From: Novipirellula galeiformis
GTDB taxonomy: Bacteria > Planctomycetota > Planctomycetia > Pirellulales > Pirellulaceae
Direction of reading: 5' to 3'
Assembly (NCBI RefSeq): GCF_007860095.1
Contig: NZ_SJPT01000001.1
Location: 572,212-636,211, forward strand
DNA length: 64,000 nucleotides
Shown here: positions 1-64,000 of the stretch, piece after piece
Position numbering within the stretch: the first letter of the stretch is position 1
How the letters are laid out: each line of letters starts with the position of its first letter
Position numbers and translations under genes: made by a program
Notes under the pieces: model-generated
What the model was told of the DNA's origin: nothing
The model's input: the letters and a program-made list of their open reading frames with translations, nothing else
The model's database searches: none

Positions 1-1
1 C

Positions 2-2059
2 GCGGTGGCGCGGATCAAGAAAGAGTGCCCCGGTGCGAAGACTAGCGGTGGGGTGAGTAACATCAGCTTCAGCTTCCGTGGTAATGATCCGGTCCGCGAA
101 GCGATCCACAGTGCGTTCCTGTTTCACGCCATCAAGGCCGGCTTGGACATGGGGATCGTTAACGCCGGGCAATTAGAGGTTTATGAAGAGGTGCCCAAGG
201 CACTGTTGGAGCATGTCGAAGACGTGCTGCTGAATCGTCGTCCCGACGCCACCGACCGCATGCTCGAATTTGCCGAAACGGTTAAAGGTGGCGGCAAAAA
301 GAAATCGGGCGAAGATCTTGCTTGGCGAAACGAATCGATCGCCGAGCGGATGAAGCACGCGCTGATCAAAGGCATCGACAAGTACATTGTCGAAGACACC
401 GAAGCGGCTCGTCAGCACTTTGATAAATGCCTGCAAGTGATCGAAGGTCCGTTGATGGACGGTATGAAGGTCGTGGGCGATTTGTTTGGGGCGGGCAAAA
501 TGTTTTTGCCGCAAGTCGTCAAAAGTGCGCGAGTGATGAAAAAAGCGGTGGCCTATTTAGAACCGTTCATGGACGAAGAAAAGCGTCTTGCGGGGACTGA
601 GAACGACGCCGCGCGAGGCAAGTTCTTGATCGCCACGGTCAAAGGAGACGTGCACGATATCGGCAAAAACATCGTCGGCGTGGTGTTGCAATGCAATAAC
701 TACGAGGTCATCGATCTCGGCGTGATGGTGTCGGCCGAGAAGATCCTTGAAGAGGCCGTCAAGCAAAACGTTGACATGATCGGATTGAGCGGTTTGATCA
801 CTCCGAGCCTTGATGAAATGGCACACGTCGCACGCGAAATGAAGCGTGCCAAGATGACGATGCCCTTGTTGGTCGGCGGTGCGACGACTAGCGCGAAACA
901 TACCGCGGTGAAGATTTGTCCGGCCTATGACGGTCCGGTGATCCATGTGCTCGATGCAAGCCGCAGTGTGAATGTGGTCGAACGCTTGCTCAGTAAAGAG
1001 CATCGCGATGAATTCCTCGCCAACAATGCCGAGACGCAAAAGAAGTTGGTTGCGAGTTTTCGTGATCGTCAGCAAAAGCTTGTGCCGTATGCCGAAGCAC
1101 TCGAAAAACGATTCACGGTCGATTGGGCGACGACGCGAATTGACAAACCGTCGTTCACCGGGTTGCAAGTGTTAAAGGATTTTCCACTCGCGGAGATTCG
1201 GCCTTACATCGATTGGTCGCCGTTCTTCATGACCTGGGAACTGAAAGGCAAGTACCCCAAGATTTTTGACGATAAAGTGGTGGGAGCGGAAGCCAAAAAG
1301 ATTTACGACGACGCCAACGCATTGATCGATCGAGTGATTGCCGAGGGGTCACTCAAAGCCAACGCGGTGTATGGTTTTTGGCCTGCGGCTAGCACCGGCG
1401 AAGATGTGATTCTCTATACCGACGAATCTCGCACGACCGAGCTGACACGGTTGCATTTCTTGCGTCAGCAATGGGAGCGTAAAGGGCAATCGGATTATCG
1501 TTCGCTTGCCGATTACATCGCTCCGATCGAAAGCGGCCGCCAGGATTACATCGGGGGCTTTGCCGTGACCAGCGGGATTGGTGCGGAAGAGTTGGCGACA
1601 AAATTTCGCGAGGAACTGGATGATTACAACGCGATCATGGTGCAAGCGGTTGCCGATCGTTTTGCCGAAGCATTTGCCGAGTTGTTGCACGAGCGAGCTC
1701 GCCAAGATTGGGGCTTTGGTAATACCGAGGGGTTGTCCAAAGAGGACATGATCGACGAAAAGTATCGTGGGATTCGCCCGGCTGCGGGCTACCCAGCGTG
1801 TCCGGATCACACCGAAAAGCGAACGCTGTTCGATTTGCTGGACGCTGAGAAAAACGCGGGGGTGGAGCTGACGACGAGCTACGCGATGTTCCCCGGCGCG
1901 GCGGTCAGCGGATTGTACTTTGGGCACCCCGAGGCGCGTTACTTTACCGTCGAGCGGATGACGAAGGATCAAATCGAATCGTATGCCAAGCGAAAGGGGC
2001 AACCGCTCTCGGAAATCGAGCGTTGGCTTAGCCCGAACTTGGCTTACGAACCTGAGTAA
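2..2059 (+). CDS. metH: Cobalamin-dependent methionine synthase, C-terminal part (cut by window start)
   Basis: The frame is open from the first bases, so the gene begins upstream; about 685 C-terminal residues of a normally ~1200-residue enzyme are present. MetH transfers a methyl group from 5-methyltetrahydrofolate to homocysteine through cobalamin in the cytoplasm. The visible part starts at the end of the folate (pterin) domain ([17 protein letters not shown]), then a helical cap domain (roughly residues 100-190), then the B12-binding Rossmann domain with the cobalt-ligand motif [10 protein letters not shown] near residue 216, and a C-terminal AdoMet-dependent reactivation domain ([16 protein letters not shown], then [13 protein letters not shown]). 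The homocysteine-binding domain is not in the window, so whether it is in the same polypeptide cannot be judged. The stop lies 57 bases from the convergent nitroreductase gene. Confidence 0.97.
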
Positions 2060-2116
2060 GGTGCGCTGATTAAATGTGGGATAGGCTTTGAGTCTGTCAT
2101 CGCATCCACAACTCGC

Positions 2117-2725
2117 TCAATCGCGAACCCAGCGCACTTTGTCCGCCATTGCCCCGCGAGAACTCTCCGGCCAATCGCCTTTGGGATAGCCTAGGTAAAA
2201 CAAACCAAGGGCTTGGTCGTTTTCTCCCAGACCGATAAAGTCGCGCATGGGGATGCTGGTGGCGACAAGGTTGGTCGACCAAAAGCCACCCAGCCCATGA
2301 GCCGTTGCGGTTAAGTGCATGTTTTGCACGGCGCAAGCGACGGCCAACAACTCGTCCAGCAGCGAGATCTTTTCGCTCGCTTGGCGTTTCATGCCAATCG
2401 CGATGACGACTGGAGCACCGATCGCATTCTCTCGCATCCCATCGTACTTCTTTTGCTTGAATGTTTCCTCGGTCGTCAAGCTCTTGTAGGTATCGGTCAT
2501 GAACTCGGCCAGTCGATTTCGCGCATCGCCGCTGAACACGGTGAAACGCCAAGGCTCGGTCATTCCATGCGTCGGTGCCCAATTCGCGTTTTCGAGCAGT
2601 TCGTAGACGATTTTCTCATCGACATCGCGATTGGAATACTGTGTCGGTTTGATCGTCCGTCGGTCACGAATCACTTGGCTAACAGAGAGCATGTCGGGTC
2701 GGTTCCGTAAAAAAACAGGTGTCAT
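2117..2725 (-). CDS. Nitroreductase family FMN oxidoreductase
   Basis: A 202-residue protein of the nitroreductase fold, which uses FMN and NAD(P)H to reduce nitro compounds, quinones or similar substrates; the real substrate cannot be told. The N-terminal RDRRTIKP segment is typical of the FMN phosphate-binding start, followed by ENANWAPTHGMTEPWRF, the usual substrate/FMN segment, and GLGGFWSTNLV with GLFYLGYPKG near the C-terminus. The length is normal for the family. An internal ATG at 2692 (MLSVSQVIRDRR) would give 191 residues and starts exactly where family members usually do; neither start has a convincing Shine-Dalgarno sequence. It is convergent with metH and stands alone. Confidence 0.9.
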   Translation of the reverse strand: MTPVFLRNRPDMLSVSQVIRDRRTIKPTQYSNRDVDEKIVYELLENANWAPTHGMTEPWRFTVFSGDARNRLAEFMTDTYKSLTTEETFKQKKYDGMRENAIGAPVVIAIGMKRQASEKISLLDELLAVACAVQNMHLTATAHGLGGFWSTNLVATSIPMRDFIGLGENDQALGLFYLGYPKGDWPESSRGAMADKVRWVRD

Positions 2726-2855
2726 TGAGCAAGTTACCGTTTTACCTGATTTGCAAAGCCGCGTTTAGCGAAGGTTCGATAGGTTCTCCCCGTGACGTGG
2801 CTACGCAAGGTGATGGAAATCCCGCTTCTGACGGTGAACGTGGCCCGCCCCCACT

Positions 2856-2924
2856 CCCGACCCGGCGCGTTAGCGAGGGACTACGCTGGTTGAGACTGGT
2901 CCCTCGCTGACGCTTCGGGTTGGG
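2856..2924. repeat. Intergenic long-stem palindrome (planctomycete-type dispersed repeat)
   Basis: Two 25-base arms (2856-2880 and 2900-2924) are inverted repeats matching at about 21 of 25 positions around a 19-base loop. The arms carry the core GCGTTAGCGAGGGA and its complement TCCCTCGCTGACGC. A fragment of the same core occurs at 22891-22910. From memory this core is dispersed widely in Rhodopirellula-like genomes, where its translation gives many spurious tiny frames containing RRVSEG or PKRQRGT. It lies between the divergent ends of the nitroreductase and esterase genes and has no U-tract, so it is not a classical terminator. Confidence 0.75.
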
Positions 2925-2988
2925 ATCAATAGCGGTAATACGCTTGCGGAGACACATCGAGTGACTGGCCAGTGATAATCACGGGGCC

Positions 2989-5049
2989 CTACTTTACCTT
3001 CCAAGCTTCGTCGAAGAATCCGGCCTCGACGACCTTGCCGGGCCATAGCGAGTCCGCAGGCGTGCGAATGTCGATGATTGCCCAATCGGGAAGCTTGGGG
3101 ACTTGGCGTGCATTGTTTAGATAGGCGTACTCGCGATACGTAAACCCACTGTTGACGACCACGTAACGATTTGGGTTTTTAGGATTCGGGTAAATCATCA
3201 CTGGTGCATGATGCTTAGCGTCAAAGCGATTGTCATCTTCCCCGGCCCTCAGGCTGCATTCGTCCTTGGACCAGGTGATGGGAAGTTCGTTGTGGATCGA
3301 ATTTAGGAACAAGTTGCTCGTGGGATCTCCGAACACAATCAGATGACTTGTCGCGATATCCTGGTCGCTAATTTCGGTATCCTTCTTGACGATCGCATCG
3401 CCGCGGAATTGACGTCGCCATTCACGCACGAGATGGTCCAGTTCGGATTTCGCCCACGCATCGGTCTCGGGGTGAAGTCCTTTGCCGCTGGGGGCGACGA
3501 TGATAAATCGATCCATGAACGCATCATCAATCGGGCCTTGCAATCCGTGTCGCTTTTGGACGTCAGTCGACGCGGGACGGGGACCGATTTTCCATTGATC
3601 GCCCACGCGATGAATTTGGCATCGCCATGATCGGTCGGATTCCGGACGCGGGCCCACCAGAATTTGTTGGTTCGTCGCCGTTTCGCTGCCATCGTTGGCG
3701 TTGGATTCAACGATCTCGATTTGCACCGGTTGGCGAAGATCAAACGGGGCGTCCCCTGCATCGAGGTCCATTTGGATCCCACGAACGCCGTCGACCGTCA
3801 AGCGAATCGCATTTTCGGAACCGGACATAGTGGCGCTGACGCTCGCCCGTTTCCAGTGCTCGGCCAGTTCATCGATGGTCAACCAAAACGAACGGTTGTA
3901 ACGCAGCGTATAGGTAGTGAAGTCGATTGACGTGGGCGCCCGGTCGCGTCCGTGGATGGCAAGGTTCGCAAGTTTGCTTTCGATCCTCTTCAGCGAATCG
4001 GGGTGGATGGCGTGCTTGGTTTGGGGGCCAATCAGGTGTGTTAGCTTCAGTCCTTGCTCGCCCATCGCTTGTTCCATGATGTCGGCGGCCTGTTTTTGAA
4101 TATCCAGTTCGCCGCTGTACGCGATGGTTGGCAAATTGAGCAGGTTTGCGGTGTACCCGGTACAGTCATACAGTTGCCACAGCTTTTTCTCGTACCAAGT
4201 TGGTGTCAGTGTTTCGCCCTGGAACGATTTCAAGAATTCAGGGGTCTCTGAGAAACCGGCGCCCGGCGTAGCGGCAAAAAATTGGCTGGGATAGTGGACG
4301 GCGAATTGCCAGCACCCTGCCCCGCCCATCGAGAATCCACGCATGCTGATGCGGTTTTCATCCATGCGATATTGCGACTTGGCGTGGGCCAGGGCTTCGA
4401 GCACATCGATTTCGCCGGCGAATTTAAACGCGTTGCTGTAGCGACCGTAGGGATGCACGACGAGTGTGTTGGCGGGCGAGATTTGTCCGACACGGTTCAT
4501 CCGTTCGTGAATGAAAAGCGACTCGGTCGACCGTTCGCCGCGTCCGTGTAACCAAATGTCGGTTCGATACTCGCTCGCTCCGCTGAATTCATACGTCTCG
4601 GGGACCACCACACCGTAGGGCTGGACGGTGTCGTCGATATGCGATCGAAATCCTCGGACGACCAAGCCGGTTTGCGTGGTCCAGGGAGCGTTGCCGTTTT
4701 TGAGTGCGTCGGCACGAGCGTGTCCTTCGGCTAGCACTTGGCGAGCTTTGCCAATGTCGTTTTTATGAAACAGTTCGCGGTGCGCAATCGCATCGCGGAT
4801 CGCACGCGAGAAAATCTCGACATCCGGAATCAGCGATTGCACTCGCAACTCTTTTGATTGGTGAAGCTGCTCGATTTTTGCATTTAGCTCTGTCAATCCG
4901 CCATCGAGTTCGTTTCGATCGGCCTCGCTAAGTTCAATTCCCACCGGGGGAACCGCACGGACGTTGTCGGCAACGTTATCGCGGGGGCCATCGGCCACAA
5001 CCGAGGTGATCAGTAGCAAGAGGGCCAAACAGGCGGAGGTGCATCGCAT
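2989..5049 (-). CDS. Secreted alpha/beta-hydrolase (esterase / prolyl-oligopeptidase-like)
   Basis: A 686-residue exported protein. Residues 1-19 form a signal peptide (hydrophobic ALLLLITSVVAD). After a helical N-terminal region comes an alpha/beta-hydrolase domain: WLHGRGE at 166-172 is a likely oxyanion segment, GFSMGG at 238-243 is the nucleophile elbow with Ser240, and TKHAIHPD around 345 may supply the histidine. This layout resembles the secreted PHB-depolymerase/feruloyl-esterase-like peptidases common in planctomycetes. The C-terminal ~300 residues contain a second region (IIVAPSGKG, then HLIVFGDPTSNLFL) that may be another alpha/beta unit. The substrate is unknown. The gene is monocistronic on the minus strand. 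Confidence 0.8.
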   Translation of the reverse strand: MRCTSACLALLLLITSVVADGPRDNVADNVRAVPPVGIELSEADRNELDGGLTELNAKIEQLHQSKELRVQSLIPDVEIFSRAIRDAIAHRELFHKNDIGKARQVLAEGHARADALKNGNAPWTTQTGLVVRGFRSHIDDTVQPYGVVVPETYEFSGASEYRTDIWLHGRGERSTESLFIHERMNRVGQISPANTLVVHPYGRYSNAFKFAGEIDVLEALAHAKSQYRMDENRISMRGFSMGGAGCWQFAVHYPSQFFAATPGAGFSETPEFLKSFQGETLTPTWYEKKLWQLYDCTGYTANLLNLPTIAYSGELDIQKQAADIMEQAMGEQGLKLTHLIGPQTKHAIHPDSLKRIESKLANLAIHGRDRAPTSIDFTTYTLRYNRSFWLTIDELAEHWKRASVSATMSGSENAIRLTVDGVRGIQMDLDAGDAPFDLRQPVQIEIVESNANDGSETATNQQILVGPRPESDRSWRCQIHRVGDQWKIGPRPASTDVQKRHGLQGPIDDAFMDRFIIVAPSGKGLHPETDAWAKSELDHLVREWRRQFRGDAIVKKDTEISDQDIATSHLIVFGDPTSNLFLNSIHNELPITWSKDECSLRAGEDDNRFDAKHHAPVMIYPNPKNPNRYVVVNSGFTYREYAYLNNARQVPKLPDWAIIDIRTPADSLWPGKVVEAGFFDEAWKVK

Positions 5050-5538
5050 TGGGGGCGGCCTTACGTTGGGGGGGCGGGGGCAGCGTGCTCAAACGCGAAG
5101 CGAGGCGAAATGAGTTCGTCGGTTCGAGCGGGTCGGTTCGAGCGGGTCGGGCGGCTGGTAAAGTAGATGGCATTGGGCTCGCGCTGTGCCGCTATCAAGG
5201 TTAGTGTCCTCACGCTGGCGTCGGGGGCGGCGCGTGAGGACCATTGTAATCCAATCAGGGTGGGGCCACGCAGCGGCCCTCCTTGTCGCGGTCGCACTGC
5301 AAATAATGGTGAACCTTTGGGGATGTCGCTGCGTCTAAACAGTCAATCCCCAGGCTCTTTTCCGCGCGGCATCGCTCCTTAGTGACGACCGCATTCCCCG
5401 ATTTTTCTGAAAATCGCAAGCGGTTTTGGTGCTTTTCAGCCCAATAAGATGCCTGACGAGCACTTTCTGTGTCGTAAGAGGCCGCCGGCCTCCACAGGTG
5501 GAGTGTTCGGAACCTATCAATCGGATATCTTTTCCTGA
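5050..5538. other. Gene-free intergenic region between divergent genes
   Basis: This 489-base stretch separates the esterase gene (minus) from rnr (plus) and should hold both promoters. It contains a G-run close to the esterase start and a 14-base tandem repeat. No frame shows a recognisable protein and no tRNA-like or riboswitch-like structure was seen. No promoter could be assigned confidently. Confidence 0.6.
5118..5154. repeat. 14-base tandem repeat, about 2.6 copies
   Basis: The unit GTCGGTTCGAGCGG is repeated exactly at 5118-5131 and 5132-5145 and then continues as a partial, imperfect copy. It lies upstream of the esterase gene. Confidence 0.8.
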
Positions 5539-7794
5539 ATGGATGTATCACCCGAATTAACCGACCAGCTGCTTCGTCATATCAGCTCGTCTTTGTACCG
5601 CCCCAGCAAACCCAAGAATATTGCCAAGGCACTGAAGCTGGATTCCGATGGCTATCGCGAACTTCGCCGGGTTGTCAAACAGCTCGTGCTCGAAGGCCGC
5701 GTGGTCTACGGATCGAATCACTTGGTGATTCCCGCGGGTGCCTTTGAAGGAGGCAGCGATTACGTTCGCGGCACCTTCCGTCGCGCGATGGGCGGTGGCT
5801 TTGGTTTCGTGCGCCCAGGCGAACATGATGACGAAAGCGAAATCGCGGAACATATCTTTGTACCGCCTGGTTCGACTCATGGCGCCCTCGAAGGCGACAT
5901 GGTCGAAGTCAAGCTGCAACCAAGTCGCAAGGGAGGCCAAGAAGGCGTCGTCGTCAAAGTACTTGAACGCGCTCGACGTCAATTCACAGGCACGTTTCGC
6001 ATGATCAACGGCCACCCCGCGGTGTTTCTCGATGGAACCCCTTACGATCAACCGGTGTCGATCGGCGATGTGCGTGGTTTACCGCTCAGCGACGACGACA
6101 AAGTCTTTGTCGAGATGGTTGAATATCCCGACGATGATGGCCATGGTGGCGAAGCCGTCCTGCTAGAGCGATTGGGCAGCAGCAGCAATCCGGCGATCGA
6201 TACGCTTACGATCATGCGGCAATACGCGCTGCCCGATGCGTTTCCCGAACGCGTGCTCGAAGAAGCACGCGCCCAAGCCGATGCCTTCAATGACGAAGAG
6301 GTGCCGGAAAACCGCAAGGATCTCACCAAGCTGTTGACGATCACGATCGACCCGTTCGATGCACGCGATTTTGATGATGCAATTTCGCTCCAACGCGAAG
6401 AGGGACGGTGGCGGTTGTGGGTTCACATCGCTGACGTCAGCAGCTTTATTCCGGCTGGCAGTGCGTTGGACGAGGAAGCCCGAAATCGAGCGACGAGCGT
6501 TTATTTGCCCGATCGCGTCGTGCCGATGATCCCTGAAATTATCAGCAACCACCTCGCCAGTCTTCAGCCCGATCGAATTCGTTTGGTGAAGACGGTCGAG
6601 ATCGAAATCCTTGACGATTTGACGGTCACCCATTCGGAAGTTCACAACGCAGCGATCCTAAGCGACAAGCGTTTGAACTATGAACAGGTCGACAAGTTTT
6701 TGGCCAACCCCGATTCCCATCGCGAGCCATGGGGGGATGCCGTTTGTGATCTGCTTTCTCAGATGCATACGTTGGCGATGAAGATGCGAAAGGCTCGCTT
6801 CAAAGGCGGATCCCTTTCGATGGATATGCCCGACGTCAAATTGAACTTTGATCGCTCGGGTAAAGTCCGAGGAGCCTATCTGGTTGAAAATACCGAGAGC
6901 CATCAAATCATTGAAGAGTTCATGTTGGCGGGCAACCAAGCCGTGGCAACCTGGCTCGATGATTTGGAATTGAACTTTTTGCACCGAATTCATGAGCCAC
7001 CTCAGCGGCGTAAGCTCCGCGATCTGTTGGCGTTTGTCCGCGATATCGGCTTGAACATTGATTCGCTAGAGAGTCGCTTTGAAATTCAAAGGGTGCTCGA
7101 CTTGGTCGCCGGGACGCCACTCGAACAAGCGGTGAATTTCTCGGTCTTGAAGTCGATGAACAAGGCGGTTTATGGGCCCCAGCGTGAAGGGCATTACGCG
7201 CTCGATATGGAGCATTATTGTCACTTCACCAGTCCGATTCGTCGTTATCCCGATTTGTCAGTCCATCGCTTGATCGAAAAACTGTTGGAAGGGAAAAAAA
7301 CACCCGACGAATCGTTTTCGGAATTGCTGCGTCTGGGGCATCACTGCAGCGACATGGAGCGAAACGCTCAACAGGCCGAACGCGATTTGATCGAGCTAAA
7401 GCTTTTGCACTTTTTGAAAAAGAAGGTGGGCGAGAAGCTCGAAGCGGTGGTCAGTCGCGTTTTCCCCGATGGGATTCACGCGCGTTGCATCAAGCTTCCC
7501 GTGGACGGTTTTTTGCCCGTCACATCGTTGCCCCGAGATCGTTACCGGTTTGAGCGACAGGGCCAACAATTGGTGGGCTTCCGAGAGGGGCATCGTTTTC
7601 GATTAGGGGATTTGTTAACGGTCCAAATTGCGAAAATTGATCTGCAAGAGCGGCAACTGTTCGTCGACTTGGTGAAAAATCATTCCTCGGAACACACGCC
7701 GGTCGTCTCCACGCGTGGGAAAAGTGACAAAATTAGGGCGGGAACGAAGCGGAAAAATCAGGCGCGGGAAAACAAGAAGCGGCGAAAGCGGTAG
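5539..7794 (+). CDS. rnr: Ribonuclease R (RNB family 3'-5' exoribonuclease)
   Basis: A 751-residue RNase R, which degrades structured RNA 3' to 5' in the cytoplasm. The domain order is typical: an N-terminal winged-helix segment (roughly 1-60), cold-shock domains (roughly 65-230; FRRAMGGGFGFVRPG), the RNB catalytic domain with the metal-binding motif DPFDARDFDDA around 272-282 and HFTSPIRRYPDLSVHRL around 560-576, an S1 domain (roughly 634-715), and a short lysine/arginine-rich tail ending KKRRKR that is usual for RNase R. The length is normal. The gene is divergent from the esterase gene and starts with ATG. Confidence 0.97.
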   Translation: MDVSPELTDQLLRHISSSLYRPSKPKNIAKALKLDSDGYRELRRVVKQLVLEGRVVYGSNHLVIPAGAFEGGSDYVRGTFRRAMGGGFGFVRPGEHDDESEIAEHIFVPPGSTHGALEGDMVEVKLQPSRKGGQEGVVVKVLERARRQFTGTFRMINGHPAVFLDGTPYDQPVSIGDVRGLPLSDDDKVFVEMVEYPDDDGHGGEAVLLERLGSSSNPAIDTLTIMRQYALPDAFPERVLEEARAQADAFNDEEVPENRKDLTKLLTITIDPFDARDFDDAISLQREEGRWRLWVHIADVSSFIPAGSALDEEARNRATSVYLPDRVVPMIPEIISNHLASLQPDRIRLVKTVEIEILDDLTVTHSEVHNAAILSDKRLNYEQVDKFLANPDSHREPWGDAVCDLLSQMHTLAMKMRKARFKGGSLSMDMPDVKLNFDRSGKVRGAYLVENTESHQIIEEFMLAGNQAVATWLDDLELNFLHRIHEPPQRRKLRDLLAFVRDIGLNIDSLESRFEIQRVLDLVAGTPLEQAVNFSVLKSMNKAVYGPQREGHYALDMEHYCHFTSPIRRYPDLSVHRLIEKLLEGKKTPDESFSELLRLGHHCSDMERNAQQAERDLIELKLLHFLKKKVGEKLEAVVSRVFPDGIHARCIKLPVDGFLPVTSLPRDRYRFERQGQQLVGFREGHRFRLGDLLTVQIAKIDLQERQLFVDLVKNHSSEHTPVVSTRGKSDKIRAGTKRKNQARENKKRRKR

Positions 7795-7993
7795 GCATTC
7801 CTCGGAGTGGGCTTTTCGATTGCTCGGTTATGGATAAACTGACGGCTGCTGGCCAATTCGGTTGCCGCACACCGATCATTAACATCACGGCCGATCCCGA
7901 ACGCAATCGCACGAACACTCGCGGTGACGGCGCCTCGCGGTTATTGCGTCTCGCTGAAACTCGATGGAGACTCCTGCTACAAGCGGACCTGCC

Positions 7994-9115
7994 ATGAATA
8001 CATCGCTTGCCACTACCCCGTTGGACGCATGGCACCGCTCTGCCGGTGCAAAAATGGTCCCCTTCGCGGGCTATGAGATGCCGATCCAGTATGCGTCGAT
8101 CGTCGGCGAACACCAAGCGTGCCGCACCTCTGCTGCGCTGTTTGACGTCTCACACATGGGACGCATTCGCTTTGACGGCGATGGCAGCGAACACTTGCTC
8201 GATCATCTGCTAACGCGTCGAGTTTCCGATTTGCCCGTGGGCGGCGTCCGCTACGGATTGATGTGTAACGCCGAAGGTGGCGTGTTGGATGATGTGTTAG
8301 TATCGCATTTGAAGACCCCGTCGGATCGACGATTTCATTTGTTGGTCGTTAACGCATCGAACCACCAGAAAATTATCGATTGGATCACTCCCCATCTGCC
8401 CGACTTTCCTACGGTCACGATGTCGGACCGTACCGAGTTGACCGCGATGATCGCAGTCCAAGGTCCCAAAGCGATCGACGTTTGCAAGAAATTATTCACG
8501 TTCGATCCAAGTCGCTTGAAGTATTACCAAGCCACGATTACCGATCAGTTTAAAAAACCGGTGATTGTCAGTCGCACGGGCTATACCGGCGAAGATGGTC
8601 TCGAATTGATTGTTCGCGCCGAAGAAGCCAACCGTGTCTGGGAGAATATTCTGCTCGCCGGACGCGACGAAGGCTTTACCGCGGTCGGATTAGGAGCTCG
8701 CGACACGTTGCGAATGGAAGCGGGGATGCCGCTCTATGGTCATGAGCTAAACGAGTCGATCGATCCGATCTCAGCCGGTTTATCGTTCGCATGTAATCTG
8801 CAGGATCGTACGTTCGTCGGTAGCGACGCGCTGCGAGCGATCAAAGCCGCAGGACCAAAGCAAGTTCGCGTGGGCATGATTCCCGAGGGGAAACGCCCGG
8901 CACGTGAAGGTTGTGATGTGCTCGATTTGGATGGCAACAAGATTGGCTGTGTCACCAGCGGCGGTCCGTCGCCGACGCTCGGGCACCCGATCGCGATGGC
9001 CTACGTCGCCACCCAACACGCAAACGACAAACAGTTTCAAATTGATATTCGAGGGAAGTCGGTTTTGGCAAACGCCACGCCGCTGCCCTTTTACAAACGT
9101 TCTAAGAAGGTTTGA
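7994..9115 (+). CDS. gcvT: Glycine cleavage system T protein (aminomethyltransferase)
   Basis: A 373-residue T protein, which takes the aminomethyl group from lipoyl-GcvH, releases ammonia and makes 5,10-methylene-tetrahydrofolate. Family marks include FAGYEMPIQY and LFDVSHMGRI near the N-terminus, SRTGYTGEDGLEL around residue 195, and GLGARDTLRMEAGMPLYGHEL. The ATG at 7994 is preferred because it gives the usual family length and N-terminus (TPLDAWHRSAGAKMVPFAGY); an upstream in-frame ATG at 7964 would add 10 residues. gcvH follows after 39 bases and a lipoate ligase after that, so the three probably form an operon. No glycine riboswitch was recognised in the upstream 170 bases. Confidence 0.96.
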   Translation: MNTSLATTPLDAWHRSAGAKMVPFAGYEMPIQYASIVGEHQACRTSAALFDVSHMGRIRFDGDGSEHLLDHLLTRRVSDLPVGGVRYGLMCNAEGGVLDDVLVSHLKTPSDRRFHLLVVNASNHQKIIDWITPHLPDFPTVTMSDRTELTAMIAVQGPKAIDVCKKLFTFDPSRLKYYQATITDQFKKPVIVSRTGYTGEDGLELIVRAEEANRVWENILLAGRDEGFTAVGLGARDTLRMEAGMPLYGHELNESIDPISAGLSFACNLQDRTFVGSDALRAIKAAGPKQVRVGMIPEGKRPAREGCDVLDLDGNKIGCVTSGGPSPTLGHPIAMAYVATQHANDKQFQIDIRGKSVLANATPLPFYKRSKKV

Positions 9116-9154
9116 TCGTCCCAAACTTTCGCTCGTCACTGAAGGAATTTACAC

Positions 9155-9556
9155 ATGCCCCGTGATCCAGAAAACTTGTTGTACGCCGAGTCGCACGAAT
9201 GGTGTGATGTGGTCGAAGAAGGTGGAGCAAAAATTGCAACCATCGGAATTTCCGCGTTTGCAATCGAGCAGCTCAACGACCTTGTTTACATGGACCTTCC
9301 CGAAGTTGGCAAAGCGGTCACCGCAGGGGAAGAGTTCGGTGAAGTGGAATCGGTCAAAGCGGTGAGTCCGTTGTACAGTCCGATCACGGGTGAAGTCGTC
9401 GAGGTTCATAGTGAGCTGCCCGACAACTTGGACCAACTCAACGATGATCCCTACGATTTCGGTTGGATTCTTAAGGTCAAGGTTAGTGACGACTCGAACT
9501 TGTCATCGCTGATGGACGCAGCGGCCTACAAGAAACAGTGTGCAGCGTCGGGTTAG
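9155..9556 (+). CDS. gcvH: Glycine cleavage system H protein (lipoyl carrier)
   Basis: A 133-residue lipoyl-domain protein that shuttles the aminomethyl intermediate between P, T and L proteins. The lipoylated lysine is Lys68 in the motif ESVKAVSPLYSPITGEV, and the N-terminal AESHEWCDVV segment matches the family. An AAGGA sequence upstream of the ATG is a good ribosome binding site. It lies between gcvT and a lipoate ligase that could modify it. Confidence 0.97.
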   Translation: MPRDPENLLYAESHEWCDVVEEGGAKIATIGISAFAIEQLNDLVYMDLPEVGKAVTAGEEFGEVESVKAVSPLYSPITGEVVEVHSELPDNLDQLNDDPYDFGWILKVKVSDDSNLSSLMDAAAYKKQCAASG

Positions 9557-9622
9557 TCAGGCAAACGCTTTCACGCCGCCGGCGGCAGGAAAACTAATTT
9601 TGAAGTGGGAGCCGTGACAGGC

Positions 9623-10405
9623 ATGCAGGCGAGATTAATCGAGTTAGCAGCGGGCGGTCCGGCTGAGAATATGGCGATTGATCAAGCGCTCCTGGAATCC
9701 GTCCACTGCAACGCGGTTCCGACGTTACGTCTCTACACGTGGTCTGAGCCAACGGTTTCGCTGGGGTACTTCCAAAAGGCAACGGATCGTCGGACGCACC
9801 TGCCAAGTTCGACATCGGCGTTCGTGCGTCGCGCTACCGGCGGCGGGGCGATCGTTCATCACCACGAATTGACCTATAGCTTTGTTTGGCCTTTGCAGTA
9901 CGCGTCGATGGGCGCCAAGGCAGGGCTGTATCAACAGACGCATCAAGCGATCGTGGAATCACTTCGATCGTTTGGCGTCCAAGCGACACGCTTTGGCGAT
10001 GGGGGGAACGCGTCGGTCGCGGGCACCTGCGACTCCGCCACGCAGACCCCTGGCGCCTCGTCGGGCGATCCCTTTCTTTGTTTTCAGCGACGCACCGAAG
10101 AAGACCTAATCGTCAGCGGGTACAAGGTCGTCGGCAGCGCTCAACGGACCGGTCGAAACGCGGTTTTACAACACGGCAGTATCCTGCTCGACGTGACTCC
10201 GTTCGCCCCCGAGCTCCCTGGCATTGTGAACTTAACGTCACGAGTCATCGCCCTCGATCAGCTCGCTGTGGCGTTGGCGGAGGCAATGGCGAGCGTTTTT
10301 AAGCTTGAATTTGAAAAATTTTCCCTCGATGCGGAAGTGCAGCAAAGGGCACGCGAGGTCGTTCGAGAGCGGTTTGGGCAGCAAAGTTGGAACGAAAAAC
10401 GCTGA
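9623..10405 (+). CDS. Lipoate-protein ligase A family protein (lipoyl/octanoyl transferase)
   Basis: A protein of about 260 residues from the biotin/lipoate ligase fold family. Visible family marks are NMAIDQALLE at the N-terminus, the RRATGGGAIVHHHE glycine-rich loop, and SGYKVVGSAQRTGRNAVLQHGSILL with the conserved lysine that contacts the lipoyl adenylate. There is no separate C-terminal accessory domain, so it may act as an octanoyl transferase of LipM type or a LplA large-domain enzyme. The position directly after gcvH suggests that it lipoylates GcvH. The ATG at 9623 was chosen; an in-frame GTG at 9605 would add six residues. Confidence 0.9.
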   Translation: MQARLIELAAGGPAENMAIDQALLESVHCNAVPTLRLYTWSEPTVSLGYFQKATDRRTHLPSSTSAFVRRATGGGAIVHHHELTYSFVWPLQYASMGAKAGLYQQTHQAIVESLRSFGVQATRFGDGGNASVAGTCDSATQTPGASSGDPFLCFQRRTEEDLIVSGYKVVGSAQRTGRNAVLQHGSILLDVTPFAPELPGIVNLTSRVIALDQLAVALAEAMASVFKLEFEKFSLDAEVQQRAREVVRERFGQQSWNEKR

Positions 10406-10825
10406 ATCTAGTGTTTGAGGTCACTGCGGCATCCCCCAGTGGGGGTGGGTTTTGCCCGGCTGGGTATTAAAATAGACGCAAAGGCGTCCGGACTTGCACT
10501 AAAACGCAAATACAGGCATTCTGCTGACCTTGAAACTGCTTAGAATCAGGCTTAGCGAATTGATTCGGACGCTTGAGGGCGGAAGCCTCAAGCAGAGAAA
10601 GCCATCTTCCTGTAATTTTAAACAGTTCTTGATCAGGAAACGGATTGATCAGGATTAGCCTGCAGTGGCGTCGAGAGGGAGGGGGATTCAATTTCCGGCT
10701 CTGTCCTGACGTGCGGTGCGGAGTTTTATGCCTGGGGACCCGAGCGTTCCAAGGTGATTGTGGGCTGAAGAGGTTGGTGAATTCGTCTGCAACGTGGGTG
10801 TCAGCCATCGTGAAAGAGGTGCTTC
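10406..10825. other. Gene-free region, with a GC hairpin after the lipoate ligase
   Basis: This 420-base region has no supported gene. Near its start CCCCC (10433-10437) pairs with GGGGG (10441-10445) across a 3-base loop, 28 bases after the ligase stop; the following GTGGGTTTTG is only weakly T-rich, so it is a possible terminator at best. The far end should contain the promoter for the FHA-sigma-anti-sigma operon, preceded by an AGAGGTG ribosome binding site just before 10826. Confidence 0.55.
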
Positions 10826-11512
10826 ATGAAAGTAATGTTGAAAGTTTTGACGGGAAGTCACTCTGGCAAAGAGATTGCGGTTGCCAGTGAGAAGTTTTTG
10901 ATTGGCCGAAGCGACTCGTGTTCCCTACGTCCCAAGAGCGAATCCGTTAGCCGCAAGCATTGCATTATCGTCCTGAAAGAGGGACGCGTTCTCGTCCAGG
11001 ATTTGAAAAGTCGCAATGGCACGTTGGTCAACGGCAAGCGATTGCCCACCGACATGGCGAAGGTTCTCAAACCGGGCGACAAGTTGACGATCGGCAAGTT
11101 GGAATTTGAAGTCTTGATTGAGCACGGCTTGCAGGCGGCTAAGAAACCGCAGGTTGCCAATGTGGAAGACGCGGCCGCACGTGTCGTTCAAGCAGGTTCA
11201 GGGGACAGCAAATTCGAAGAGGTTGATGTCAATTCGTGGTTGGACGAGGCTGACCAGATTGATCGGGTGCGCAAGATCTCGGATCCTGAGACACGCCAAC
11301 TCCGGCTCGACAATCCTGCGGAAGCCAAGAGTGATACGGACTCCGATAGCACCGAGCTTTCGGTCAACGACGAAGATCCCGCAGCGCGTAAACGCAAGAT
11401 TCCTGAAAAGCAGAAGCCACAAAAGCTGCCCGAAGGATTGAAGAAGAATATGAAAGAGAACTCGCGTGACGCTGCCGACGATGCACTCAAGCGATTCTTT
11501 AGTGGTCGTTAG
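10826..11512 (+). CDS. FHA-domain protein
   Basis: A 228-residue cytoplasmic protein with an N-terminal forkhead-associated domain (roughly residues 4-95), which binds phosphothreonine peptides. The conserved FHA residues are all visible: GRSDSC in the first loop, SVSRKHC in the second, and LKSRNGTLVNG in the third. The C-terminal ~130 residues are charged and probably disordered, ending in a lysine-rich segment (KKNMKENSRD). An ECF sigma factor gene begins 3 bases after its stop, so the two are almost certainly cotranscribed. That suggests a Ser/Thr-kinase input into this sigma-factor circuit, but no kinase of that type is present here. Confidence 0.9.
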   Translation: MKVMLKVLTGSHSGKEIAVASEKFLIGRSDSCSLRPKSESVSRKHCIIVLKEGRVLVQDLKSRNGTLVNGKRLPTDMAKVLKPGDKLTIGKLEFEVLIEHGLQAAKKPQVANVEDAAARVVQAGSGDSKFEEVDVNSWLDEADQIDRVRKISDPETRQLRLDNPAEAKSDTDSDSTELSVNDEDPAARKRKIPEKQKPQKLPEGLKKNMKENSRDAADDALKRFFSGR

Positions 11513-11515
11513 GAA

Positions 11516-12142
11516 ATGGGGATGGAAGAATCGACTGCGTTTCTAATCGAACGTCATCGTCAGAACGACCCCGCTGCGTTTGAAAAGCTGGTGGGGCGAT
11601 ACCATTCGCTCGTCTTTGGCGTCTGTATGCGGTTCATGCGTCATCGCCAAGACGCCGAGGACATGACCCAAGAAACCTTTTCGCGCTTAGCTCGCTATTT
11701 GGGACGCTGGGATTCCAAACGCCCCATTGAACCTTGGTTGGTGACGATCGCAGGAAATCGCTGTCGCACCCTACTCTCGCGGCATCGCCACGAAGTGGTC
11801 ACCGGGATCCCCGTCGAGCCCGCGGTCGATCGGGTGAGTGAGAAGATCGCAGCGGATTCGTTGCGTGAAGAGGTTCGGTTGGCGCTCGCCACTCAGCCCA
11901 AAAACCATCGACGTGCGTTTGAGCTATTTCATGAGCAATCGCTGAGCTATGCCGAGATCGCCGAACATCTGGGCTGTCCCGTTGGGACGGCGAAGACTTG
12001 GGTGCATCGAGCCCGATTGGTGATTATGGACGAGTTGCTCAAACGCGAGGTGGTGGTCGTCAACAACCCTCCTGCAAGAATGGCGAAGCTGTCCCACCTC
12101 GACTCCGCCAAGACATTTGTTCGTTCAGAGGATCAAGTATGA
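11516..12142 (+). CDS. ECF-type RNA polymerase sigma factor
   Basis: A 208-residue sigma-70 family extracytoplasmic-function factor. Region 2 spans roughly residues 20-85 (VCMRFMRHRQDAEDMTQETF, then PWLVTIAGNRCRTLLSR). Region 4 spans roughly 120-180 and carries the helix-turn-helix LSYAEIAEHLGCPVGTAKTWVHRAR. Regions 3 and 1.1 are absent, as expected for this class. It follows the FHA gene after 3 bases. Its stop overlaps the ATG of a zinc-binding anti-sigma factor, so stoichiometric co-expression is likely. The target promoter is unknown. Confidence 0.95.
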   Translation: MGMEESTAFLIERHRQNDPAAFEKLVGRYHSLVFGVCMRFMRHRQDAEDMTQETFSRLARYLGRWDSKRPIEPWLVTIAGNRCRTLLSRHRHEVVTGIPVEPAVDRVSEKIAADSLREEVRLALATQPKNHRRAFELFHEQSLSYAEIAEHLGCPVGTAKTWVHRARLVIMDELLKREVVVVNNPPARMAKLSHLDSAKTFVRSEDQV

Positions 12143-12684
12143 CTTGCGACGAATTCATGGCGACCCTTCAGGATCAGCTTGACCAGCAAGAATCGTTGTT
12201 GGATCATCGGGGGCTTCAACTGCACGCATCGCAGTGTGAACAATGTCGAGGGCGATGGATCGCTTGGCAACAAATTGCGACGGTGCTGCCGACGCATTCG
12301 CTGCACCGTCACCCCGTCTCCACCCGCCGGCTTGGGCATCGCAACGTGATGCTGGGGGCGATCTTGGCGATGGCGGCTTCGTTGTTGGTTGCGTTTCTTG
12401 TTCCCCGTTCCCCCGAGCCAGCGATCGCGGTCGTCGCAGCCGCGTCGTCACCACGTGCTCCCGAGCGTGCGGTGGTGCCGATGAACGCGAGGCCGATGAA
12501 CTCTGTTGAAAACGCAACGTATTTATTGCAGACCAATCCCGCCGTATGGCTTCAGGATGTCCAACAGCGAGATTGGTTGGGCAACACGATGCCAACCGTG
12601 CGGTCGTTTGGGGAGGGGGTCGCACCGATTGGCCGTTCTCTGTTGCGAGCCGTCACGCTGTTGACGACTTCGGGAAATGGCTAG
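12139..12684 (+). CDS. Membrane-anchored zinc-binding anti-sigma factor
   Basis: A 181-residue protein whose ATG overlaps the sigma-factor stop in an ATGA. The N-terminal domain has the zinc-binding anti-sigma signature H-x3-C-x2-C (His29, Cys33, Cys36, in HASQCEQC). One transmembrane helix follows (roughly residues 68-90, LGAILAMAASLLVAFLVP), leaving a short alanine-rich extracytoplasmic tail. This is the expected layout for a membrane anti-sigma factor that holds the upstream ECF sigma until a signal arrives. Longer in-frame starts exist upstream but they lie inside the sigma gene and would spoil the domain. The C-terminal part has no recognised sensor domain. Confidence 0.85.
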   Translation: MTCDEFMATLQDQLDQQESLLDHRGLQLHASQCEQCRGRWIAWQQIATVLPTHSLHRHPVSTRRLGHRNVMLGAILAMAASLLVAFLVPRSPEPAIAVVAAASSPRAPERAVVPMNARPMNSVENATYLLQTNPAVWLQDVQQRDWLGNTMPTVRSFGEGVAPIGRSLLRAVTLLTTSGNG

Positions 12685-12774
12685 CCGGTAGGTAACGTGT
12701 GATCGGTTGGGCTACCAAGAGGGATGTGTTTGGGGGCTAGTTTTTTGAGTCTTAACGACGTGGATCGATTGAAA

Positions 12775-15147
12775 ATGGAGTTGCGTCGGAAATTTGTGTT
12801 TACCTGCTTGGGCTGGCTGATTGCCCTGGGGGTCTCTCCGGCGAGTGCGGAGCAATTGTTTCAGCTTCGCAATGGTTTGACGTTGCGCGGGACCAAGGCC
12901 GAGATTGCTTCGCTGAACGCCAACGCGTTTTCGGCTGCCGCCGCCGGCGAAATCAAATTGAGTCCGATTTGGATCGTCGACGACGGTTTGACCCGCATCT
13001 ACTTTCATGGCAAAGGGATGGCCGCCGCGGAACCGGTGGACGTTCGTGATATTGAGCAATCGATCGAATTTTGGCAGCCCACGCCGCTCGGTGGAAAAGA
13101 GATCTCAGCGATTGGCAGTATTCTAGGGGTTTCGCCATTCAACGAGTTCGGGCGACGCGTGATGACCGTCCGTGGGGTCGATGGGACGCCGATACGTTTG
13201 GTCCAAGGGATCACGGAAATCAACGGTCGTTATGCCCGCGTCGAAGGGCTCAAAGGCGAAACGTCTTATGTCTGGGATATGCGTTTGGCGACCAGTTCGT
13301 TGAAATCCGATGAGCTCAAAGCAATTTTTCGTCGACGATTGGACTGGGACAGTCTCGATCAACGGCTTCAAGCCGTTCGTTTTTTTATGGAAGCGGGACG
13401 GCATGGCGACGCCATCGATATCCTTCGCGAAGCGATCGATACGTTCCCGGAAGCGGCAAAGATGCAACGTCAGGTCGTGGCCTTGACGGAGCGTCAGGCG
13501 ACTCAGTTATTGGACGAAGCAAAGTTGCGGGCGGCATCGGGGCAAGAAACATTGGCATTGGAAATCTTAGAGAAATTTCCTGTGGACCTGCTCGGCCGAG
13601 TCACGCGATTGCAAGTCGAGGATGCGACCGAAAAAATCCTTGGCACCCAGCGTCAATCGGCATCTCTGGTCGCTCAGCTTGAGACGCAGATTGCTCAGCT
13701 GAATCGGGCTCAAGAGCTTCAGCCGATTCTCGCGGAGATCAAGGCCGGGCTGTCATCGTCAACCTTAGCCCGGATGAGCGATTACATTCGTCTGGGGACG
13801 TCCGAGGCAGTGCCGCTGGAAAATCGTGTCGCGTTGGCGGTGGCCGGGTGGTTGCTCGGCAGCGGGTCGGGTGAACAGAACTTGACCGTTACGATTTCGC
13901 TTGTGAAAGTTCGTGATTTGGTGGCCGAGTATTTGGCCAGTTCGGATCCGGCGCGACGTCAAGCGATTCTCGCGGAAATGCGAAACCTCGAAGGGGCACA
14001 AGCGGAATACATCGACCGCATGTTGCCACTGTTATCTCCGCCGCTCGATTGGCCTGAAGGGTCGCAGCACGAGTCGATCCCCGGTCTGCATTGGGTCGGA
14101 GACGAAAGCGAGCAACTTGACCAACCTCCGGTGCCTCGATATGCCATTCAACTACCACCGGATTACAATCCACTCCGCGAGTATCCATGCATTTTGTCGC
14201 TGCACCCGGTGCGTGGGACGCCGATGTCGGAGATCGATTGGTGGAGCGGAGTTTACAGCGAAGAGATTCAAGCGAGATTGGGCCATGCGTCTCGTTACGG
14301 GTTTATTGTGGTTGCCCCATTGTGGACTCGTGCATCGCAAGGCGAGTACGAGTACACGTCGCGAGAACACGAACGCGTCCTGGTTTCGCTACGCGATGCG
14401 ATGCGTCGATCCTCGATCGATGCGGATCGGGTGTTTATCGCCGGGCATGGTGAAGGGGGCGCTGCGGCATGGGACATCGCTTATTCGCATCCCGATCTCT
14501 GGGCTGGCATGATTTCGATTAGTGGCGAACCGGCAAAAACGATTGCCCATTATCACCCCAACGCACCCTATGTTCCGATGTACTTGGTGATGGGCGAACG
14601 CGATGGGGCACCGACGCCGCTGGTGCGTAACGGACCGGTCATGGATGATTATGTAAAGTTTAAAAGCGATGCCATGGTCGTGATGTATCGGGGCCGAGGA
14701 CGCGAGTTTTTCTATGAAGAGATTCATCGGTTGTTCGATTGGATGCGTTTGCCTGCGCATGTTCGGAAAGAAGCTCCCACCGCGATCGACACCGTGACGA
14801 TGCGCGAAGGTGACAATTTCTTTTGGTGGTTGGAACTTGGCCCAATCAAGCCCGATGTGGCGATTGATCCGTTGATGTGGGATCAAGCCGAGCGGGTTCG
14901 CGCTGCACCGGTTTCGGCTTCCATCGGAACCGACAACCAAATTCGAGTGAACCAGGCGCCGGCCGAGCAGTTCTCGCTCTGGCTACGACCGATGCGCGAT
15001 CTCGATTTAAACAAACCGGTAACGATTCGCTATCGATCGCGGCGCGTGCTGTTTGAATTTGATGGGGCCGTCGAGACGTTGCTCGAAGACGCACGTCGGC
15101 GGGCGGACCGAAAACGCGCTTATTGGGCCGTGGTCACAGTGCCCTAA
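12775..15147 (+). CDS. Secreted protein with C-terminal alpha/beta-hydrolase domain
   Basis: A 790-residue exported protein starting at ATG 12775, which gives a clean signal peptide (KFVFTCLGWLIALGVSPASA). The first ~430 residues are beta-rich then helical, with no family I can name (EQLFQLRNGLTLRGTK marks the mature N-terminus). From about residue 450 there is an alpha/beta-hydrolase: PCILSLHPVRG, then the nucleophile elbow AGHGEGG near 555-561 in the Ser position occupied by Glu rather than Ser (G-H-G-E-G-G), so catalysis by a classical serine is doubtful. A later segment reads LVMGERDGAPTPL. The upstream ATG at 12724 would mask the signal peptide. The gene starts 90 bases after the anti-sigma gene. 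Confidence 0.75.
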   Translation: MELRRKFVFTCLGWLIALGVSPASAEQLFQLRNGLTLRGTKAEIASLNANAFSAAAAGEIKLSPIWIVDDGLTRIYFHGKGMAAAEPVDVRDIEQSIEFWQPTPLGGKEISAIGSILGVSPFNEFGRRVMTVRGVDGTPIRLVQGITEINGRYARVEGLKGETSYVWDMRLATSSLKSDELKAIFRRRLDWDSLDQRLQAVRFFMEAGRHGDAIDILREAIDTFPEAAKMQRQVVALTERQATQLLDEAKLRAASGQETLALEILEKFPVDLLGRVTRLQVEDATEKILGTQRQSASLVAQLETQIAQLNRAQELQPILAEIKAGLSSSTLARMSDYIRLGTSEAVPLENRVALAVAGWLLGSGSGEQNLTVTISLVKVRDLVAEYLASSDPARRQAILAEMRNLEGAQAEYIDRMLPLLSPPLDWPEGSQHESIPGLHWVGDESEQLDQPPVPRYAIQLPPDYNPLREYPCILSLHPVRGTPMSEIDWWSGVYSEEIQARLGHASRYGFIVVAPLWTRASQGEYEYTSREHERVLVSLRDAMRRSSIDADRVFIAGHGEGGAAAWDIAYSHPDLWAGMISISGEPAKTIAHYHPNAPYVPMYLVMGERDGAPTPLVRNGPVMDDYVKFKSDAMVVMYRGRGREFFYEEIHRLFDWMRLPAHVRKEAPTAIDTVTMREGDNFFWWLELGPIKPDVAIDPLMWDQAERVRAAPVSASIGTDNQIRVNQAPAEQFSLWLRPMRDLDLNKPVTIRYRSRRVLFEFDGAVETLLEDARRRADRKRAYWAVVTVP

Positions 15148-15579
15148 TCCGCCGCAAACCGGTGGCGTGATGCATGGGGGTGATGTGCCGGGGTGGTCCC
15201 GCGTGGGGAGCGAACGTGTGATCGCGATCCACCATCACTTCGTTCGCGATCACTCCTTCGGCGCGGCGGCGGGCGTATCGCGTCCCTCCGCAGGGCATGG
15301 TTCAGTGCCCCGTTGTTTCACGGGACTGCCATTCCACAGACCTGCCATTTCACGGGACTGTCATCTCACGGGACTGTCATTGTGCGACGCAGGGTCTCAA
15401 GGTAGGCGATGGATTGGCTAAGGGGGGGCACCCGACTCAAAGTGCCTTTTAGGTTCTTTTTTCGGGAATGGCGGACTTAGAGCGCCTAGCGGCATTCAAA
15501 TTTGAGCAGGTTTACTACCAGACTTCGCTTACAATGGCCGTGTCCCCCAAGCGTTTTATTCATTCCCGGAGCGAGTACG
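15148..15579. other. Gene-free region containing a 16-base minisatellite
   Basis: This 432-base stretch has no supported coding frame. It contains repeated CGTTCGCGATC-type words near 15220-15255, a four-copy 16-base array at 15318-15381, and the probable promoter of the following TIM-barrel gene. Confidence 0.6.
15318..15381. repeat. 16-base tandem array, four copies
   Basis: Four consecutive 16-base units occupy 15318-15333, 15334-15349, 15350-15365 and 15366-15381. The consensus is TCACGGGACTGTCATT; the second unit is the most diverged (CCACAGACCTGCCATT). It is intergenic and has no extended dyad symmetry. Confidence 0.85.
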
Positions 15580-16500
15580 GTGAAGCGACGTGACTTTTTA
15601 ACGACTCAGGCTTTGCTAGCGTCTTCGGCCCTTGCGATCGCCCCGGAAACCATGTGTCAGGCCGATTCGAACGAATTGGGAAAGTCGAATTCAAGCTCTG
15701 CGGAACCGACGAATGCCGGACAATCGGGGCGAGTTCGTCAATCGGTAATGGGATGGTGCTTCGCTGGGATCGATGCATTGACCTTGGCTGGGCACTGCAA
15801 GCGGATAGGCTTCGAAGCGATGGAGGGGATTCCGGCAAGCAGTTACGAGGCGGTGACGAAGCGAGGGCTGAAAATTGCGCTCACGGGCAGTCATGGATTC
15901 GCAAAGGGGCCACTCGATCGAGAAAATCATGCCGAAGTTGAAGCAAAGTTGCGCGCGGGAATTGATTTAGCGGTCAAGTATGGGGCTCCAAACGTCATTA
16001 CCTTTACCGGAATGGTGAAGCCGGGGATCAATGATGCGACAGCACGTCGCAACTGTTTGGAATGTTGGAAACGTGTACTACCTTATGCCGAAGAAAGGAA
16101 AGTCGGAATCGTTCTCGAACACCTTAATAGCCGAGACGATTCGCATCCCATGAAAGGCCATCCAGGTTATTGGGGGGACGATTTGCACCTTTGTGCCGAT
16201 TTGGTCAAGGAGATGGGGTCTGCTCAATTCAAATTGCTATTTGATATCTATCACGTGCAGATCATGCATGGCGATTTGATTCGAAACATTCGCCAATACC
16301 ATCCGCTGGTGGGGCATTATCACACCGCAGGAAATCCCGGTCGCGGCGAACTGGACGACAATCAAGAAATCAATTATCCCGGAGTCATCCGCGCGATCCT
16401 CCAAACGGGATACCAAGGATTCATTGCCCAAGAGTTTATTCCCACCTCCGACGATCCCATCGACTCGCTGGAAAAGGCGTTTCATCTTTGTAACGTTTGA
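15580..16500 (+). CDS. Tat-exported TIM-barrel sugar isomerase (hydroxypyruvate isomerase-like)
   Basis: A 306-residue protein of the xylose-isomerase-like TIM-barrel family. The GTG at 15580 starts a twin-arginine signal (KRRDFLTTQALLASSALAIA). The metal-binding residues of the hydroxypyruvate-isomerase type are visible: the Glu in VLEHLNSRD, the Asp in LLFDIYHVQ, the His in GHYHTAGNPGRGELDD, and the final Glu in IAQEFIP. This suggests a divalent-metal isomerase or epimerase acting on a small sugar or keto acid, here exported. An in-frame ATG at 15502 would bury the Tat motif. Hydroxypyruvate itself is unlikely to be the periplasmic substrate; the true one is unknown. Confidence 0.85.
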   Translation: MKRRDFLTTQALLASSALAIAPETMCQADSNELGKSNSSSAEPTNAGQSGRVRQSVMGWCFAGIDALTLAGHCKRIGFEAMEGIPASSYEAVTKRGLKIALTGSHGFAKGPLDRENHAEVEAKLRAGIDLAVKYGAPNVITFTGMVKPGINDATARRNCLECWKRVLPYAEERKVGIVLEHLNSRDDSHPMKGHPGYWGDDLHLCADLVKEMGSAQFKLLFDIYHVQIMHGDLIRNIRQYHPLVGHYHTAGNPGRGELDDNQEINYPGVIRAILQTGYQGFIAQEFIPTSDDPIDSLEKAFHLCNV

Positions 16501-16734
16501 TTCCAGCGGCGAGGCGATGCTCGCAAAGAACCACGGGGGCCACAAAAAATGAGGTGCCCTGAAGAAACCGCGATCCTTGAGAGGCTCGCAGGTGTCAAAT
16601 CCGAAGGTTTGACATCCAATGATGTTGTGACACGGTCCGGCGGTTTGCCTAGGGGCAATGAAGTTCGCCAGATCCATCCATTTTTATCGGTCTATTAAGT
16701 TTTGACAGGATTGAGTGAAGGCATTACTGAATCG

Positions 16735-19437
16735 ATGCAACCTTCTAACCGCGAAACGAACGAGTTGGGGGTCGAAGAATTTCGACGTCTCGGCGTCCGT
16801 CTGAATGAATGCCGATTGCCGGTAATTCGGATGGCGGCGTCGCGCGTTAGCAAGTCGCTGGTGGATCAACAGGTTGCCTCGCCTTCGACCGAACGTGAGC
16901 GTGAGTTGTCGCTCGTCGTCACCTCGGCTTATCGAGTGCTCGATCCCCGCAACCGCACCGACTTCGTCCAGCGAATTTTGGTGGGGCGACTGCAGCCCAA
17001 CGAAACTGCGTGGTCAGGCCAACAGAACTTTCGGATTGACGCTGCGGCATCGACATCCCGCCGCGCGGAGTTTGAAAGTCAAGCGGACGACGAAGTCGAG
17101 CTTTTTCGGTTTGACGCTGACCCAACGAAGGAAACGTCCTTTGCGGTTCGGACATCGGGTACCCTCGCCAATTGGACCCAGTCCCTCGATTCCCAAGATC
17201 TGATTGAAGCAGGGGTTCGGCGGCGGCGGTTGGCCCAGGTGCGAAGCTGGATCCGCCGCCCGCGGTCGGTGTTCTCGTTGTTCGGTTTGTTTGTCGCCGC
17301 TACGATCGGGATTGCCACCGTCGATTTTCGATCTCACGAAAATGTCACTCCCACGACCGCGCTGGCCACCCACGTCGAACCTGCAACGTCATCCCACACC
17401 GCTACGTTACCCAACGCCGTAGCATTACCCAGCGCTGCAGCATTACCCAGCGCCGCAGCGGATGCGACGCCGGCTCCAGCGGTTGCAACCGAGGTTGACG
17501 TTGCGAAGAGTGACATCGCTGTGAAGAGTAACGATGCTGGGAAGAATAACATCGCTGCGGTCACGGATTCCCCAGCGGCGGGATCGATAGCGACCGATTC
17601 GATGCAAGCTAACGCTGTGATCGCAACGGTGGAAGAGACTGGCGTCGCTGCGGTCAACGTTGCTACGGCCGACCCATTAGGCTCGGCCGTCAATCCCGCT
17701 CCCTCGATGAGCGAGGACACGACGCTCTTAGCGCAGTTGGAAGAGATCGTCGCGAAGGGAGAAATGCCCAATCACGCGCCGCCACCTGCTGCGGTTGCGT
17801 CAACGGGAGACTCCGCAAAAGACGCACTCGTCGATGTTGATTCCATGACGATCCAACCGAGCAAGGACTCCGCCACGGAGTTTCTGCCCGACCCGTTTGC
17901 AATCGAGGAAATTGGGGCTCGTGGCGCCGCCGGGCCGCATGGCTTTGCGGTGGCAAACTCGTTGGAGATGCTCAAGTCGTTAGACGATTTGGCCGCGCAA
18001 ATCCAAGCCTTTCACGAGGCCAATGGCGTGAATGATGATGAATCAAAACGCCCTCCCCTGCCCTCCCCCGAACGTCGATCGGCCATCCGGACGCTGCTGA
18101 AGTCGCGTTTCCCCTTGCTCGGAACCCGCTTGTTGCCGGGGCAAATCCCAGGCTTGCTCAAGCAGTTAAAGGATTCGGTGGCAGATCATGCAGCCGCCAG
18201 TGACGAGGCTTTCGTCACAACGGTGTTGGTCGCAGAGCACGCGTGGTTGGTGCAGGACACCGTCAGCGTGGAGAGCCAGGTAAGCGATTTGACGAACGTT
18301 TTCGCGATCACCAAGGATGAGATCCTGGTCGAATCGTTTTTAGCCGCCTTTGCGATCGCGGATTTGGATGAAACGAAACAGTTTTTGGCTCGCAATGGAT
18401 TTGTGTTGGCGGAGCGTTTGTTAACGAGGGAGTCGTTTCAGCAAAGCAGGCTTGTCGTTGCGAGTGCGACGGAATTGGCAAAGCAGATTGGCGACGAGCC
18501 GCTGGTAATTGATGCCCAACGGCTGGCACAGGCGATTGAGCAAGCGGCGAAGATGTCGGCCACCGTTGTTCGCAGAGAGAATCTCGAGTTCGCCTCGGAC
18601 GCGGAGCGTGGCGTGGCGGGACGTTACTACTGTTTGCTGATTCGCAATTGGGAGGATGGTCTGCCCTGGTTGGCAAAGGTCAGTGATCCACGGATTGCGA
18701 ATCTTGCCAAGCAAGAGTTGGCGCTAACGAAGACGTCCTCGCTCAGTGATTGGAACGCACTAGCCGATCGTTGGCGCACCGCTGCGGATCACGCCGATGG
18801 TCGCACCGCCGATTCGATTCGTTGCCATGTGTTGGCGTTAAAACGCATGATTGTGGTAGGAACGGATGGATTCCAAAAACTTCAGCTGCAACGTGAGATC
18901 GACGAACTGGAATCCGAGTTGCCGTTTTATATGGTGAAAACGCGCGCGGCGGTGACACCAAAATCGGCGCCGGTTACCGATTCGATCAAGTTGGCTACGA
19001 CGCCGACGTTGGTCGGTTCGATGAGCGGGATGTTGGGGCAGGTAACGATTGACGGTCGACCGGCGCCGTTCCAAGTGCTCTACTTGCCAGGTGAGTTGCT
19101 GACGCCCGAGGCGTTGAAGCAATCGGCTGCGATTTGGAGTTTAGAAGATCAGGTGGTTGAGATCGAATTTTCGGGACAGCTGCGGTTGTCCACCCCAATG
19201 GAGGTTCGCTTGCTGGCTTCGGTTGCCGATGAGGAAGCGTACGGTGAAGTTCGCATCGATGGAGAGCGGGTTGTTTTTGAGGCCGACCCGGGGATTGCTG
19301 ATCGTTGGCTTGGCTCGGGAAGTCACGAAATCCAATGGAATCTCCGCGTGACCCCGCAGACGAACGCTCATTTTCATGTGCAAGAGGTGCTAACCGGCGG
19401 TGAATTGAATCTCACTCGCCCGCATGCCATGCAATAA
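16735..19437 (+). CDS. Large single-pass membrane protein of unknown function
   Basis: A 900-residue protein that I do not recognise. The N-terminal ~100 residues are helical and include AYRVLDPRNRTDFVQRILVG, faintly like the end of a J domain but without an HPD motif in a convincing place. A single transmembrane helix lies near residues 177-196 (SLFGLFVAATIGIATVDF). After it comes a low-complexity alanine/valine/serine/threonine linker (roughly 205-330) that includes an 18-base tandem repeat. The long extracytoplasmic part is helical (roughly 410-690) and ends in a beta-rich region (GQVTIDGRPAPFQVLYLPGEL, then VRLLASVADEEAYGEVRIDGE). ATG 16735 was chosen over a TTG at 16702. A MoxR/VWA pair follows 62 bases downstream. 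Confidence 0.75.
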   Translation: MQPSNRETNELGVEEFRRLGVRLNECRLPVIRMAASRVSKSLVDQQVASPSTERERELSLVVTSAYRVLDPRNRTDFVQRILVGRLQPNETAWSGQQNFRIDAAASTSRRAEFESQADDEVELFRFDADPTKETSFAVRTSGTLANWTQSLDSQDLIEAGVRRRRLAQVRSWIRRPRSVFSLFGLFVAATIGIATVDFRSHENVTPTTALATHVEPATSSHTATLPNAVALPSAAALPSAAADATPAPAVATEVDVAKSDIAVKSNDAGKNNIAAVTDSPAAGSIATDSMQANAVIATVEETGVAAVNVATADPLGSAVNPAPSMSEDTTLLAQLEEIVAKGEMPNHAPPPAAVASTGDSAKDALVDVDSMTIQPSKDSATEFLPDPFAIEEIGARGAAGPHGFAVANSLEMLKSLDDLAAQIQAFHEANGVNDDESKRPPLPSPERRSAIRTLLKSRFPLLGTRLLPGQIPGLLKQLKDSVADHAAASDEAFVTTVLVAEHAWLVQDTVSVESQVSDLTNVFAITKDEILVESFLAAFAIADLDETKQFLARNGFVLAERLLTRESFQQSRLVVASATELAKQIGDEPLVIDAQRLAQAIEQAAKMSATVVRRENLEFASDAERGVAGRYYCLLIRNWEDGLPWLAKVSDPRIANLAKQELALTKTSSLSDWNALADRWRTAADHADGRTADSIRCHVLALKRMIVVGTDGFQKLQLQREIDELESELPFYMVKTRAAVTPKSAPVTDSIKLATTPTLVGSMSGMLGQVTIDGRPAPFQVLYLPGELLTPEALKQSAAIWSLEDQVVEIEFSGQLRLSTPMEVRLLASVADEEAYGEVRIDGERVVFEADPGIADRWLGSGSHEIQWNLRVTPQTNAHFHVQEVLTGGELNLTRPHAMQ
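17408..17461 (+). repeat. 18-base in-frame tandem repeat, three copies
   Basis: Three 18-base units at 17408-17425, 17426-17443 and 17444-17461 encode LPNAVA, LPSAAA and LPSAAA. They lie in the Ala-rich linker just outside the membrane helix and point to slippage-driven length variation. Confidence 0.85.
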
Positions 19438-19499
19438 CCCTCGCCAAGCTCGTACAATGCATGGAGAGTGTACGACACAAGACCTTGGACTGAGAGTGA

Positions 19500-20924
19500 A
19501 TGAACGTGGTAAGTGAAACCCCGAAGCCGTCTACCTTACGCGAATTGCGGGAAACCTCTTGGGCGTCGAAAAGCGTCAAGCAAGAAATTCGAGACAATTT
19601 CGTTCGCATGTTAGCCAGTGGCGAGGAATTGTTTCCCGGCATCGTTGGTTACGAAGACACGGTGATCCCGGAAATCAACTTAGCCTTGCTGGCGGGACAC
19701 GACATGTTGTTCCTGGGGGAGAAAGGCCAAGCGAAAAGCCGGATCATGAGGATGTTGACTCGGTTTTTGGATGAATGGGTGCCCTACATCGATCATCCCG
19801 ATTTGCCGGTGCACGAGGATCCTGAAAAACCCATTTCGGCGGCCGGAAAACGACTCCTCCGCGATACCCCTGCGGAGGACATCAAGATCGCTTGGTGGCA
19901 TCGCAGTAACCGATATGCTGAACGTCTCAGCCCAGGGACAAAGTTCGCCGACATCATTGGTGAAATCGATCCCGCCAAACTCACCGGCGGAGTCAGCATG
20001 AGTGCTGAAGAGGCGCTATCGTTCGGTTTGATTCCACGCATGCATCGTGGCATTTTTGCGATGAACGAATTGCCGGAGTTGGATGATCTTGTCCAAGTCG
20101 GGTTGTTCAATATCCTCGAAGAACGCGATGTGCAAATCCGTGGTTATCCCATTCAATTTGATATCGATTTGGTGATTTTGTTTTCGGCGAATCCAGCGAC
20201 TTATAATCGTAGTGGTAAAGTCATTCCGCAGCTGAAGGACCGCATCGGCGCGATTGTCCAGACGCATTATCCGAGTGAACGAGATCAAGGAATTGAGATC
20301 CTACAACAGGAGGTGGGACACGATCTTGAAAGCGATTATCCGGTGCAAGTGCCGTACTTTATGTACCAAATCGTCGAAGAGATCACCAACCAAGCTCGTC
20401 ATAGCAAGTACGTCGATCAAGCCTCTGGTGTTTCCGCTCGATTCTCACTGGCAAACTTTCGCACACTTGTCGCATCGGCCCGACAACGGGGGGTGATCCA
20501 TGGCGAGAAACCGGCCGTCCCACGAATCAGTGATTTGGGACATCTCTATTCCAGTTCGCTTGGAAAGCTTGAGCTCGATTTGATGGGGACCCATCAAATG
20601 AGTGAGCGGCAAGTGCTCGATGCCGTCGTGGCAAAAGCCATCGAAGTCGTCTTCAAAGAGTATGTGGAAGAGCATGGTTTGTCGGAGATCGCCGAAATCT
20701 TTCGTGGCGGGGTTCGCGTGGAAGTCGGTGATTTGCTGCCTAGCCGTGACTACGCCGAGCGACTACGGAATGTCCCACCCGCTTGGAACAAGGCGTTTGA
20801 GGTCAACGCCAGCGAGAATGATGCGGTCAGGGCCAGTTGCGTCGAGTTTGTTCTAGCAGGGCTGTTCAGCATGGAGCGAATTAGTCGCTCACAGCGATTT
20901 GGAAAGATTGAGTACGAGTGCTAA
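19500..20924 (+). CDS. MoxR / magnesium-chelatase-like AAA+ ATPase
   Basis: A 474-residue AAA+ ATPase. The Walker A motif is GEKGQAKS at residues 73-80, in the context [21 protein letters not shown] typical of the ChlI/MoxR group. The acidic segment [24 protein letters not shown] covers the Walker B and helix-2 insert region ([11 protein letters not shown]), followed by [17 protein letters not shown] as sensor 1. It pairs with the VWA protein encoded downstream, as MoxR ATPases usually do, to remodel a partner protein or insert a metal or cofactor. The two genes are separated by 163 bases, so cotranscription is likely but not certain. Confidence 0.9.
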
Positions 20925-21087
20925 GCAACTCGGATCGGTGTCGAGCTTGTCCGACCCGACATCGGCTTTCCTCGTTTGTGGTCGGCACACTCACGCGTGG
21001 CACACCAGCCTCGCGGCGGCCCCTCTCCGACACCACAGCCTACATCGGTATGCCAACTTTTAATTTGCTCGTCCGCAGGAAATCAGA

Positions 21088-22791
21088 ATGGATCGTCGAC
21101 TTGGGGGCGTGATTCACGCCTATCAAAAATATGACCCGGTACAGTTTCCGTCTCCCTCTCAGCCGCCACCAGACCTGGTTTCCTCGGCGTTTGAACAAGC
21201 GTTGATGTACGGCAACTATCACGAGTTAACCGAAGAGGAGCTCGCTCGGGCGATCCGCTTGGACCCTAGTCAGCTTGCCAGCCTTGGACCCAGCTTGGAG
21301 ATGCTGCGCGCGATCTTGGAAGAACGTAAACGCAAAATTCTAGCCACCTACGAATGCGATACCGTTCAAAAGAAGGCGCGCAAAGCGTTCCATCAATCGG
21401 CCAAACAGGTTCGTTTGCCGAAAACGCTCGACAAGCATTTTCAACGCGCCATCGCGCAAGAACAACCTTACCTGTTGGAGTCGTTGTGGTACCAAGCGGG
21501 CGACGATCAAAGCGCCGCCGCCCGGGATTTGCTCAAAGTGACTCAGCGAATGAGCGACAAGCACCATATCGAAGAACTGGCTTCGAGCTATCACTTTACT
21601 GGGCTCGAGTCGATGTCGATCGACAAAGCGTTGGAGGTCAAGGAAGAGTTAGAGAAGATCGATGAGTTGTTAAAGCAATTAGAGGAAGCGGAGAAGACGG
21701 CTCAGATTGCGATCATCGATATGGATCTGTTGAGCGAATTCACCCAGCCCGGTGACATGCAGCAGCTCGAAGAGATGCGTCGCCAATTGGAAAACCTCGC
21801 CCGTGAGCAAGCCGAACGTCAAGGGTTGGAGAAGGATCCAAACAAACAAGGCGGATTTCGCTTGACTCCCAAGGCTTACAAAATTTTTCAAGGACGGCTG
21901 TTGGAGCGAATCTTTAGCCAACTTGCTCCTTCCCGCTCCGGACGGCATGCAGGTGACGTGGTCGGCGAAGGCGCCGTCGAGCTACAGCGAACTCGACCCT
22001 ACGAGTTTGGTGATAGCGTTGCGAACATGGATTTGCCACAAACGATCATCAATGCACTGTTGCGGCAAGGCGACGAGCGACCGTTGCGATTGCGTAGTGA
22101 TGATATTGTTGTGCATCAAACACGGAACCATCCGAAGTGTGCGACCTGCGTGATCATGGACATGAGCGGGTCGATGCGGTACGACGGCCAATACATCAAT
22201 GTGAAACGTATGGCGTTGGCCATGCAGGGGTTGATTCAATCGGAGTATCCCGGTGACTTCCTCCGTTTCATCGAAATGTATACATTCGCAAAATTGGTTT
22301 CGCCCGGCGAGATTATCGAATTGATGCCCAAGACCGTCACCATTCATGACCCCTGGGTACGGCTAAAAGCGGACATGAGTGATGATGAACTCAGTGAGCA
22401 CCAAGTCCATCCTCACTTTACGAACATCCAGCACGCGCTAAAACTGGCCCGGCAAAATCTTGTTAACAGTGACACGCCCAATCGACAAATCGTGCTGATC
22501 ACCGATGGATTGCCGACGGCGCATTTCGAGGACGAGTGGCTATACATGTTGTATCCACCCGACCCGATGACCGAGCAAGCGACGATGCGTGAAGCCCGTT
22601 TGTGCCAAAAGGAAGGCATCACGATCAATCTTTTTCTGGTCCCGAGTTGGTCGCAAAACGAAGAGGATATTCGCTTTGCCTACCGACTTGCGGAGACCAC
22701 CCAAGGCCGCGTGTTCTTTACCAGCGGTCGCGATTTAGATCGTTTTGTCGTTTGGGATTACGTGCAAAATCGGCGTGATATTATTTCCTAA
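21088..22791 (+). CDS. VWA-domain protein, partner of the MoxR-type ATPase
   Basis: A 567-residue cytoplasmic protein with no signal peptide. The C-terminal von Willebrand A domain begins near residue 350 with the MIDAS motif MDMSGSMRYDG, continues through HPHFTNIQHALKLARQNL and QIVLITDGLPTAHF, and ends VFFTSGRDLDRFVVWDYV. The N-terminal 330 residues are helical and contain a coiled-coil-like segment rich in Glu/Lys/Leu around 190-260. The layout resembles Mg-chelatase subunit D/CoxE-like partners of MoxR ATPases. A ribosome binding site (AGGA) lies upstream of the ATG at 21088. Confidence 0.88.
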   Translation: MDRRLGGVIHAYQKYDPVQFPSPSQPPPDLVSSAFEQALMYGNYHELTEEELARAIRLDPSQLASLGPSLEMLRAILEERKRKILATYECDTVQKKARKAFHQSAKQVRLPKTLDKHFQRAIAQEQPYLLESLWYQAGDDQSAAARDLLKVTQRMSDKHHIEELASSYHFTGLESMSIDKALEVKEELEKIDELLKQLEEAEKTAQIAIIDMDLLSEFTQPGDMQQLEEMRRQLENLAREQAERQGLEKDPNKQGGFRLTPKAYKIFQGRLLERIFSQLAPSRSGRHAGDVVGEGAVELQRTRPYEFGDSVANMDLPQTIINALLRQGDERPLRLRSDDIVVHQTRNHPKCATCVIMDMSGSMRYDGQYINVKRMALAMQGLIQSEYPGDFLRFIEMYTFAKLVSPGEIIELMPKTVTIHDPWVRLKADMSDDELSEHQVHPHFTNIQHALKLARQNLVNSDTPNRQIVLITDGLPTAHFEDEWLYMLYPPDPMTEQATMREARLCQKEGITINLFLVPSWSQNEEDIRFAYRLAETTQGRVFFTSGRDLDRFVVWDYVQNRRDIIS

Positions 22792-22890
22792 GCGGCGGGG
22801 CAGCAGTCGATCCGCAACACGAGCCGCTGGACGTCCACCCCGATAGTTCATGATCCGACGCGTAAGTGCCTAAGTTGCGTGTTTTTCATA

Positions 22891-22910
22891 GCCCGACGCG
22901 TTAGCGAGAG
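22891..22910. repeat. Fragment of the GCGTTAGCGAG intergenic repeat
   Basis: The 20 bases GCCCGACGCGTTAGCGAGAG match the arm of the palindrome at 2856-2924. The second arm is degenerate (TTCCCTTAGCGTCGC around 22920). It lies between the convergent ends of the VWA and EEP genes. Confidence 0.65.
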
Positions 22911-22963
22911 ACCAAACGATTCCCTTAGCGTCGCTATGTTGTCGCGGGGGCCTCGGTTTCCGC

Positions 22964-23821
22964 TCACTGCGCCGGCGAAGCGATCGTGATCATCACGGCT
23001 TGATGATCGCTGGCGAAACGCCCCGATGAAGTTCTCGGGTCAAGTGTCTGATGCGTGGTCACGTTTGCTTTGGGATCGCTCAACAGGATGTAGTCGATTC
23101 TGCCGGACAAGTTTAACTTCTTGAACCCATTGAACGTCCCTTGGGGGCCTGTGGGCATGGCAGCACTTTGTGCGATGGAGTCGAAAAAGGTGACCCCCTC
23201 GAGATCGCCTGCGAGCAAATGTTGCAGCGGTCTCGATTTGGGGAGCGCGTTGAGGTCGCCCATCACGACGACATCAAGGTTGTCTCGCAATTCGGCGGCT
23301 TTGCTGCGCAATAGCTTCGCCGAGTTTTCACGTGCCTGGGCACTTTGATGATCGAAGTGCGTGTTCATCAAGAGCCACCGCTGAGGGTTGGATTTTGCAT
23401 GGATTTCAATCCACGAACAAATCCGCGGCAGATTCGCCCCCCAGGCGTTCATACCGATGGCTCCTGGATCGGGACCAAGCCAAAAGGTTCCCTTACGCAC
23501 CACGTCAAATTGGTCTCGTCGCCAAAATAGAGGTGAGAACTCACCCCCGTCGGCGCCGTCGCTGCGTCCCAGACCATACCAATAAAAATCGGGCAACCGC
23601 GCCGCGAGATCATCGATCTGCTTTCGTGTTGCTTCTTGCAATCCAACGATATCGGCTTGCTGGATCGCTTTGGCAACGTCATCGACTCGGTGATCCCAAT
23701 GATCCTTGCCATCATTTGGACTTAAGTAACGAATGTTGTAGCTCATCAGACGCGACGTCTCGTCTGCGCTGGTGGTCGTGACGATCAGACAAGCGAGAAT
23801 CGCAATGAAAGACATCTTCAT
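22964..23821 (-). CDS. Secreted endonuclease/exonuclease/phosphatase family protein
   Basis: A 285-residue exported member of the EEP (DNase I-like) superfamily. An N-terminal signal peptide (FIAILACLIVTTTSA) precedes the catalytic domain. Catalytic marks are SYNIRYLSPND (Asn), IVGLQEATRKQ (Glu), NTHFDHQS, VVMGDLNALP (Asp/Asn pair) and the terminal SDHQAVM. The family includes nucleases, sphingomyelinases and inositol phosphatases; planctomycete copies like this are often plain hydrolases of unknown target. The gene is convergent with the VWA gene. Confidence 0.92.
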   Translation of the reverse strand: MKMSFIAILACLIVTTTSADETSRLMSYNIRYLSPNDGKDHWDHRVDDVAKAIQQADIVGLQEATRKQIDDLAARLPDFYWYGLGRSDGADGGEFSPLFWRRDQFDVVRKGTFWLGPDPGAIGMNAWGANLPRICSWIEIHAKSNPQRWLLMNTHFDHQSAQARENSAKLLRSKAAELRDNLDVVVMGDLNALPKSRPLQHLLAGDLEGVTFFDSIAQSAAMPTGPQGTFNGFKKLNLSGRIDYILLSDPKANVTTHQTLDPRTSSGRFASDHQAVMITIASPAQ

Positions 23822-24070
23822 GGAAACGGATTCCGATGGTTGTGGAAATGAGAGATTGCATTGACGGCAACGCCCTCGAGAGGCCTCGATTGTAATCGTT
23901 GGGCACCATCAATGTTTGGCGGTGCCCTTGGGCGGTTGCTTGTTGCCACCGGGCCAAGTCAGGCGTGAAGCGGCGTGACGGAGGTTGGGTTCAGAGGACA
24001 TGATGCAAATCGGCTGAATGGTCGGCCTGGGGCCGTTTCCATCTCGGCAGAGTGTCGGTTTACCTTGGCC

Positions 24071-24094
24071 GCTGGCCCGCTGGCCCGCTGGCCC
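24071..24094. repeat. 8-base tandem repeat, three copies
   Basis: GCTGGCCC occurs three times head to tail, at 24071-24078, 24079-24086 and 24087-24094. Confidence 0.8.
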
Positions 24095-24347
24095 GGTGGA
24101 GCGACAGTGGACTGCATCGGAGCTGTCCATCATCGATACCCTTGAAATCGGTTGGGAAACCCTGTCTTGTCGACTGGAGGGGGGTGTCGATTGGCGTCGC
24201 AGAGGGGCTCCGGTGAGTTCTTGAGTTTTTTTGCAAATTTGTTGCTTGTTGATCTCGGAGCCATTACAAACGGTACAGATCGTATTACGAAGTGGCTGGG
24301 TTTCTCTCGGTCGCGGAACTTCTTTCTCAGTACTTATCTCTTTGGAA

Positions 24348-24390
24348 ACCACATGGATGCTTTCCGTTCTTGAAGGCGCTTCCATGTGGT
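24348..24390 (+). promoter_or_regulatory. Leader hairpin upstream of the first DUF1559 gene
   Basis: ACCACATGGA (24348-24357) and TCCATGTGGT (24381-24390) form a perfect 10-base-pair stem with a 23-base loop, 65 bases before the start codon. No U-tract follows, so it is not an intrinsic terminator. A role in mRNA stability or protein binding is possible but unproven. Confidence 0.45.
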
Positions 24391-24454
24391 GACTCGATAC
24401 CGTTTATTCAAAAATTTGTGTTTCGTTTGTTACCTATTTGGGAAGTGAGATCTC

Positions 24455-25465
24455 ATGAGTCGTCGTTCAAAAAGGGGCTTTACGCTCGTTGAATTATTGG
24501 TGGTGATTGCCATCATCGGAGTGTTGGTTGGATTGTTGTTACCTGCGGTACAGGCGGCGCGTGAAGCGGCGCGGCGGATGTCGTGTAGCAACAACATGAA
24601 GCAAATCGGGTTGGCGCTGCATAACTACCACAGCGCCTTCAAAAAGTTCCCCTACTCGGCCGCAGGATTTGGCTCGATGACGAGCGGCAGTGCCGTTGCA
24701 GGTTTGACTAAGGTTCGTAATCACCGCGGTTGGATTGGGTTGTTGCCTTATATCGAACAGCAAGCTTTATACGATCAAACCGATTTATCGCTGGCGACGG
24801 GGGCGTACGAGCGGGATACATCCAAGTCCACGATTTCGGGACCAAAGCCGGGGGAACCGGGCAATGCCAATGACATCGTCGTGAGCACCGTGGTCGAGGC
24901 GTTTATGTGTCCATCGGATACAAATCCCACGAATTATACGACGACGAGCAGCCCTCATTACTCGATCTCGCCCGGAACAACGACCCTTCAGGGCGCTTTT
25001 ACCAACTATGACTTCAGCGTTCGTCGAGCTTCGGAATCGACTCCAAAGTGGAGTGAAGATTCGATGACGTCACGACGCATGTTTGGGATCGATGATTGGT
25101 CACGAATGCGAGATTTGACCGACGGTACTAGTAATACGATTGCAGTCGCTGAGACGCTTCGCTCCGTGATCAACGGGGTTGCACAGACTTGGGGCTACGC
25201 CAAATGGGTCGGTAGCGGTGTCGATTCTGCGTGGGCAAGAGGAATCAACGACAACGCCTGTTGCGGTTGGGATTCGCCACCCAACTCGCGCGCCCAGTTA
25301 CCCAGTCGGTTGGGAGAATGGTCGACGTCGGGAAGCTTACATCCCGGTGGAGCCCAGTTCACGTTGGCTGATGGCTCGGTCCGTTTTCTAAGTGACTCGA
25401 CCGAGTCAACCATCATGCTGCGATTGGGCTACATCGCCGATGGTCAAGTGCTTGGGGAGTTCTAG
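24455..25465 (+). CDS. DUF1559 pseudopilin-like protein, copy 1
   Basis: A 336-residue protein with a class III (type IV pilin-like) signal: the prepilin peptidase site is after Gly8, giving F-T-L-V-E with Glu at +5, followed by the hydrophobic [20 protein letters not shown] helix. The body is the DUF1559 (SBP_bac_10) domain and the C-terminus carries the H-X9-DG motif (His296, Asp306, Gly307) of the prepilin-processing-associated family. These proteins are hugely expanded in planctomycetes and are presumed surface or periplasmic pseudopilins exported by a type II-like system. It is by eye nearly identical over the first 60 residues to copies 2 and 3. Unlike those, no lipoprotein gene follows; a terminator does. 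Confidence 0.95.
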   Translation: MSRRSKRGFTLVELLVVIAIIGVLVGLLLPAVQAAREAARRMSCSNNMKQIGLALHNYHSAFKKFPYSAAGFGSMTSGSAVAGLTKVRNHRGWIGLLPYIEQQALYDQTDLSLATGAYERDTSKSTISGPKPGEPGNANDIVVSTVVEAFMCPSDTNPTNYTTTSSPHYSISPGTTTLQGAFTNYDFSVRRASESTPKWSEDSMTSRRMFGIDDWSRMRDLTDGTSNTIAVAETLRSVINGVAQTWGYAKWVGSGVDSAWARGINDNACCGWDSPPNSRAQLPSRLGEWSTSGSLHPGGAQFTLADGSVRFLSDSTESTIMLRLGYIADGQVLGEF

Positions 25466-26109
25466 TCGTTGCACCGCCCCATTATCTGGCGGACTTCACC
25501 CGATTCCACCTTAAATCGTCGATTGATTTCGGTGTTTTTTAAGAGAGTTTGATCCGCAGGGTGCGGGTCTGGCTCTCTTTTTTTTTCGCTCCGTCCACCA
25601 ACGGGATGCCGTCTCCGGTGCATCCTCGTTGTTCTGCGTCCACGCCGAATCGGCTGCTTTGAAGGCCCTCGCTCATATTCACTTGGTGAAATCCTGCAGG
25701 GCGACTCCGGTGGGGGTTTGCTGCGGCCTGGGAGGGTGGTGGTTGGCGAGGGAGACGAGGAGGTATTGGAGGATTGCCATTGCTTCTGGTTAGGATGTTT
25801 TTCGATTTTAGTGGCGTTTTGTTTTCCGCTTGACGACGTTAGTGAAGAGGGATTTTTCATTGCGAGGGGGCGTTTGTTGCTGTCAATTTGTTGCCATTGA
25901 GTTTAAATGGAGTTGCACTTGATTGCATCTGTGCAAAGGCGGTTCGCGGTTTCGGTGGTGGTAAGGTTATTTTTTAGCTGTTTTCGTTGTCCGACCGCGT
26001 TGATGATTTCGACATTGGTTGACGCATCGTCGTGGTTTCTCGATGACAACTTTTTTACGAGTCGTGTGTTTGTTTTGTTATTTAGTTACTCATTTGGAGA
26101 AGTGGTCTC
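25466..26109. other. Gene-free region between DUF1559 copies 1 and 2
   Basis: A 644-base region. It begins with an intrinsic terminator (25542-25586) and ends in a T-rich leader for copy 2 (roughly 25900-26109, with GTTTGTTTTGTTATTTAG) and a GGAGAAGTGG ribosome binding site. No coding frame is supported. Confidence 0.6.
25542..25586 (+). terminator. Intrinsic terminator after DUF1559 copy 1
   Basis: AGAGAG (25542-25547) pairs with CTCTCT (25573-25578), with an inner stem GATCCGCA / TGCGGGTC (one G-U pair), followed by a run of nine T residues to 25586. Confidence 0.88.
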
Positions 26110-27120
26110 ATGAGTCGTCGTTCAAGAAGGGGCTTTACGCTCGTTGAATTATTGGTGGTGATTGCCATCATCGGAGTATTAGTCGGATTGTTGTTGCCCG
26201 CGGTGCAGGCGGCGCGTGAAGCGGCGCGGCGGATGTCGTGTAGCAACAACATGAAACAGATTGGCTTGGCGTTGCACAATTATCACAGCGCCTTTAACAG
26301 GTTCCCCTATTCGACCTCGGGGGCCGGATCGATTGATAGTGGCAGTGCGATCCCAGGACTGACCAAGGTTCGTAACCATCGCGGATGGCTAGGTTTGTTG
26401 CCTTACATTGAACAGCAAGCGTTGTACGATCAAGCCGATATGTCGCTGGCGACCGGGGCGTACGAGCGGGATACATCCAAGGCCACTCTTTCGGGGCCGA
26501 AGCCAGGGCAGCCTGGCAATGCCAATGACATCGTTGTCAGCACGGCGGTGGAGGCGTTTTTGTGTCCCTCGGATTCGAATTCCACCCACTACTCCGACAC
26601 GTCGAGTGCTCATTACTCGATTTCCCCTGGGTCAACGACGCTCAAGGGGGCCTACACCAATTATGACTTCAGCATTCGGCGGACCTTTAATTCGGGGGTC
26701 ATCTGGAGTGAAGATGCGATGACGACGCGCCGTATGTTTGGTTTTGACGACTCCTCGCGGATGCGAGATCTTACCGATGGAACCAGCAATACCGTGGCGG
26801 TCTGTGAGACGCTGCGCAACATTATTGATGGAGTGGCGGCGACCTGGGGATACTCCAAATGGGTTGGCCATGGAGTGGATATCGTTTGGTCTCGCGGGAT
26901 CAACGACAATGAGTGTTGCGGTTGGACATCGCCACCGTACGCTCAGCAGCGGTTGCCCAGTCGGCTCGGTGAGTGGGGAACGTCGGGCAGTTTGCATCCC
27001 GGTGGAGCTCAATACACCTTGGGCGACGGCTCGGTTCGTTTCATTAGCGAGTCGATCGATTACACCACGTTGCAGCGGTTAGCGTATATCGCTGATGGTC
27101 AAGTGTTGGCGGATTTTTAA
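26110..27120 (+). CDS. DUF1559 pseudopilin-like protein, copy 2
   Basis: A 336-residue paralogue of the 24455 gene with identical length, the same [14 protein letters not shown] prepilin N-terminus, the DUF1559 body, and the H-X9-DG tail ([12 protein letters not shown]). Most differences from copy 1 lie in the middle of the protein. A small lipoprotein gene follows 99 bases after its stop, with no terminator between them, so the two are likely an operon. The 5' leader resembles that of copy 1 (T-rich, then GGAGAAGTGGTCTC before ATG). Confidence 0.95.
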   Translation: MSRRSRRGFTLVELLVVIAIIGVLVGLLLPAVQAAREAARRMSCSNNMKQIGLALHNYHSAFNRFPYSTSGAGSIDSGSAIPGLTKVRNHRGWLGLLPYIEQQALYDQADMSLATGAYERDTSKATLSGPKPGQPGNANDIVVSTAVEAFLCPSDSNSTHYSDTSSAHYSISPGSTTLKGAYTNYDFSIRRTFNSGVIWSEDAMTTRRMFGFDDSSRMRDLTDGTSNTVAVCETLRNIIDGVAATWGYSKWVGHGVDIVWSRGINDNECCGWTSPPYAQQRLPSRLGEWGTSGSLHPGGAQYTLGDGSVRFISESIDYTTLQRLAYIADGQVLADF

Positions 27121-27219
27121 TGATTGAAATTCTCGATCATGCGGCGGTTCGAATCGCTCCGTCCGTTTGACATCGGTTATGCTTGGGGCGTCATTTCCAG
27201 TTCTCGAGGAAGTTTTGTA

Positions 27220-27681
27220 ATGCAAATGTGGAAACCGTTTTTTTGTGTTCTTGCGGTGGTCTCACTGGGAGGTGTCGGCTGCGATAGTAAGCCCGCCCTC
27301 GATGTGGTTCCCGCGTCGGGCACCGTGTTCTATGACAATCAGCCGATCGAAGGCGTCACGCTAACGCTGGTTCCGCAAGAGGGCGTTAAGGGCCGCGGTG
27401 GGTATGCGGTCAGCGCTGCCGATGGAACATTTAAGTTCCAAGCGTCACCCGAAGCGGAGGGAGTGGTTCCAGGCAAGTACCTTGTCCTGTTCCAAAAGTA
27501 CACGATGCCCGATGGTTCACCGATTCCACCGGGGACTTCCGCAGCGGATGCCAATTTCAGCAACGAATTGTCTGAAGTCTATAGCCAGCCTGATCAGTCG
27601 CCGATCTACACCACCATTTCAGACGCTGGCGAAAGCGATTTGAAGTTTGAGCTAACGGCGCGTCCGCAGCGGCGTTTGTAA
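27220..27681 (+). CDS. Small lipoprotein, carboxypeptidase-regulatory-like, copy A
   Basis: A 153-residue lipoprotein starting MQMWKPFF. The signal peptide ends in LGGVGC with the lipidated cysteine. The mature part has a transthyretin-like / carboxypeptidase-regulatory-like beta-sandwich pattern: ASGTVFYDNQPIEGVTLTLV, then RGGYAVSAADGTFKF, then GKYLVLFQKYTMPDG. It is the partner of the DUF1559 gene upstream, an arrangement that is common in planctomycetes. ATG 27220 is preferred over an upstream in-frame TTG because it gives the signal peptide and exactly the same length (153) as copy B. A strong terminator follows. Confidence 0.88.
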   Translation: MQMWKPFFCVLAVVSLGGVGCDSKPALDVVPASGTVFYDNQPIEGVTLTLVPQEGVKGRGGYAVSAADGTFKFQASPEAEGVVPGKYLVLFQKYTMPDGSPIPPGTSAADANFSNELSEVYSQPDQSPIYTTISDAGESDLKFELTARPQRRL

Positions 27682-27756
27682 CGGTAAGAAAATCGGCGTC
27701 GGCGCTTTCTACCTGCCATCGCAAATGACAGGCTGGTTGTCGTGCTCCAATGCATC

Positions 27757-27792
27757 GGGTCAGCTCCGCGTTTCGGAGCTGACCCTTTTTTT
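27757..27792 (+). terminator. Intrinsic terminator after lipoprotein copy A
   Basis: GGGTCAGCTCCG (27757-27768) and CGGAGCTGACCC (27774-27785) form a perfect 12-base-pair stem with a 5-base loop, followed by seven T residues (27786-27792). Confidence 0.95.
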
Positions 27793-27950
27793 GGGTTTAC
27801 CCGTCGTGGAAAATGGGGGCTGTCTGCTTCGGGAGGGCCTTTGCCGGAATCCGTCACGTTGGCACGTTCGCTCGGCGATGATTCTAACGGCGACAGCGGT
27901 GCTAACCACATTCATGCGACAGGCAAGGGTGGATTAGCCGATGTCCAGAC

Positions 27951-27998
27951 GACATGGCTTCGAGACGACGGGGCTTCGAGGCGACATGGCTTCGCGGC
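27951..27998. repeat. 16-base tandem array, three copies
   Basis: Units at 27951-27966, 27967-27982 and 27983-27998 share the consensus GACATGGCTTCGAGRC (the middle one reads GACGGGGCTTCGAGGC). It is intergenic. Confidence 0.85.
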
Positions 27999-29389
27999 TC
28001 TCGCCATCGATGTCCGCCCGGTCGCTAGGGAAGGAGGTTCCACGTTTAGCCTCAAGGAATGCTGCGGGGGCGCCCACGCACCGCTACGGAGGTCTTGGGG
28101 TTGCTGCATTGTCGTGTTGCAAGAGGAGGCGTGCGGGTTGACTTGGAGTCGTCCTTCGGTGGTTGGGAGTCGGTGTTTCGATGACCAAGCCTCTTGGTTC
28201 TACTTGTTTTAGAGGGGTGGTGGTTAGCCCGAAGGTGGTGTGTTTCGGCGTTAGGGGGGCGTCGATGGCTTCTCGTGTTCCACTGCGCTTCGTTGAGTTC
28301 CTGGGCTGAGTCGGATTGATTGGCCGCTGCCTGTAATGACAAGCATTCGATTGCGAAGCTAGCCCAAAAGAGGGACGCTGCACTCACTTGATTGAACCTT
28401 GCTCCGGTGTGAAGTCGAGTGACGCGAAGCGGCATCCTAAGTGTCTAACCTCCGATTCAAAGTTTCGATTTCTGTCTTCTGGCGAGCGTTTTCCAATCCG
28501 CTGTCCTCGCTGGGGCTGTCGACGTCGCTGTCAATTCCGTCGCCGCTACGGTGAGACCATTGTTATGAAAACGTGGTATCGACTTTGGAAGGCTGCTAGG
28601 CGTAGGGGGGGCGCGAGACCGTCCAAAAACACGTCCACTGGCGTCGGAGGCAATGTCTGTTGGGGTTCCATCGGCGGTTTTCGTGCACGACGAGTGGACT
28701 TGCAATAGCGTGCAATCGTTGATCCTTGATCGAGGCACCATTGGCCTCTTGAATCTCGTTGGCGAGTTCACGTGAGAATGCCTGGCGATCAAGGTTTGAC
28801 GCCTATTCCAAGCGAGAGAGCGAATGACACGCTGGTTGAGTGATTCGCGATGCACGGATCAGTGCACGGATTAATTTAATGCACAGGCTTGTCGACAGGA
28901 CTTTAGCGCCCGTCGGCCGCACCGTTCGCTTGGCTACCAGTGCCCCCTGCGGAGTTGGCGTTTCTTCGTGCTGCATCGGTTCGCGGCCTACGGCTCGCTC
29001 CAACAGCACGGCGAATCAACCTGCCTGATTTCCAACCCAATCGTGACTGACGTTCGATGTGGGAAATGGAAGGGGGGGAGGAAGAATTTACCACGGCGTC
29101 CAGGTGGTTTGGCGCTAACGCTCAGGAGGTATCCATTAAGGCGTGGCTAAGGGAGGTTGATCTTGCTTAATGTTTGCTTGGATTGTACAGTTGATGGTGA
29201 AACCTATTGGGGGACATCGAGAGGTCTCCCCTTAAGAGGCTTCGATTTTCTTTTCTTCCGCATCTACTCCGTTAATCGTAGGCGAGAGTGTTTTTCGCTT
29301 TCGCATCACTCGGCTTGGCTGCTTTGGCGTAGTCGTTTTTATCGCTATGCATTTCTTTTCCTTACCTATCTCTATGGGAGTGAGTTCTT

Positions 29390-30400
29390 ATGAATCCTCG
29401 TTCAAGAAATGGCTTTACCCTCGTTGAATTGCTGGTGGTGATTGCCATCATCGGGGTTTTAGTTGGGTTGTTGTTACCCGCCGTCCAAGCAGCGCGGGAA
29501 GCCGCTCGGCGGATGTCGTGTTCGAACAACATGAAGCAAATCGGATTGGCATTGCACAATTACCACAGTGCCTTTCAGAAGTTCCCTTATTCGGCGGGAG
29601 GAGCTGGTTCAATCACCTCGGGCAGTGCCATTCCGGGAATGAACAATGTGCGCAATCACCGCGGTTGGTTGGGCTTGCTGCCTTACATCGAGCAACAAGC
29701 GCTCTACGACCAAGCCGATTTGTCGATGGCGACCGGTGGCTATGTGCGGGATTCAGGCCAGAGCTCCATTGGGGGACCGCGGCCAGGAGAGCCTGGCAAT
29801 GTCAATGACGTTGTCGTCAGTACGGCGGTGGAGGCGTTCTTGTGTCCTTCCGATTCGAATCCCACCAACTACGCAACCACCAACAGTGATGCGTACTCCA
29901 TCTCCAACGGCACGACCACACTCAAGGGTGCGTACACGAACTATGAATTCAGCATCCGGCGGACTTCGAGTTCCGCTGCCAAATGGACTGAAGATTCGAT
30001 GACGACGCGACGGATGTTTGGTTTCGACGATTGGTCGCGGATACGAGATTTGACCGATGGTACTAGCAACACCGTGGCGATCTGTGAGACGCTTCGTGCC
30101 TGTATCGACGGGGTTGCGCAAACTTGGGGTTACACCAAGTGGGTCGGCAATGGAGTCGACTTGGTCTGGGCCCGTGGGATTAACGACAATGAATGTTGTG
30201 GTTGGGATGCCAGTCCCTACCAACGTGAAAGTCTCCCTAGCAGGTTAGGGGAATGGTCCACTTCGGGCAGCTTGCATCCCGGTGGTGCCCAATACACGTT
30301 GGGCGACGGTTCGGTGCGTTTCATTACGGATTCGACCGACTACATCACGTTGCAGCGGTTGGCCTATGTCTCGGATAATCAAGTGCTTGAAGGTTTTTAA
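29390..30400 (+). CDS. DUF1559 pseudopilin-like protein, copy 3
   Basis: The third 336-residue paralogue. The N-terminus [19 protein letters not shown] has the prepilin cleavage site after Gly8, and the C-terminus carries [12 protein letters not shown]. It is followed after 106 bases by lipoprotein copy B, repeating the arrangement of copy 2 with copy A. The first two residues after Met differ from the other copies, and the leader is shorter but also T/C-rich with GGGAGTGAG before the start. Confidence 0.95.
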
Positions 30401-30419
30401 TCGATAAACCTCCTCTTCG

Positions 30420-30447
30420 TCCGGCGGGTCTCTCAAGATCCGCCGGA
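30420..30447 (+). other. Stem-loop between DUF1559 copy 3 and lipoprotein copy B
   Basis: TCCGGCGGGTC (30420-30430) pairs with GATCCGCCGGA (30437-30447), an 11-base-pair stem with one G-U pair and a 6-base loop. The sequence after it (TGATTTCATC) is not a U-tract, so it is more likely an mRNA-stabilising or attenuating element inside the operon than a full terminator. Confidence 0.6.
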
Positions 30448-30506
30448 TGATTTCATCTTATGTTGATACATCCATTTGAGAGCTGTTGAAAGTTTTGGTG
30501 ATACAA

Positions 30507-30968
30507 ATGTGGAAGCCGTTTTTGTGCACGCTAGCAGTCGTGTCGCTGGGAAGTGTCGGCTGCGGCAGTAAGTCTTCTCTTGAAGGGGTACCGGCATCCG
30601 GAACCGTGCTTTATGAGAACGAGCCGATTGAGGGCGTTTCACTTACGCTTGTGCCTCAAGAAGGAGTGAAGGGACGCGGTGGCTATGCCGTCAGCGCGGC
30701 CGATGGAACGTTCAAGTTTCAGGCGTCAGCGGATTCCGAGGGAGTGGTTCCAGGCAGGTACCTTGTTTTGTTTCAAAAGTACGCAATGCCCGATGGCTCT
30801 CCTGTCCCGCCCGGGACCTCGGCAGCCGATGCGAATTTGATCAACCAATTGCCCGCAGCGTATAGCCAACCCGATCAATCGCCGGTCTATACCACGGTTC
30901 CCGACACAGGGGCTACCGATTTGGCATTTGAGTTGAGTGCGCGTCCGCAGCGGCGTCCTCCCCGATAG
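30507..30968 (+). CDS. Small lipoprotein, carboxypeptidase-regulatory-like, copy B
   Basis: A 153-residue paralogue of the 27220 gene: same signal peptide pattern (MWKPFLCTLAVVSLGSVGC), same ASGTVLYENEPIEGVSLTLV and RGGYAVSAADGTFKFQAS segments, and a conserved arginine-rich end (ARPQRRPPR). The codon that is the ATG start in copy A is ATA here, so translation probably starts one codon pair later at the ATG of MWKPF or at an upstream TTG (30486); ATG 30507 gives a matching length. Terminator at 31087-31122. Confidence 0.85.
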   Translation: MWKPFLCTLAVVSLGSVGCGSKSSLEGVPASGTVLYENEPIEGVSLTLVPQEGVKGRGGYAVSAADGTFKFQASADSEGVVPGRYLVLFQKYAMPDGSPVPPGTSAADANLINQLPAAYSQPDQSPVYTTVPDTGATDLAFELSARPQRRPPR

Positions 30969-31000
30969 GCTCCGCCACAATACGCACTGGGCTGCCGAGC

Positions 31001-31045
31001 GTCTTAGTGTCGCGTGTCTTAGTGTCGCGTGTCTTAGTGTCGCGG
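31001..31045. repeat. 15-base tandem array, three copies
   Basis: The unit GTCTTAGTGTCGCGT occurs at 31001-31015, 31016-31030 and 31031-31045 (the last base differs in the third copy). It lies between lipoprotein copy B and its terminator. Confidence 0.88.
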
Positions 31046-31086
31046 GGTTTCGCACGAGGGTCCATGAGGGCCAATTCAATATCGAA

Positions 31087-31122
31087 AAGGCTGCTTTCCT
31101 ACTAGGAAGGCGGCCTTTTTTT
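31087..31122 (+). terminator. Intrinsic terminator after lipoprotein copy B
   Basis: AAGGCTGCTTTCC (31087-31099) pairs with GGAAGGCGGCCTT (31105-31117), 13 base pairs with G-U or mismatched positions inside, followed by T residues to 31122. It lies between convergent genes and may also slow minus-strand transcription leaving spoVR. Confidence 0.85.
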
Positions 31123-31238
31123 CGTTTTACCCCATGACCACTGCCCTGCTCTTTCGTCGCGTTTGTAGGGGCGATCCGACCGGGTATCAGGCCGAATCAG
31201 GTCTGGCCCAAACAGAGAGAGCAAGCAATCGCCATGCG

Positions 31239-32771
31239 TTAGGGCATCGCGACGACGTCGTAATCGTTGAGAGTTTTGCCGGTCTCTGAATCGATTTCGA
31301 TCAGACGCACGCGGTATCCCCACAGATTGGCGATATGGCAAAGGGTGCGATTGCAATCGCTTTTGGATAACAATCGTCCACCGCGGACGCGGTGGGTTAA
31401 AACCAACCGTCGGTTTCCTTTTAAGTCCGCTTCGGTCACTTCGATCTCTGGTTCATGCTTGAGCAAGTCGTATTGCTCGGCCAATTGTCGCCGTATGTCG
31501 CGGTAACCCTCTTCGTTGTGAATCGCGTCGACGGACAAGTAGGGCAACCCGCTCTCGTCGCCGACGGCGAACAGACGCATGTCGCGGATCAATCGTGGGC
31601 TGAGGAATTGCAGGATGAAACTTTCATCGCGGTACTCGGACCATGCGTCACGTAGCGTCGCCATCGCTTGACCGTTGCCAGCGAACTCGGGAAACCACTG
31701 TCGATCCTCGTCAGTCGGATCATCGCAGATCTTGGCGAGATCCTGCATCATCGCAAAACCGATCGCGTAAGGGTTCAGTCCGCTGTAGCGTCGATCGTCA
31801 AATTGAGGCTGGGTGATGACGGCGGAATGCATATGCAAAAACTCGAGCATCGATCCTTCGTCGATCCTGCCGGTGTCGTACAAGCGATTCATAATCTTGT
31901 AATGAATAAAGGTCGCACAGCCCTCGTTCATCATCTTGGTTTGTCGTTGCGGATAGAAATACTGGGCGGTGCGACGAACGATATGCAAGATTTCACGCTG
32001 CCAATCTTTCAGTTTCGGGGCATGATTGGCGAGAAAGGCCAGGATGTTTTCTTCGGGTAAATGAAGGCTTTCGGCTGAGGGAGCGTCATGATCCTGATGT
32101 TCACTCGGTTGCGATTTGCTGCGGCTCGGGAGCGTTCGCCACAGATCGTTATAGGTGGATTGCTCGTGCTCGTGACGCAGCGCCGCTTTGGCAATCCGAT
32201 CCTTGGCACGGAGCGAGCGTTTGGGGGCGTAGCGACTGACGCCGTGCGCCATCAAGGCGTGGGCGGCGTCGAGAATGCTTTCGACGGCATGCAACCCATA
32301 ACGTTGTTCACACTCGGCGACATAATGTTTTGCATAGGCCAAGTCGTCCAACACCCGATCGGCACGCGTCCATTGGCGGAACAAATGATTGTTTTTAAAG
32401 AAATGGTTATGCCCAAAGGCCGCATGGGCGATCACCAAGGCCTGCATCGTCATGGTGTTCTCTTCCATCACATACGACACACACGGGTTCGAGTTGATTA
32501 CCAACTCATACGCTAACGCGCGAGCTCCTTTGCGGTAGAGCAGTTCTTCATGAGCGAAATGTTTCCCAAAGGACCAATGTTGATACATCAACGGCATTCC
32601 AATCGCCGCATAGGCGTCGAGCATTTGTTCGCTGGTGATCACCTCAATCTGGTTGGGATAGATGTCTAGCCCGAGTTCTTGGAGTGCGATTTGTTCAATC
32701 GCTTCATGGACACGGTGCAGCGAATCGAAATCCCATTCCGAGCCCTGGTAGATCAGATTCTTTCCGTTCAT
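31239..32771 (-). CDS. spoVR: SpoVR family protein
   Basis: A 510-residue SpoVR/YcgB family protein. Family segments seen are YQHWSFGKHFAHEE, ELVINSNPCVSYVMEENT, HAAFGHNHFFKNN, NEGCATFIHYKIMN, and a C-terminal NRRLVLTHRVRGGRLLSKSD. It is the last gene of a prkA-DUF444-spoVR operon, 15 bases after the DUF444 stop. In Bacillus SpoVR affects spore cortex, but the operon is widespread in non-sporulating bacteria, where it responds to starvation and stress; the molecular function is not known. Many conserved histidines suggest metal binding. Confidence 0.95.
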   Translation of the reverse strand: MNGKNLIYQGSEWDFDSLHRVHEAIEQIALQELGLDIYPNQIEVITSEQMLDAYAAIGMPLMYQHWSFGKHFAHEELLYRKGARALAYELVINSNPCVSYVMEENTMTMQALVIAHAAFGHNHFFKNNHLFRQWTRADRVLDDLAYAKHYVAECEQRYGLHAVESILDAAHALMAHGVSRYAPKRSLRAKDRIAKAALRHEHEQSTYNDLWRTLPSRSKSQPSEHQDHDAPSAESLHLPEENILAFLANHAPKLKDWQREILHIVRRTAQYFYPQRQTKMMNEGCATFIHYKIMNRLYDTGRIDEGSMLEFLHMHSAVITQPQFDDRRYSGLNPYAIGFAMMQDLAKICDDPTDEDRQWFPEFAGNGQAMATLRDAWSEYRDESFILQFLSPRLIRDMRLFAVGDESGLPYLSVDAIHNEEGYRDIRRQLAEQYDLLKHEPEIEVTEADLKGNRRLVLTHRVRGGRLLSKSDCNRTLCHIANLWGYRVRLIEIDSETGKTLNDYDVVAMP

Positions 32772-32786
32772 CGGCGACTCCGCCTG

Positions 32787-34058
32787 TTAGGCTGTTTGCT
32801 TCGTGCTAGAGAACAGTTTGTGAAAAACGGGATAGATTTCGGAAGGTTCGCTTACCTGAGCCCGTTCAAAGTGAGGGTAGGGGGTGACAAGTTTGGCATA
32901 GTGTTTCCACAGCACGCTCTCGTCTCGAAACGGCTCATCGCCCACTTCGATGTAGGCATAATACTGGCACATTGGCAGAATGGATTGCTCGAGCAACGCT
33001 AGGGTTTGCGGCATATCGTGGTCGAAGTTATGGCCATCGGAGGCCTGGGCGGCATAGATGTTCCAATCCTCGACCGGATAACGTGCTTTGATGATTCGCT
33101 CCATTTCGATCAACGCCGAGGAGACCACCGTCCCACCGGTCTCACGCCCATAGAAAAAGGTCTGCTCGTCAACTTCCGACGCGGTGTAGGTGTGCCGGAT
33201 GAAGACAATTTCGACCGCTTGGTAGTAGCGTGTTAGGAACAGGTGTAGCAGCATGTAAAAACGCTTAGCCAGATCTTTCAAATCTTCGGTCATCGACGCG
33301 GACGTATCCATCAAGCAAAACATGACCGCTTGCGTGGTCGGTTTGGATCGTTGTTCAAAACGGTTGTATCGCAGATCGACCGTGTCGAGATAGCTGATCC
33401 GTTGCATCCGTCGCCGCGTCTGGGTGACCTGTGCGGTTAACCGGCGAACCGCTTCCTCGTCGCCATCCTCTTGGGCTTGACTGAGTTCGGCCAACAGCGC
33501 ATCGAGTTGGCTAAGTTTGGGGCGGCCCAGTGCGATGCGACGCGACAAGGATCGCCGCATCGTTTCACGTAGGTTCAATCGCTGTGGCGCTCCGTCGACC
33601 GAGTATCCCGCGCGGGTGCGAGACGTCGTCGTCATCGACTTTAGCTTGCGTTTGGCCAAGTTGGGTAACTCGAGATCGTCGAAGAACATGTCGAGGAACT
33701 CTTCTCGCGTGAGCAAGAACACAAACATGTCCTCGCCGTCGCCATCGGCGCTGCCGGTCGCTCCACCGGCCCCCCCTGCCCCGCTTGGTTTACGAATGTG
33801 ATCGCCGCGTTGGTAGCCGCGGTTGCCCGGTAGCACGTAGTTGCGATTGCCGGTGCCACGTTCGAAATTGAAGTTCGGTTCGCTGACATCGCTGGCGCTG
33901 ATCGACACCTTTTCGCTGCCTTCGAGATCGGCAACTTTGCGATGACGAATCGCTTCCTTGACCGCTTTGCGGATATGCGATTTGACCCGTCGGACGAACC
34001 GTTGACGGTTCCCCAGACTCTTGGCATTGGGATTTTGACGGCGATCGATGACGTGCAT
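32787..34058 (-). CDS. DUF444 (YeaH-like) VWA-fold protein
   Basis: A 423-residue DUF444 protein, middle gene of the prkA operon. The N-terminus (RRQNPNAKSLGNRQRFVRRV) and the KVSISASDVSEPNF segment are family marks. The C-terminal half contains a VWA fold with the MIDAS-like CLMDTSASMTEDLKDLAKRF and TYTASEVDEQTFFYGRETGGT. A Gly-rich linker (GAGGAGGATGSADGDGEDM) lies near residue 100. It starts 24 bases after the prkA stop. E. coli YeaH acts together with the kinase YeaG, but its biochemical role is unclear. Confidence 0.95.
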   Translation of the reverse strand: MHVIDRRQNPNAKSLGNRQRFVRRVKSHIRKAVKEAIRHRKVADLEGSEKVSISASDVSEPNFNFERGTGNRNYVLPGNRGYQRGDHIRKPSGAGGAGGATGSADGDGEDMFVFLLTREEFLDMFFDDLELPNLAKRKLKSMTTTSRTRAGYSVDGAPQRLNLRETMRRSLSRRIALGRPKLSQLDALLAELSQAQEDGDEEAVRRLTAQVTQTRRRMQRISYLDTVDLRYNRFEQRSKPTTQAVMFCLMDTSASMTEDLKDLAKRFYMLLHLFLTRYYQAVEIVFIRHTYTASEVDEQTFFYGRETGGTVVSSALIEMERIIKARYPVEDWNIYAAQASDGHNFDHDMPQTLALLEQSILPMCQYYAYIEVGDEPFRDESVLWKHYAKLVTPYPHFERAQVSEPSEIYPVFHKLFSSTKQTA

Positions 34059-34082
34059 GGTTTCAAGGGACCCCGATTTGTG

Positions 34083-36032
34083 TTAACCCGATTTGCTGAC
34101 TCGCATGTACCAATCGACCAAGCGACGGACTTGATGTTCGGTGTAGCCGCGTTGGGTCAATCGTTGGACAAATTCGTTGTGTTTCTGTTCCGCTTCGGAG
34201 TCCTTTTTAGCTCCGAAACTGATCACCGGCAGCAGTTCCTCGATTTGACCGAACATGCGTTTTTCGATGACTTCGCGGATCTTTTCATACGACGTCCACT
34301 CGGGGTTACGCCCTTCATTTTTGGCTCGCGCCCGCAACGCAAATTTGACCACTTCGTATCGGAAGTCCTTCGCATTGGAGATGCCGGCGGGATGCTCAAT
34401 CTTTTCGAGTTCGTCGTTCAAAATATCGCGATCCATCAATTGCCCGGTGTCGGGATCCTTGTAATCGGTGTCGTCGATCCAGGCGTCGGCATAGGCGATA
34501 TAGCGATCGAAAATGTTTTGCCCATAGGCATGATAGGACTCGAGGTAAGCTTTGCGGATTTCGTTGCCGATGAACTCCGCGTAACGTGACGCCAATTCCT
34601 CTTTGACAAATTCCAGATAGCGATGTTCGGTGTCCTCGGGCAACTGTTCTCGCCGGATCGATTGTTCAAGCACGTACATCAAGTGAACCGGATCGGCGGC
34701 CACTTCATGGGTGTCAAAGTTAAACGTTTCGGAGAGGATTTTGTAGGCAAAACGAGTCGAAATGCCCTCCATCCCTTCGCTGACCCCCGCGGCATCATGG
34801 TATTCGCCAACCGTGCGAGCGTGAGGATCGGTGTCCTTAAGCGATTCGCCATCGTAAACTCGCATCTTCGAGTACAGACTCGAGTTTTCGTGTTCCTTTA
34901 AACGTGTTAACACTGAAAAACGTGCCATCATTTCCAAGGTGTCCGGAGCACAGGGGGCGGTGCCCAATTCCGAATGTTGGATCAATTTGTCATAGATCAT
35001 CTTTTCTTCGGTCACGCGAAGACAGTACGGAACCTTGACCACACAGATGCGGTCGAGAAATGCTTCGTTGTTGCGATTCGATTTAAAGGATTCCCATTCC
35101 GACTCGTTGGAGTGGGCGACGATCATGCCTTGGTAAGGCATGGCCCCAACATTTTCGGTGCCGACGTAAGAACCATCTTGCGTCGCCGTTAACAACGGGT
35201 GCAACATCTTTAGCGGCGCTTTGAACATTTCGACAAACTCAAGCAACCCCTGAGTCGTGCGGTTCAGTCCTCCGGAGTAAGAGTACGCATCGGCATCGTC
35301 TTGCCCGAAGTGTTCCAGTTTGCGAATGTCGACCTTGCCGACCAAGGACGAAATGTCTTGGTTGTTTTCGTCCCCCGGTTCGGTCTTGGCAACCAAGGCA
35401 CGCCGTTGTTCGGACGGCATCACACGAACGACCGAGAACTTGGAAATGTCGCCTCCAAATTCATCCAATCGTTTGAGGGCCCAGGGTGACATGTAGCCTG
35501 GCAATCGCCGACTGGGGATGCCGTAGTCATCTTCGAGCAAGTGACCCATCGTTTTCGGATCAAACAATCCCAGCGGGCTTTCAAAGATGGGGCTGACCTC
35601 GTCGTCGGCGCATAACACGTAAGCGGGACGCATCTGCATCAGCTTTTTCAGTTGATCGGCCAACGAACTTTTTCCACCGCCAACGGGGCCGAGCAGATAG
35701 AGGATCTGCTTGCGCTCTTCGAGCCCTTGGGCGGCATGGCGGAAATAGCCTACGATGCGCTCAATCGTTTCCTCAAGCCCGTAGAAGTGTTGGAATGCAG
35801 GATACATCTTGATCGTGCGATTCATGAAGATCCGACCCAGTCGCGAATCGCTGGCGGTGTCAAAGTGGACCGCTTCCCCAATCGCTTCGACCATGCGTTC
35901 GGCCGCGGTGCTATAAAGCGAAGCGTCGTTGCCTGCCGCTTCAAGGTACTCCTTGAGCGTGAACTTGACCTGTTTGGCTTGTTCGTACGTTTCGGAATAG
36001 AGTCGCAGGATGTTGTGGGATGATTCAGACAT
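34083..36032 (-). CDS. prkA: PrkA family serine protein kinase
   Basis: A 649-residue PrkA/YeaG homologue and first gene of the prkA-DUF444-spoVR operon. An AAA-like N-terminal domain carries the Walker A motif GPVGGGKS at residues 115-122, the AAA module continues through VGTENVGAMPYQGMIVAHSNESEW, and the C-terminal region is the PrkA kinase-type domain. The start at 36032 (MSESSHNILRLY) matches the family N-terminus; a frame extension to 36074 adds 14 residues unlike the family. PrkA-type proteins phosphorylate or proteolyse target proteins in stress and starvation responses. Confidence 0.96.
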   Translation of the reverse strand: MSESSHNILRLYSETYEQAKQVKFTLKEYLEAAGNDASLYSTAAERMVEAIGEAVHFDTASDSRLGRIFMNRTIKMYPAFQHFYGLEETIERIVGYFRHAAQGLEERKQILYLLGPVGGGKSSLADQLKKLMQMRPAYVLCADDEVSPIFESPLGLFDPKTMGHLLEDDYGIPSRRLPGYMSPWALKRLDEFGGDISKFSVVRVMPSEQRRALVAKTEPGDENNQDISSLVGKVDIRKLEHFGQDDADAYSYSGGLNRTTQGLLEFVEMFKAPLKMLHPLLTATQDGSYVGTENVGAMPYQGMIVAHSNESEWESFKSNRNNEAFLDRICVVKVPYCLRVTEEKMIYDKLIQHSELGTAPCAPDTLEMMARFSVLTRLKEHENSSLYSKMRVYDGESLKDTDPHARTVGEYHDAAGVSEGMEGISTRFAYKILSETFNFDTHEVAADPVHLMYVLEQSIRREQLPEDTEHRYLEFVKEELASRYAEFIGNEIRKAYLESYHAYGQNIFDRYIAYADAWIDDTDYKDPDTGQLMDRDILNDELEKIEHPAGISNAKDFRYEVVKFALRARAKNEGRNPEWTSYEKIREVIEKRMFGQIEELLPVISFGAKKDSEAEQKHNEFVQRLTQRGYTEHQVRRLVDWYMRVSKSG

Positions 36033-36716
36033 GGATATCCAGCTCCAATAGAGATCGCAATTTCGGACGACCAAGAGTCGCCCACGAGCCTCTCCACTTG
36101 CCGTCCCCAGGATGGGGTGCCCTCGCGAGTAGGTGTAGGGTGACGCAAGACGTCCGTCGTGCGTTTTCGTTGGGAAATAAAGATCAGGATGTGCTGCCCT
36201 CCATTATAGAGGCGAACCATCAAATCAAGCTAATAATTTTGCTCAGGGGGCGATTATGCCAATGTGCCGAACCCTGAAGCGGAGAACGATTTGCAACGCG
36301 ATGGGGGCGTGAATGCAACGCAGGGGATGCAATAAATTTTCTTTTATCACGCTGGATTTGAGGGCGATGATTCCATCAAACCACCGACGTTGACACCTTT
36401 TTAAAGTTGCTGCCCTCGGTGCTGAGGGCACTTTGGGGGATCGCCTTGGAGGGGCGGTCAAGGTTTCGGTTCTGAAAGAGGAACCCCGTCGTGGAGCGAC
36501 GTTTCGTGGCGAACGATTGACGTCAAAAGACGTCACGCGGGGACTCGATTCATGGCGCGGGAACTTCCTCGGGCTGACGCCCGAGGCCAGCGGGAATTGT
36601 CGTTCCGCGACTGCAAAGTGCGTCACTTCCAAACAGACGTGTCGAGTTGTGATTCTCTGGGAATCTAGCAATCGCGTCATCTCATCGCTGCCGCCTTCGG
36701 ATGCATAAGACCAAAG
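36033..36716. other. Gene-free region upstream of the prkA operon, with three hairpins
   Basis: A 684-base region between prkA and the convergently oriented end of the TMEM43-like gene. It should hold the prkA promoter (minus strand, close to 36033). Three stem-loops were seen: TGCCCTC/GAGGGCA (36411-36430), TGACGTC-AAAA-GACGTCA (36518-36535) and CCTCGGGC-TGAC-GCCCGAGG (36567-36586). Frames in this region give arginine/serine-rich peptides without known domains. Confidence 0.55.
36567..36586. repeat. CTCGGGC-type intergenic hairpin
   Basis: CCTCGGGC (36567-36574) and GCCCGAGG (36579-36586) form a perfect 8-base-pair stem with the loop TGAC. I associate this palindrome with dispersed elements in Rhodopirellula-like genomes, from memory only. 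Confidence 0.6.
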
Positions 36717-37946
36717 TTAGCGGTTGCGTTTGGAGAGTCTTCTTCGCCGGTTTCGCTTGCGATGCTCCGTTTTCGGGACGGACGCGGTGGCGTGCAGGCG
36801 TATACCGCGGACGCTTCCCGCGATGATTGCGACCGCCATGGCCAACACGCTTAGAGCGGACCATGGTTGGGACGACATCCACGCCGTGCCAATGGTTAGC
36901 AAGGCGAGGCTGAGGGCGGCTAGAGTAGCGATCCACCATCGCTGGACCCTTCTGATTCTCGTGAAAAGTGCGTAAGGATTGATTACGCGTGGCCCTACCC
37001 GTATCAGCAAGTACATGCCCAAAATCATCGCAATCGTCGTGACCAAGCGATCCCACCATGTCGAACGCGACGTCGTGGCAAGGGCATGGTGGATCATGTC
37101 ACGCGGTTTCATCGGGCCCATCAATAGCAGGTCGATTCGCGTTCCCGCCTGCGTGCGAAACGGGACAAACGAATCGCCTTGTTGCTGTGACATCACACTG
37201 ACTTCGCCGCTCGGAGCCGTCGTAAAGTAAATTCGGACATCGCCAATTTGAGCGGGGCGATTTGACCGACCTCGTCCCTTGGACCAATACAAACGCGGTG
37301 ACTGGTTAGGTCCATCGGGATGGATGAACGCATCGCGGGCGATTTCCACAGGCAACTCAGTGAGATCTAAATGCAGCGGATCGCTTGGTTCGATCTGATC
37401 AATCAGTGACGTGGACAGTCGGAAACCGCCGAGTTTTACTTCGCTGGCCTGGACGCTGAGGCTCGGGAATGGCATGGCCACTGGATTGTCGTGGCCGGAG
37501 TGTTTAAAGCTCGAGGAATCAATCGGTTGCTTGGCCCATGTTTTCCTGTAGCGATACGTGGTGTTGTAACTGCCAATCGAGTCTTCGCTTCGAAACCATC
37601 GGCGTTCTCGAGTTCGATATTCCTGCCACTGGAACATCTCGGCATGTCGTTCCAAGCGAATCCCTTTGACTGAGATCGCGAAGGTTTCGTCGCTCACCCA
37701 CTCCGACGTTTCCAATCGACCGTTGACGTAGACAAGTTGGCCGTCATGCTCTGGTTTGGGGACCAACGCATCGATTTCAATCGCGGAGGTTGCGGCTTCG
37801 TCAAGCCCGGCGGCGGTTTGGACGCCACGCGTTTCGCTCTGGAAAAGCAAGGAGGTCGAGCTCAGTAACAACAGACTGGCGCCCAGGATACCGATGGCGG
37901 TTCCAATGCGATTAAGCCATGAATGAGGTGCGTGGTCGCCGTTCAT
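36717..37946 (-). CDS. TMEM43 (LUMA)-like membrane protein
   Basis: A 409-residue membrane protein of the TMEM43/DUF1625 family. One N-terminal helix (residues 14-35) and three C-terminal helices (TTIAMILGMYLLIRVG, WWIATLAALSLALLTIG, WSALSVLAMAVAIIAGS) enclose a large soluble loop. That loop has the family pattern: LVYVNGRLETSEWVSDETFAI, VKGIRLERHAEMFQWQE, TYRYRKTWAKQPIDS, a HDNP-type segment, and EVKLGGFRLS. The C-terminus is highly basic (KTEHRKRNRRRRLSKRNR). In animals the protein sits in the inner nuclear membrane; the bacterial function is unknown. Confidence 0.85.
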   Translation of the reverse strand: MNGDHAPHSWLNRIGTAIGILGASLLLLSSTSLLFQSETRGVQTAAGLDEAATSAIEIDALVPKPEHDGQLVYVNGRLETSEWVSDETFAISVKGIRLERHAEMFQWQEYRTRERRWFRSEDSIGSYNTTYRYRKTWAKQPIDSSSFKHSGHDNPVAMPFPSLSVQASEVKLGGFRLSTSLIDQIEPSDPLHLDLTELPVEIARDAFIHPDGPNQSPRLYWSKGRGRSNRPAQIGDVRIYFTTAPSGEVSVMSQQQGDSFVPFRTQAGTRIDLLLMGPMKPRDMIHHALATTSRSTWWDRLVTTIAMILGMYLLIRVGPRVINPYALFTRIRRVQRWWIATLAALSLALLTIGTAWMSSQPWSALSVLAMAVAIIAGSVRGIRLHATASVPKTEHRKRNRRRRLSKRNR

Positions 37947-38049
37947 CTCTGCCCGACCGTGTGCGATTGCAGTGCGGTGTGGTTGTCAGGAGGTGAACTG
38001 CATTGTAGCCGCCATGATGCGGGCTTTCACGGCATCGGGTCGGTTTGCA

Positions 38050-39114
38050 CTACCAATGGCGTTGGGCTTGTTCGAACGCTGCGACGTTGACGCCGAATTG
38101 GTTCAAATAACGCTCGGTTTCGTTGATGAAGTTCACTTCGGCATCGCGATTTTCAAAGCGGAATCGCTCAATCGGTGGTGGGGCAATCTGGCGAATCGAA
38201 TAGAGTTCGACGAGCGAAATGAGACGCTCGGAGTGGTTGACTTGCTCGGCGGGCGAATCGGATGGCTCGGCAACCTCGCGGCTCCAGTGTTCGATTCTCA
38301 GCGGCATGAATTTACCAAAGCCCGAGTCTTTGTTTCCGACTTTGGAAACGACCACACAGATTTTGACCGGGTACAGGGTCGGCCATTCGGTGCGTCCGTA
38401 AATCTGAATTAATTCGTCTTGCTTGGCTTCGGGAAGCGTCGCGGTGACGACCCAGACCGGTTGTCCTTGCAATTTACCGCTCGCGACATGCAATTGATGA
38501 TCGCGTTGAATTTGCTCGAACATTTCAATCCAACCGCCGACTCGCAGTCGCAGTGGCAAGGAGGCCTCCGCTGGGGTCGCGTTAGACCATTCGTCCAAGC
38601 GGGCAACATCAACTCGGCGCAACGAGATTTGGCCGGCGACTTCGGTTCGTGTCCATGCCAAGCGACCGTCGCTGATTTGTTGCAGTGTGTGTTTGCCCTC
38701 GCCGTCATGCATCGTCATTTGGAAATTGAATTGTCCCGTCGCTTGACCGGACTGTTCATAGGTACCGACCCCCACCACTTCACGACCGGATGTCCAGACG
38801 CGTTGACGGACTTTGGATTCAAACGCAGGCCCGCTGGCGAGTTGAAAGATGACCCGTTGCAAAAGTTTTTTTGCCGCTTCTTGATTTTGCAGCGGCGCGT
38901 CCGGGGGATTGGCTTGCGCCGGTGTCGCGGTCTCGGCGGCAGGCTCCTGGGCGACGGCGGGCAGACGATTGAGTAGGGAAAACGTTAGCAAAACGATGGT
39001 CGTTGTGATCAAGCCGCTGCGCCACGCTGGTCCGCGACGCGGCGTGAAACCGGCCATGAAACCGCTGCAGGTTTTGCTATCGCTTGTCAAACGCTTGTAA
39101 CGATCAATCTTCAT
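38050..39114 (-). CDS. Secreted LolA-like / DUF1571-like protein of unknown function
   Basis: A 354-residue exported protein starting at ATG 39114 (MKIDRYKRLTSD). A long N-region is followed by a hydrophobic signal segment (LITTTIVLLTFSLLNRLPAVA), an Ala/Pro linker, and a beta-rich domain (VRQRVWTSGREVVGVGTYEQ, then FNFQMTMHDGEGKHTLQQISDGRLAWTR) resembling the half-barrel of outer-membrane lipoprotein carriers. The C-terminal end (INETERYLNQF) is helical. The family name is a guess from fold pattern; no catalytic residues stand out. It faces away from the three-gene envelope set that starts at 39343. Confidence 0.65.
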   Translation of the reverse strand: MKIDRYKRLTSDSKTCSGFMAGFTPRRGPAWRSGLITTTIVLLTFSLLNRLPAVAQEPAAETATPAQANPPDAPLQNQEAAKKLLQRVIFQLASGPAFESKVRQRVWTSGREVVGVGTYEQSGQATGQFNFQMTMHDGEGKHTLQQISDGRLAWTRTEVAGQISLRRVDVARLDEWSNATPAEASLPLRLRVGGWIEMFEQIQRDHQLHVASGKLQGQPVWVVTATLPEAKQDELIQIYGRTEWPTLYPVKICVVVSKVGNKDSGFGKFMPLRIEHWSREVAEPSDSPAEQVNHSERLISLVELYSIRQIAPPPIERFRFENRDAEVNFINETERYLNQFGVNVAAFEQAQRHW

Positions 39115-39342
39115 TGTCCGGTTATGTCGATTTTTCCAAAGATAACACCCTCCGCATGCCGATGACCAACTACGAAGAAGGTCTGGCCGTCTGCCGAACG
39201 GATCGTAGTTTGATTCTCGACCACGCGTCCACCCAGATCGTTCACACTTACAAAACAATTATTTGGATGGGGTGAGGATGTCTGCTCGCAACACTGCGAT
39301 GCAGCATTCCGAAGCCTCATCTGCCAAGGAACGAGGGGAAAG

Positions 39343-40740
39343 ATGAAACGAATCGTCACTCATTTGTCGCTGCTGGCGGCCGCGGCGGTCTTCGCCACCG
39401 GGTGTGTGCCGGTTCGCCACAACTTGCCACCCGAACAGCGTATGCTCGAACCGGGTCCTGGTGTTGGCGGACCCGGTCCCGGAGTCATGGGACCACCCGC
39501 AATGGCGCCAGGCATGGGCGGGGGAATGCCCATGATGGGAGCTGGGGGAATGATGGGAGCCGGTGGAATGGGCCCAGGACCGATGCCTCCAGGGGCAATC
39601 GGTGCCGCAGGCCCCGATGTGATGCGGAGTGCTCCTTTGGGGCCGAACGCAGGCAACTTCCAACTCGCTAGCATGCGTAGCGGCGGCGGGAATGATTGTC
39701 CCGGCTGTGCGGCTGGCACCTGCAATGGCGGACCGGGGTGTGCCAACGCTTCCTCAGGGATTCCCCTGGGCGGCGGCGTGTCATCGATGATGCCAATGAT
39801 GCCCAGCGTTCCCGCTACGGTGCAAGTCACGATGAGTCAACCCGAAGGGATGCAGGTTCGCTACGATGCGAGCGGCGGCGGCACGTTCGACAGCGATCCG
39901 CTTGTCGTTCCGGCTCGTCAAAACTTCCCTCAAGGTGGACTGTACCGTCTGAAGCTGACCAACATCCCGACTCGCGAAGGGGTCGAACTCTATCCGACCG
40001 TGGAACTTGCCTATGCAAATCCCCGTACCGGAGCCTACTTGGCTCACAACTCGGTGCCGATTCAATTCACTGCCGAAGACTTTGACCAAGTTCTGACCGG
40101 TAACTTTGTTACCAAGGTGATCTACCTTCCCGATCCCGACTTCCAGGGGCCTGCACTTGCCGGCATCGATACACTCGTCAGCACGCGGCTTGATCCAGGA
40201 ATCGATCCCATCGTGGAAGCCGATCGTCGAGGTTCGATCTTAGCGATCATTCGCCTCGGTGACAAAGATATCGAAATGATGGGAGCCGATGGAAGTGGCG
40301 GAATCATGGGCGGAATGATGGGGCCACCGATTGCAGGCTTGCCTGCTCCGTTTGCGGCGGCAATGACCGAAGGCTGTGGCGGACCAGGCGGCAACGGAGC
40401 TCCCTTGCCCATGGGACTTCCCGGCATGATCGCGGGTGCCACCGCACCTCAATACGGCATGCCCATCACGGGCACGCCCATTGGATTGCCCGGGCCACCT
40501 CACATCCCCTTGGGAAGCCCTGCGGGATTGAAGAAGCACGTGATGCGTAACCACACCCCGATGCACATGCCACGACCGGTGGACAAGGTCAAGATCGGTG
40601 TGCGAATGCAGCCAGGCTATAGCTACCCCAACCCGGTCAGCCGTATCAACATCACCGAGCAGAACATCCATCCAGGGGTTCCAAACGGACGGCCACTGTA
40701 TCAACACGCTAGTCAAGATGTTGAACCGGGAAACCACTAG
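39343..40740 (+). CDS. Gly/Met/Pro-rich envelope lipoprotein with an unnamed conserved domain
   Basis: A 465-residue lipoprotein: signal AAAAVFATGC ends in the lipidated cysteine. Residues ~35-90 are a Gly/Met/Pro-rich low-complexity tract and ~95-135 include paired cysteines (NDCPGCAAGTC, GGPGCAN). A conserved domain follows (roughly 160-305): GGLYRLKLTNIPTREGVELY, then PTVELAYANPRTGAYLAHNS, then NFVTKVIYLPDPDFQ and GSILAIIRLGDKDIEMMG. The same domain occurs in the next gene. A second Gly/Met/Pro-rich tract and a basic tail (MRNHTPMHMPRPVDKVKIG) close the protein. I do not recognise the family. A terminator follows at 40768. Confidence 0.78.
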   Translation: MKRIVTHLSLLAAAAVFATGCVPVRHNLPPEQRMLEPGPGVGGPGPGVMGPPAMAPGMGGGMPMMGAGGMMGAGGMGPGPMPPGAIGAAGPDVMRSAPLGPNAGNFQLASMRSGGGNDCPGCAAGTCNGGPGCANASSGIPLGGGVSSMMPMMPSVPATVQVTMSQPEGMQVRYDASGGGTFDSDPLVVPARQNFPQGGLYRLKLTNIPTREGVELYPTVELAYANPRTGAYLAHNSVPIQFTAEDFDQVLTGNFVTKVIYLPDPDFQGPALAGIDTLVSTRLDPGIDPIVEADRRGSILAIIRLGDKDIEMMGADGSGGIMGGMMGPPIAGLPAPFAAAMTEGCGGPGGNGAPLPMGLPGMIAGATAPQYGMPITGTPIGLPGPPHIPLGSPAGLKKHVMRNHTPMHMPRPVDKVKIGVRMQPGYSYPNPVSRINITEQNIHPGVPNGRPLYQHASQDVEPGNH

Positions 40741-40767
40741 CGATTTGCTGATTCGTCTAAGGCAACC

Positions 40768-40800
40768 AAACGCTCGATCTTCGTGTCGAGCGTTTCTTTA
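40768..40800 (+). terminator. Intrinsic terminator after the 39343 gene
   Basis: AAACGCTCGA (40768-40777) and TCGAGCGTTT (40786-40795) form a perfect 10-base-pair stem, followed by CTTTA, a weak T-tract. It overlaps the longest possible frame of the next gene, which supports the later start of that gene at 40858. Confidence 0.75.
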
Positions 40801-40857
40801 TCCACCGCAGCACAGGTTTCTGGCTGCGGCCATTTTCGCATCTCGCTCGGCCATCGC

Positions 40858-41640
40858 ATGTTGAATCGCCAAACGCATTCTCGAACCTCTCGCGTCTCTC
40901 GAACGTCTCGCACCTTGTGGGCTATCGTGTCATGCACTCTGGTTGTCTGGGGTGGCGTGGATGCGCGAGCGGCTGATCCGAGCGATTACCTTAGCAGCGG
41001 TGGACAACACCGCATCCTGCGTGGGGATATGCCCGCCGGAGTGATCGGCCAAGCTCGGCTTTCAGGCCGAGGCCCGGTGCAAGGGTATTTTCAACCGGTC
41101 GCATTTTCGGGCCCCCAAGGGGTGAGCTTCTCGATGCCGCAAGGCAATGAGTTTTTTGGGCAAGAGGAAGCGACGCTGCAAGCCGGATTGCTGATCGGTG
41201 CGGTCTATCGCTTTCGTATCACAGGCATTCCTCAAGCCGAGGGCGCCGAGTTGTATCCCACCGTGGAGTTGATCGATCGCATCTACCCACCGCCGGGGCT
41301 GGCGACGACGTTTCCCATTCCGATCAACCTCGATCGCGATGATCTCGAAGCGGCACTCGAGGGCCGATTGGTCACACGCGTGATCTATTTGGAAGACCCC
41401 TCGACCGCGCTGCCGATCGCGGAAACGCCGAAAACCTCGCGTGCGATTGAGCTTTCGGAATACCAAGACGCACTGCAGGTGGCCGATGAAATGGGACGCC
41501 CCGTGGCGATTGTTCGCATTGGATCGGTCGCCCCCCCAAGTGCCCCCGCCTTGATGCCTCAATTCTTCTTTGGTTATCCCGCTTGGACTCCCATCTATCA
41601 AGTCGAGCAAACTCAACCTGAGCAAGCGGTACAGCAATGA
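40858..41640 (+). CDS. Exported paralogue sharing the unnamed conserved domain
   Basis: A 260-residue protein starting at ATG 40858 (MLNRQTHSRTSRVSRTSRT), with a signal peptide (LWAIVSCTLVVWGGVDARA). It carries the same domain as the 39343 product without the Gly/Met/Pro tracts: AVYRFRITGIPQAEGAELY, PTVELIDRIYPP, RLVTRVIYLEDPSTALP, and GRPVAIVRIGSV. The alignment pattern IPxxEGxELYPTVEL ... VTxVIYLxDP ... aI-R-G is shared. The stop overlaps the start of the next gene in an ATGA. Confidence 0.78.
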   Translation: MLNRQTHSRTSRVSRTSRTLWAIVSCTLVVWGGVDARAADPSDYLSSGGQHRILRGDMPAGVIGQARLSGRGPVQGYFQPVAFSGPQGVSFSMPQGNEFFGQEEATLQAGLLIGAVYRFRITGIPQAEGAELYPTVELIDRIYPPPGLATTFPIPINLDRDDLEAALEGRLVTRVIYLEDPSTALPIAETPKTSRAIELSEYQDALQVADEMGRPVAIVRIGSVAPPSAPALMPQFFFGYPAWTPIYQVEQTQPEQAVQQ

Positions 41641-43040
41641 CACGGGCTCCGAAAGAAAGTGCTCTGATGAACCAATCCAAACCCTTCCACGCGCGTCAAA
41701 GCGTCAGCGTGTTGACACTTGCGATCACGTTGTTCGTCGGTGCCATGTTGATGGGATGTCAAGTGCCATCCGTCAAACAAACGCCCATGGCGGCGCCCAA
41801 CGCAGCGCCATACGCAGCAGCGCCATACGCAGCAGCGCAAGTCGCTCCACGCCCAGCGGCCGGACCGCAACACACCACCGCGATGCCGCCAACGTCACGA
41901 TCGCCTCAGTTGCAAGCGTCTCCGTTGCAAACGGGGGCAAATCCAAAGGTACAGCAAGTCGGTTGGCAGCCTCACCATGCCCCGACTGCGAGCGGAGTGG
42001 CTGCGCATCCAGGTGCCTGTGGATGCGGTGCCTGTGGAGCCTACGGCGCGCAGGTCCAAGCCGGAACTCACGGCCAAGCCGGGCCTCATGGCTATGCGAC
42101 TTATTCGCACGGCGGATGGAATGCCCATGGCCTTGATCCGAACGAGTTTCTATGCGATGGAGGCGACCGTGCTCCAAGCGTTGCGGTACGGCATAACGAA
42201 ACCCTAGCGGGCCTTCATCCCGAAGACACCGTGGTCCACTACACCACCGATGCGGGTGATATTGAAATCAACGCCAGCAACCGGGTTTGTGTGTATGCAC
42301 CGCGTTTTGCGTCGGTGCGAAAGATCACCGGTGCCGTCGCGGGTGGGCGTGCGGTCGGCATCGCTGGCTTCCAGCACGATGTCGGTTTGAACCGGATTCA
42401 AGACGAAACGCCTGGCTTGGTCATCAACGACTCGACCGGAATCGCCCATGCCGACGTGACACGCCGCATCGACGCCATGCGAGATCGCAATCGGGGTGTG
42501 CGTGTCGAAGGGGTTTTGCAACCCGAGATTGCCGAAGACGTGTTGGCGGCGCTGGCTGGTTTGTCGGTGCTCGAGATGAGCCAATTGCAAGAAAACCAAC
42601 TGGCGGTCGTGCAAGAATCCGCATTGGCGGCGATGGCTTGGAGTATCGAAGAGTCGATCGAAGTGGCGATCGAAGACATGAAGCCACCGACATTGACCCG
42701 CGATCAACGCGTGGAAGAGATTCGGGTTTACGATTTCCCGGATGCCGGTCGATTGCAGATCAGCAAGTTTGCTGATCGCCAACATGCTCAACCCGGCGAA
42801 CGCGTTACGTTCGCGATTCGCGTCGAAAACGTCGGCGATTCCGCGGTCAATCATGTCACTTTGACCGACAACCTGACGACTCGTTTAGAGTACGTCGCGG
42901 ACAGTCAAACGTGCAGCGGCGGGGCCGAATTCACGAGCAATCGCAACGAAGCTGAATCGTTAACATTGCAGTGGAAGTTGACGGACGAATTGAAGGTGGG
43001 CGAAAGCGTCACCATCCGCTTCCAATGCAAGGTTCGTTAG
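41637..43040 (+). CDS. Envelope lipoprotein with C-terminal DUF11 repeat domain
   Basis: A protein of 467 residues from the ATGA-overlapping start, or 457 from the internal ATG at 41667 (MNQSKPFHARQ). The signal LTLAITLFVGAMLMGC ends in a probable lipidated cysteine. An Ala/Pro-rich tract (with a 15-base repeat) and a Gly/Cys segment (HPGACGCGACGAYG) follow, then an undefined domain (GGDRAPSVAVRHNETLAGL, then VCVYAPRFASVRKITG), a helical segment, and a C-terminal DUF11 (conserved-repeat) immunoglobulin-like domain: HAQPGERVTFAIRVENVGDS, TLTDNLTTRLEYV. DUF11 domains occur in surface and adhesin-like proteins. It is the last of the three-gene set. Confidence 0.8.
   Translation: MTRAPKESALMNQSKPFHARQSVSVLTLAITLFVGAMLMGCQVPSVKQTPMAAPNAAPYAAAPYAAAQVAPRPAAGPQHTTAMPPTSRSPQLQASPLQTGANPKVQQVGWQPHHAPTASGVAAHPGACGCGACGAYGAQVQAGTHGQAGPHGYATYSHGGWNAHGLDPNEFLCDGGDRAPSVAVRHNETLAGLHPEDTVVHYTTDAGDIEINASNRVCVYAPRFASVRKITGAVAGGRAVGIAGFQHDVGLNRIQDETPGLVINDSTGIAHADVTRRIDAMRDRNRGVRVEGVLQPEIAEDVLAALAGLSVLEMSQLQENQLAVVQESALAAMAWSIEESIEVAIEDMKPPTLTRDQRVEEIRVYDFPDAGRLQISKFADRQHAQPGERVTFAIRVENVGDSAVNHVTLTDNLTTRLEYVADSQTCSGGAEFTSNRNEAESLTLQWKLTDELKVGESVTIRFQCKVR
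41802..41843 (+). repeat. 15-base in-frame tandem repeat, about 2.8 copies
   Basis: GCAGCGCCATACGCA is repeated exactly at 41802-41816 and 41817-41831, then GCAGCGCAAGTC (41832-41843) continues it imperfectly. It encodes AAPYA repeated in the Ala/Pro tract of the DUF11 lipoprotein. Confidence 0.85.
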
Positions 43041-43055
43041 AGACCTCGCATGTGA

Positions 43056-44294
43056 TTAGTTTTCCAACCCGATTTGGTTTGGCTTTGTCCATGCGATCCG
43101 TGACATCCGGAGGTCGCCGCGTGCGGCCCGTTTAGGCATCCACTCACCGACCGTGACCCAGGATTCATCTGGACTCGCGTTGGTGACGTGGAAATTGCCC
43201 ATCAAGGCGACGTCGTCTGGCGCGGCGACGCCATCGCCGACGAGCGGCAGGACCACTTGTTCGGTATCACGAAGCAAACAAAGTCGGTTGCGATCGACTT
43301 GCGCGATCCACAGCGGTGAACGCCAACGGATCACGTTCGTGTTCGTTTCGTCTTGGCGGGTGTAAACCAAGAACAATGCATCCGAATGAGTGACCCAGTG
43401 CTGTTGCGTGGTGGACATGGGGATCGGAGTTCCATCGTCCCACGCCCAGACGCGTTTTTCGCCGTAGTCGAGACCGTCAGCACTAGTCGCCACATATCCA
43501 TGTCCATCTTCGGCACGAATCGTGATGTAGTACCGCTGATTCAAGTAAGTCACCGAAGGCTCGAGCAATCCTCGTCCGACGTTTAGGGTGAGCGGCTTGC
43601 CGACGTCGGCGATCTGTAATTGCTCGCCATCGAAGCTGCATCGCACGCCCACCACCATCCGGTTCTTGCTGGTCGCACCGCAAGTGAAGGACATGGTAAT
43701 GTCGCCGTTGGGATCGACGACGCGTTGTCCGCAATTGTTGGTATAGATGAACGCACCCCGAGGGTCGTCCCAGTCGAGGATTTTTCGTTCGGACCATGAT
43801 CCGTCGTCGCGGCGGACCGCGTACACCGGGTAGCGAGAAAGTTGCTCACGACTCGAAAACTTTTTGCCACGATAGAAAACGACGTGTCCCATCGCCAGCA
43901 CGGTGTTGGTGTTCGCGTGGTATTCGGGAACGACATCGCAAACGCCCGCCTGTAGCCCCTCGTGCTCGGGTACGGGAACTCGCCCGAGCGCTTCAATCGG
44001 CTCGGGATCGGACCATGTCACGCCTTGATCGTCGGACCGTGACCAATGCACGGGGCCAAAGTAATCGGAGCCACGAATCCACTGCATCGTCATCAATGCA
44101 AATGAACCGCCGTCGCTACGAGGCACCCTGCAGGCGCGGGGGTGAAACCAAGTTTCCGATTGGCCATCGCGATTGCGGCGAAGGGTTTGCGGCGTGATGG
44201 ACTTGATCAAGCCTGTGGGTTCCGCGGCAAAGCCAAGCGTGGGCAGCGCCCCAATCGCGGCTGAAATACCACCGATGAATTCACGTCGCAGCAT
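43056..44294 (-). CDS. Sialidase-like (BNR-repeat) exported protein
   Basis: A 412-residue protein with a Tat-like leader (RREFIGGISAAIGALPTLGFA). The body has sialidase/exo-alpha-sialidase beta-propeller blades with BNR-type signatures: HWSRSDDQGVTWSDPEPIEA, RRDDGSWSERKILDWDD, DGHGYVATSADGLDYGEKR. The arginine triad of true sialidases was not verified, and planctomycete proteins of this class may act on other glycans. It is separated by 57 bases from the NRPS-like gene on the same strand, so it could be a tail of that transcript. Confidence 0.8.
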   Translation of the reverse strand: MLRREFIGGISAAIGALPTLGFAAEPTGLIKSITPQTLRRNRDGQSETWFHPRACRVPRSDGGSFALMTMQWIRGSDYFGPVHWSRSDDQGVTWSDPEPIEALGRVPVPEHEGLQAGVCDVVPEYHANTNTVLAMGHVVFYRGKKFSSREQLSRYPVYAVRRDDGSWSERKILDWDDPRGAFIYTNNCGQRVVDPNGDITMSFTCGATSKNRMVVGVRCSFDGEQLQIADVGKPLTLNVGRGLLEPSVTYLNQRYYITIRAEDGHGYVATSADGLDYGEKRVWAWDDGTPIPMSTTQQHWVTHSDALFLVYTRQDETNTNVIRWRSPLWIAQVDRNRLCLLRDTEQVVLPLVGDGVAAPDDVALMGNFHVTNASPDESWVTVGEWMPKRAARGDLRMSRIAWTKPNQIGLEN

Positions 44295-44351
44295 CTGGCG
44301 TTCTCCTAGTGTGTAACGCCATCGGGTCGCGGAGGCAGAGCTCCGAGAGCG

Positions 44352-47300
44352 TTATGAAGTTTGAGGATTCACGATCGATCCGATTTGATCAACGACATGC
44401 TGCACTAACTCGGCTCGGTCTTCGCAAAGGTAGGCAACATGATCCATCGCAGGATGGAAACAGGACGACACTTCGTGGCGTCCCCTCAGTTCGGGGAACA
44501 TGTGATCGAACTGGTTTGCGTAACTATAATACATCCCCACGCCACCGGTGTAGATAAAGTGCAAACGGGTTTGTCGATCGGCTAAGTTGGCTAATTGGGC
44601 GACCGCCTCGGTGCGTGAGGGGAACTCTCGGATGTCGTCCCCTTGTTGTAGTGATCGCGGTACTTTCTTGCGAATCCCCGTGATGCGGCGGATGACGTCG
44701 ACCCATTTGCTCGGTCGCAGCATCCGTTGCAGATGGTGTCCTGCAAAACGATGCCAATAGTAGGCGGGGGTGCGGTATCCGCATCCATCCATCGGCACGA
44801 CCCCCACGACACGATCATCGCGAACCGCGGCGTGCAGTGAGTCGTCCGCACCACTGCACAAGCCAAAGAGAATCACCTTTTCGATCTTCGTGTTTTGCTC
44901 GATCCAATCGATCGCTTGGCTAATCTCGTCTGCGGCGCGATCGATGGATCGCCCTCCCACGCCGACACCAAAACTCTCGCCGATTCCCGAAATGTCGAAA
45001 CGCAACGACGCAATGCCATGACGAGCGAGGGATCGCGCCAAGTCGACATGCAAACGAAACGGGCCGACATGATGTAACATTCCTGCCGTGACGAAGATCA
45101 CCGCAGTGTCGGTCTGAGTTTGCTGGACCGACGGCTGCCAAACGCCAAGCAAATGGTTGTAGTTGCCAAAGACGATCGCGTTCGGTTGCGAGTTCGGCAC
45201 CGTTGGCTGTGTTTCCGACTGAAGATTCACCGAGGTGGGCGAATCGTCGGACGTGTGTCGCGGAAGGAGTCCGAGAATCGCTTTGACGCTTTCGGGTGAG
45301 GAAAACGCACTCTCCGTGTATTGAGTTGCTTCCCAACGAACGTCATCGGAAACATCGATGACGTTGGATTGCGAACGCAACCAAGCTGATTCGCCAGCGG
45401 AAGTCATACTTTGCTTGGTGACGATCACGGCGGTGTTCGGTCGGTTCAAGGGGACGCGAAGCGACTTTAGGCTGTTTCGTTTTTTGGGCGACATCGCGTG
45501 ACCATAGCTTTGGTCGATCGCACCCGCCGATCGGATGCTGCGGAAACGCTGCAGTCCCACCAATTCCTGGTGATGAAATTGGTCCAGCATTTTGACGAAC
45601 GTATCGCCGTTGATGACCGGATCCCAAAGGATGAATTGATCAAAGGTTGCCGGGGGCACGGTCGCGGCGATGCTGGCTCCCATCCGCAGCCCGATGGCGG
45701 TGATGTGCTGCACACCGCTTTGCCGCTGTAAATGATCGCGAGCGTCAATCAGGTTGCGTTGCATTTGCTCGGCGGTTAACTCTTCACAGCGGCCATGGGA
45801 GTTGCCGGTGTTGGCGTAATCAAAACGCAGGACATCGAAGCCATGGCTGCACAATTGCAAGGCTAATTGCTGCAAATTGCGATAGCCGCGTGCATATTCG
45901 TGCCCGATCGAATGGCAAAGCACGACGCCGCGGCGAAGTCGATTCCCCCGAGGCCGGTAATGCACGCCGTAAAGCGATTGGCCATCGCTCGGAAAAAAGT
46001 GAGCCTCGGCATGGGGTAAGCGTTCGCGAAACGCCCAAATGTCTTCGTCGGGCGATTCGCCATCGACTTGACCGAGTAAGCGACGCAAATGGCGAGCGGA
46101 TGTTGCGATCGTAGGGTTGGCAAAAAAATCACGCACTGGCAAATCGATGTCCATGTCCGTGGTCAAACGAGCCACCACCTGAGTGACCAACAGCGAACTT
46201 CCGCCGAGCAAGAAAAAATCGTCATGGATGCCAATCTCAGGCACGTTCAATACGTCTTGCCAAAGCTCCACGAGGCGACGTTCGAGATCGTCACGCGGCG
46301 CTACAAAACTTTCGTCTCGTGGCACAATCCCTTCGTTTGGCGACGGTAATGCTCGACGATCAATTTTGCCGTTGATCGTTTTCGGAAAGGAATCAATGAA
46401 GACGTACCGAGCCGGAATCATGTACGCCGGCAGCAAGTTGCGCAGGGACTTTGCAATCAGATTGGCGTCAATCGATTGTTTGCCATGAGCGACATACGCA
46501 ACAAGGTATTTCTTGCCATCGACCTCGTCGTAGCTCACCAATGAACTTAGCACCCCAGGGGCTTGGTCGATCGCGGCTTCAATCTCCGCCGGTTCAATGC
46601 GGTAAGACCCCAGTTTGATTTGGTGATCGACACGTCCGCCAAAGTCGATGTTGCCATCGGGTAACCAACGCGCCAAATCGCCGGTGCGATACAAACGTAG
46701 ATCCTCTCCGTTGATCGTGACGTTTAGAAAAACCTCGTCGGTGAGCTCGGGCCGGTTCAAGTATCCCAACGCCAGCCCGGGGCCACCAATATACAGGTGG
46801 CCTGTTTCGCCTTCGGCGACGGGTTTCAATTCATGATCGAGAATGTGAGCGGTGTATCGCTTCAGCGGTTTGCCGATTGGCATATTGGCCGCATCAAACG
46901 TCTCATCAGGAATATAAACGGTCGACGTGACGGTGGCTTCGGTCGGTCCATACGCGTTGCAAAACAAGACGTCGTGATCGCATAACGTTTGCCAGCGTCG
47001 ATAGTGCTGGACCGACACCTTTTCTCCGGTCGGGATGATCAAACGCAGGGTCTCCGGCACGCGTTCTTTGGACGCGACCATCAAATCAACCCATTGGTGC
47101 CAATACGCCGCAGCGATATGAACCGCCGTGATTTCGAAACGACGAATCAGGCTTGAGAGTTCATTGCGATGATTGGCGCGGCCGCGCGGACGAACCACCA
47201 CGCAGCTGCCCGAGAGCAACGGTGGGAAAATTTCTTCGATCGCAATGTCAAAGCACAGCGTGGAAAACTGAAGCGTGCGATCGCTCTCACTCAAGCGAAA

Positions 47301-47918
47301 GACATCGATATCCGCAAAGCAATAGGTGGCCAACGCCGAATGTTGAATCTGGACCCCTTTGGGTTTCCCCGTCGAACCGGAGGTGTACATGATGTACGCC
47401 AAATCGCTGGGCGCAATCGTGAGCGTGGGGTTCAGCATTGCCGAATTCGTATTCGCATGCAAAGGGGCGGGTTTGCACTCGATCCAGTTTGTCGTGTTGA
47501 GCTTTTCTTGTCCGGGGCTGCTGGCCTGGATCAACGGAACGCCAATCGATTCACGATAATTTTCATGACCGATGATCGTGGTGATGGCGGCATCCTCGAC
47601 CATGTACCGGAGGCGATCGACGGGGTAATCGGGGTCCAGCGGCACAAAGACCGCACCGAGCTTCATGATCCCCAGCATCGACGCAATCGCCTCGGGCGAT
47701 CGGTCCACACACAGACCAACACGGGAACCGTGTTGGATCCCGTGGTCGATCAACTCACACGCGATCGCGCTGGATTGGCGATCGAGTTCCTGGTACGTCC
47801 ACTGAACGTCTTCGCTGACGATGGCAACACGGTCGGGAGTACGGTCGAGTTGACGCGCCCATAACTCTGGAAACGAAATCAGTTCTTCCAAAGTTTGACT
47901 TTGAAGTGAATTTGGCAT
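44352..47918 (-). CDS. NRPS-like A-T protein fused to two alpha/beta-hydrolase domains
   Basis: A 1188-residue protein. Residues ~10-525 are an adenylation domain: core A3 YTSGSTGKPKG (178-188), NAYGPTEAT (321-329), YRTGDL (410-415), and the catalytic lysine K518 in NGKIDRR. Residues ~540-615 are a thiolation (PCP) domain with phosphopantetheine Ser575 in LGGSS. Two alpha/beta-hydrolase domains follow: ~640-860 with GLRMG at 743-747, whose nucleophile position is Arg745, and ~935-1180 with GLCSG at 1019-1023, giving Cys1021 with a likely His1160. There is no condensation domain and no canonical Ser thioesterase. The pair GLR-M-G / GLC-S-G resembles the two exosortase-A-system-associated hydrolases (TIGR03101/TIGR03100). 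It follows an EctB-type aminotransferase gene by 53 bases. Confidence 0.88.
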   Translation of the reverse strand: MPNSLQSQTLEELISFPELWARQLDRTPDRVAIVSEDVQWTYQELDRQSSAIACELIDHGIQHGSRVGLCVDRSPEAIASMLGIMKLGAVFVPLDPDYPVDRLRYMVEDAAITTIIGHENYRESIGVPLIQASSPGQEKLNTTNWIECKPAPLHANTNSAMLNPTLTIAPSDLAYIMYTSGSTGKPKGVQIQHSALATYCFADIDVFRLSESDRTLQFSTLCFDIAIEEIFPPLLSGSCVVVRPRGRANHRNELSSLIRRFEITAVHIAAAYWHQWVDLMVASKERVPETLRLIIPTGEKVSVQHYRRWQTLCDHDVLFCNAYGPTEATVTSTVYIPDETFDAANMPIGKPLKRYTAHILDHELKPVAEGETGHLYIGGPGLALGYLNRPELTDEVFLNVTINGEDLRLYRTGDLARWLPDGNIDFGGRVDHQIKLGSYRIEPAEIEAAIDQAPGVLSSLVSYDEVDGKKYLVAYVAHGKQSIDANLIAKSLRNLLPAYMIPARYVFIDSFPKTINGKIDRRALPSPNEGIVPRDESFVAPRDDLERRLVELWQDVLNVPEIGIHDDFFLLGGSSLLVTQVVARLTTDMDIDLPVRDFFANPTIATSARHLRRLLGQVDGESPDEDIWAFRERLPHAEAHFFPSDGQSLYGVHYRPRGNRLRRGVVLCHSIGHEYARGYRNLQQLALQLCSHGFDVLRFDYANTGNSHGRCEELTAEQMQRNLIDARDHLQRQSGVQHITAIGLRMGASIAATVPPATFDQFILWDPVINGDTFVKMLDQFHHQELVGLQRFRSIRSAGAIDQSYGHAMSPKKRNSLKSLRVPLNRPNTAVIVTKQSMTSAGESAWLRSQSNVIDVSDDVRWEATQYTESAFSSPESVKAILGLLPRHTSDDSPTSVNLQSETQPTVPNSQPNAIVFGNYNHLLGVWQPSVQQTQTDTAVIFVTAGMLHHVGPFRLHVDLARSLARHGIASLRFDISGIGESFGVGVGGRSIDRAADEISQAIDWIEQNTKIEKVILFGLCSGADDSLHAAVRDDRVVGVVPMDGCGYRTPAYYWHRFAGHHLQRMLRPSKWVDVIRRITGIRKKVPRSLQQGDDIREFPSRTEAVAQLANLADRQTRLHFIYTGGVGMYYSYANQFDHMFPELRGRHEVSSCFHPAMDHVAYLCEDRAELVQHVVDQIGSIVNPQTS

Positions 47919-47971
47919 GAGCAGCGTGAGATCGGAGTCTGGGTGTGGGAATGCATGTCGAAACGTCTTTG

Positions 47972-49300
47972 TTAAAGGTTCGTCGTGACGCTCATACTCG
48001 CGGTATGGAACACCTCGGCAGGTGCCTTGACGGGTTTGAATAACGAAGCATCTACCGCCGACTCGAGGATTTGCAACCCTTTTTCAAGCAGCGATGTTTC
48101 GATGGTTAACGCCGGCATCACCTTCAATACCTGGTCATGTGCCCCGGCTCCTTCGATCAATAAGCCATGCTTGAATGCTTCGGCAATCGTCTCGCTAGCG
48201 AGATCACCACAGCGGAGGTCGAGGCCCCAGATGAGTCCGCGTCCGCGCACTCGAAATTGTCGCGCGCTGTGTTTCGCACAAATGGCATGCAGTTTGGTTT
48301 GGACCCTCTGGCTGCGTTCTTCGATCTGTTGCTCGAAATCGGAGTCGTTCCAATACTCGAGCACGGCGCGAGCCGAGATGAATGCCAAATTGTTCCCACG
48401 GAATGTACCGGTATGTTCCCCCGGTTTCCAAACGTCGATTTCGGGACGGATTAAAACCAAGGACATTGGCAATCCGCCGCCGATGGACTTGGAAATACAA
48501 ACCATGTCGGGAACGATCCCAGCGTGTTCAAAACTGAAGAATTTTCCACTGCGACCGTTGCCGACTTGGATATCGTCAACGATTAAGTGGATGCCGTGCT
48601 GTTTGCATAGCGAGGCGATGCGTCGGAGCCAAGCGTCGCTGGCAACGTTGATGCCCCCTTCGCCCTGAATCGTTTCCAGGATCACGGCAGCAGGAAGTGG
48701 CAATCCACTGCTAGGATCATTGAGCATCTTTTCGAAAAGTGTTGAAGTATCTAGGTCTCCCATGTAGCCATCAAATGGCAGGTGGGTTACATCGTTGTGC
48801 GAACCGTAGTATTCGCTGTGGAAGAACTGGTTGCCGGTCAACGCCAAGGCGCCAAGCGAATGGCCGTGATATGCGTTTGTAAACGCAACGACATGCGAAC
48901 GCTGAGTTTGCTTGCGAGCGAGCTTGACCGCAGCTTCGACCGCATTCGTTCCGGTCGGTCCGGTGAACTGAATGCGGTAATCGAGCTTTCGAGGTCGCAG
49001 GATGATACGTTCAAAGGCATCGAGAAAATCGACCTTGGCCGAGGTCACGGTGTCCAACGAATGTTGAATGCCATCCCGCTCGATGTAAGCGAGTAACGCC
49101 TGTTTCGCCTGCCGATTGTTATGCCCATAGTTGAGCGAACCCGCGCCACAAAAGAAATCGATGAAGGATTTACCATGGGTATCCGTCATCGTGGATCCTA
49201 CCGCCGTGTCAAAAACAGTGGGAAACAGACGTGCATAACCCCGTACGTTCGATTCGATTGGTTCAATAGGATCTTGCATCGGTGACGATTCCTTGGGCAA
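47972..49300 (-). CDS. Class III aminotransferase, diaminobutyrate-2-oxoglutarate (EctB-like)
   Basis: A 442-residue PLP-dependent class III aminotransferase. EctB-type segments are clear: GAGSLNYGHNN, IQFTGPTGTNAVEAAVKLAR, FTNAYHGHSLGALALTGN, LIVDDIQVGNGRSGKFFSFE, and the PLP lysine K271 in CISKSIGGGLPMS. EctB enzymes convert aspartate-semialdehyde to L-2,4-diaminobutyrate. ectA and ectC are absent nearby, so ectoine synthesis is unlikely; 2,4-diaminobutyrate as substrate of the downstream A domain is the simplest explanation. It is the first gene of the operon. Confidence 0.9.
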   Translation of the reverse strand: MPKESSPMQDPIEPIESNVRGYARLFPTVFDTAVGSTMTDTHGKSFIDFFCGAGSLNYGHNNRQAKQALLAYIERDGIQHSLDTVTSAKVDFLDAFERIILRPRKLDYRIQFTGPTGTNAVEAAVKLARKQTQRSHVVAFTNAYHGHSLGALALTGNQFFHSEYYGSHNDVTHLPFDGYMGDLDTSTLFEKMLNDPSSGLPLPAAVILETIQGEGGINVASDAWLRRIASLCKQHGIHLIVDDIQVGNGRSGKFFSFEHAGIVPDMVCISKSIGGGLPMSLVLIRPEIDVWKPGEHTGTFRGNNLAFISARAVLEYWNDSDFEQQIEERSQRVQTKLHAICAKHSARQFRVRGRGLIWGLDLRCGDLASETIAEAFKHGLLIEGAGAHDQVLKVMPALTIETSLLEKGLQILESAVDASLFKPVKAPAEVFHTASMSVTTNL

Positions 49301-49761
49301 TAGGAATGGGAAATCTAGCGATTAGGCGAGAGGGCAAGGTTCTCGCCGAGGACGCAGCAAGCTTAGCTTTGTCTTAAAACGGGGCCGAAATGGCCGCCCG
49401 GTTCGATTGCGATTCCCACGAAGAGAGACGGTCTCTAACCCCTTCTGCGGATATTAACGGATATCACGGTTACGTGATTCAGAGGGGGGGATCTCGTTTG
49501 GGGGGCGTTGAGTACGCTGCGTTTGAATTCGCTCAAGATGATGTGAAATCTGCGATGCCAATCCGCAACCCACTTTCTTGCCCTGCTAAAATAAGATAAC
49601 AGGAACACCTGCCTCCGTGGAGGGGTTTTCGGGGCGGGGACTTTTCTTGCCAATTAGGGTCTCCGCTCAGTGCGAGGGGAGGTGCGGATCGTCGGAACCT
49701 CGGTGTCCCCGCTGCGTTTCGCCCCTTTTGTCCGTTTCGATGCTTACGATTGAGGAACAGG
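49301..49761. other. Gene-free region between divergent operons
   Basis: A 461-base region between the aminotransferase (minus) and the PSCyt gene (plus), so both promoters should lie here. A small CCTCC-GT-GGAGG hairpin lies near 49611-49622. No coding frame and no known regulator site were recognised. Confidence 0.55.
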
Positions 49762-52700
49762 ATGCGCCCGAGTTTTCGCTACATTTCGCCAATCGTCTGC
49801 GGGCTTTTCGCCGCGGGGTTCGGTTTCGCAGAGACGCCAATCGATTTTAATCGTGATATTCGCCCGCTGCTGTTCGGCCGCTGTGTGGCCTGTCACGGAC
49901 CCGATGAAGAGCAACGGGCCGCCGGACTAAGGCTAGATACCGAAGAGGGGTCACGTGAAGACCTGGGCGGCTATGTTGCTATCAAACCAGGCGATCCGGA
50001 GCAAAGCGAGATCATCGAACGCTTGGCGACCGACGACGAAGAGATGCGGATGCCACCGGCTGGAAAAGGCGATCCGTTCTCGGCACGCGAGCTCGCGTTG
50101 GTGCGTCAATGGATCAAGCAGGACGCCAACTACGCAAAGCATTGGTCATACGAAAAACCGAGCCGCCCTGCCCTACCCCCAGTCAAGCAAACCGATTGGA
50201 TTCGAAATTCGATTGATGCGTTTGTGTTGTCCAAGCTCGAAGCACAGCAAATGAAACCGTCCCCTGAAGCGGACCGTTTGACGCTGGCGCGGCGTTTGGC
50301 GATCGATTTAACGGGCGTGCCGCCGACATGGCAGGAAGCTCAGAGCTTCGTCAATGATGTCGACGAAGACGCTTACGGAAACTACGTCGATCGGTTGTTA
50401 GCCAAGCCGTCCTTTGGCCGGCGATGGGCCGGCGTGTGGCTCGATTTGGCTCGCTATGCCGACTCAGCTGGCTATGCGGATGATCCGCCACGAACGATTT
50501 GGGCGTATCGCGATTATGTGATCGCCTCGCTGAACGCAAACAAGCCGTTTGACCAATTTACGATCGAGCAAATCGCCGGAGACTTGCTCGAGAATCCTAG
50601 CGACGAGCAATTGATTGCGACCTCGTTCCATCGCAATACGATGACCAATAGCGAAGGGGGAACCAACGATGAAGAGTTTCGTAATGTGGCGGTCGTTGAT
50701 CGTGTCAACACGACGATGGCGGTGTGGATGGGGACCACGATGGCGTGTGCTCAATGCCACACCCACAAATACGATCCGATTACCCAACACGAGTATTTTC
50801 AACTATTTGCATTTTTTAACCAATCCGCCGATCGCGACCTTCGTGACGAAGCACCCCTACACGAGGTCTGGGGGGCCAAACAAATCGAGCGCAAGCAAGC
50901 CTTGCAAGCTCAAATCGATGCGTTGGCGTTGCAGCTCAACGAATCAACTCCCACGTTGGTAAAGGAGCAAGCGGAGTGGATCGAATCGCTGCGACACCCG
51001 CCCACTTGGACGCCGCTGTTAACGAGCGACATGACCGCCCGCCAGCGGCAATTGAACTGCGACGAAGAGGGGTGGGTTACCGCGATAGGAGAAAAGCCTC
51101 CACAGGAATCCTACGAGCTTGTCTTTCCCATGCGTGACGCAGCCGACGCAAACGTTGGTCCGCTTGTCGCTTTGCGATTAGAAGTGAGTGACAAGCAGAC
51201 AGAAAACTTCGTGCTTTCAAAGGTCACCGGCACTTGGACGCCGCAAGTCAACTTGCCTCGAAAGGCACAGTTTGTCCGGCTCGAGTTATCGGGCAAGAAA
51301 CGGATGATTCATGTCGCGGAATTGCAAGTCTTCAGTGGCAACGAGAACGTTGCATTGAGCGGAAAAGCAACCCAAAGTTCGACTGGATCTAATGGTCCGG
51401 CGGAACTCGCCAACGATGGTAACACCAGCGGTGACTTTCAAGAGCGATCGGTCACGCACACGACCGCCGAAGACAATCCATGGCTCGAGATCGACCTCGG
51501 AGCAGAGTTTCCGGTGGATCGAATTGTATTGTGGAATCGAACGGACGGAGGGGCGGCGATCGCCGAACGTTTAGCGGGCTATCGACTTCAATTGCTTGAT
51601 CCATCGCGTCAGGTGATTTGGGAGCAGTCGCCTGCGACGCTGCCTTCGCCGAGTATCGAACTGAAAACCAACGGAGAAATTCCGCTTCGTTTCACGGCGG
51701 CATTTGCTGATTTTGAACAACCCAAATTCACTGCGACAAGCATCTTGGCTAACCCCGTTGACGCTCGCCAAGGTTGGGGGATCGGTGGCGGTTTGGCCGC
51801 CGCTCACCAGCTAACGCTCCTGCTCGATCAACCCATTCCACTTTCCGAAGGCCGTTTGACTTTAAACTTGGATCAAGAGTCGATTCATGAAAAACATTTG
51901 CTCGATCATTTTCGGTGGTCGATGACGTCCGATGCGTCGGTCGCACGTTGGGCTTCATTGGCTCCCCATGTCCAAGCATTGTTAGCTGCCGAAGAATCCT
52001 CTCGGACTGCGTCGGAGCAAGCTGAGCTAGCGGCTTACTTTCGAAGCATTGCCCCTTCGTTGGAGCCGATTCGCAAACAGCATGCGAAATTGGAACGCGA
52101 GCTTCGCGAAATGAAACCTGTGACGACCACGCCTATCATGCAGCCATTGGCGGTGGATCAGCGGCGGAAAACCCATGTCCATCTCCGCGGCAGCTACCTG
52201 AGTTTAGGCGATGAGGTGAGTGAGGGGACTCCACAAGCATTTCACCCGCTCGAGCACGATGATGCTCTCGATCGATTGGATCTGGCGCGATGGTTGGTCG
52301 ATGTCGAAAATCCATTAACGGCTCGAGTGATTGCCAATCGCCATTGGGAACAACTTTTCGGGACCGGGATTGTCGAGTCGAGCGAAGAGTTTGGGGCGCA
52401 AGGGGAATTGCCTTCCCATCCAGAGTTGTTGGATTGGTTGGCGACCGAATTGCGCGACGGTGGCTGGGACCTCAAAGCGTTCTTGAAACGGTTGGTGATG
52501 TCGGCGACCTATCGGCAAAGCTCGGTGACAAGTCAGGCTCAACAAGCAATCGATCCGATGAACCGGATGCTCGCGCGGGGGCCGCGTGTCCGCGCTTCCG
52601 CCGAGATGGTCCGCGATCAAGCACTCTTCGTGGCAGGATTGTTGAGTGATAAAATGGGCGGGCCGCCCGTCAATCCTCCCCAACCTGCATTGGGATTGCG

Positions 52701-53208
52701 CGCCGCCTTTGGTGGCAACACCGATTGGAAGACAAGCGATGGGGAAGACCGCTATCGCGCTGCGATCTACACGATGTGGCGACGATCGAGTCCCTATCCT
52801 TCGATGTCGCAATTCGATGCTCCGAATCGCGACGTGTGTCAGGTGCGACGAACCCCAACCAATACACCGTTACAAGCACTTGTGACGCTAAACGATCCCG
52901 TTTACGTCGAAGCCGCCCAGGCGCTGGCGCGGCGCACCGTGGCGGCGGCCGAAACGAGCGAGGAGCGAATTCAGTTCCTGTTCCAAACCTGCTTGATTCG
53001 CGAGCCTAACGACGCGGAAATTACGAGAATCCGGCAACTCTTGGACGATGCCTTGCAAGCGTTTTCGGCAGACCCCGTTGCGGCCAACCAGATGGCGACC
53101 GATCCGATCGGCGAGGCTCCCCAAGGAGCCAACGTGGTGCAACTCGCCGCCTGGACGGTGATTGGAAACGTGATGTTAAATCTCGATGAGATGTTGATGA
53201 AGCGTTAG
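49762..53208 (+). CDS. PSCyt1 / DUF1549 / F5-8 type C / DUF1553 protein
   Basis: A 1148-residue exported protein. After a signal peptide (IVCGLFAAGFGFA) comes the planctomycete cytochrome-like PSCyt1 domain with the heme-type motif CVACHG near residue 40, then DUF1549 (PSCyt2, roughly 143-356; LARRLAIDLTGVPPTWQE, CAQCHTHKYDP). A coagulation-factor 5/8 type C-like module is inserted at roughly 523-632 (VALSGKATQSSTGSNGPAEL, then NPWLEIDLGAEFPVDRI). DUF1553 (PSD1) closes the protein (roughly 826-1122; ARWLVDVENPLTARVIANRHW). ATG 49762 has a GAGG ribosome binding site; a TTG at 49750 is less likely. The carbohydrate-binding-like insert fits the glycan genes downstream. Confidence 0.92.
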   Translation: MRPSFRYISPIVCGLFAAGFGFAETPIDFNRDIRPLLFGRCVACHGPDEEQRAAGLRLDTEEGSREDLGGYVAIKPGDPEQSEIIERLATDDEEMRMPPAGKGDPFSARELALVRQWIKQDANYAKHWSYEKPSRPALPPVKQTDWIRNSIDAFVLSKLEAQQMKPSPEADRLTLARRLAIDLTGVPPTWQEAQSFVNDVDEDAYGNYVDRLLAKPSFGRRWAGVWLDLARYADSAGYADDPPRTIWAYRDYVIASLNANKPFDQFTIEQIAGDLLENPSDEQLIATSFHRNTMTNSEGGTNDEEFRNVAVVDRVNTTMAVWMGTTMACAQCHTHKYDPITQHEYFQLFAFFNQSADRDLRDEAPLHEVWGAKQIERKQALQAQIDALALQLNESTPTLVKEQAEWIESLRHPPTWTPLLTSDMTARQRQLNCDEEGWVTAIGEKPPQESYELVFPMRDAADANVGPLVALRLEVSDKQTENFVLSKVTGTWTPQVNLPRKAQFVRLELSGKKRMIHVAELQVFSGNENVALSGKATQSSTGSNGPAELANDGNTSGDFQERSVTHTTAEDNPWLEIDLGAEFPVDRIVLWNRTDGGAAIAERLAGYRLQLLDPSRQVIWEQSPATLPSPSIELKTNGEIPLRFTAAFADFEQPKFTATSILANPVDARQGWGIGGGLAAAHQLTLLLDQPIPLSEGRLTLNLDQESIHEKHLLDHFRWSMTSDASVARWASLAPHVQALLAAEESSRTASEQAELAAYFRSIAPSLEPIRKQHAKLERELREMKPVTTTPIMQPLAVDQRRKTHVHLRGSYLSLGDEVSEGTPQAFHPLEHDDALDRLDLARWLVDVENPLTARVIANRHWEQLFGTGIVESSEEFGAQGELPSHPELLDWLATELRDGGWDLKAFLKRLVMSATYRQSSVTSQAQQAIDPMNRMLARGPRVRASAEMVRDQALFVAGLLSDKMGGPPVNPPQPALGLRAAFGGNTDWKTSDGEDRYRAAIYTMWRRSSPYPSMSQFDAPNRDVCQVRRTPTNTPLQALVTLNDPVYVEAAQALARRTVAAAETSEERIQFLFQTCLIREPNDAEITRIRQLLDDALQAFSADPVAANQMATDPIGEAPQGANVVQLAAWTVIGNVMLNLDEMLMKR

Positions 53209-53418
53209 GACAAGGCGATCCACAATAATGTCCCCGGCTTCCGATTTCCCAAGGCGTCTGGCGGGTTTCCCGCCGTGGACTGTCGCTTCACCCGCCGACC
53301 GAGAGGTTCCCGCCAGCCGTTTTTTTGCGTACACTCGCCGATCCTCTCCACGCCTTGTCGAGGCGTTTCCCCCTCCTTTCTGCTACGGCCACCCCTTTCC
53401 TTTTGGGTAGCGAAAAAT

Positions 53419-56157
53419 ATGCCAAACACCACAACCACTATCTCGACGCTCGCCGTTTTGGGCTTGCTTCACTTGACGCTTGCCGCTGGCGGCTTGGTTC
53501 ATGCCGAACAGCCCCCGTTTGTTGCCGGCAAACCCTATCGAATCACGGCAGAGCATGCCGTATTAAACACCGAAACGACCGAAATCGTCGCTGAATCGCG
53601 ACTGAACAGCAAACAGGGGATCACGCTCAAACCGAAGGCGGCCGCAGCCGTTGAGAGTGATCGCGACCCGTCGGATATTTCCTTCAGCATCAAAGCCCCC
53701 GCGGCGGGGCTGTACGTGATCAGCACCTACGCGGTGGTGGATGACGAAGGGGCCGCGCTGATGGAGAAGGCGAAAGGAAAATACGATTCGCTATTCATGA
53801 AACTCCAAATCGATGACGAACGCCCGACAAAGCGAGTGGTCTACGTCCCTTGGAACCGCCCACGTCAAGAAACGGGGAAGTTCCACCTCAACGGTCAGGA
53901 TCAGCAGCTGAAGCTCTGGTTGCCTCGAGGCGTGCGACTGGGATACATCGAACTGAGAACCTACACACCACCGGCGGTTCCTGAGAAAGCCCAGGCTTAC
54001 CAGCCCCCCGTGGTTCCTCCCAAGACCCGACCACGATTGTGGGTTAACGAAGCGTCATTGCAAACCGTGAAGGAACGCTTGACGGTGGGCGAAAACGCAG
54101 CGGTTTGGGAGAAACTCACCGCGTCCGCTAAAAAACCGTTCGTGTTTAAGTTTTCCTCAAGCGAGGAAGTTCCGTTCAATGCGGCACTCGAAAAAACGGC
54201 CGAAATCAAGGCCTTCTACTATCTGATGACTGGCGACAAAGCGGTGGGACGCGAGGCGGTTCAATTGACCGCCGATTACCTCTCGCATGTCGAGTTTGGC
54301 AATGTCTTGGATGTCACTCGCGAAATCGGCCGCGCGATTTACACCGCGTCGGTGGTATACGATTGGTGCCACGATCTGATGAGCGAAGCCGAACAGTCAC
54401 TGCTGCGTGAGCATTTGATGCGACTGTCGATCGACATGGAATGTGGTTGGCCCCCATTTCGCCAAAGTGTCGTCAACGGGCATGGCAATGAAGCCCAAGT
54501 CAACCGCGATCTGCTGGCGATGAGCATCGCACTCTACGGCGACGATTCGAAACCGTACCAATACACTTCTCATCTCATTTTAGAAGATTTGGTGCCGATG
54601 CGAAAATTCGAGTACCAATCGCCACGTCACAACCAAGGGGTGAATTACGGTGCCTATCGTTTTGGATGGGAGATGCATGCGGCATGGTTATTCTACCGCA
54701 TGACGGGCCAACCCGTTTTTGACGAGAACTTGAAAGGGGTCCGGAAATTTTGGCAGTACATGCGGCTCCCCGATGGGCAAATGCTTCGTGACGGTGATGG
54801 ATTCAACGCCGGACGGCCTGGCACGTTTTATTACTGGCGCCATCCCCAGACGATGCTGTTGATGTACGCCTACGCAAACGATCCGGTGCTGAAGGGAGAT
54901 TTCGAGCGTCAGGGTGGATTGGCGGGTAACCCCGTGTTGTTTTTGCTGCTGAACGATCCGAATCTGAAGTCGATCGAAAGCCTTGATTCGTTACCGCTGA
55001 CAATCGATTTTGGTCCGATTCTCGGGTCGATGATCGCTCGTACCGGATGGGACATCAGTCTCGACAGCAACGATGTGGTGGCGGAAATCAAAGGGGGCGG
55101 ATTCCATTTCGGCAACCACCAACATTCCGATGCCGGAGCGCTACAAATCTACTACCGGGGTCAGCAGGTCGCCGACCTGGGCGTCTATAAGTTCTATGGA
55201 ACCCCGTACGACGTCAACTTCAACAAGCGTTCGATCGCCCACAGCATGATGCTGGCTCGAGATCCGGATGAGAAGTTTCTTAACACGGAATCCAACGACG
55301 GCGGGACCCGCTACAACCAAAGTCATCCCCGCACCCCGGCGCAGACCAAGCGGGATCCAAAATTTCACAATGGCAAAGTCGTCTCGACCGACTTTGGTCC
55401 CTCCAAGCAAACACCGGCCTACAGTTATTTCAAGGCCGATTTGACGAGTGCGTATTCGGCGAAAATGGAACAGTACACTCGCGGGTTCTGCTTCCTCAAT
55501 CTGCAACGAGACGACGTTCCTGCGGCGATCATCTTGACCGATGATATGACGACCGCGAATCCAGCATTCCAGAAATACTGGCAAATCAACACCCTGGAAC
55601 CCCCGCAGCAAACCGCCGACGGCGTCATCCTGCAGAACAAACGAGGCGAGTTGGTTGGCAAGACCCACGTGAACATGCTGGTTCCTGCCGCGACCGATCG
55701 CCAAACGGAGATCTTCAGCGGGAAAAAAGCAAACAGTTCGTTCGAGTTCCAATACGATGCGCCGCCGACCTATCATCCCGAGGCCAGCGGGCATCGGATC
55801 ATGATCTCGCCTAAAACAGCGAATCAGCAAGATCGGTTCCTGACCGTTTTCCAGATGACCGCGGGCGACGCCAAGCCGTTGAAGGTTGAGTTCAGCGAGA
55901 CGGAGCAGAACTTTGTGGTCCACCTTGCCGATCGAGTCGTTTCGATGAGCAAAGGCTCCGCGCTCCTCGAAGCGAGTTTTACGATCCAGGTTCTAGGCGA
56001 GGGCAAGCGTCAGGTGTTGTTGACTGGATTGAAGCCAGGCAACTGGAATGTCCAAAGTGGCGATGGCAAGCAAATTACCGCTGCAAAGGTCTCCGCGGGC
56101 CAAAACACGATGTACTTCGAAGCGAACGCTGGGGAATTCCTCGTGACGCCCAAATGA
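53419..56157 (+). CDS. Heparinase II/III-like exported polysaccharide lyase
   Basis: A 912-residue exported protein, starting at ATG 53419 with signal peptide ISTLAVLGLLHLTLAAGGLVHA. The middle has the (alpha/alpha) toroid segment of heparinase II/III-type lyases (YKPYQYTSHLI region, then FRQSVVNGHGNEAQVNRD), and the C-terminal beta-sandwich begins with the family catalytic/metal segment HFGNHQHSDAGALQIYYRG around residues 561-579, followed by SIAHSMMLARDP. This family cleaves uronic-acid-containing glycans by beta-elimination. An in-frame extension upstream is unlikely because it would hide the signal peptide. It lies between the PSCyt and DUF1501 genes on the same strand. Confidence 0.9.
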   Translation: MPNTTTTISTLAVLGLLHLTLAAGGLVHAEQPPFVAGKPYRITAEHAVLNTETTEIVAESRLNSKQGITLKPKAAAAVESDRDPSDISFSIKAPAAGLYVISTYAVVDDEGAALMEKAKGKYDSLFMKLQIDDERPTKRVVYVPWNRPRQETGKFHLNGQDQQLKLWLPRGVRLGYIELRTYTPPAVPEKAQAYQPPVVPPKTRPRLWVNEASLQTVKERLTVGENAAVWEKLTASAKKPFVFKFSSSEEVPFNAALEKTAEIKAFYYLMTGDKAVGREAVQLTADYLSHVEFGNVLDVTREIGRAIYTASVVYDWCHDLMSEAEQSLLREHLMRLSIDMECGWPPFRQSVVNGHGNEAQVNRDLLAMSIALYGDDSKPYQYTSHLILEDLVPMRKFEYQSPRHNQGVNYGAYRFGWEMHAAWLFYRMTGQPVFDENLKGVRKFWQYMRLPDGQMLRDGDGFNAGRPGTFYYWRHPQTMLLMYAYANDPVLKGDFERQGGLAGNPVLFLLLNDPNLKSIESLDSLPLTIDFGPILGSMIARTGWDISLDSNDVVAEIKGGGFHFGNHQHSDAGALQIYYRGQQVADLGVYKFYGTPYDVNFNKRSIAHSMMLARDPDEKFLNTESNDGGTRYNQSHPRTPAQTKRDPKFHNGKVVSTDFGPSKQTPAYSYFKADLTSAYSAKMEQYTRGFCFLNLQRDDVPAAIILTDDMTTANPAFQKYWQINTLEPPQQTADGVILQNKRGELVGKTHVNMLVPAATDRQTEIFSGKKANSSFEFQYDAPPTYHPEASGHRIMISPKTANQQDRFLTVFQMTAGDAKPLKVEFSETEQNFVVHLADRVVSMSKGSALLEASFTIQVLGEGKRQVLLTGLKPGNWNVQSGDGKQITAAKVSAGQNTMYFEANAGEFLVTPK

Positions 56158-56189
56158 GGGCCTGAGTCATGCCGATCCCCACGGCGAAT

Positions 56190-56214
56190 GTTCCCAGGCG
56201 AGCCGCCTGGGAAC
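56190..56214. repeat. CCCAGGCG-type intergenic hairpin
   Basis: GTTCCCAGGCG (56190-56200) and CGCCTGGGAAC (56204-56214) form a perfect 11-base-pair stem with the loop AGC, 33 bases after the lyase stop. No U-tract follows. It may be a dispersed repeat, an mRNA-end element, or both. Confidence 0.7.
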
Positions 56215-56346
56215 GGGGGGAAACGAGAACGGGAAGCTCAATGCCGCTTGATTGCCGCGTTTGAGTTCATCGCATTGGGCGATCGTGTAGAATGGAAGCC
56301 GGCTTGATTGCCGAAGCGATCCCCGCACCGTTCTCGAGGAAGAATC

Positions 56347-57828
56347 ATGGATCCCCGATTCGAACAAATGCTGCTTCGAACGCGACGCCACTTCCTTCAG
56401 CAATCCGCTGCGGGGATTGGCGGCATCGCACTGGCGGCCTTGACCAACGAGCATGCGAAGGGACAGGACGTGCTTGCGTCTGCTCCCCTGCCCTCGGACC
56501 CGTTGGCCCCAAACCCGTTGGCCCTGCGCAAACCTCACTTTCCTGCGAAAGCAAAGCGAGTGATCTATTTGCATATGACCGGTTCGCCACCGAACTTGGA
56601 TCTGTTTGATTACAAGCCAAGTTTAGCGGAACACACCGATCAAGATTGCCCCGCCGAGTTTCTGCAGGGCCGCGAATTTGCCTTCACCAGCGGTACGCCA
56701 AAGCTAATGGGGTCACCCCGCCGTTGGTCTCAGGTGGGGGACCAGGGGACTTGGATGTCCGACGCGATTCCCCATTTTCATGGGATCGCAGATGATCTTT
56801 GTATGGTCCATTCGATGTACACCGACCAATTCAATCACGCTCCGGCGGAGTTGTTGGTTTACACCGGTTCGCCTCGATCGGGGCGGCCGTCGATGGGATC
56901 GTGGGTGACCTATGGGCTCGGCAGCGAGAACGAAAATCTGCCGGGATTTGTGGTGCTGATTTCGAGCGGGGTACAGCCCAATGGGGGCAAGTCGTCGTTC
57001 GGCAGCGGGTTTTTGCCCTCGGTTTATCAAGGCGTTCAGTGTCGCTCGAAGGGCGACCCCGTGTTGTACGCCTCGGACCCCGCCGGGATGGATCGCCCGC
57101 TGCGCCGCAAGACCCTCGATGCTCTTGGGGATCTGAATCAAATCCAAGCGTCCGCGATGGGACACCCCGAAACCTTGACGCGTATTTCACAGTATGAATT
57201 GGCGTTCCGCATGCAGACCGCGGTTCCCGAGGTGATGGATATTTCGCAAGAGAGTCAAGCGACGCTCGAGGCCTACGGAGCGAAACCGGGCGAATCAAGT
57301 TTGGCGAATAATTGCTTACTCGCGAGGCGATTAGTCGAGTCGGGGGTCCGCTTTGTCCAATTGTTTGATTGGGGCTGGGATTTCCACGGCACGTCGGTCG
57401 GTTCTGGAATTACCGACGGATTGACGAGTAAATGTGCCACGATGGATAAGCCGATCGCCGCGTTGATTAAGGATTTGAAACAGCGTGGATTGTTCGAAGA
57501 CACGTTGGTGGTCTGGGGAGGCGAATTTGGCCGCACCCCGTTCCGCGAAGGTCGCACGGCGTCGAGCAAGGTGCTTGGACGCGATCATTACCCCGACGTC
57601 TTCTCAATGTGGTTGGCCGGTGGCGGCACGAAAGCGGGATTCGACTACGGAGCATCGGACGAACTTGGGTTTTCGGTCGCGGAAAACCCGGTCCATATTC
57701 ATGATTTGCAAGCCACCATCTTGCACCTACTCGGCTTCGATCACGAACAATTGAGCTATCGCTTCCAAGGTCGCGATTACCGTTTGACCGATGTGCATGG
57801 ACGCGTCGTTAAAGAACTGCTCGCCTAA
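56347..57828 (+). CDS. DUF1501 protein, Tat-exported
   Basis: A 493-residue DUF1501 (alkaline-phosphatase-fold, sulfatase-related) protein. The twin-arginine leader is TRRHFLQQSAAGIGGIALAAL. Family marks are VIYLHMTGSPPNLDLFDYKP, APAELLVYTGSPRSGRPSMGSWVTYGLGSENE, VWGGEFGRTPFREGRTAS, and the terminal HDLQATILHLLGFDHEQLSYRFQGRDYRLTDVHG. ATG 56347 has a GAGGAAG ribosome binding site; a longer frame start at 56308 lacks one. DUF1501 genes usually sit beside DUF1549/DUF1553 genes in planctomycetes; here a lyase lies between them. Confidence 0.95.
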   Translation: MDPRFEQMLLRTRRHFLQQSAAGIGGIALAALTNEHAKGQDVLASAPLPSDPLAPNPLALRKPHFPAKAKRVIYLHMTGSPPNLDLFDYKPSLAEHTDQDCPAEFLQGREFAFTSGTPKLMGSPRRWSQVGDQGTWMSDAIPHFHGIADDLCMVHSMYTDQFNHAPAELLVYTGSPRSGRPSMGSWVTYGLGSENENLPGFVVLISSGVQPNGGKSSFGSGFLPSVYQGVQCRSKGDPVLYASDPAGMDRPLRRKTLDALGDLNQIQASAMGHPETLTRISQYELAFRMQTAVPEVMDISQESQATLEAYGAKPGESSLANNCLLARRLVESGVRFVQLFDWGWDFHGTSVGSGITDGLTSKCATMDKPIAALIKDLKQRGLFEDTLVVWGGEFGRTPFREGRTASSKVLGRDHYPDVFSMWLAGGGTKAGFDYGASDELGFSVAENPVHIHDLQATILHLLGFDHEQLSYRFQGRDYRLTDVHGRVVKELLA

Positions 57829-57894
57829 CATGCCCGCCTTTGAACCGGAGGGCGCGCGTGGTGGTGGGGGTGAGGGCGGCGTTCCGCCACATGG

Positions 57895-60240
57895 CTATTG
57901 CTCGCTGTCTTGAATCAGGGTGACTAATTGAGTGCCCAAGTCGTTCAGATCTTGGGCTAAGCGTTCGGATTGTCGATTGGCAGCGAGCGTTTGCTGCGTT
58001 CCCTGGTCCACTTGAGCCATGGCCGTATTGATTTGCGATAGCGCGTTGGCTTGTTCCCCCACACTCTCGACGATTTGAGTCGCCGCTTTTGCGGCCGTCT
58101 TGATTGTCTCTCCTAACGTTCGGATCACCTCGTCGGCGTGGGATACCACTTCGCTCGCCTCGTCGATCAAGTGGGATCCTTTCTCGGCCGTGGAAACCAC
58201 TTGAGTAATGGCTTGATGAACGTCCATCAAAATCGTGCGAATCTCGACGACGGTTTGTTTGGACTGGGCCGATAACGATTTGACCTCGGCCGCGACGACG
58301 GCAAAACCTTTACCGTGTTCACCGGCGCGTGAAGCTTCCACGGCGGCATTCAGCGCTAACACGTTGGTTTGTTCGGCAATGTCGGTCACCTTGCTGAGGA
58401 ATTGTCCGATCGTTTGAGAACGTTCGGCGAGCATCAGGATCGCTTGGCCCACCGATCCGGATTGTTCACGGACGTGATGCATCGCTTTGATCGTATCGCG
58501 TACCGATGCCAAGCCCGTTTGTCCCACTTCGTCGGCTCGCAGCGAGGATTGTGCCACGTGTTTGGCATGGTCGGCCGCATGACTTGCCGTGGTCGCTACC
58601 TGGTGCACGGTGGCGGTGATTTCCGAAACCATCGCGACCTGTTGCTGAGTCATTGCCGCTTGCTGTGAAGTCGAGGCAAGGATTTCCTTGCTGGCGGTGG
58701 AGAGTTGTTCCGCGGCATTGCGGATGCCCGCAAACAACCGCTTGCGTTCCGCTTCGATCTGTTGCCGCATCGTAATGTCTTGCAGGGTCAGGATGATCCA
58801 TCGATTTTCACTCGCTTCCATTTCGGTTCGCCGCACCGCCAATGGAATCTTGGTTCCGTTGGGATGGTGGATCTCGACGACCGTCTCGGCATTGGGATCG
58901 GGTGAGGCGGGCACGGCGGCTAAGCCGGCGGATAACTGCTGCAAGCTTTGCCCGATCACCTCGTCCGCGCTGCGATTAAACAATTTCTCTGCGGCGACGT
59001 TGAACGAGCGAATCGGTCCCTGGTCGATGAAGGTTACGATGGCGTCGGCGGTGGAGTCGAGGATTGTTTGGGTGTGCGCTTTTTGTTCGGAGATTTCTCG
59101 TACTTTCAAGCTTAACGTTTCAGCCATCCGGTTGAATTCGTTCGCCAAGTCGCCGATTTCATCGTGGGAATCGACCGTGACCCGTTCGTTAAGCGAACCG
59201 CGGCCCATTCGCTGTACCGATTTCCTCAACTTCACAATCGGTCGGGAAATCGATTGTGAGACGATAACGGCGATCGTCAGCACCGCTAAGAACGCCAGCG
59301 CGGCAATGAACATCGCTTGATTGCGCAGCATTCGCACCGGTGCGAACGCTTCGCTGGAATCCATTTTTACGACCATGCCCCAGCGAAACGACGGAAGGTA
59401 TCGCCAAACCGCGAGCACCGGTTCGCCACGATAGTCAATCGTTTCACCACGCCCCCGATAGCCTTGGACGGCCAAATACATCGGCTGTTCTGGGACCGAA
59501 CTCATCTTCCAACGTCGTCGATAACCGATTTCGGAATCGAACCGCGTCGAGGTGGCAAAGACGATCTCGTCACCGACACGTGATCCAATCAATGTCTCGC
59601 CGCTCTGACCCAACCCTGTGTCTTCGTGAACGAGCGAGATGATGCGGTCGTCGCTGGTGGCCAACGCCACGACTCCCACGGCGACTTCCCCTAGCGTCAC
59701 CGGCGCCGCGATCAAGCGAACCTGGGATGTCGCGGAAATCAGGATGGGATCGGAAACCGAGGTTTCCAGGAGCGTGGCGGCACGATTGGCGACTTTGGAT
59801 AGTGCCTCGGGGAACGTTTTGATTTGTCCGAGTACATTATTGTCCCCCTCGGCAGTCGAAAACACTTCCTTTCCGTCATTCGAAACCAAATAAAGCTCCT
59901 TGTAACGAATGCCTTCAAGGTACGACTTCGACAAACTCCGCATGCTGGCCCGCGCCGCGACCGCATCGCTTGCGTCGGCGTCATTAATGGAAAGGATTTC
60001 GAGCGCATTGGCGACATCGGGGATTTTGGACAACGTCGCGACATCGTCGATGCGCTCTTGGAAAAAGGTATTGATCTGCAGCGACTTGCTATCCGCAGTG
60101 GCCCATAAGTGACTCTCGATTTGTTTCCGCAGGGCGTGCTCGGCACTGATGTGAGCTAACAGCGCGACGATCGCCATCGGCACAAGCGAAATCGCCAAGA
60201 ACCACGCAATCAATCGGGGGAGAAGCCGGCGTGAAATCAT
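57895..60240 (-). CDS. Methyl-accepting chemotaxis protein (dCache-HAMP-PAS-MA)
   Basis: A 781-residue transducer. Transmembrane helix 1 (residues ~9-30) and helix 2 (~310-331) flank a ~270-residue periplasmic domain that looks like a double Cache sensor. A HAMP domain follows (~332-384; [16 protein letters not shown]), then a PAS domain (~390-495; [19 protein letters not shown]), then the cytoplasmic signalling coiled coil, with the conserved tip [21 protein letters not shown]. The start overlaps the stop of the upstream binding-protein gene in an ATGA, so the two are translationally coupled. Confidence 0.93.
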
Positions 60241-61523
60241 GGTTTGTCGCGCTCCGAGTCAGCCGGCTTGGACCAACTTTGCCCCCAATCCCGATACATG
60301 TCCTCAAGAAACTGTTCCCATTGTTCGCGAGATTGGTAGATCGGAAACGTGACGGGGCGGACCGGGTAGTCCGAGGTCCAAACGATGTCGAATTGACCAT
60401 CCCCACGGATGCGTCCAATCCGGAGTGTTTTCCAGGTGTGATGCGTCTCGGGATCGATCGAAACGATGCCTTGCGGAGCGGGGAAGCTTTGATTGCCAAC
60501 CTTGGTTCGCACGGCGCTTGGTTTGTCGGTGCCCGCATCTTCGACGGCTTGCTTCCACAGATAAACACCAAAGTAACCCGCTTCGATCGGGTCATCGGTG
60601 ACGCGGTCACTTCCAAAACGGTCCTGGAAACGCTTGACGAACGCTGTGTTGCGTTCGCTCGCGATACTTTGAAAGTAGGTCCATGCGGCATAGTCGCCTT
60701 GCGTCTGATCGTAACGCATGTTCAACAATTCGACTTCGGCAATACTGAATGACATCGTGGGAATATCGCTGGCTGCGATACCGGCAGCGCGCAACGATGA
60801 AAAGAATGCGTGATTGCTGTGTCCGTTGAGGGTGTTGAGGATGAAATCGGGCTTTGTCGCCACAATTTTCGCAACAATCGCATCGGCTTGTTCGCTGTCA
60901 AGCAACATGTATTCTTCGCCAACAACTTCGCCCTGCAACGCGCTGATTTGAGTTCGCAAGATGGTGTTGACGGTGCGTGGAAAGACATAGTCGGAACCGA
61001 CCAGAAAGAACGACCTCGCGCCAAGGTTGTCGAAACACCATTTCACCGCGGGAAGGATTTGTTGATTCGGAGTCGTGCCGGTGTAGACAATGTTCGGTGA
61101 TTGCTCCAGTCCTTCGTATTGAACGGGATAGAACAAGAGATGCTGGTGTCGTTCAAAAATGGGGCGAACGGCTTTCCGGCTCGCCGAGGTCCAGCAGCCA
61201 AAGACCACGCTGACCTGTTCATCCACGATCAACCACTCGGCCTGACTCGCAAAAATGGCCTCCTTGGATTGGCCATCGGCGCTGACCACTTCGATGGGTC
61301 TGCCAAGAATACCACCGCTGGCGTTGATTTCTTCAATCGCCATCAGCGTGGCGTCACGCACGGGCGATTCGCTGATCGCCATCGTACCGGTTTGTGAGTG
61401 CAGGATTCCGACTCGAATCGGTCGGCGGCTCGCTTGGGAATTGATCGACCGACCGAGGAGAACTGCCGCGATGGAGAGCACGATGGTGGCGAGAAAGAGC
61501 CACCGCCAATGGGGCGGTTTCAT
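60237..61523 (-). CDS. Urea/amide-type periplasmic binding protein (Peripla_BP_5)
   Basis: A 428-residue protein of the UrtA/AmiC/NegA type of binding proteins. The N-terminus has a membrane anchor or signal ([17 protein letters not shown]). The body begins [20 protein letters not shown] and continues [68 protein letters not shown], and [12 protein letters not shown], all typical of urea and short-chain amide binding proteins. No ABC permease or ATPase genes are near, but an MCP overlaps its end, which suggests that it senses a ligand for chemotaxis rather than transports one. Confidence 0.88.
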
Positions 61524-61716
61524 TTGCAGCCTTCATTTAAGCGCAAGCGACCAGCGACGATTCAACGCTCTTAGCCGCTTCCACGCTATCGCGGTCGCGA
61601 CCTCAATACCTCGCTAGTATAGCCGATAGCGTCGGCACCGCAGGGCACGATTTTACCGCGATCGAGCGATATCTCGGAACTCGCCGGTCGCTCGCAGCGC
61701 TCCACTGGATGGCCGT

Positions 61717-62265
61717 TTACCGCAGTCGCTCGAGCCATGCATCGGTCGCGATCACTTCGCTAATGAACATCTGTTGCGAGACCAGAATCGAATCTTGCAG
61801 CTGTTGGGCGGTCACCGATCCCGCTTCATTTGCAACGTCCAACGTGCCAGTCGCATCGCGCAGAAACTCGACTTTGTATCCGCGATGAAACGCTTGACGA
61901 GCCGTCGTATCACAACACATTTGTGTCATGTAACCAGCGATCGCCACCGTGTCGGCATCAACTTTTTTTAGCCATTCAGCCAAATTCGTGTTGGTGAAGG
62001 AACCGGGCAATTGTTTGTCGATCAAAACATCGCGATGTCGTTTTTCGACTTCGGGATGCAATTGCCATGCCTCGGAGTTAAGCCGAAAGATCGGTGATTC
62101 AGGATCGGCTTGGTGATGGCGGATCACCGCAGTCGGGACGCCCGCCTGTTTCGCTTCGTCCATCACCCGCAAGATTTGATCGAGATGACCGACCGGATAG
62201 GTCACCGGCAAGGCGCCACTGAAATATTCTTGCTGAACGTCAATCACCAATAAGGCACGGCTCAT
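61717..62265 (-). CDS. Isochorismatase-fold cysteine hydrolase
   Basis: A 182-residue cysteine hydrolase of the isochorismatase superfamily, with the catalytic triad Asp9 (LLVIDVQQEYF), Lys84 (LIDKQLPGSF) and Cys117 (GYMTQMCCDTTARQAFHRGY). The length and layout fit nicotinamidase- or N-carbamoyl-type amidohydrolases; the substrate is unknown. It is a single gene on the minus strand between the binding-protein gene and ilvD. Confidence 0.92.
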   Translation of the reverse strand: MSRALLVIDVQQEYFSGALPVTYPVGHLDQILRVMDEAKQAGVPTAVIRHHQADPESPIFRLNSEAWQLHPEVEKRHRDVLIDKQLPGSFTNTNLAEWLKKVDADTVAIAGYMTQMCCDTTARQAFHRGYKVEFLRDATGTLDVANEAGSVTAQQLQDSILVSQQMFISEVIATDAWLERLR

Positions 62266-62424
62266 CGCGTTAAATCCAATTTGAGAATTGGGGCGGGGGT
62301 CAGGGAACGATTGGACCTATTCTATCGCAGCCCGACTTTGGAGAAAACACAGTCGCCCGAGGTCTCCGACGACGATGCACGCCGTGACCCTCTCCGGAGA
62401 AATCGCTAAAGGCTCGTTTCCCGG

Positions 62425-62447
62425 CCCTCCCAGCTTCGCTGGGAGGG
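62425..62447. repeat. CCCTCCCAGC-type intergenic hairpin
   Basis: CCCTCCCAGC (62425-62434) and GCTGGGAGGG (62438-62447) form a perfect 10-base-pair stem with the loop TTC, extended by flanking GTTTCCC (62416-62422) and GGGAAAC-like bases. It lies 45 bases after the ilvD stop (minus strand) without a U-tract. Confidence 0.7.
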
Positions 62448-62491
62448 GGAAACAAGTCGTTGCTACAGTTTGCGTTCGACGCGAGCTGCGA

Positions 62492-64000
62492 TCACTCGTC
62501 GGTGACGCAACCTTCGCTGGCGCTCTTGACGTTCTTGATGTACTTGTAAAGCGTGCCACGCGTCGCTTTCAACGGCGGTGCCGTCCACGCTTCACGCCGC
62601 TTGCCAAGTTCGGCTTCGTCGACATCGACGTCGAGCCGGTTGGTTTCGGCATCGATCGTGATCGTGTCACCATCTTGAACGAGCGCGATCGGGCCGCCGA
62701 CTTGAGCTTCCGGGGTGATGTGGCCCACGATGAAGCCGTGGCTGCCCCCGCTGAAACGCCCGTCGGTCAACATCGCGACATCCGATCCGAGCCCAGCACC
62801 CATGATGGCACTGGTCGGGGTCAGCATTTCGGGCATACCCGGACCACCCTTGGGACCTTCGTAGCGAATCACGACAACGTCCCCCTTTTGGATCTTCTTT
62901 TCCTCGAGCGCGTGCAGCATGGCTTCTTCGTTGTCGAAGACGCGTGCGGGGCCGCTGAACTGCAATCCTTCTTTGCCGGTGATCTTGGCCACGGCGCCCT
63001 CAGGCGATAGGGAGCCACGCAAGATACGGATGTGGCCCGACTTTTTGATCGGTTCTTTGACCGAATGCACGATCGTTTGACCCACTTTTAAATCGGGCAG
63101 CGGCTCCAGATTCTCGGCCAACGTCTTGCCGGTGACGGTCATGCACGAACCGTCCAACAATCCCTCTTTGAGCAAGTACTTCATCACGGCCGGGGTGCCG
63201 CCGATGGAGTGCAAGTCCTCTTGGACAAACTTGCCGCTCGGTTTCAAGTCGGCGAGGAACGGGATCCGGTCGCTGACGCTTTGGAAGTCATCGATCGTTA
63301 GCGGGACGTCGACGGCGCGAGCCATTGCGATCAAATGCAAGACCGCATTCGTGCTGCCGCCGAGCGCCATCACGGTGACCATCGCGTTCTCGAACGCGGT
63401 GCGCGTCATGATGTCACGCGGTTTCAAGTCCATCTTGAGCAGTTTCAGGATGGCATCGCCCGCGTGCAGACACTCTGCTTTTTTATCGGGATCTTCGGCG
63501 GGAATGCTTGCCGAGTAAGGCAGCGACATGCCGAGGGCTTCGATCGCCGAGGCCATCGTGTTGGCGGTATACATCCCGCCACAGGCACCGGCACCCGGGC
63601 AGCTGTGGCGAACGATTTCGCTGCGTTCTTCTTCGTTGATTTGTCCGGCCAAGTATTGCCCGTAGCACTGAAACGCGCTGACGATATCAAGATTCTCGTT
63701 CTTGTAATGGCCCGGCTTGATCGTGCCACCGTAGACCATGATCGCAGGACGGTTCAGCCGTCCCATCGCGATCAAACATCCCGGCATGTTCTTGTCGCAC
63801 CCCGGCAATGCAATCAGAGCGTCGTACCACTGGGCGCCCATGATGGTTTCGATCGAGTCGGCGATCAAATCACGGCTCTGCAACGAGTAGCTCATCCCGT
63901 CGGTGCCCATCGAAATGCCGTCGCTGACGCCAACCGTATTGAATCGCATCCCGACCATTCCCGCAGCGGTGACCCCGGCTTTAACCTCGGCGGCCAAATC
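62492..64000 (-). CDS. ilvD: Dihydroxy-acid dehydratase, C-terminal part (cut by window end)
   Basis: The gene runs off the window edge; about 503 residues of a ~560-residue enzyme are present. IlvD dehydrates 2,3-dihydroxy acids in valine, leucine and isoleucine synthesis using an iron-sulfur cluster. Cluster-binding motifs are visible: GCDKNMPGC near the N-terminal part and [21 protein letters not shown]-like [16 protein letters not shown] and the C-terminal [15 protein letters not shown], then [16 protein letters not shown], are also typical. The start seen inside the window is only the first Met after the edge. Confidence 0.97.

Follow-up and report, generated by a model that had tools for sequence, protein, structure and literature searches.

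In the CmaA/CmaE, SyrC and CysH/CysB systems, according to excerpts of the published accounts, a single loading module stands outside the assembly line and a separate enzyme (CmaE, SyrC or CysB) shuttles the aminoacyl group between carriers. Other described systems resemble the locus analyzed here in its parts. The exosortase A-associated cassette (ligase TIGR03098, decarboxylase TIGR03099, hydrolases TIGR03100 and TIGR03101) likewise combines a PLP enzyme and an adenylating enzyme with a carrier and a hydrolase pair, and the amino acid:[carrier protein] ligase clusters (PRK07080), seen at five plasmid loci, have a carrier, an amino acid loading enzyme and a two-hydrolase (H2-H1) protein. Cationic homopolymer synthetases (PosA, epsilon-poly-lysine synthetase) share with it a similar pocket code for basic amino acids.

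The operon described here lies in a 64,000-nucleotide stretch of the Novipirellula galeiformis genome (the window). It departs from the CmaE, SyrC and CysB systems in having two hydrolase-fold partners, one of them fused to the carrier, and in encoding no receiving carrier. Unlike the exosortase A cassette, it has an EctB-type aminotransferase instead of the decarboxylase and an NRPS adenylation (A) domain instead of the acyl ligase. The PRK07080 clusters differ in using a seryl-tRNA-synthetase-like loading enzyme, with an acyl-CoA dehydrogenase, DUF1839 and GH2 as partners. Homopolymer synthetases have a membrane-embedded polymerising region where the window protein has H2-H1; that region is absent from the C-terminal half of the window protein, which shows alpha/beta-hydrolase matches and a corresponding predicted fold. 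We put at about even odds (probability roughly 0.5) the reading that the operon is a self-contained aminoacyl-loading and transfer system.

Gene layout and conservation of the operon

Both genes lie on the minus strand, the EctB gene (47972-49279) first and the gene for the fusion protein (44352-47918) 53 nt behind it, in agreement with the sequence-only reading, which had placed an aminotransferase directly upstream of an adenylation-thiolation (A-T) protein. The listed reading frame of EctB opens at TTG 49300, but we took the ATG at 49279 as the start because the homologue alignment begins to hold there, giving 435 residues with K264 as the PLP lysine. The fusion protein has 1188 residues, with Pfam matches to AMP-binding (21-387), AMP-binding_C (445-518), PP-binding (547-611) and two alpha/beta-hydrolase regions. 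Its A domain (46329-47918, about residues 1-530; PF00501/PF13193) is followed by a thiolation (T, carrier) domain (46083-46301, about residues 540-612; PF00550, 56.2 bits) with an LGGSSL motif, of which S574 and S575 are invariant in the seven sequences aligned, and then by H2 (45249-46058) and H1 (44352-45191). The Pfam scan found no condensation domain in this protein at E ≤ 0.001, as expected from its earlier description as a stand-alone A-T protein, and the canonical features of a multimodular NRPS (condensation plus thioesterase PF00975) were absent from it. Neither protein had a PADLOC match at E ≤ 1e-5, and a defence system was rejected on that scan. A scan for promoters and terminators gave a site count below the shuffle mean.

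Relatives with the same A pocket were found in 26 named loci, and in 23 of these EctB lies directly upstream of the A domain, which upholds the earlier claim that the two genes belong together. The loci come from planctomycetes and also from gammaproteobacteria, so the pair recurs across planctomycetes as had been suggested, over a wider range. A sample of 296 genomes from the same order contained an A-to-H2 match in only seven, a patchy distribution, with EctB directly upstream in all six other than the window's own. The two counts are not independent, since five named loci (L068, L079, L085, L088 and L089) lie on contigs that equal order-sample contigs in length, and gene distances in the named loci are approximate because open reading frames were started at the first start codon. 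When the neighbours of 29 loci, the window included, were compared, EctB was common to 23 (counting L088, where it is present though dropped by the reading-frame filter) and the next commonest family to 4, so that the pairing is not due to chance. EctB and the A-T-H2-H1 protein thus almost certainly form a conserved operon.

The pairing has exceptions: L091 and L092 have the A-T-H2-H1 protein with no adjacent EctB, and G208 has an operon-type EctB with no A-T behind it. A-to-H2 matches with an internal TGA occur in G279 and G237; selenocysteine or readthrough was ruled out for G279, where the match consists of two adjacent reading frames in one frame. The fused double hydrolase noted in the sequence-only reading is not the usual layout, as H1 is a gene of its own in most relatives; among the 23 EctB-linked loci and the window, fusion is seen in the window, L066 and L081. 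A search for conserved neighbours returned a phosphopantetheinyl transferase (PPTase) gene directly downstream of H1 in six loci (Pfam) and no other widely recurrent family, ruling out a piece of a larger cluster with fixed neighbours. In tblastn searches of plasmids with the whole window protein, no record covered 80% of it, and the best 25 of 1198 matches lay in the A-T region, a few of them reaching into H2 (residue 783 at most). The patchy distribution would suit a dispensable leftover from a larger NRPS cluster that no longer serves any function, a reading that we regard as very improbable: the aligned sequences retain the key catalytic residues, and the same gene order is found in two phyla.

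The aminotransferase and the probable amino acid on the carrier

Like ectoine EctB, the aminotransferase matches the EctB equivalog TIGR02407 over its full length, scoring 628.7 bits against a cut-off of 552.2, and keeps the PLP lysine in the homologue alignment. Its closest solved structures are EctB. It differs from ectoine EctB in its partner, an A-T protein that it would feed, and in lacking EctA and EctC. No EctA was present within 1.5 kb of it (locus L154), where the neighbours scanned belonged to other families, and an EctC profile had no match in its own genome, a weakly controlled result as 0 of 14 control genomes matched either. Of seven genomes searched for EctC, G279 alone matched, below the cut-off and on a contig other than that of its ectAB. 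Within these scopes, the earlier description of an EctB-type enzyme without ectA or ectC holds.

In a phylogenetic tree the operon EctBs form one clade (support 100/100) apart from the ectoine EctBs of the same order. The order sample divides in the same way: EctBs 61-100% identical to that of the window adjoin an A domain at 7 of 8 loci, and those 49-53% identical adjoin EctA at all 20 (the EctA query passes TIGR02406); G279 encodes one of each type. On the separate clade, together with the failure to find EctA within 1.5 kb or EctC in the genome, we rejected the ectoine pathway. EctB equivalog matches in planctomycetes do not always signify ectoine, as 8 of the 28 EctB loci in the order sample are operon-type. 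All 25 operon EctBs aligned have His140 and Thr290 in place of Met149 and Asn301 of the characterised EctB, positions of the modelled substrate site that are linked to substrate binding. These exchanges suggest that the substrate may differ from that of the characterised enzyme.

The A domain scores above the cut-off of TIGR01733 (AA-adenyl-dom; 405.7 versus 317.4 bits). Using GrsA numbering, which we take as the guide to the pocket positions, the residues are D224, I225, E228, H267, I295, T297, A322, V330, T331 and K518, the first three as previously assigned. The pattern D-[IV]-E-H-[IV]-T-A-V-[TS]-K is found in the window and the 26 loci, L083 being truncated, and D224 (equivalent to Asp235) and the A10 lysine K518 are invariant in the alignment. 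The 2,4-diaminobutyrate (DAB) code of syringomycin synthetase is D-L-E-H-N-T-T-V-S-K. The pocket resembles that of the ornithine-activating PosA (D-M-E-H-N-G-T-V-S-K), whose Glu at position 3 binds the amine of the side chain. The PosA paper gives Phe at position 2 for poly-DAP/DAB synthetases and Met for PosA, versus Ile in the window. A literature search for a published DAB pocket code gave nothing useful, and the passages available from PMC3849588 and PMC4397504 print none.

Judged by its residues, the pocket is near-invariant and of the diamino-acid type, and a diamino acid probably sits on the carrier. DAB, which the sequence-only reading had named as the likely product of the aminotransferase, is the likeliest such substrate, though unproven, and we favour it with some reserve: the pocket type agrees with that proposal, and the His and Thr in the operon EctBs make it weaker than first stated. 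That the loaded substrate is a basic amino acid other than DAB, either ornithine or an analogue of DAB, made by a transaminase of shifted specificity and passed on by the same transfer logic, appears rather unlikely. The two exchanges in all 25 operon EctBs speak for it, as does the fact that the closest published code found, that of PosA, is for ornithine, but the EctB score is well above the equivalog cut-off and the nearest solved relatives are EctB.

The H2-H1 pair and its other contexts

The best NCBIfam match of H2 is TIGR03101 (exosortase A-associated hydrolase 2; 61.3 bits, cut-off 202.75) and that of H1 is TIGR03100 (exosortase A-associated hydrolase 1; 70.5 bits, cut-off 168.45), both far below the cut-offs. 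The AF2 models had mean pLDDT values of 89.1 (H2) and 91.4 (H1), and a fold search with them returned many generic alpha/beta hydrolases (feruloyl esterases, lipases) and nothing specific. On their sequences, H2 and H1 are not generic hydrolases; they make up a specific pair, H2 being related to exosortase-A hydrolase 2 and H1 to hydrolase 1.

The earlier description of fused hydrolase domains was correct as to the two alpha/beta-hydrolase regions and missed their nucleophile residues. H1 has Cys1021 as nucleophile at the elbow (GLCSGADD) together with His1160 (C116 and H255 of the piece), both invariant in the alignment, and H2 has Arg745 (R125 of the piece) at the nucleophile elbow and no nucleophile Ser. 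The H1 Cys was found in 37 of 37 aligned sequences (36 of 55 loci plus the window) and the H2 Arg in 32 of 32 (the window and 31 of 55 loci); fused and truncated loci, along with some redundant ones, were excluded by hand. The first count is partly built in, because one of the patterns used to scan the named genomes (FGLCSGAD and R[FY][DC][LI]SGIGE) contains that Cys. We also examined loci that had been located by means other than the Cys pattern: 11 on plasmids, from 32 and 49 matching records, and 14 from planctomycetes, out of 41 other genomes with matches. The H1 Cys was present in all 25. At the H2 elbow, 20 had Arg (7 plasmid loci and 13 planctomycete loci), 5 had Gly (4 and 1, respectively) and none had Ser.

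Elsewhere, H2-H1 pairs follow NRPS/PKS carriers, in the place of a thioesterase, and also adjoin amino acid:carrier ligases and an exopolysaccharide ligase/carrier set. Among the 13 linked megasynthases that were scanned, the last domain before H2 is a carrier in 11, and 2 end in a condensation domain; no thioesterase domain was found in any of them at E ≤ 1e-5. A loading gene does not always accompany the pair. None of the query genes tried was found nearby in 3 of the 11 plasmid loci, and one more had only part of such a cluster. Among the 14 planctomycete loci from the phylum search, EctB was present in none, and in 8 the stretch searched contained no match to A, T or C-T. TIGR03099 matched in all seven genomes of NRPS-linked relatives, never above its cut-off. 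No exosortase or exopolysaccharide gene was detected among the six window proteins scanned. A literature search on exosortase hydrolases gave nothing useful; the available part of the text of Haft 2006 (PMC1569441) contains neither "hydrolase" nor "ligase".

The proximity of H2-H1 pairs to NRPS/PKS genes in relatives could mean that the pair only proofreads, acting as a type II thioesterase would to clear carriers that are misloaded or stalled, with a synthetase encoded at another site in the genome using the loaded amino acid. Type II thioesterases lie next to NRPS/PKS genes. We consider this reading improbable, as H2 is fused to the carrier, the H1 nucleophile is Cys and not Ser, and a search with the window protein revealed no second NRPS-like module in its own genome: besides itself there were 12 matches (25-38% identity), all within residues 26-526, and none extended to the carrier or H2-H1.

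A proposed route of loading and transfer

For the self-contained loading and transfer system, we propose the following route. The EctB-type transaminase would make a short alpha,omega-diamino acid, likeliest L-2,4-diaminobutyrate from aspartate semialdehyde and glutamate. The A domain, as its domain type and pocket suggest, would form the diamino-acid adenylate and load the fused T domain, made holo by a PPTase that is operon-encoded in some relatives and would be encoded elsewhere in the window's own genome. H1 may then take the aminoacyl group on Cys1021 and pass it to an acceptor, which would fit its residues, the domain order and the fusion, and H2, carrier-fused and devoid of a nucleophile, may be a docking or acceptor-binding partner. 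As a first guess, the putative acceptor is a saccharide or another cell-surface molecule, because exopolysaccharide loci contain some of the pair's relatives. The aminoacyl shuttles CmaE, SyrC and CysB offer a precedent for transfer of this kind. H2-H1 is the only visible release route, since condensation, thioesterase and reductase domains are absent, and we lean slightly toward transfer over plain hydrolysis.

Release could also take the form of cyclisation, in which the diaminobutyryl thioester would close, unaided or with H1 as catalyst, to 3-aminopyrrolidin-2-one (a gamma-lactam) or a derivative of it, a small cyclic solute akin to ectoine in origin. Gamma-amino thioesters tend to form lactams, the operon contains all the parts that this would need, the neighbourhood shows no recurrent acceptor gene, and EctB otherwise feeds the cyclic solute ectoine. 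Such a route would be costly, with two hydrolase domains and an ATP-using carrier, and the pair accompanies quite different loading systems elsewhere, which argues against a dedicated lactam-former; we think it unlikely.

Returning to transfer by H2-H1, we suggest tentatively, and with doubt prevailing, that the pair is a general two-protein system for off-loading carriers, an alternative to thioesterase, reductase or condensation release that would serve NRPS/PKS termini, amino acid:carrier ligases and exopolysaccharide acyl-ligase sets. H1 would form a Cys-acyl intermediate, H2 would dock the carrier or bind the acceptor, and the window would hold a minimal single-amino-acid version that puts a diamino acid on a possibly cell-surface acceptor. 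Given its small size, the whole operon could be reconstituted and its release chemistry tested directly. Because relatives of TIGR03100 and TIGR03101 follow NRPS/PKS carriers and adjoin amino acid:carrier ligases as well as the exopolysaccharide set, this proposal offers a testable function for two hydrolase families that NCBIfam names only via exosortase loci.

The gene pair and its neighbourhood

The minus strand of the window carries an EctB-type class III aminotransferase gene (47972-49279, from an ATG; the listed ORF begins with a TTG at 49300) and, after a gap of 53 nt on the same strand, a gene for a 1188-aa protein (44352-47918). Domain scans of this protein found an adenylation (A) domain (TIGR01733, 405.7 bits; cut-off 317.4), a carrier (thiolation, T) domain and two hydrolase regions, H2 and H1, and no condensation domain. 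The aminotransferase scores above the ectoine EctB equivalog cut-off (628.7 vs 552.2 bits), and its closest solved structures are EctB (9s1q, 6rl5). Coordinates, equivalog score and domain scan thus agree with the sequence-only reading, which had placed an EctB-type aminotransferase directly upstream of an A-T protein lacking a condensation domain. EctC was not found in the window's own genome by a search with a weak control; two phosphopantetheinyl transferase (PPTase)-superfamily genes lie elsewhere in this 7.4-Mb genome, whose closest named relatives place it among the Pirellulaceae planctomycetes.

We sought the same pair in other genomes, as that reading had proposed, and found it adjacent in most. 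The A-T protein was matched in 102 of 296 sampled genomes of the same order (E <= 1e-40). Among the matches listed, seven genomes including the window's have one that covers the A domain and reaches the hydrolase part, and EctB lies directly upstream in all six others. A scan of named genomes with H1 as query gave 55 loci; 26 have the same A domain, judged by pocket code, and EctB is immediately upstream in 23 of these (five named loci correspond to order-sample contigs, and the two adjacency counts overlap). As a control, the second most shared neighbour family was common to 4/29 compared loci. The three exceptions are L083, which begins at a contig edge and whose genome has no EctB match at E <= 1e-30, and two Granulosicoccaceae loci (L091, L092) with the fused protein alone, without adjacent EctB. 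The L091 genome has an EctB without EctA, apparently ~15 kb from the fused protein and on a long branch of the operon clade; no close EctB was found in the L092 genome (best 27-32% identity). At L091 (4371-10858), FAD oxidoreductase (DAO) and DegT/DnrJ-type aminotransferase genes lie directly upstream of the fused A-T-H2-H1, which has the same pocket code.

Intergenic distances in these loci lie between roughly -92 and +134 nt. The window protein has H1 as a fused part, as do those of L066, L081, L091 and L092; in the remaining loci of the set H1 is a separate gene. A PPTase gene directly follows H1 in six (L072, L077, L085, L093, L076, L087). The EctB and A-T-hydrolase genes form an operon. 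Two Leucothrix/Thiotrichaceae MAG loci (L074:3048-5203, L075:5886-7882) have a truncated T-H2 and H1 without A, behind an upstream gene common to both; either a second locus or a break in the assembly may account for this, and in the L074 genome an EctB-A pair is interrupted by a contig end.

Elsewhere in the window, three plus-strand ORFs (24455-25465, 26110-27120, 29390-30400) each encode exactly 336 aa, and two of them match one same protein of another locus; they therefore look like tandem paralogues.

EctB lineage and the loaded substrate

We found 28 EctB loci in 27 genomes of the order sample (E <= 1e-90). Twenty share 49-53% identity with the window EctB and all stand beside EctA (the EctA query, from one of these loci, scores 168.9 bits with TIGR02406, above the cut-off of 120.6); eight share 61-100%, and seven of these are followed by an A domain. 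The eighth is an operon-type EctB on a 4.7-kb contig (genome G208; L203:258-1661), followed by ORFs without an A domain and with no A-T gene behind it. We placed 49 EctBs (25 operon, 21 ectoine and three unlabelled rows) in a maximum-likelihood tree, where one branch with 100/100 support separates operon from ectoine proteins; the operon EctBs are a separate lineage. Because gammaproteobacterial operon EctBs (L072, L076, L077) are nested within planctomycete ones, the tree suggests transfer between phyla. A survey of ectoine genes in planctomycetes, published in 2026, took EctC as its starting point, and the words 'orphan', 'solitary', 'NRPS' and 'adenylation' are absent from the accessible portion of its text (PMC13342039). 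Among the papers listed by literature searches that covered few subscription journals, none presents the operon in its title or abstract opening.

Met149 and Asn301 of Paenibacillus lautus EctB have been singled out in its modelled active site (PMC6915088). Their window equivalents, matched by spacing to the PLP lysine, are H140 and T290. His and Thr occupy these positions in 25/25 operon EctBs, whereas ectoine EctBs have Met in 20/21 and Asn in 21/21; the operon transaminase may therefore act on another substrate than ectoine EctB does.

The ten pocket residues of the window A domain are D-I-E-H-I-T-A-V-T-K, and the only changes across the 26 loci (L083 truncated) are T/S at position 9 and I/V at 2 and 5. 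The code of ornithine-activating PosA, D-M-E-H-N-G-T-V-S-K, has the same position-3 Glu as the window code, and in PosA this residue binds the amine of the side chain; in the proposal of the PosA authors, chain length is set at position 2, which is Ala for lysine, Met in PosA itself and Phe in synthetases of poly-DAP and poly-DAB (PMC10522769). By this likeness the window code fits a basic alpha,omega-diamino acid. The sequence-only reading had named 2,4-diaminobutyrate (DAB) as likely. The pocket bears out the type of substrate, but the His/Thr pair leaves the identity less secure, and a different diamino acid is one of the main rival explanations. DAB would be the first choice because EctB is in the operon, with ornithine or an analogue second.

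The H2-H1 pair

The best NCBIfam matches of H2 (residues ~621-890) and H1 (~910-1188) are the exosortase A-associated hydrolases 2 (61.3 bits) and 1 (70.5 bits). As both scores fall far under the family cut-offs, the two regions are relatives, not members, of these families. AlphaFold2 predicts both with confidence as alpha/beta-hydrolase folds (mean pLDDT 91.4 for H1, 89.1 for H2), and their PDB matches are generic. The nucleophile elbow of H1 holds Cys in 37/37 aligned sequences, with His255 (numbered within the H1 piece) likewise invariant, and that of H2 holds Arg in 32/32, in a set partly selected by a pattern containing Cys. We therefore turned to two pattern-free sets: 11 plasmid loci from a protein search with the L105 pair, and 14 planctomycete loci found by searching 392 genomes of the phylum with a profile, which matched in 42. 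The H1 Cys was present in 25/25 of these loci; the H2 elbow was Arg in 20/25, Gly in 5/25 and Ser in none.

We scanned 13 megasynthases that adjoin H2-H1 or carry H2 (L094, L095, L096, L097, L100, L104, L105, L106, L107, L114, L115, L117 and planctomycete L201). No thioesterase domain appears in any of them at E <= 1e-5, and a carrier is the last domain before H2 in 11/13, with H2 fused in L094, L106 and L201 and the next gene in the other carrier-ending ones; in the two from Marinobacter (L115, L117) another condensation domain comes after the carrier. Other loci (e.g. L098, L099, L101-L103, L110-L113, L116) were linked by BLAST only. One of the main rival explanations is that the pair serves in editing. 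In Gemmatimonas (L105:14042-17483, L107:14064-17490) a stand-alone A-T protein that has an H2 and H1 of its own adjoins a PKS/NRPS set holding another pair.

On plasmids, H2-H1 accompanies an acyl carrier protein (ACP) and amino acid:[carrier protein] ligase in Azospirillum (two), Mycetohabitans and Rhizobium by annotation and in Methylobacterium by tblastn. A cluster of ACP, acyl-CoA dehydrogenase, this ligase, DUF1839, GH2 and H2-H1 recurs in these genera (L218, L220, L222, L224, L226); L225 has only its DUF1839/GH2 in the flank. On a Variovorax plasmid the pair lies among two NRPS genes, one PPTase gene and genes for polysaccharide export, and on a Shinella plasmid an exopolysaccharide locus holds it along with a carrier and sub-cut-off TIGR03098-like ligase (566.8 of 592.35 bits) and TIGR03099-like decarboxylase (413.1 of 478.45 bits). 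A carrier-loading enzyme lies within the 8-12 kb flank in 7/11 plasmid loci; the flanks of L217, L221 and L223 matched no query tried. Among the 14 planctomycete loci, six have an A, T or C-T match (five by BLAST, L201 by Pfam), eight have none in the stretch, and none has EctB. The link to carriers is thus frequent, not universal, at the search sensitivity used. A domains near more distant pairs have unrelated codes (e.g. DILQLGMVWK), so the pair is not restricted to diamino acids.

At the planctomycete locus L197 (4875-10502) a 911-aa protein with a sub-cut-off match to TIGR01762 (chlorinating enzyme) is followed by a 381-aa gene and then H2-H1; chlorinating enzymes of that type can act on carrier-bound amino acids. 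At L198 (3920-8048), also from a planctomycete, the pair is flanked by glycosyltransferase genes that resemble exopolysaccharide/XrtA-system families at scores below cut-off.

A proposed route

Most likely, EctB would produce a diamino acid that A-T loads onto the carrier; H1 would accept the aminoacyl group on Cys1021, with H2 assisting the docking of carrier or acceptor, and the group would pass to an acceptor outside the operon. What the sequences show directly is the domains and residues, the order and fusion of the genes, and the phylogeny; from these we infer every reaction. Aminoacyl shuttling from stand-alone loading modules has been published for CmaE, SyrC and CysB (PMC8748450, PMC7966384). 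The likeness drawn here to the operon is one of role, a stand-alone loading module with an enzyme that moves the aminoacyl group. Some of these shuttles use Cys. The remaining main rival has the loaded diamino acid released as a lactam. Under transfer through H1, which we prefer, the operon would be a single NRPS-like module whose release pair is unusual and may be general.
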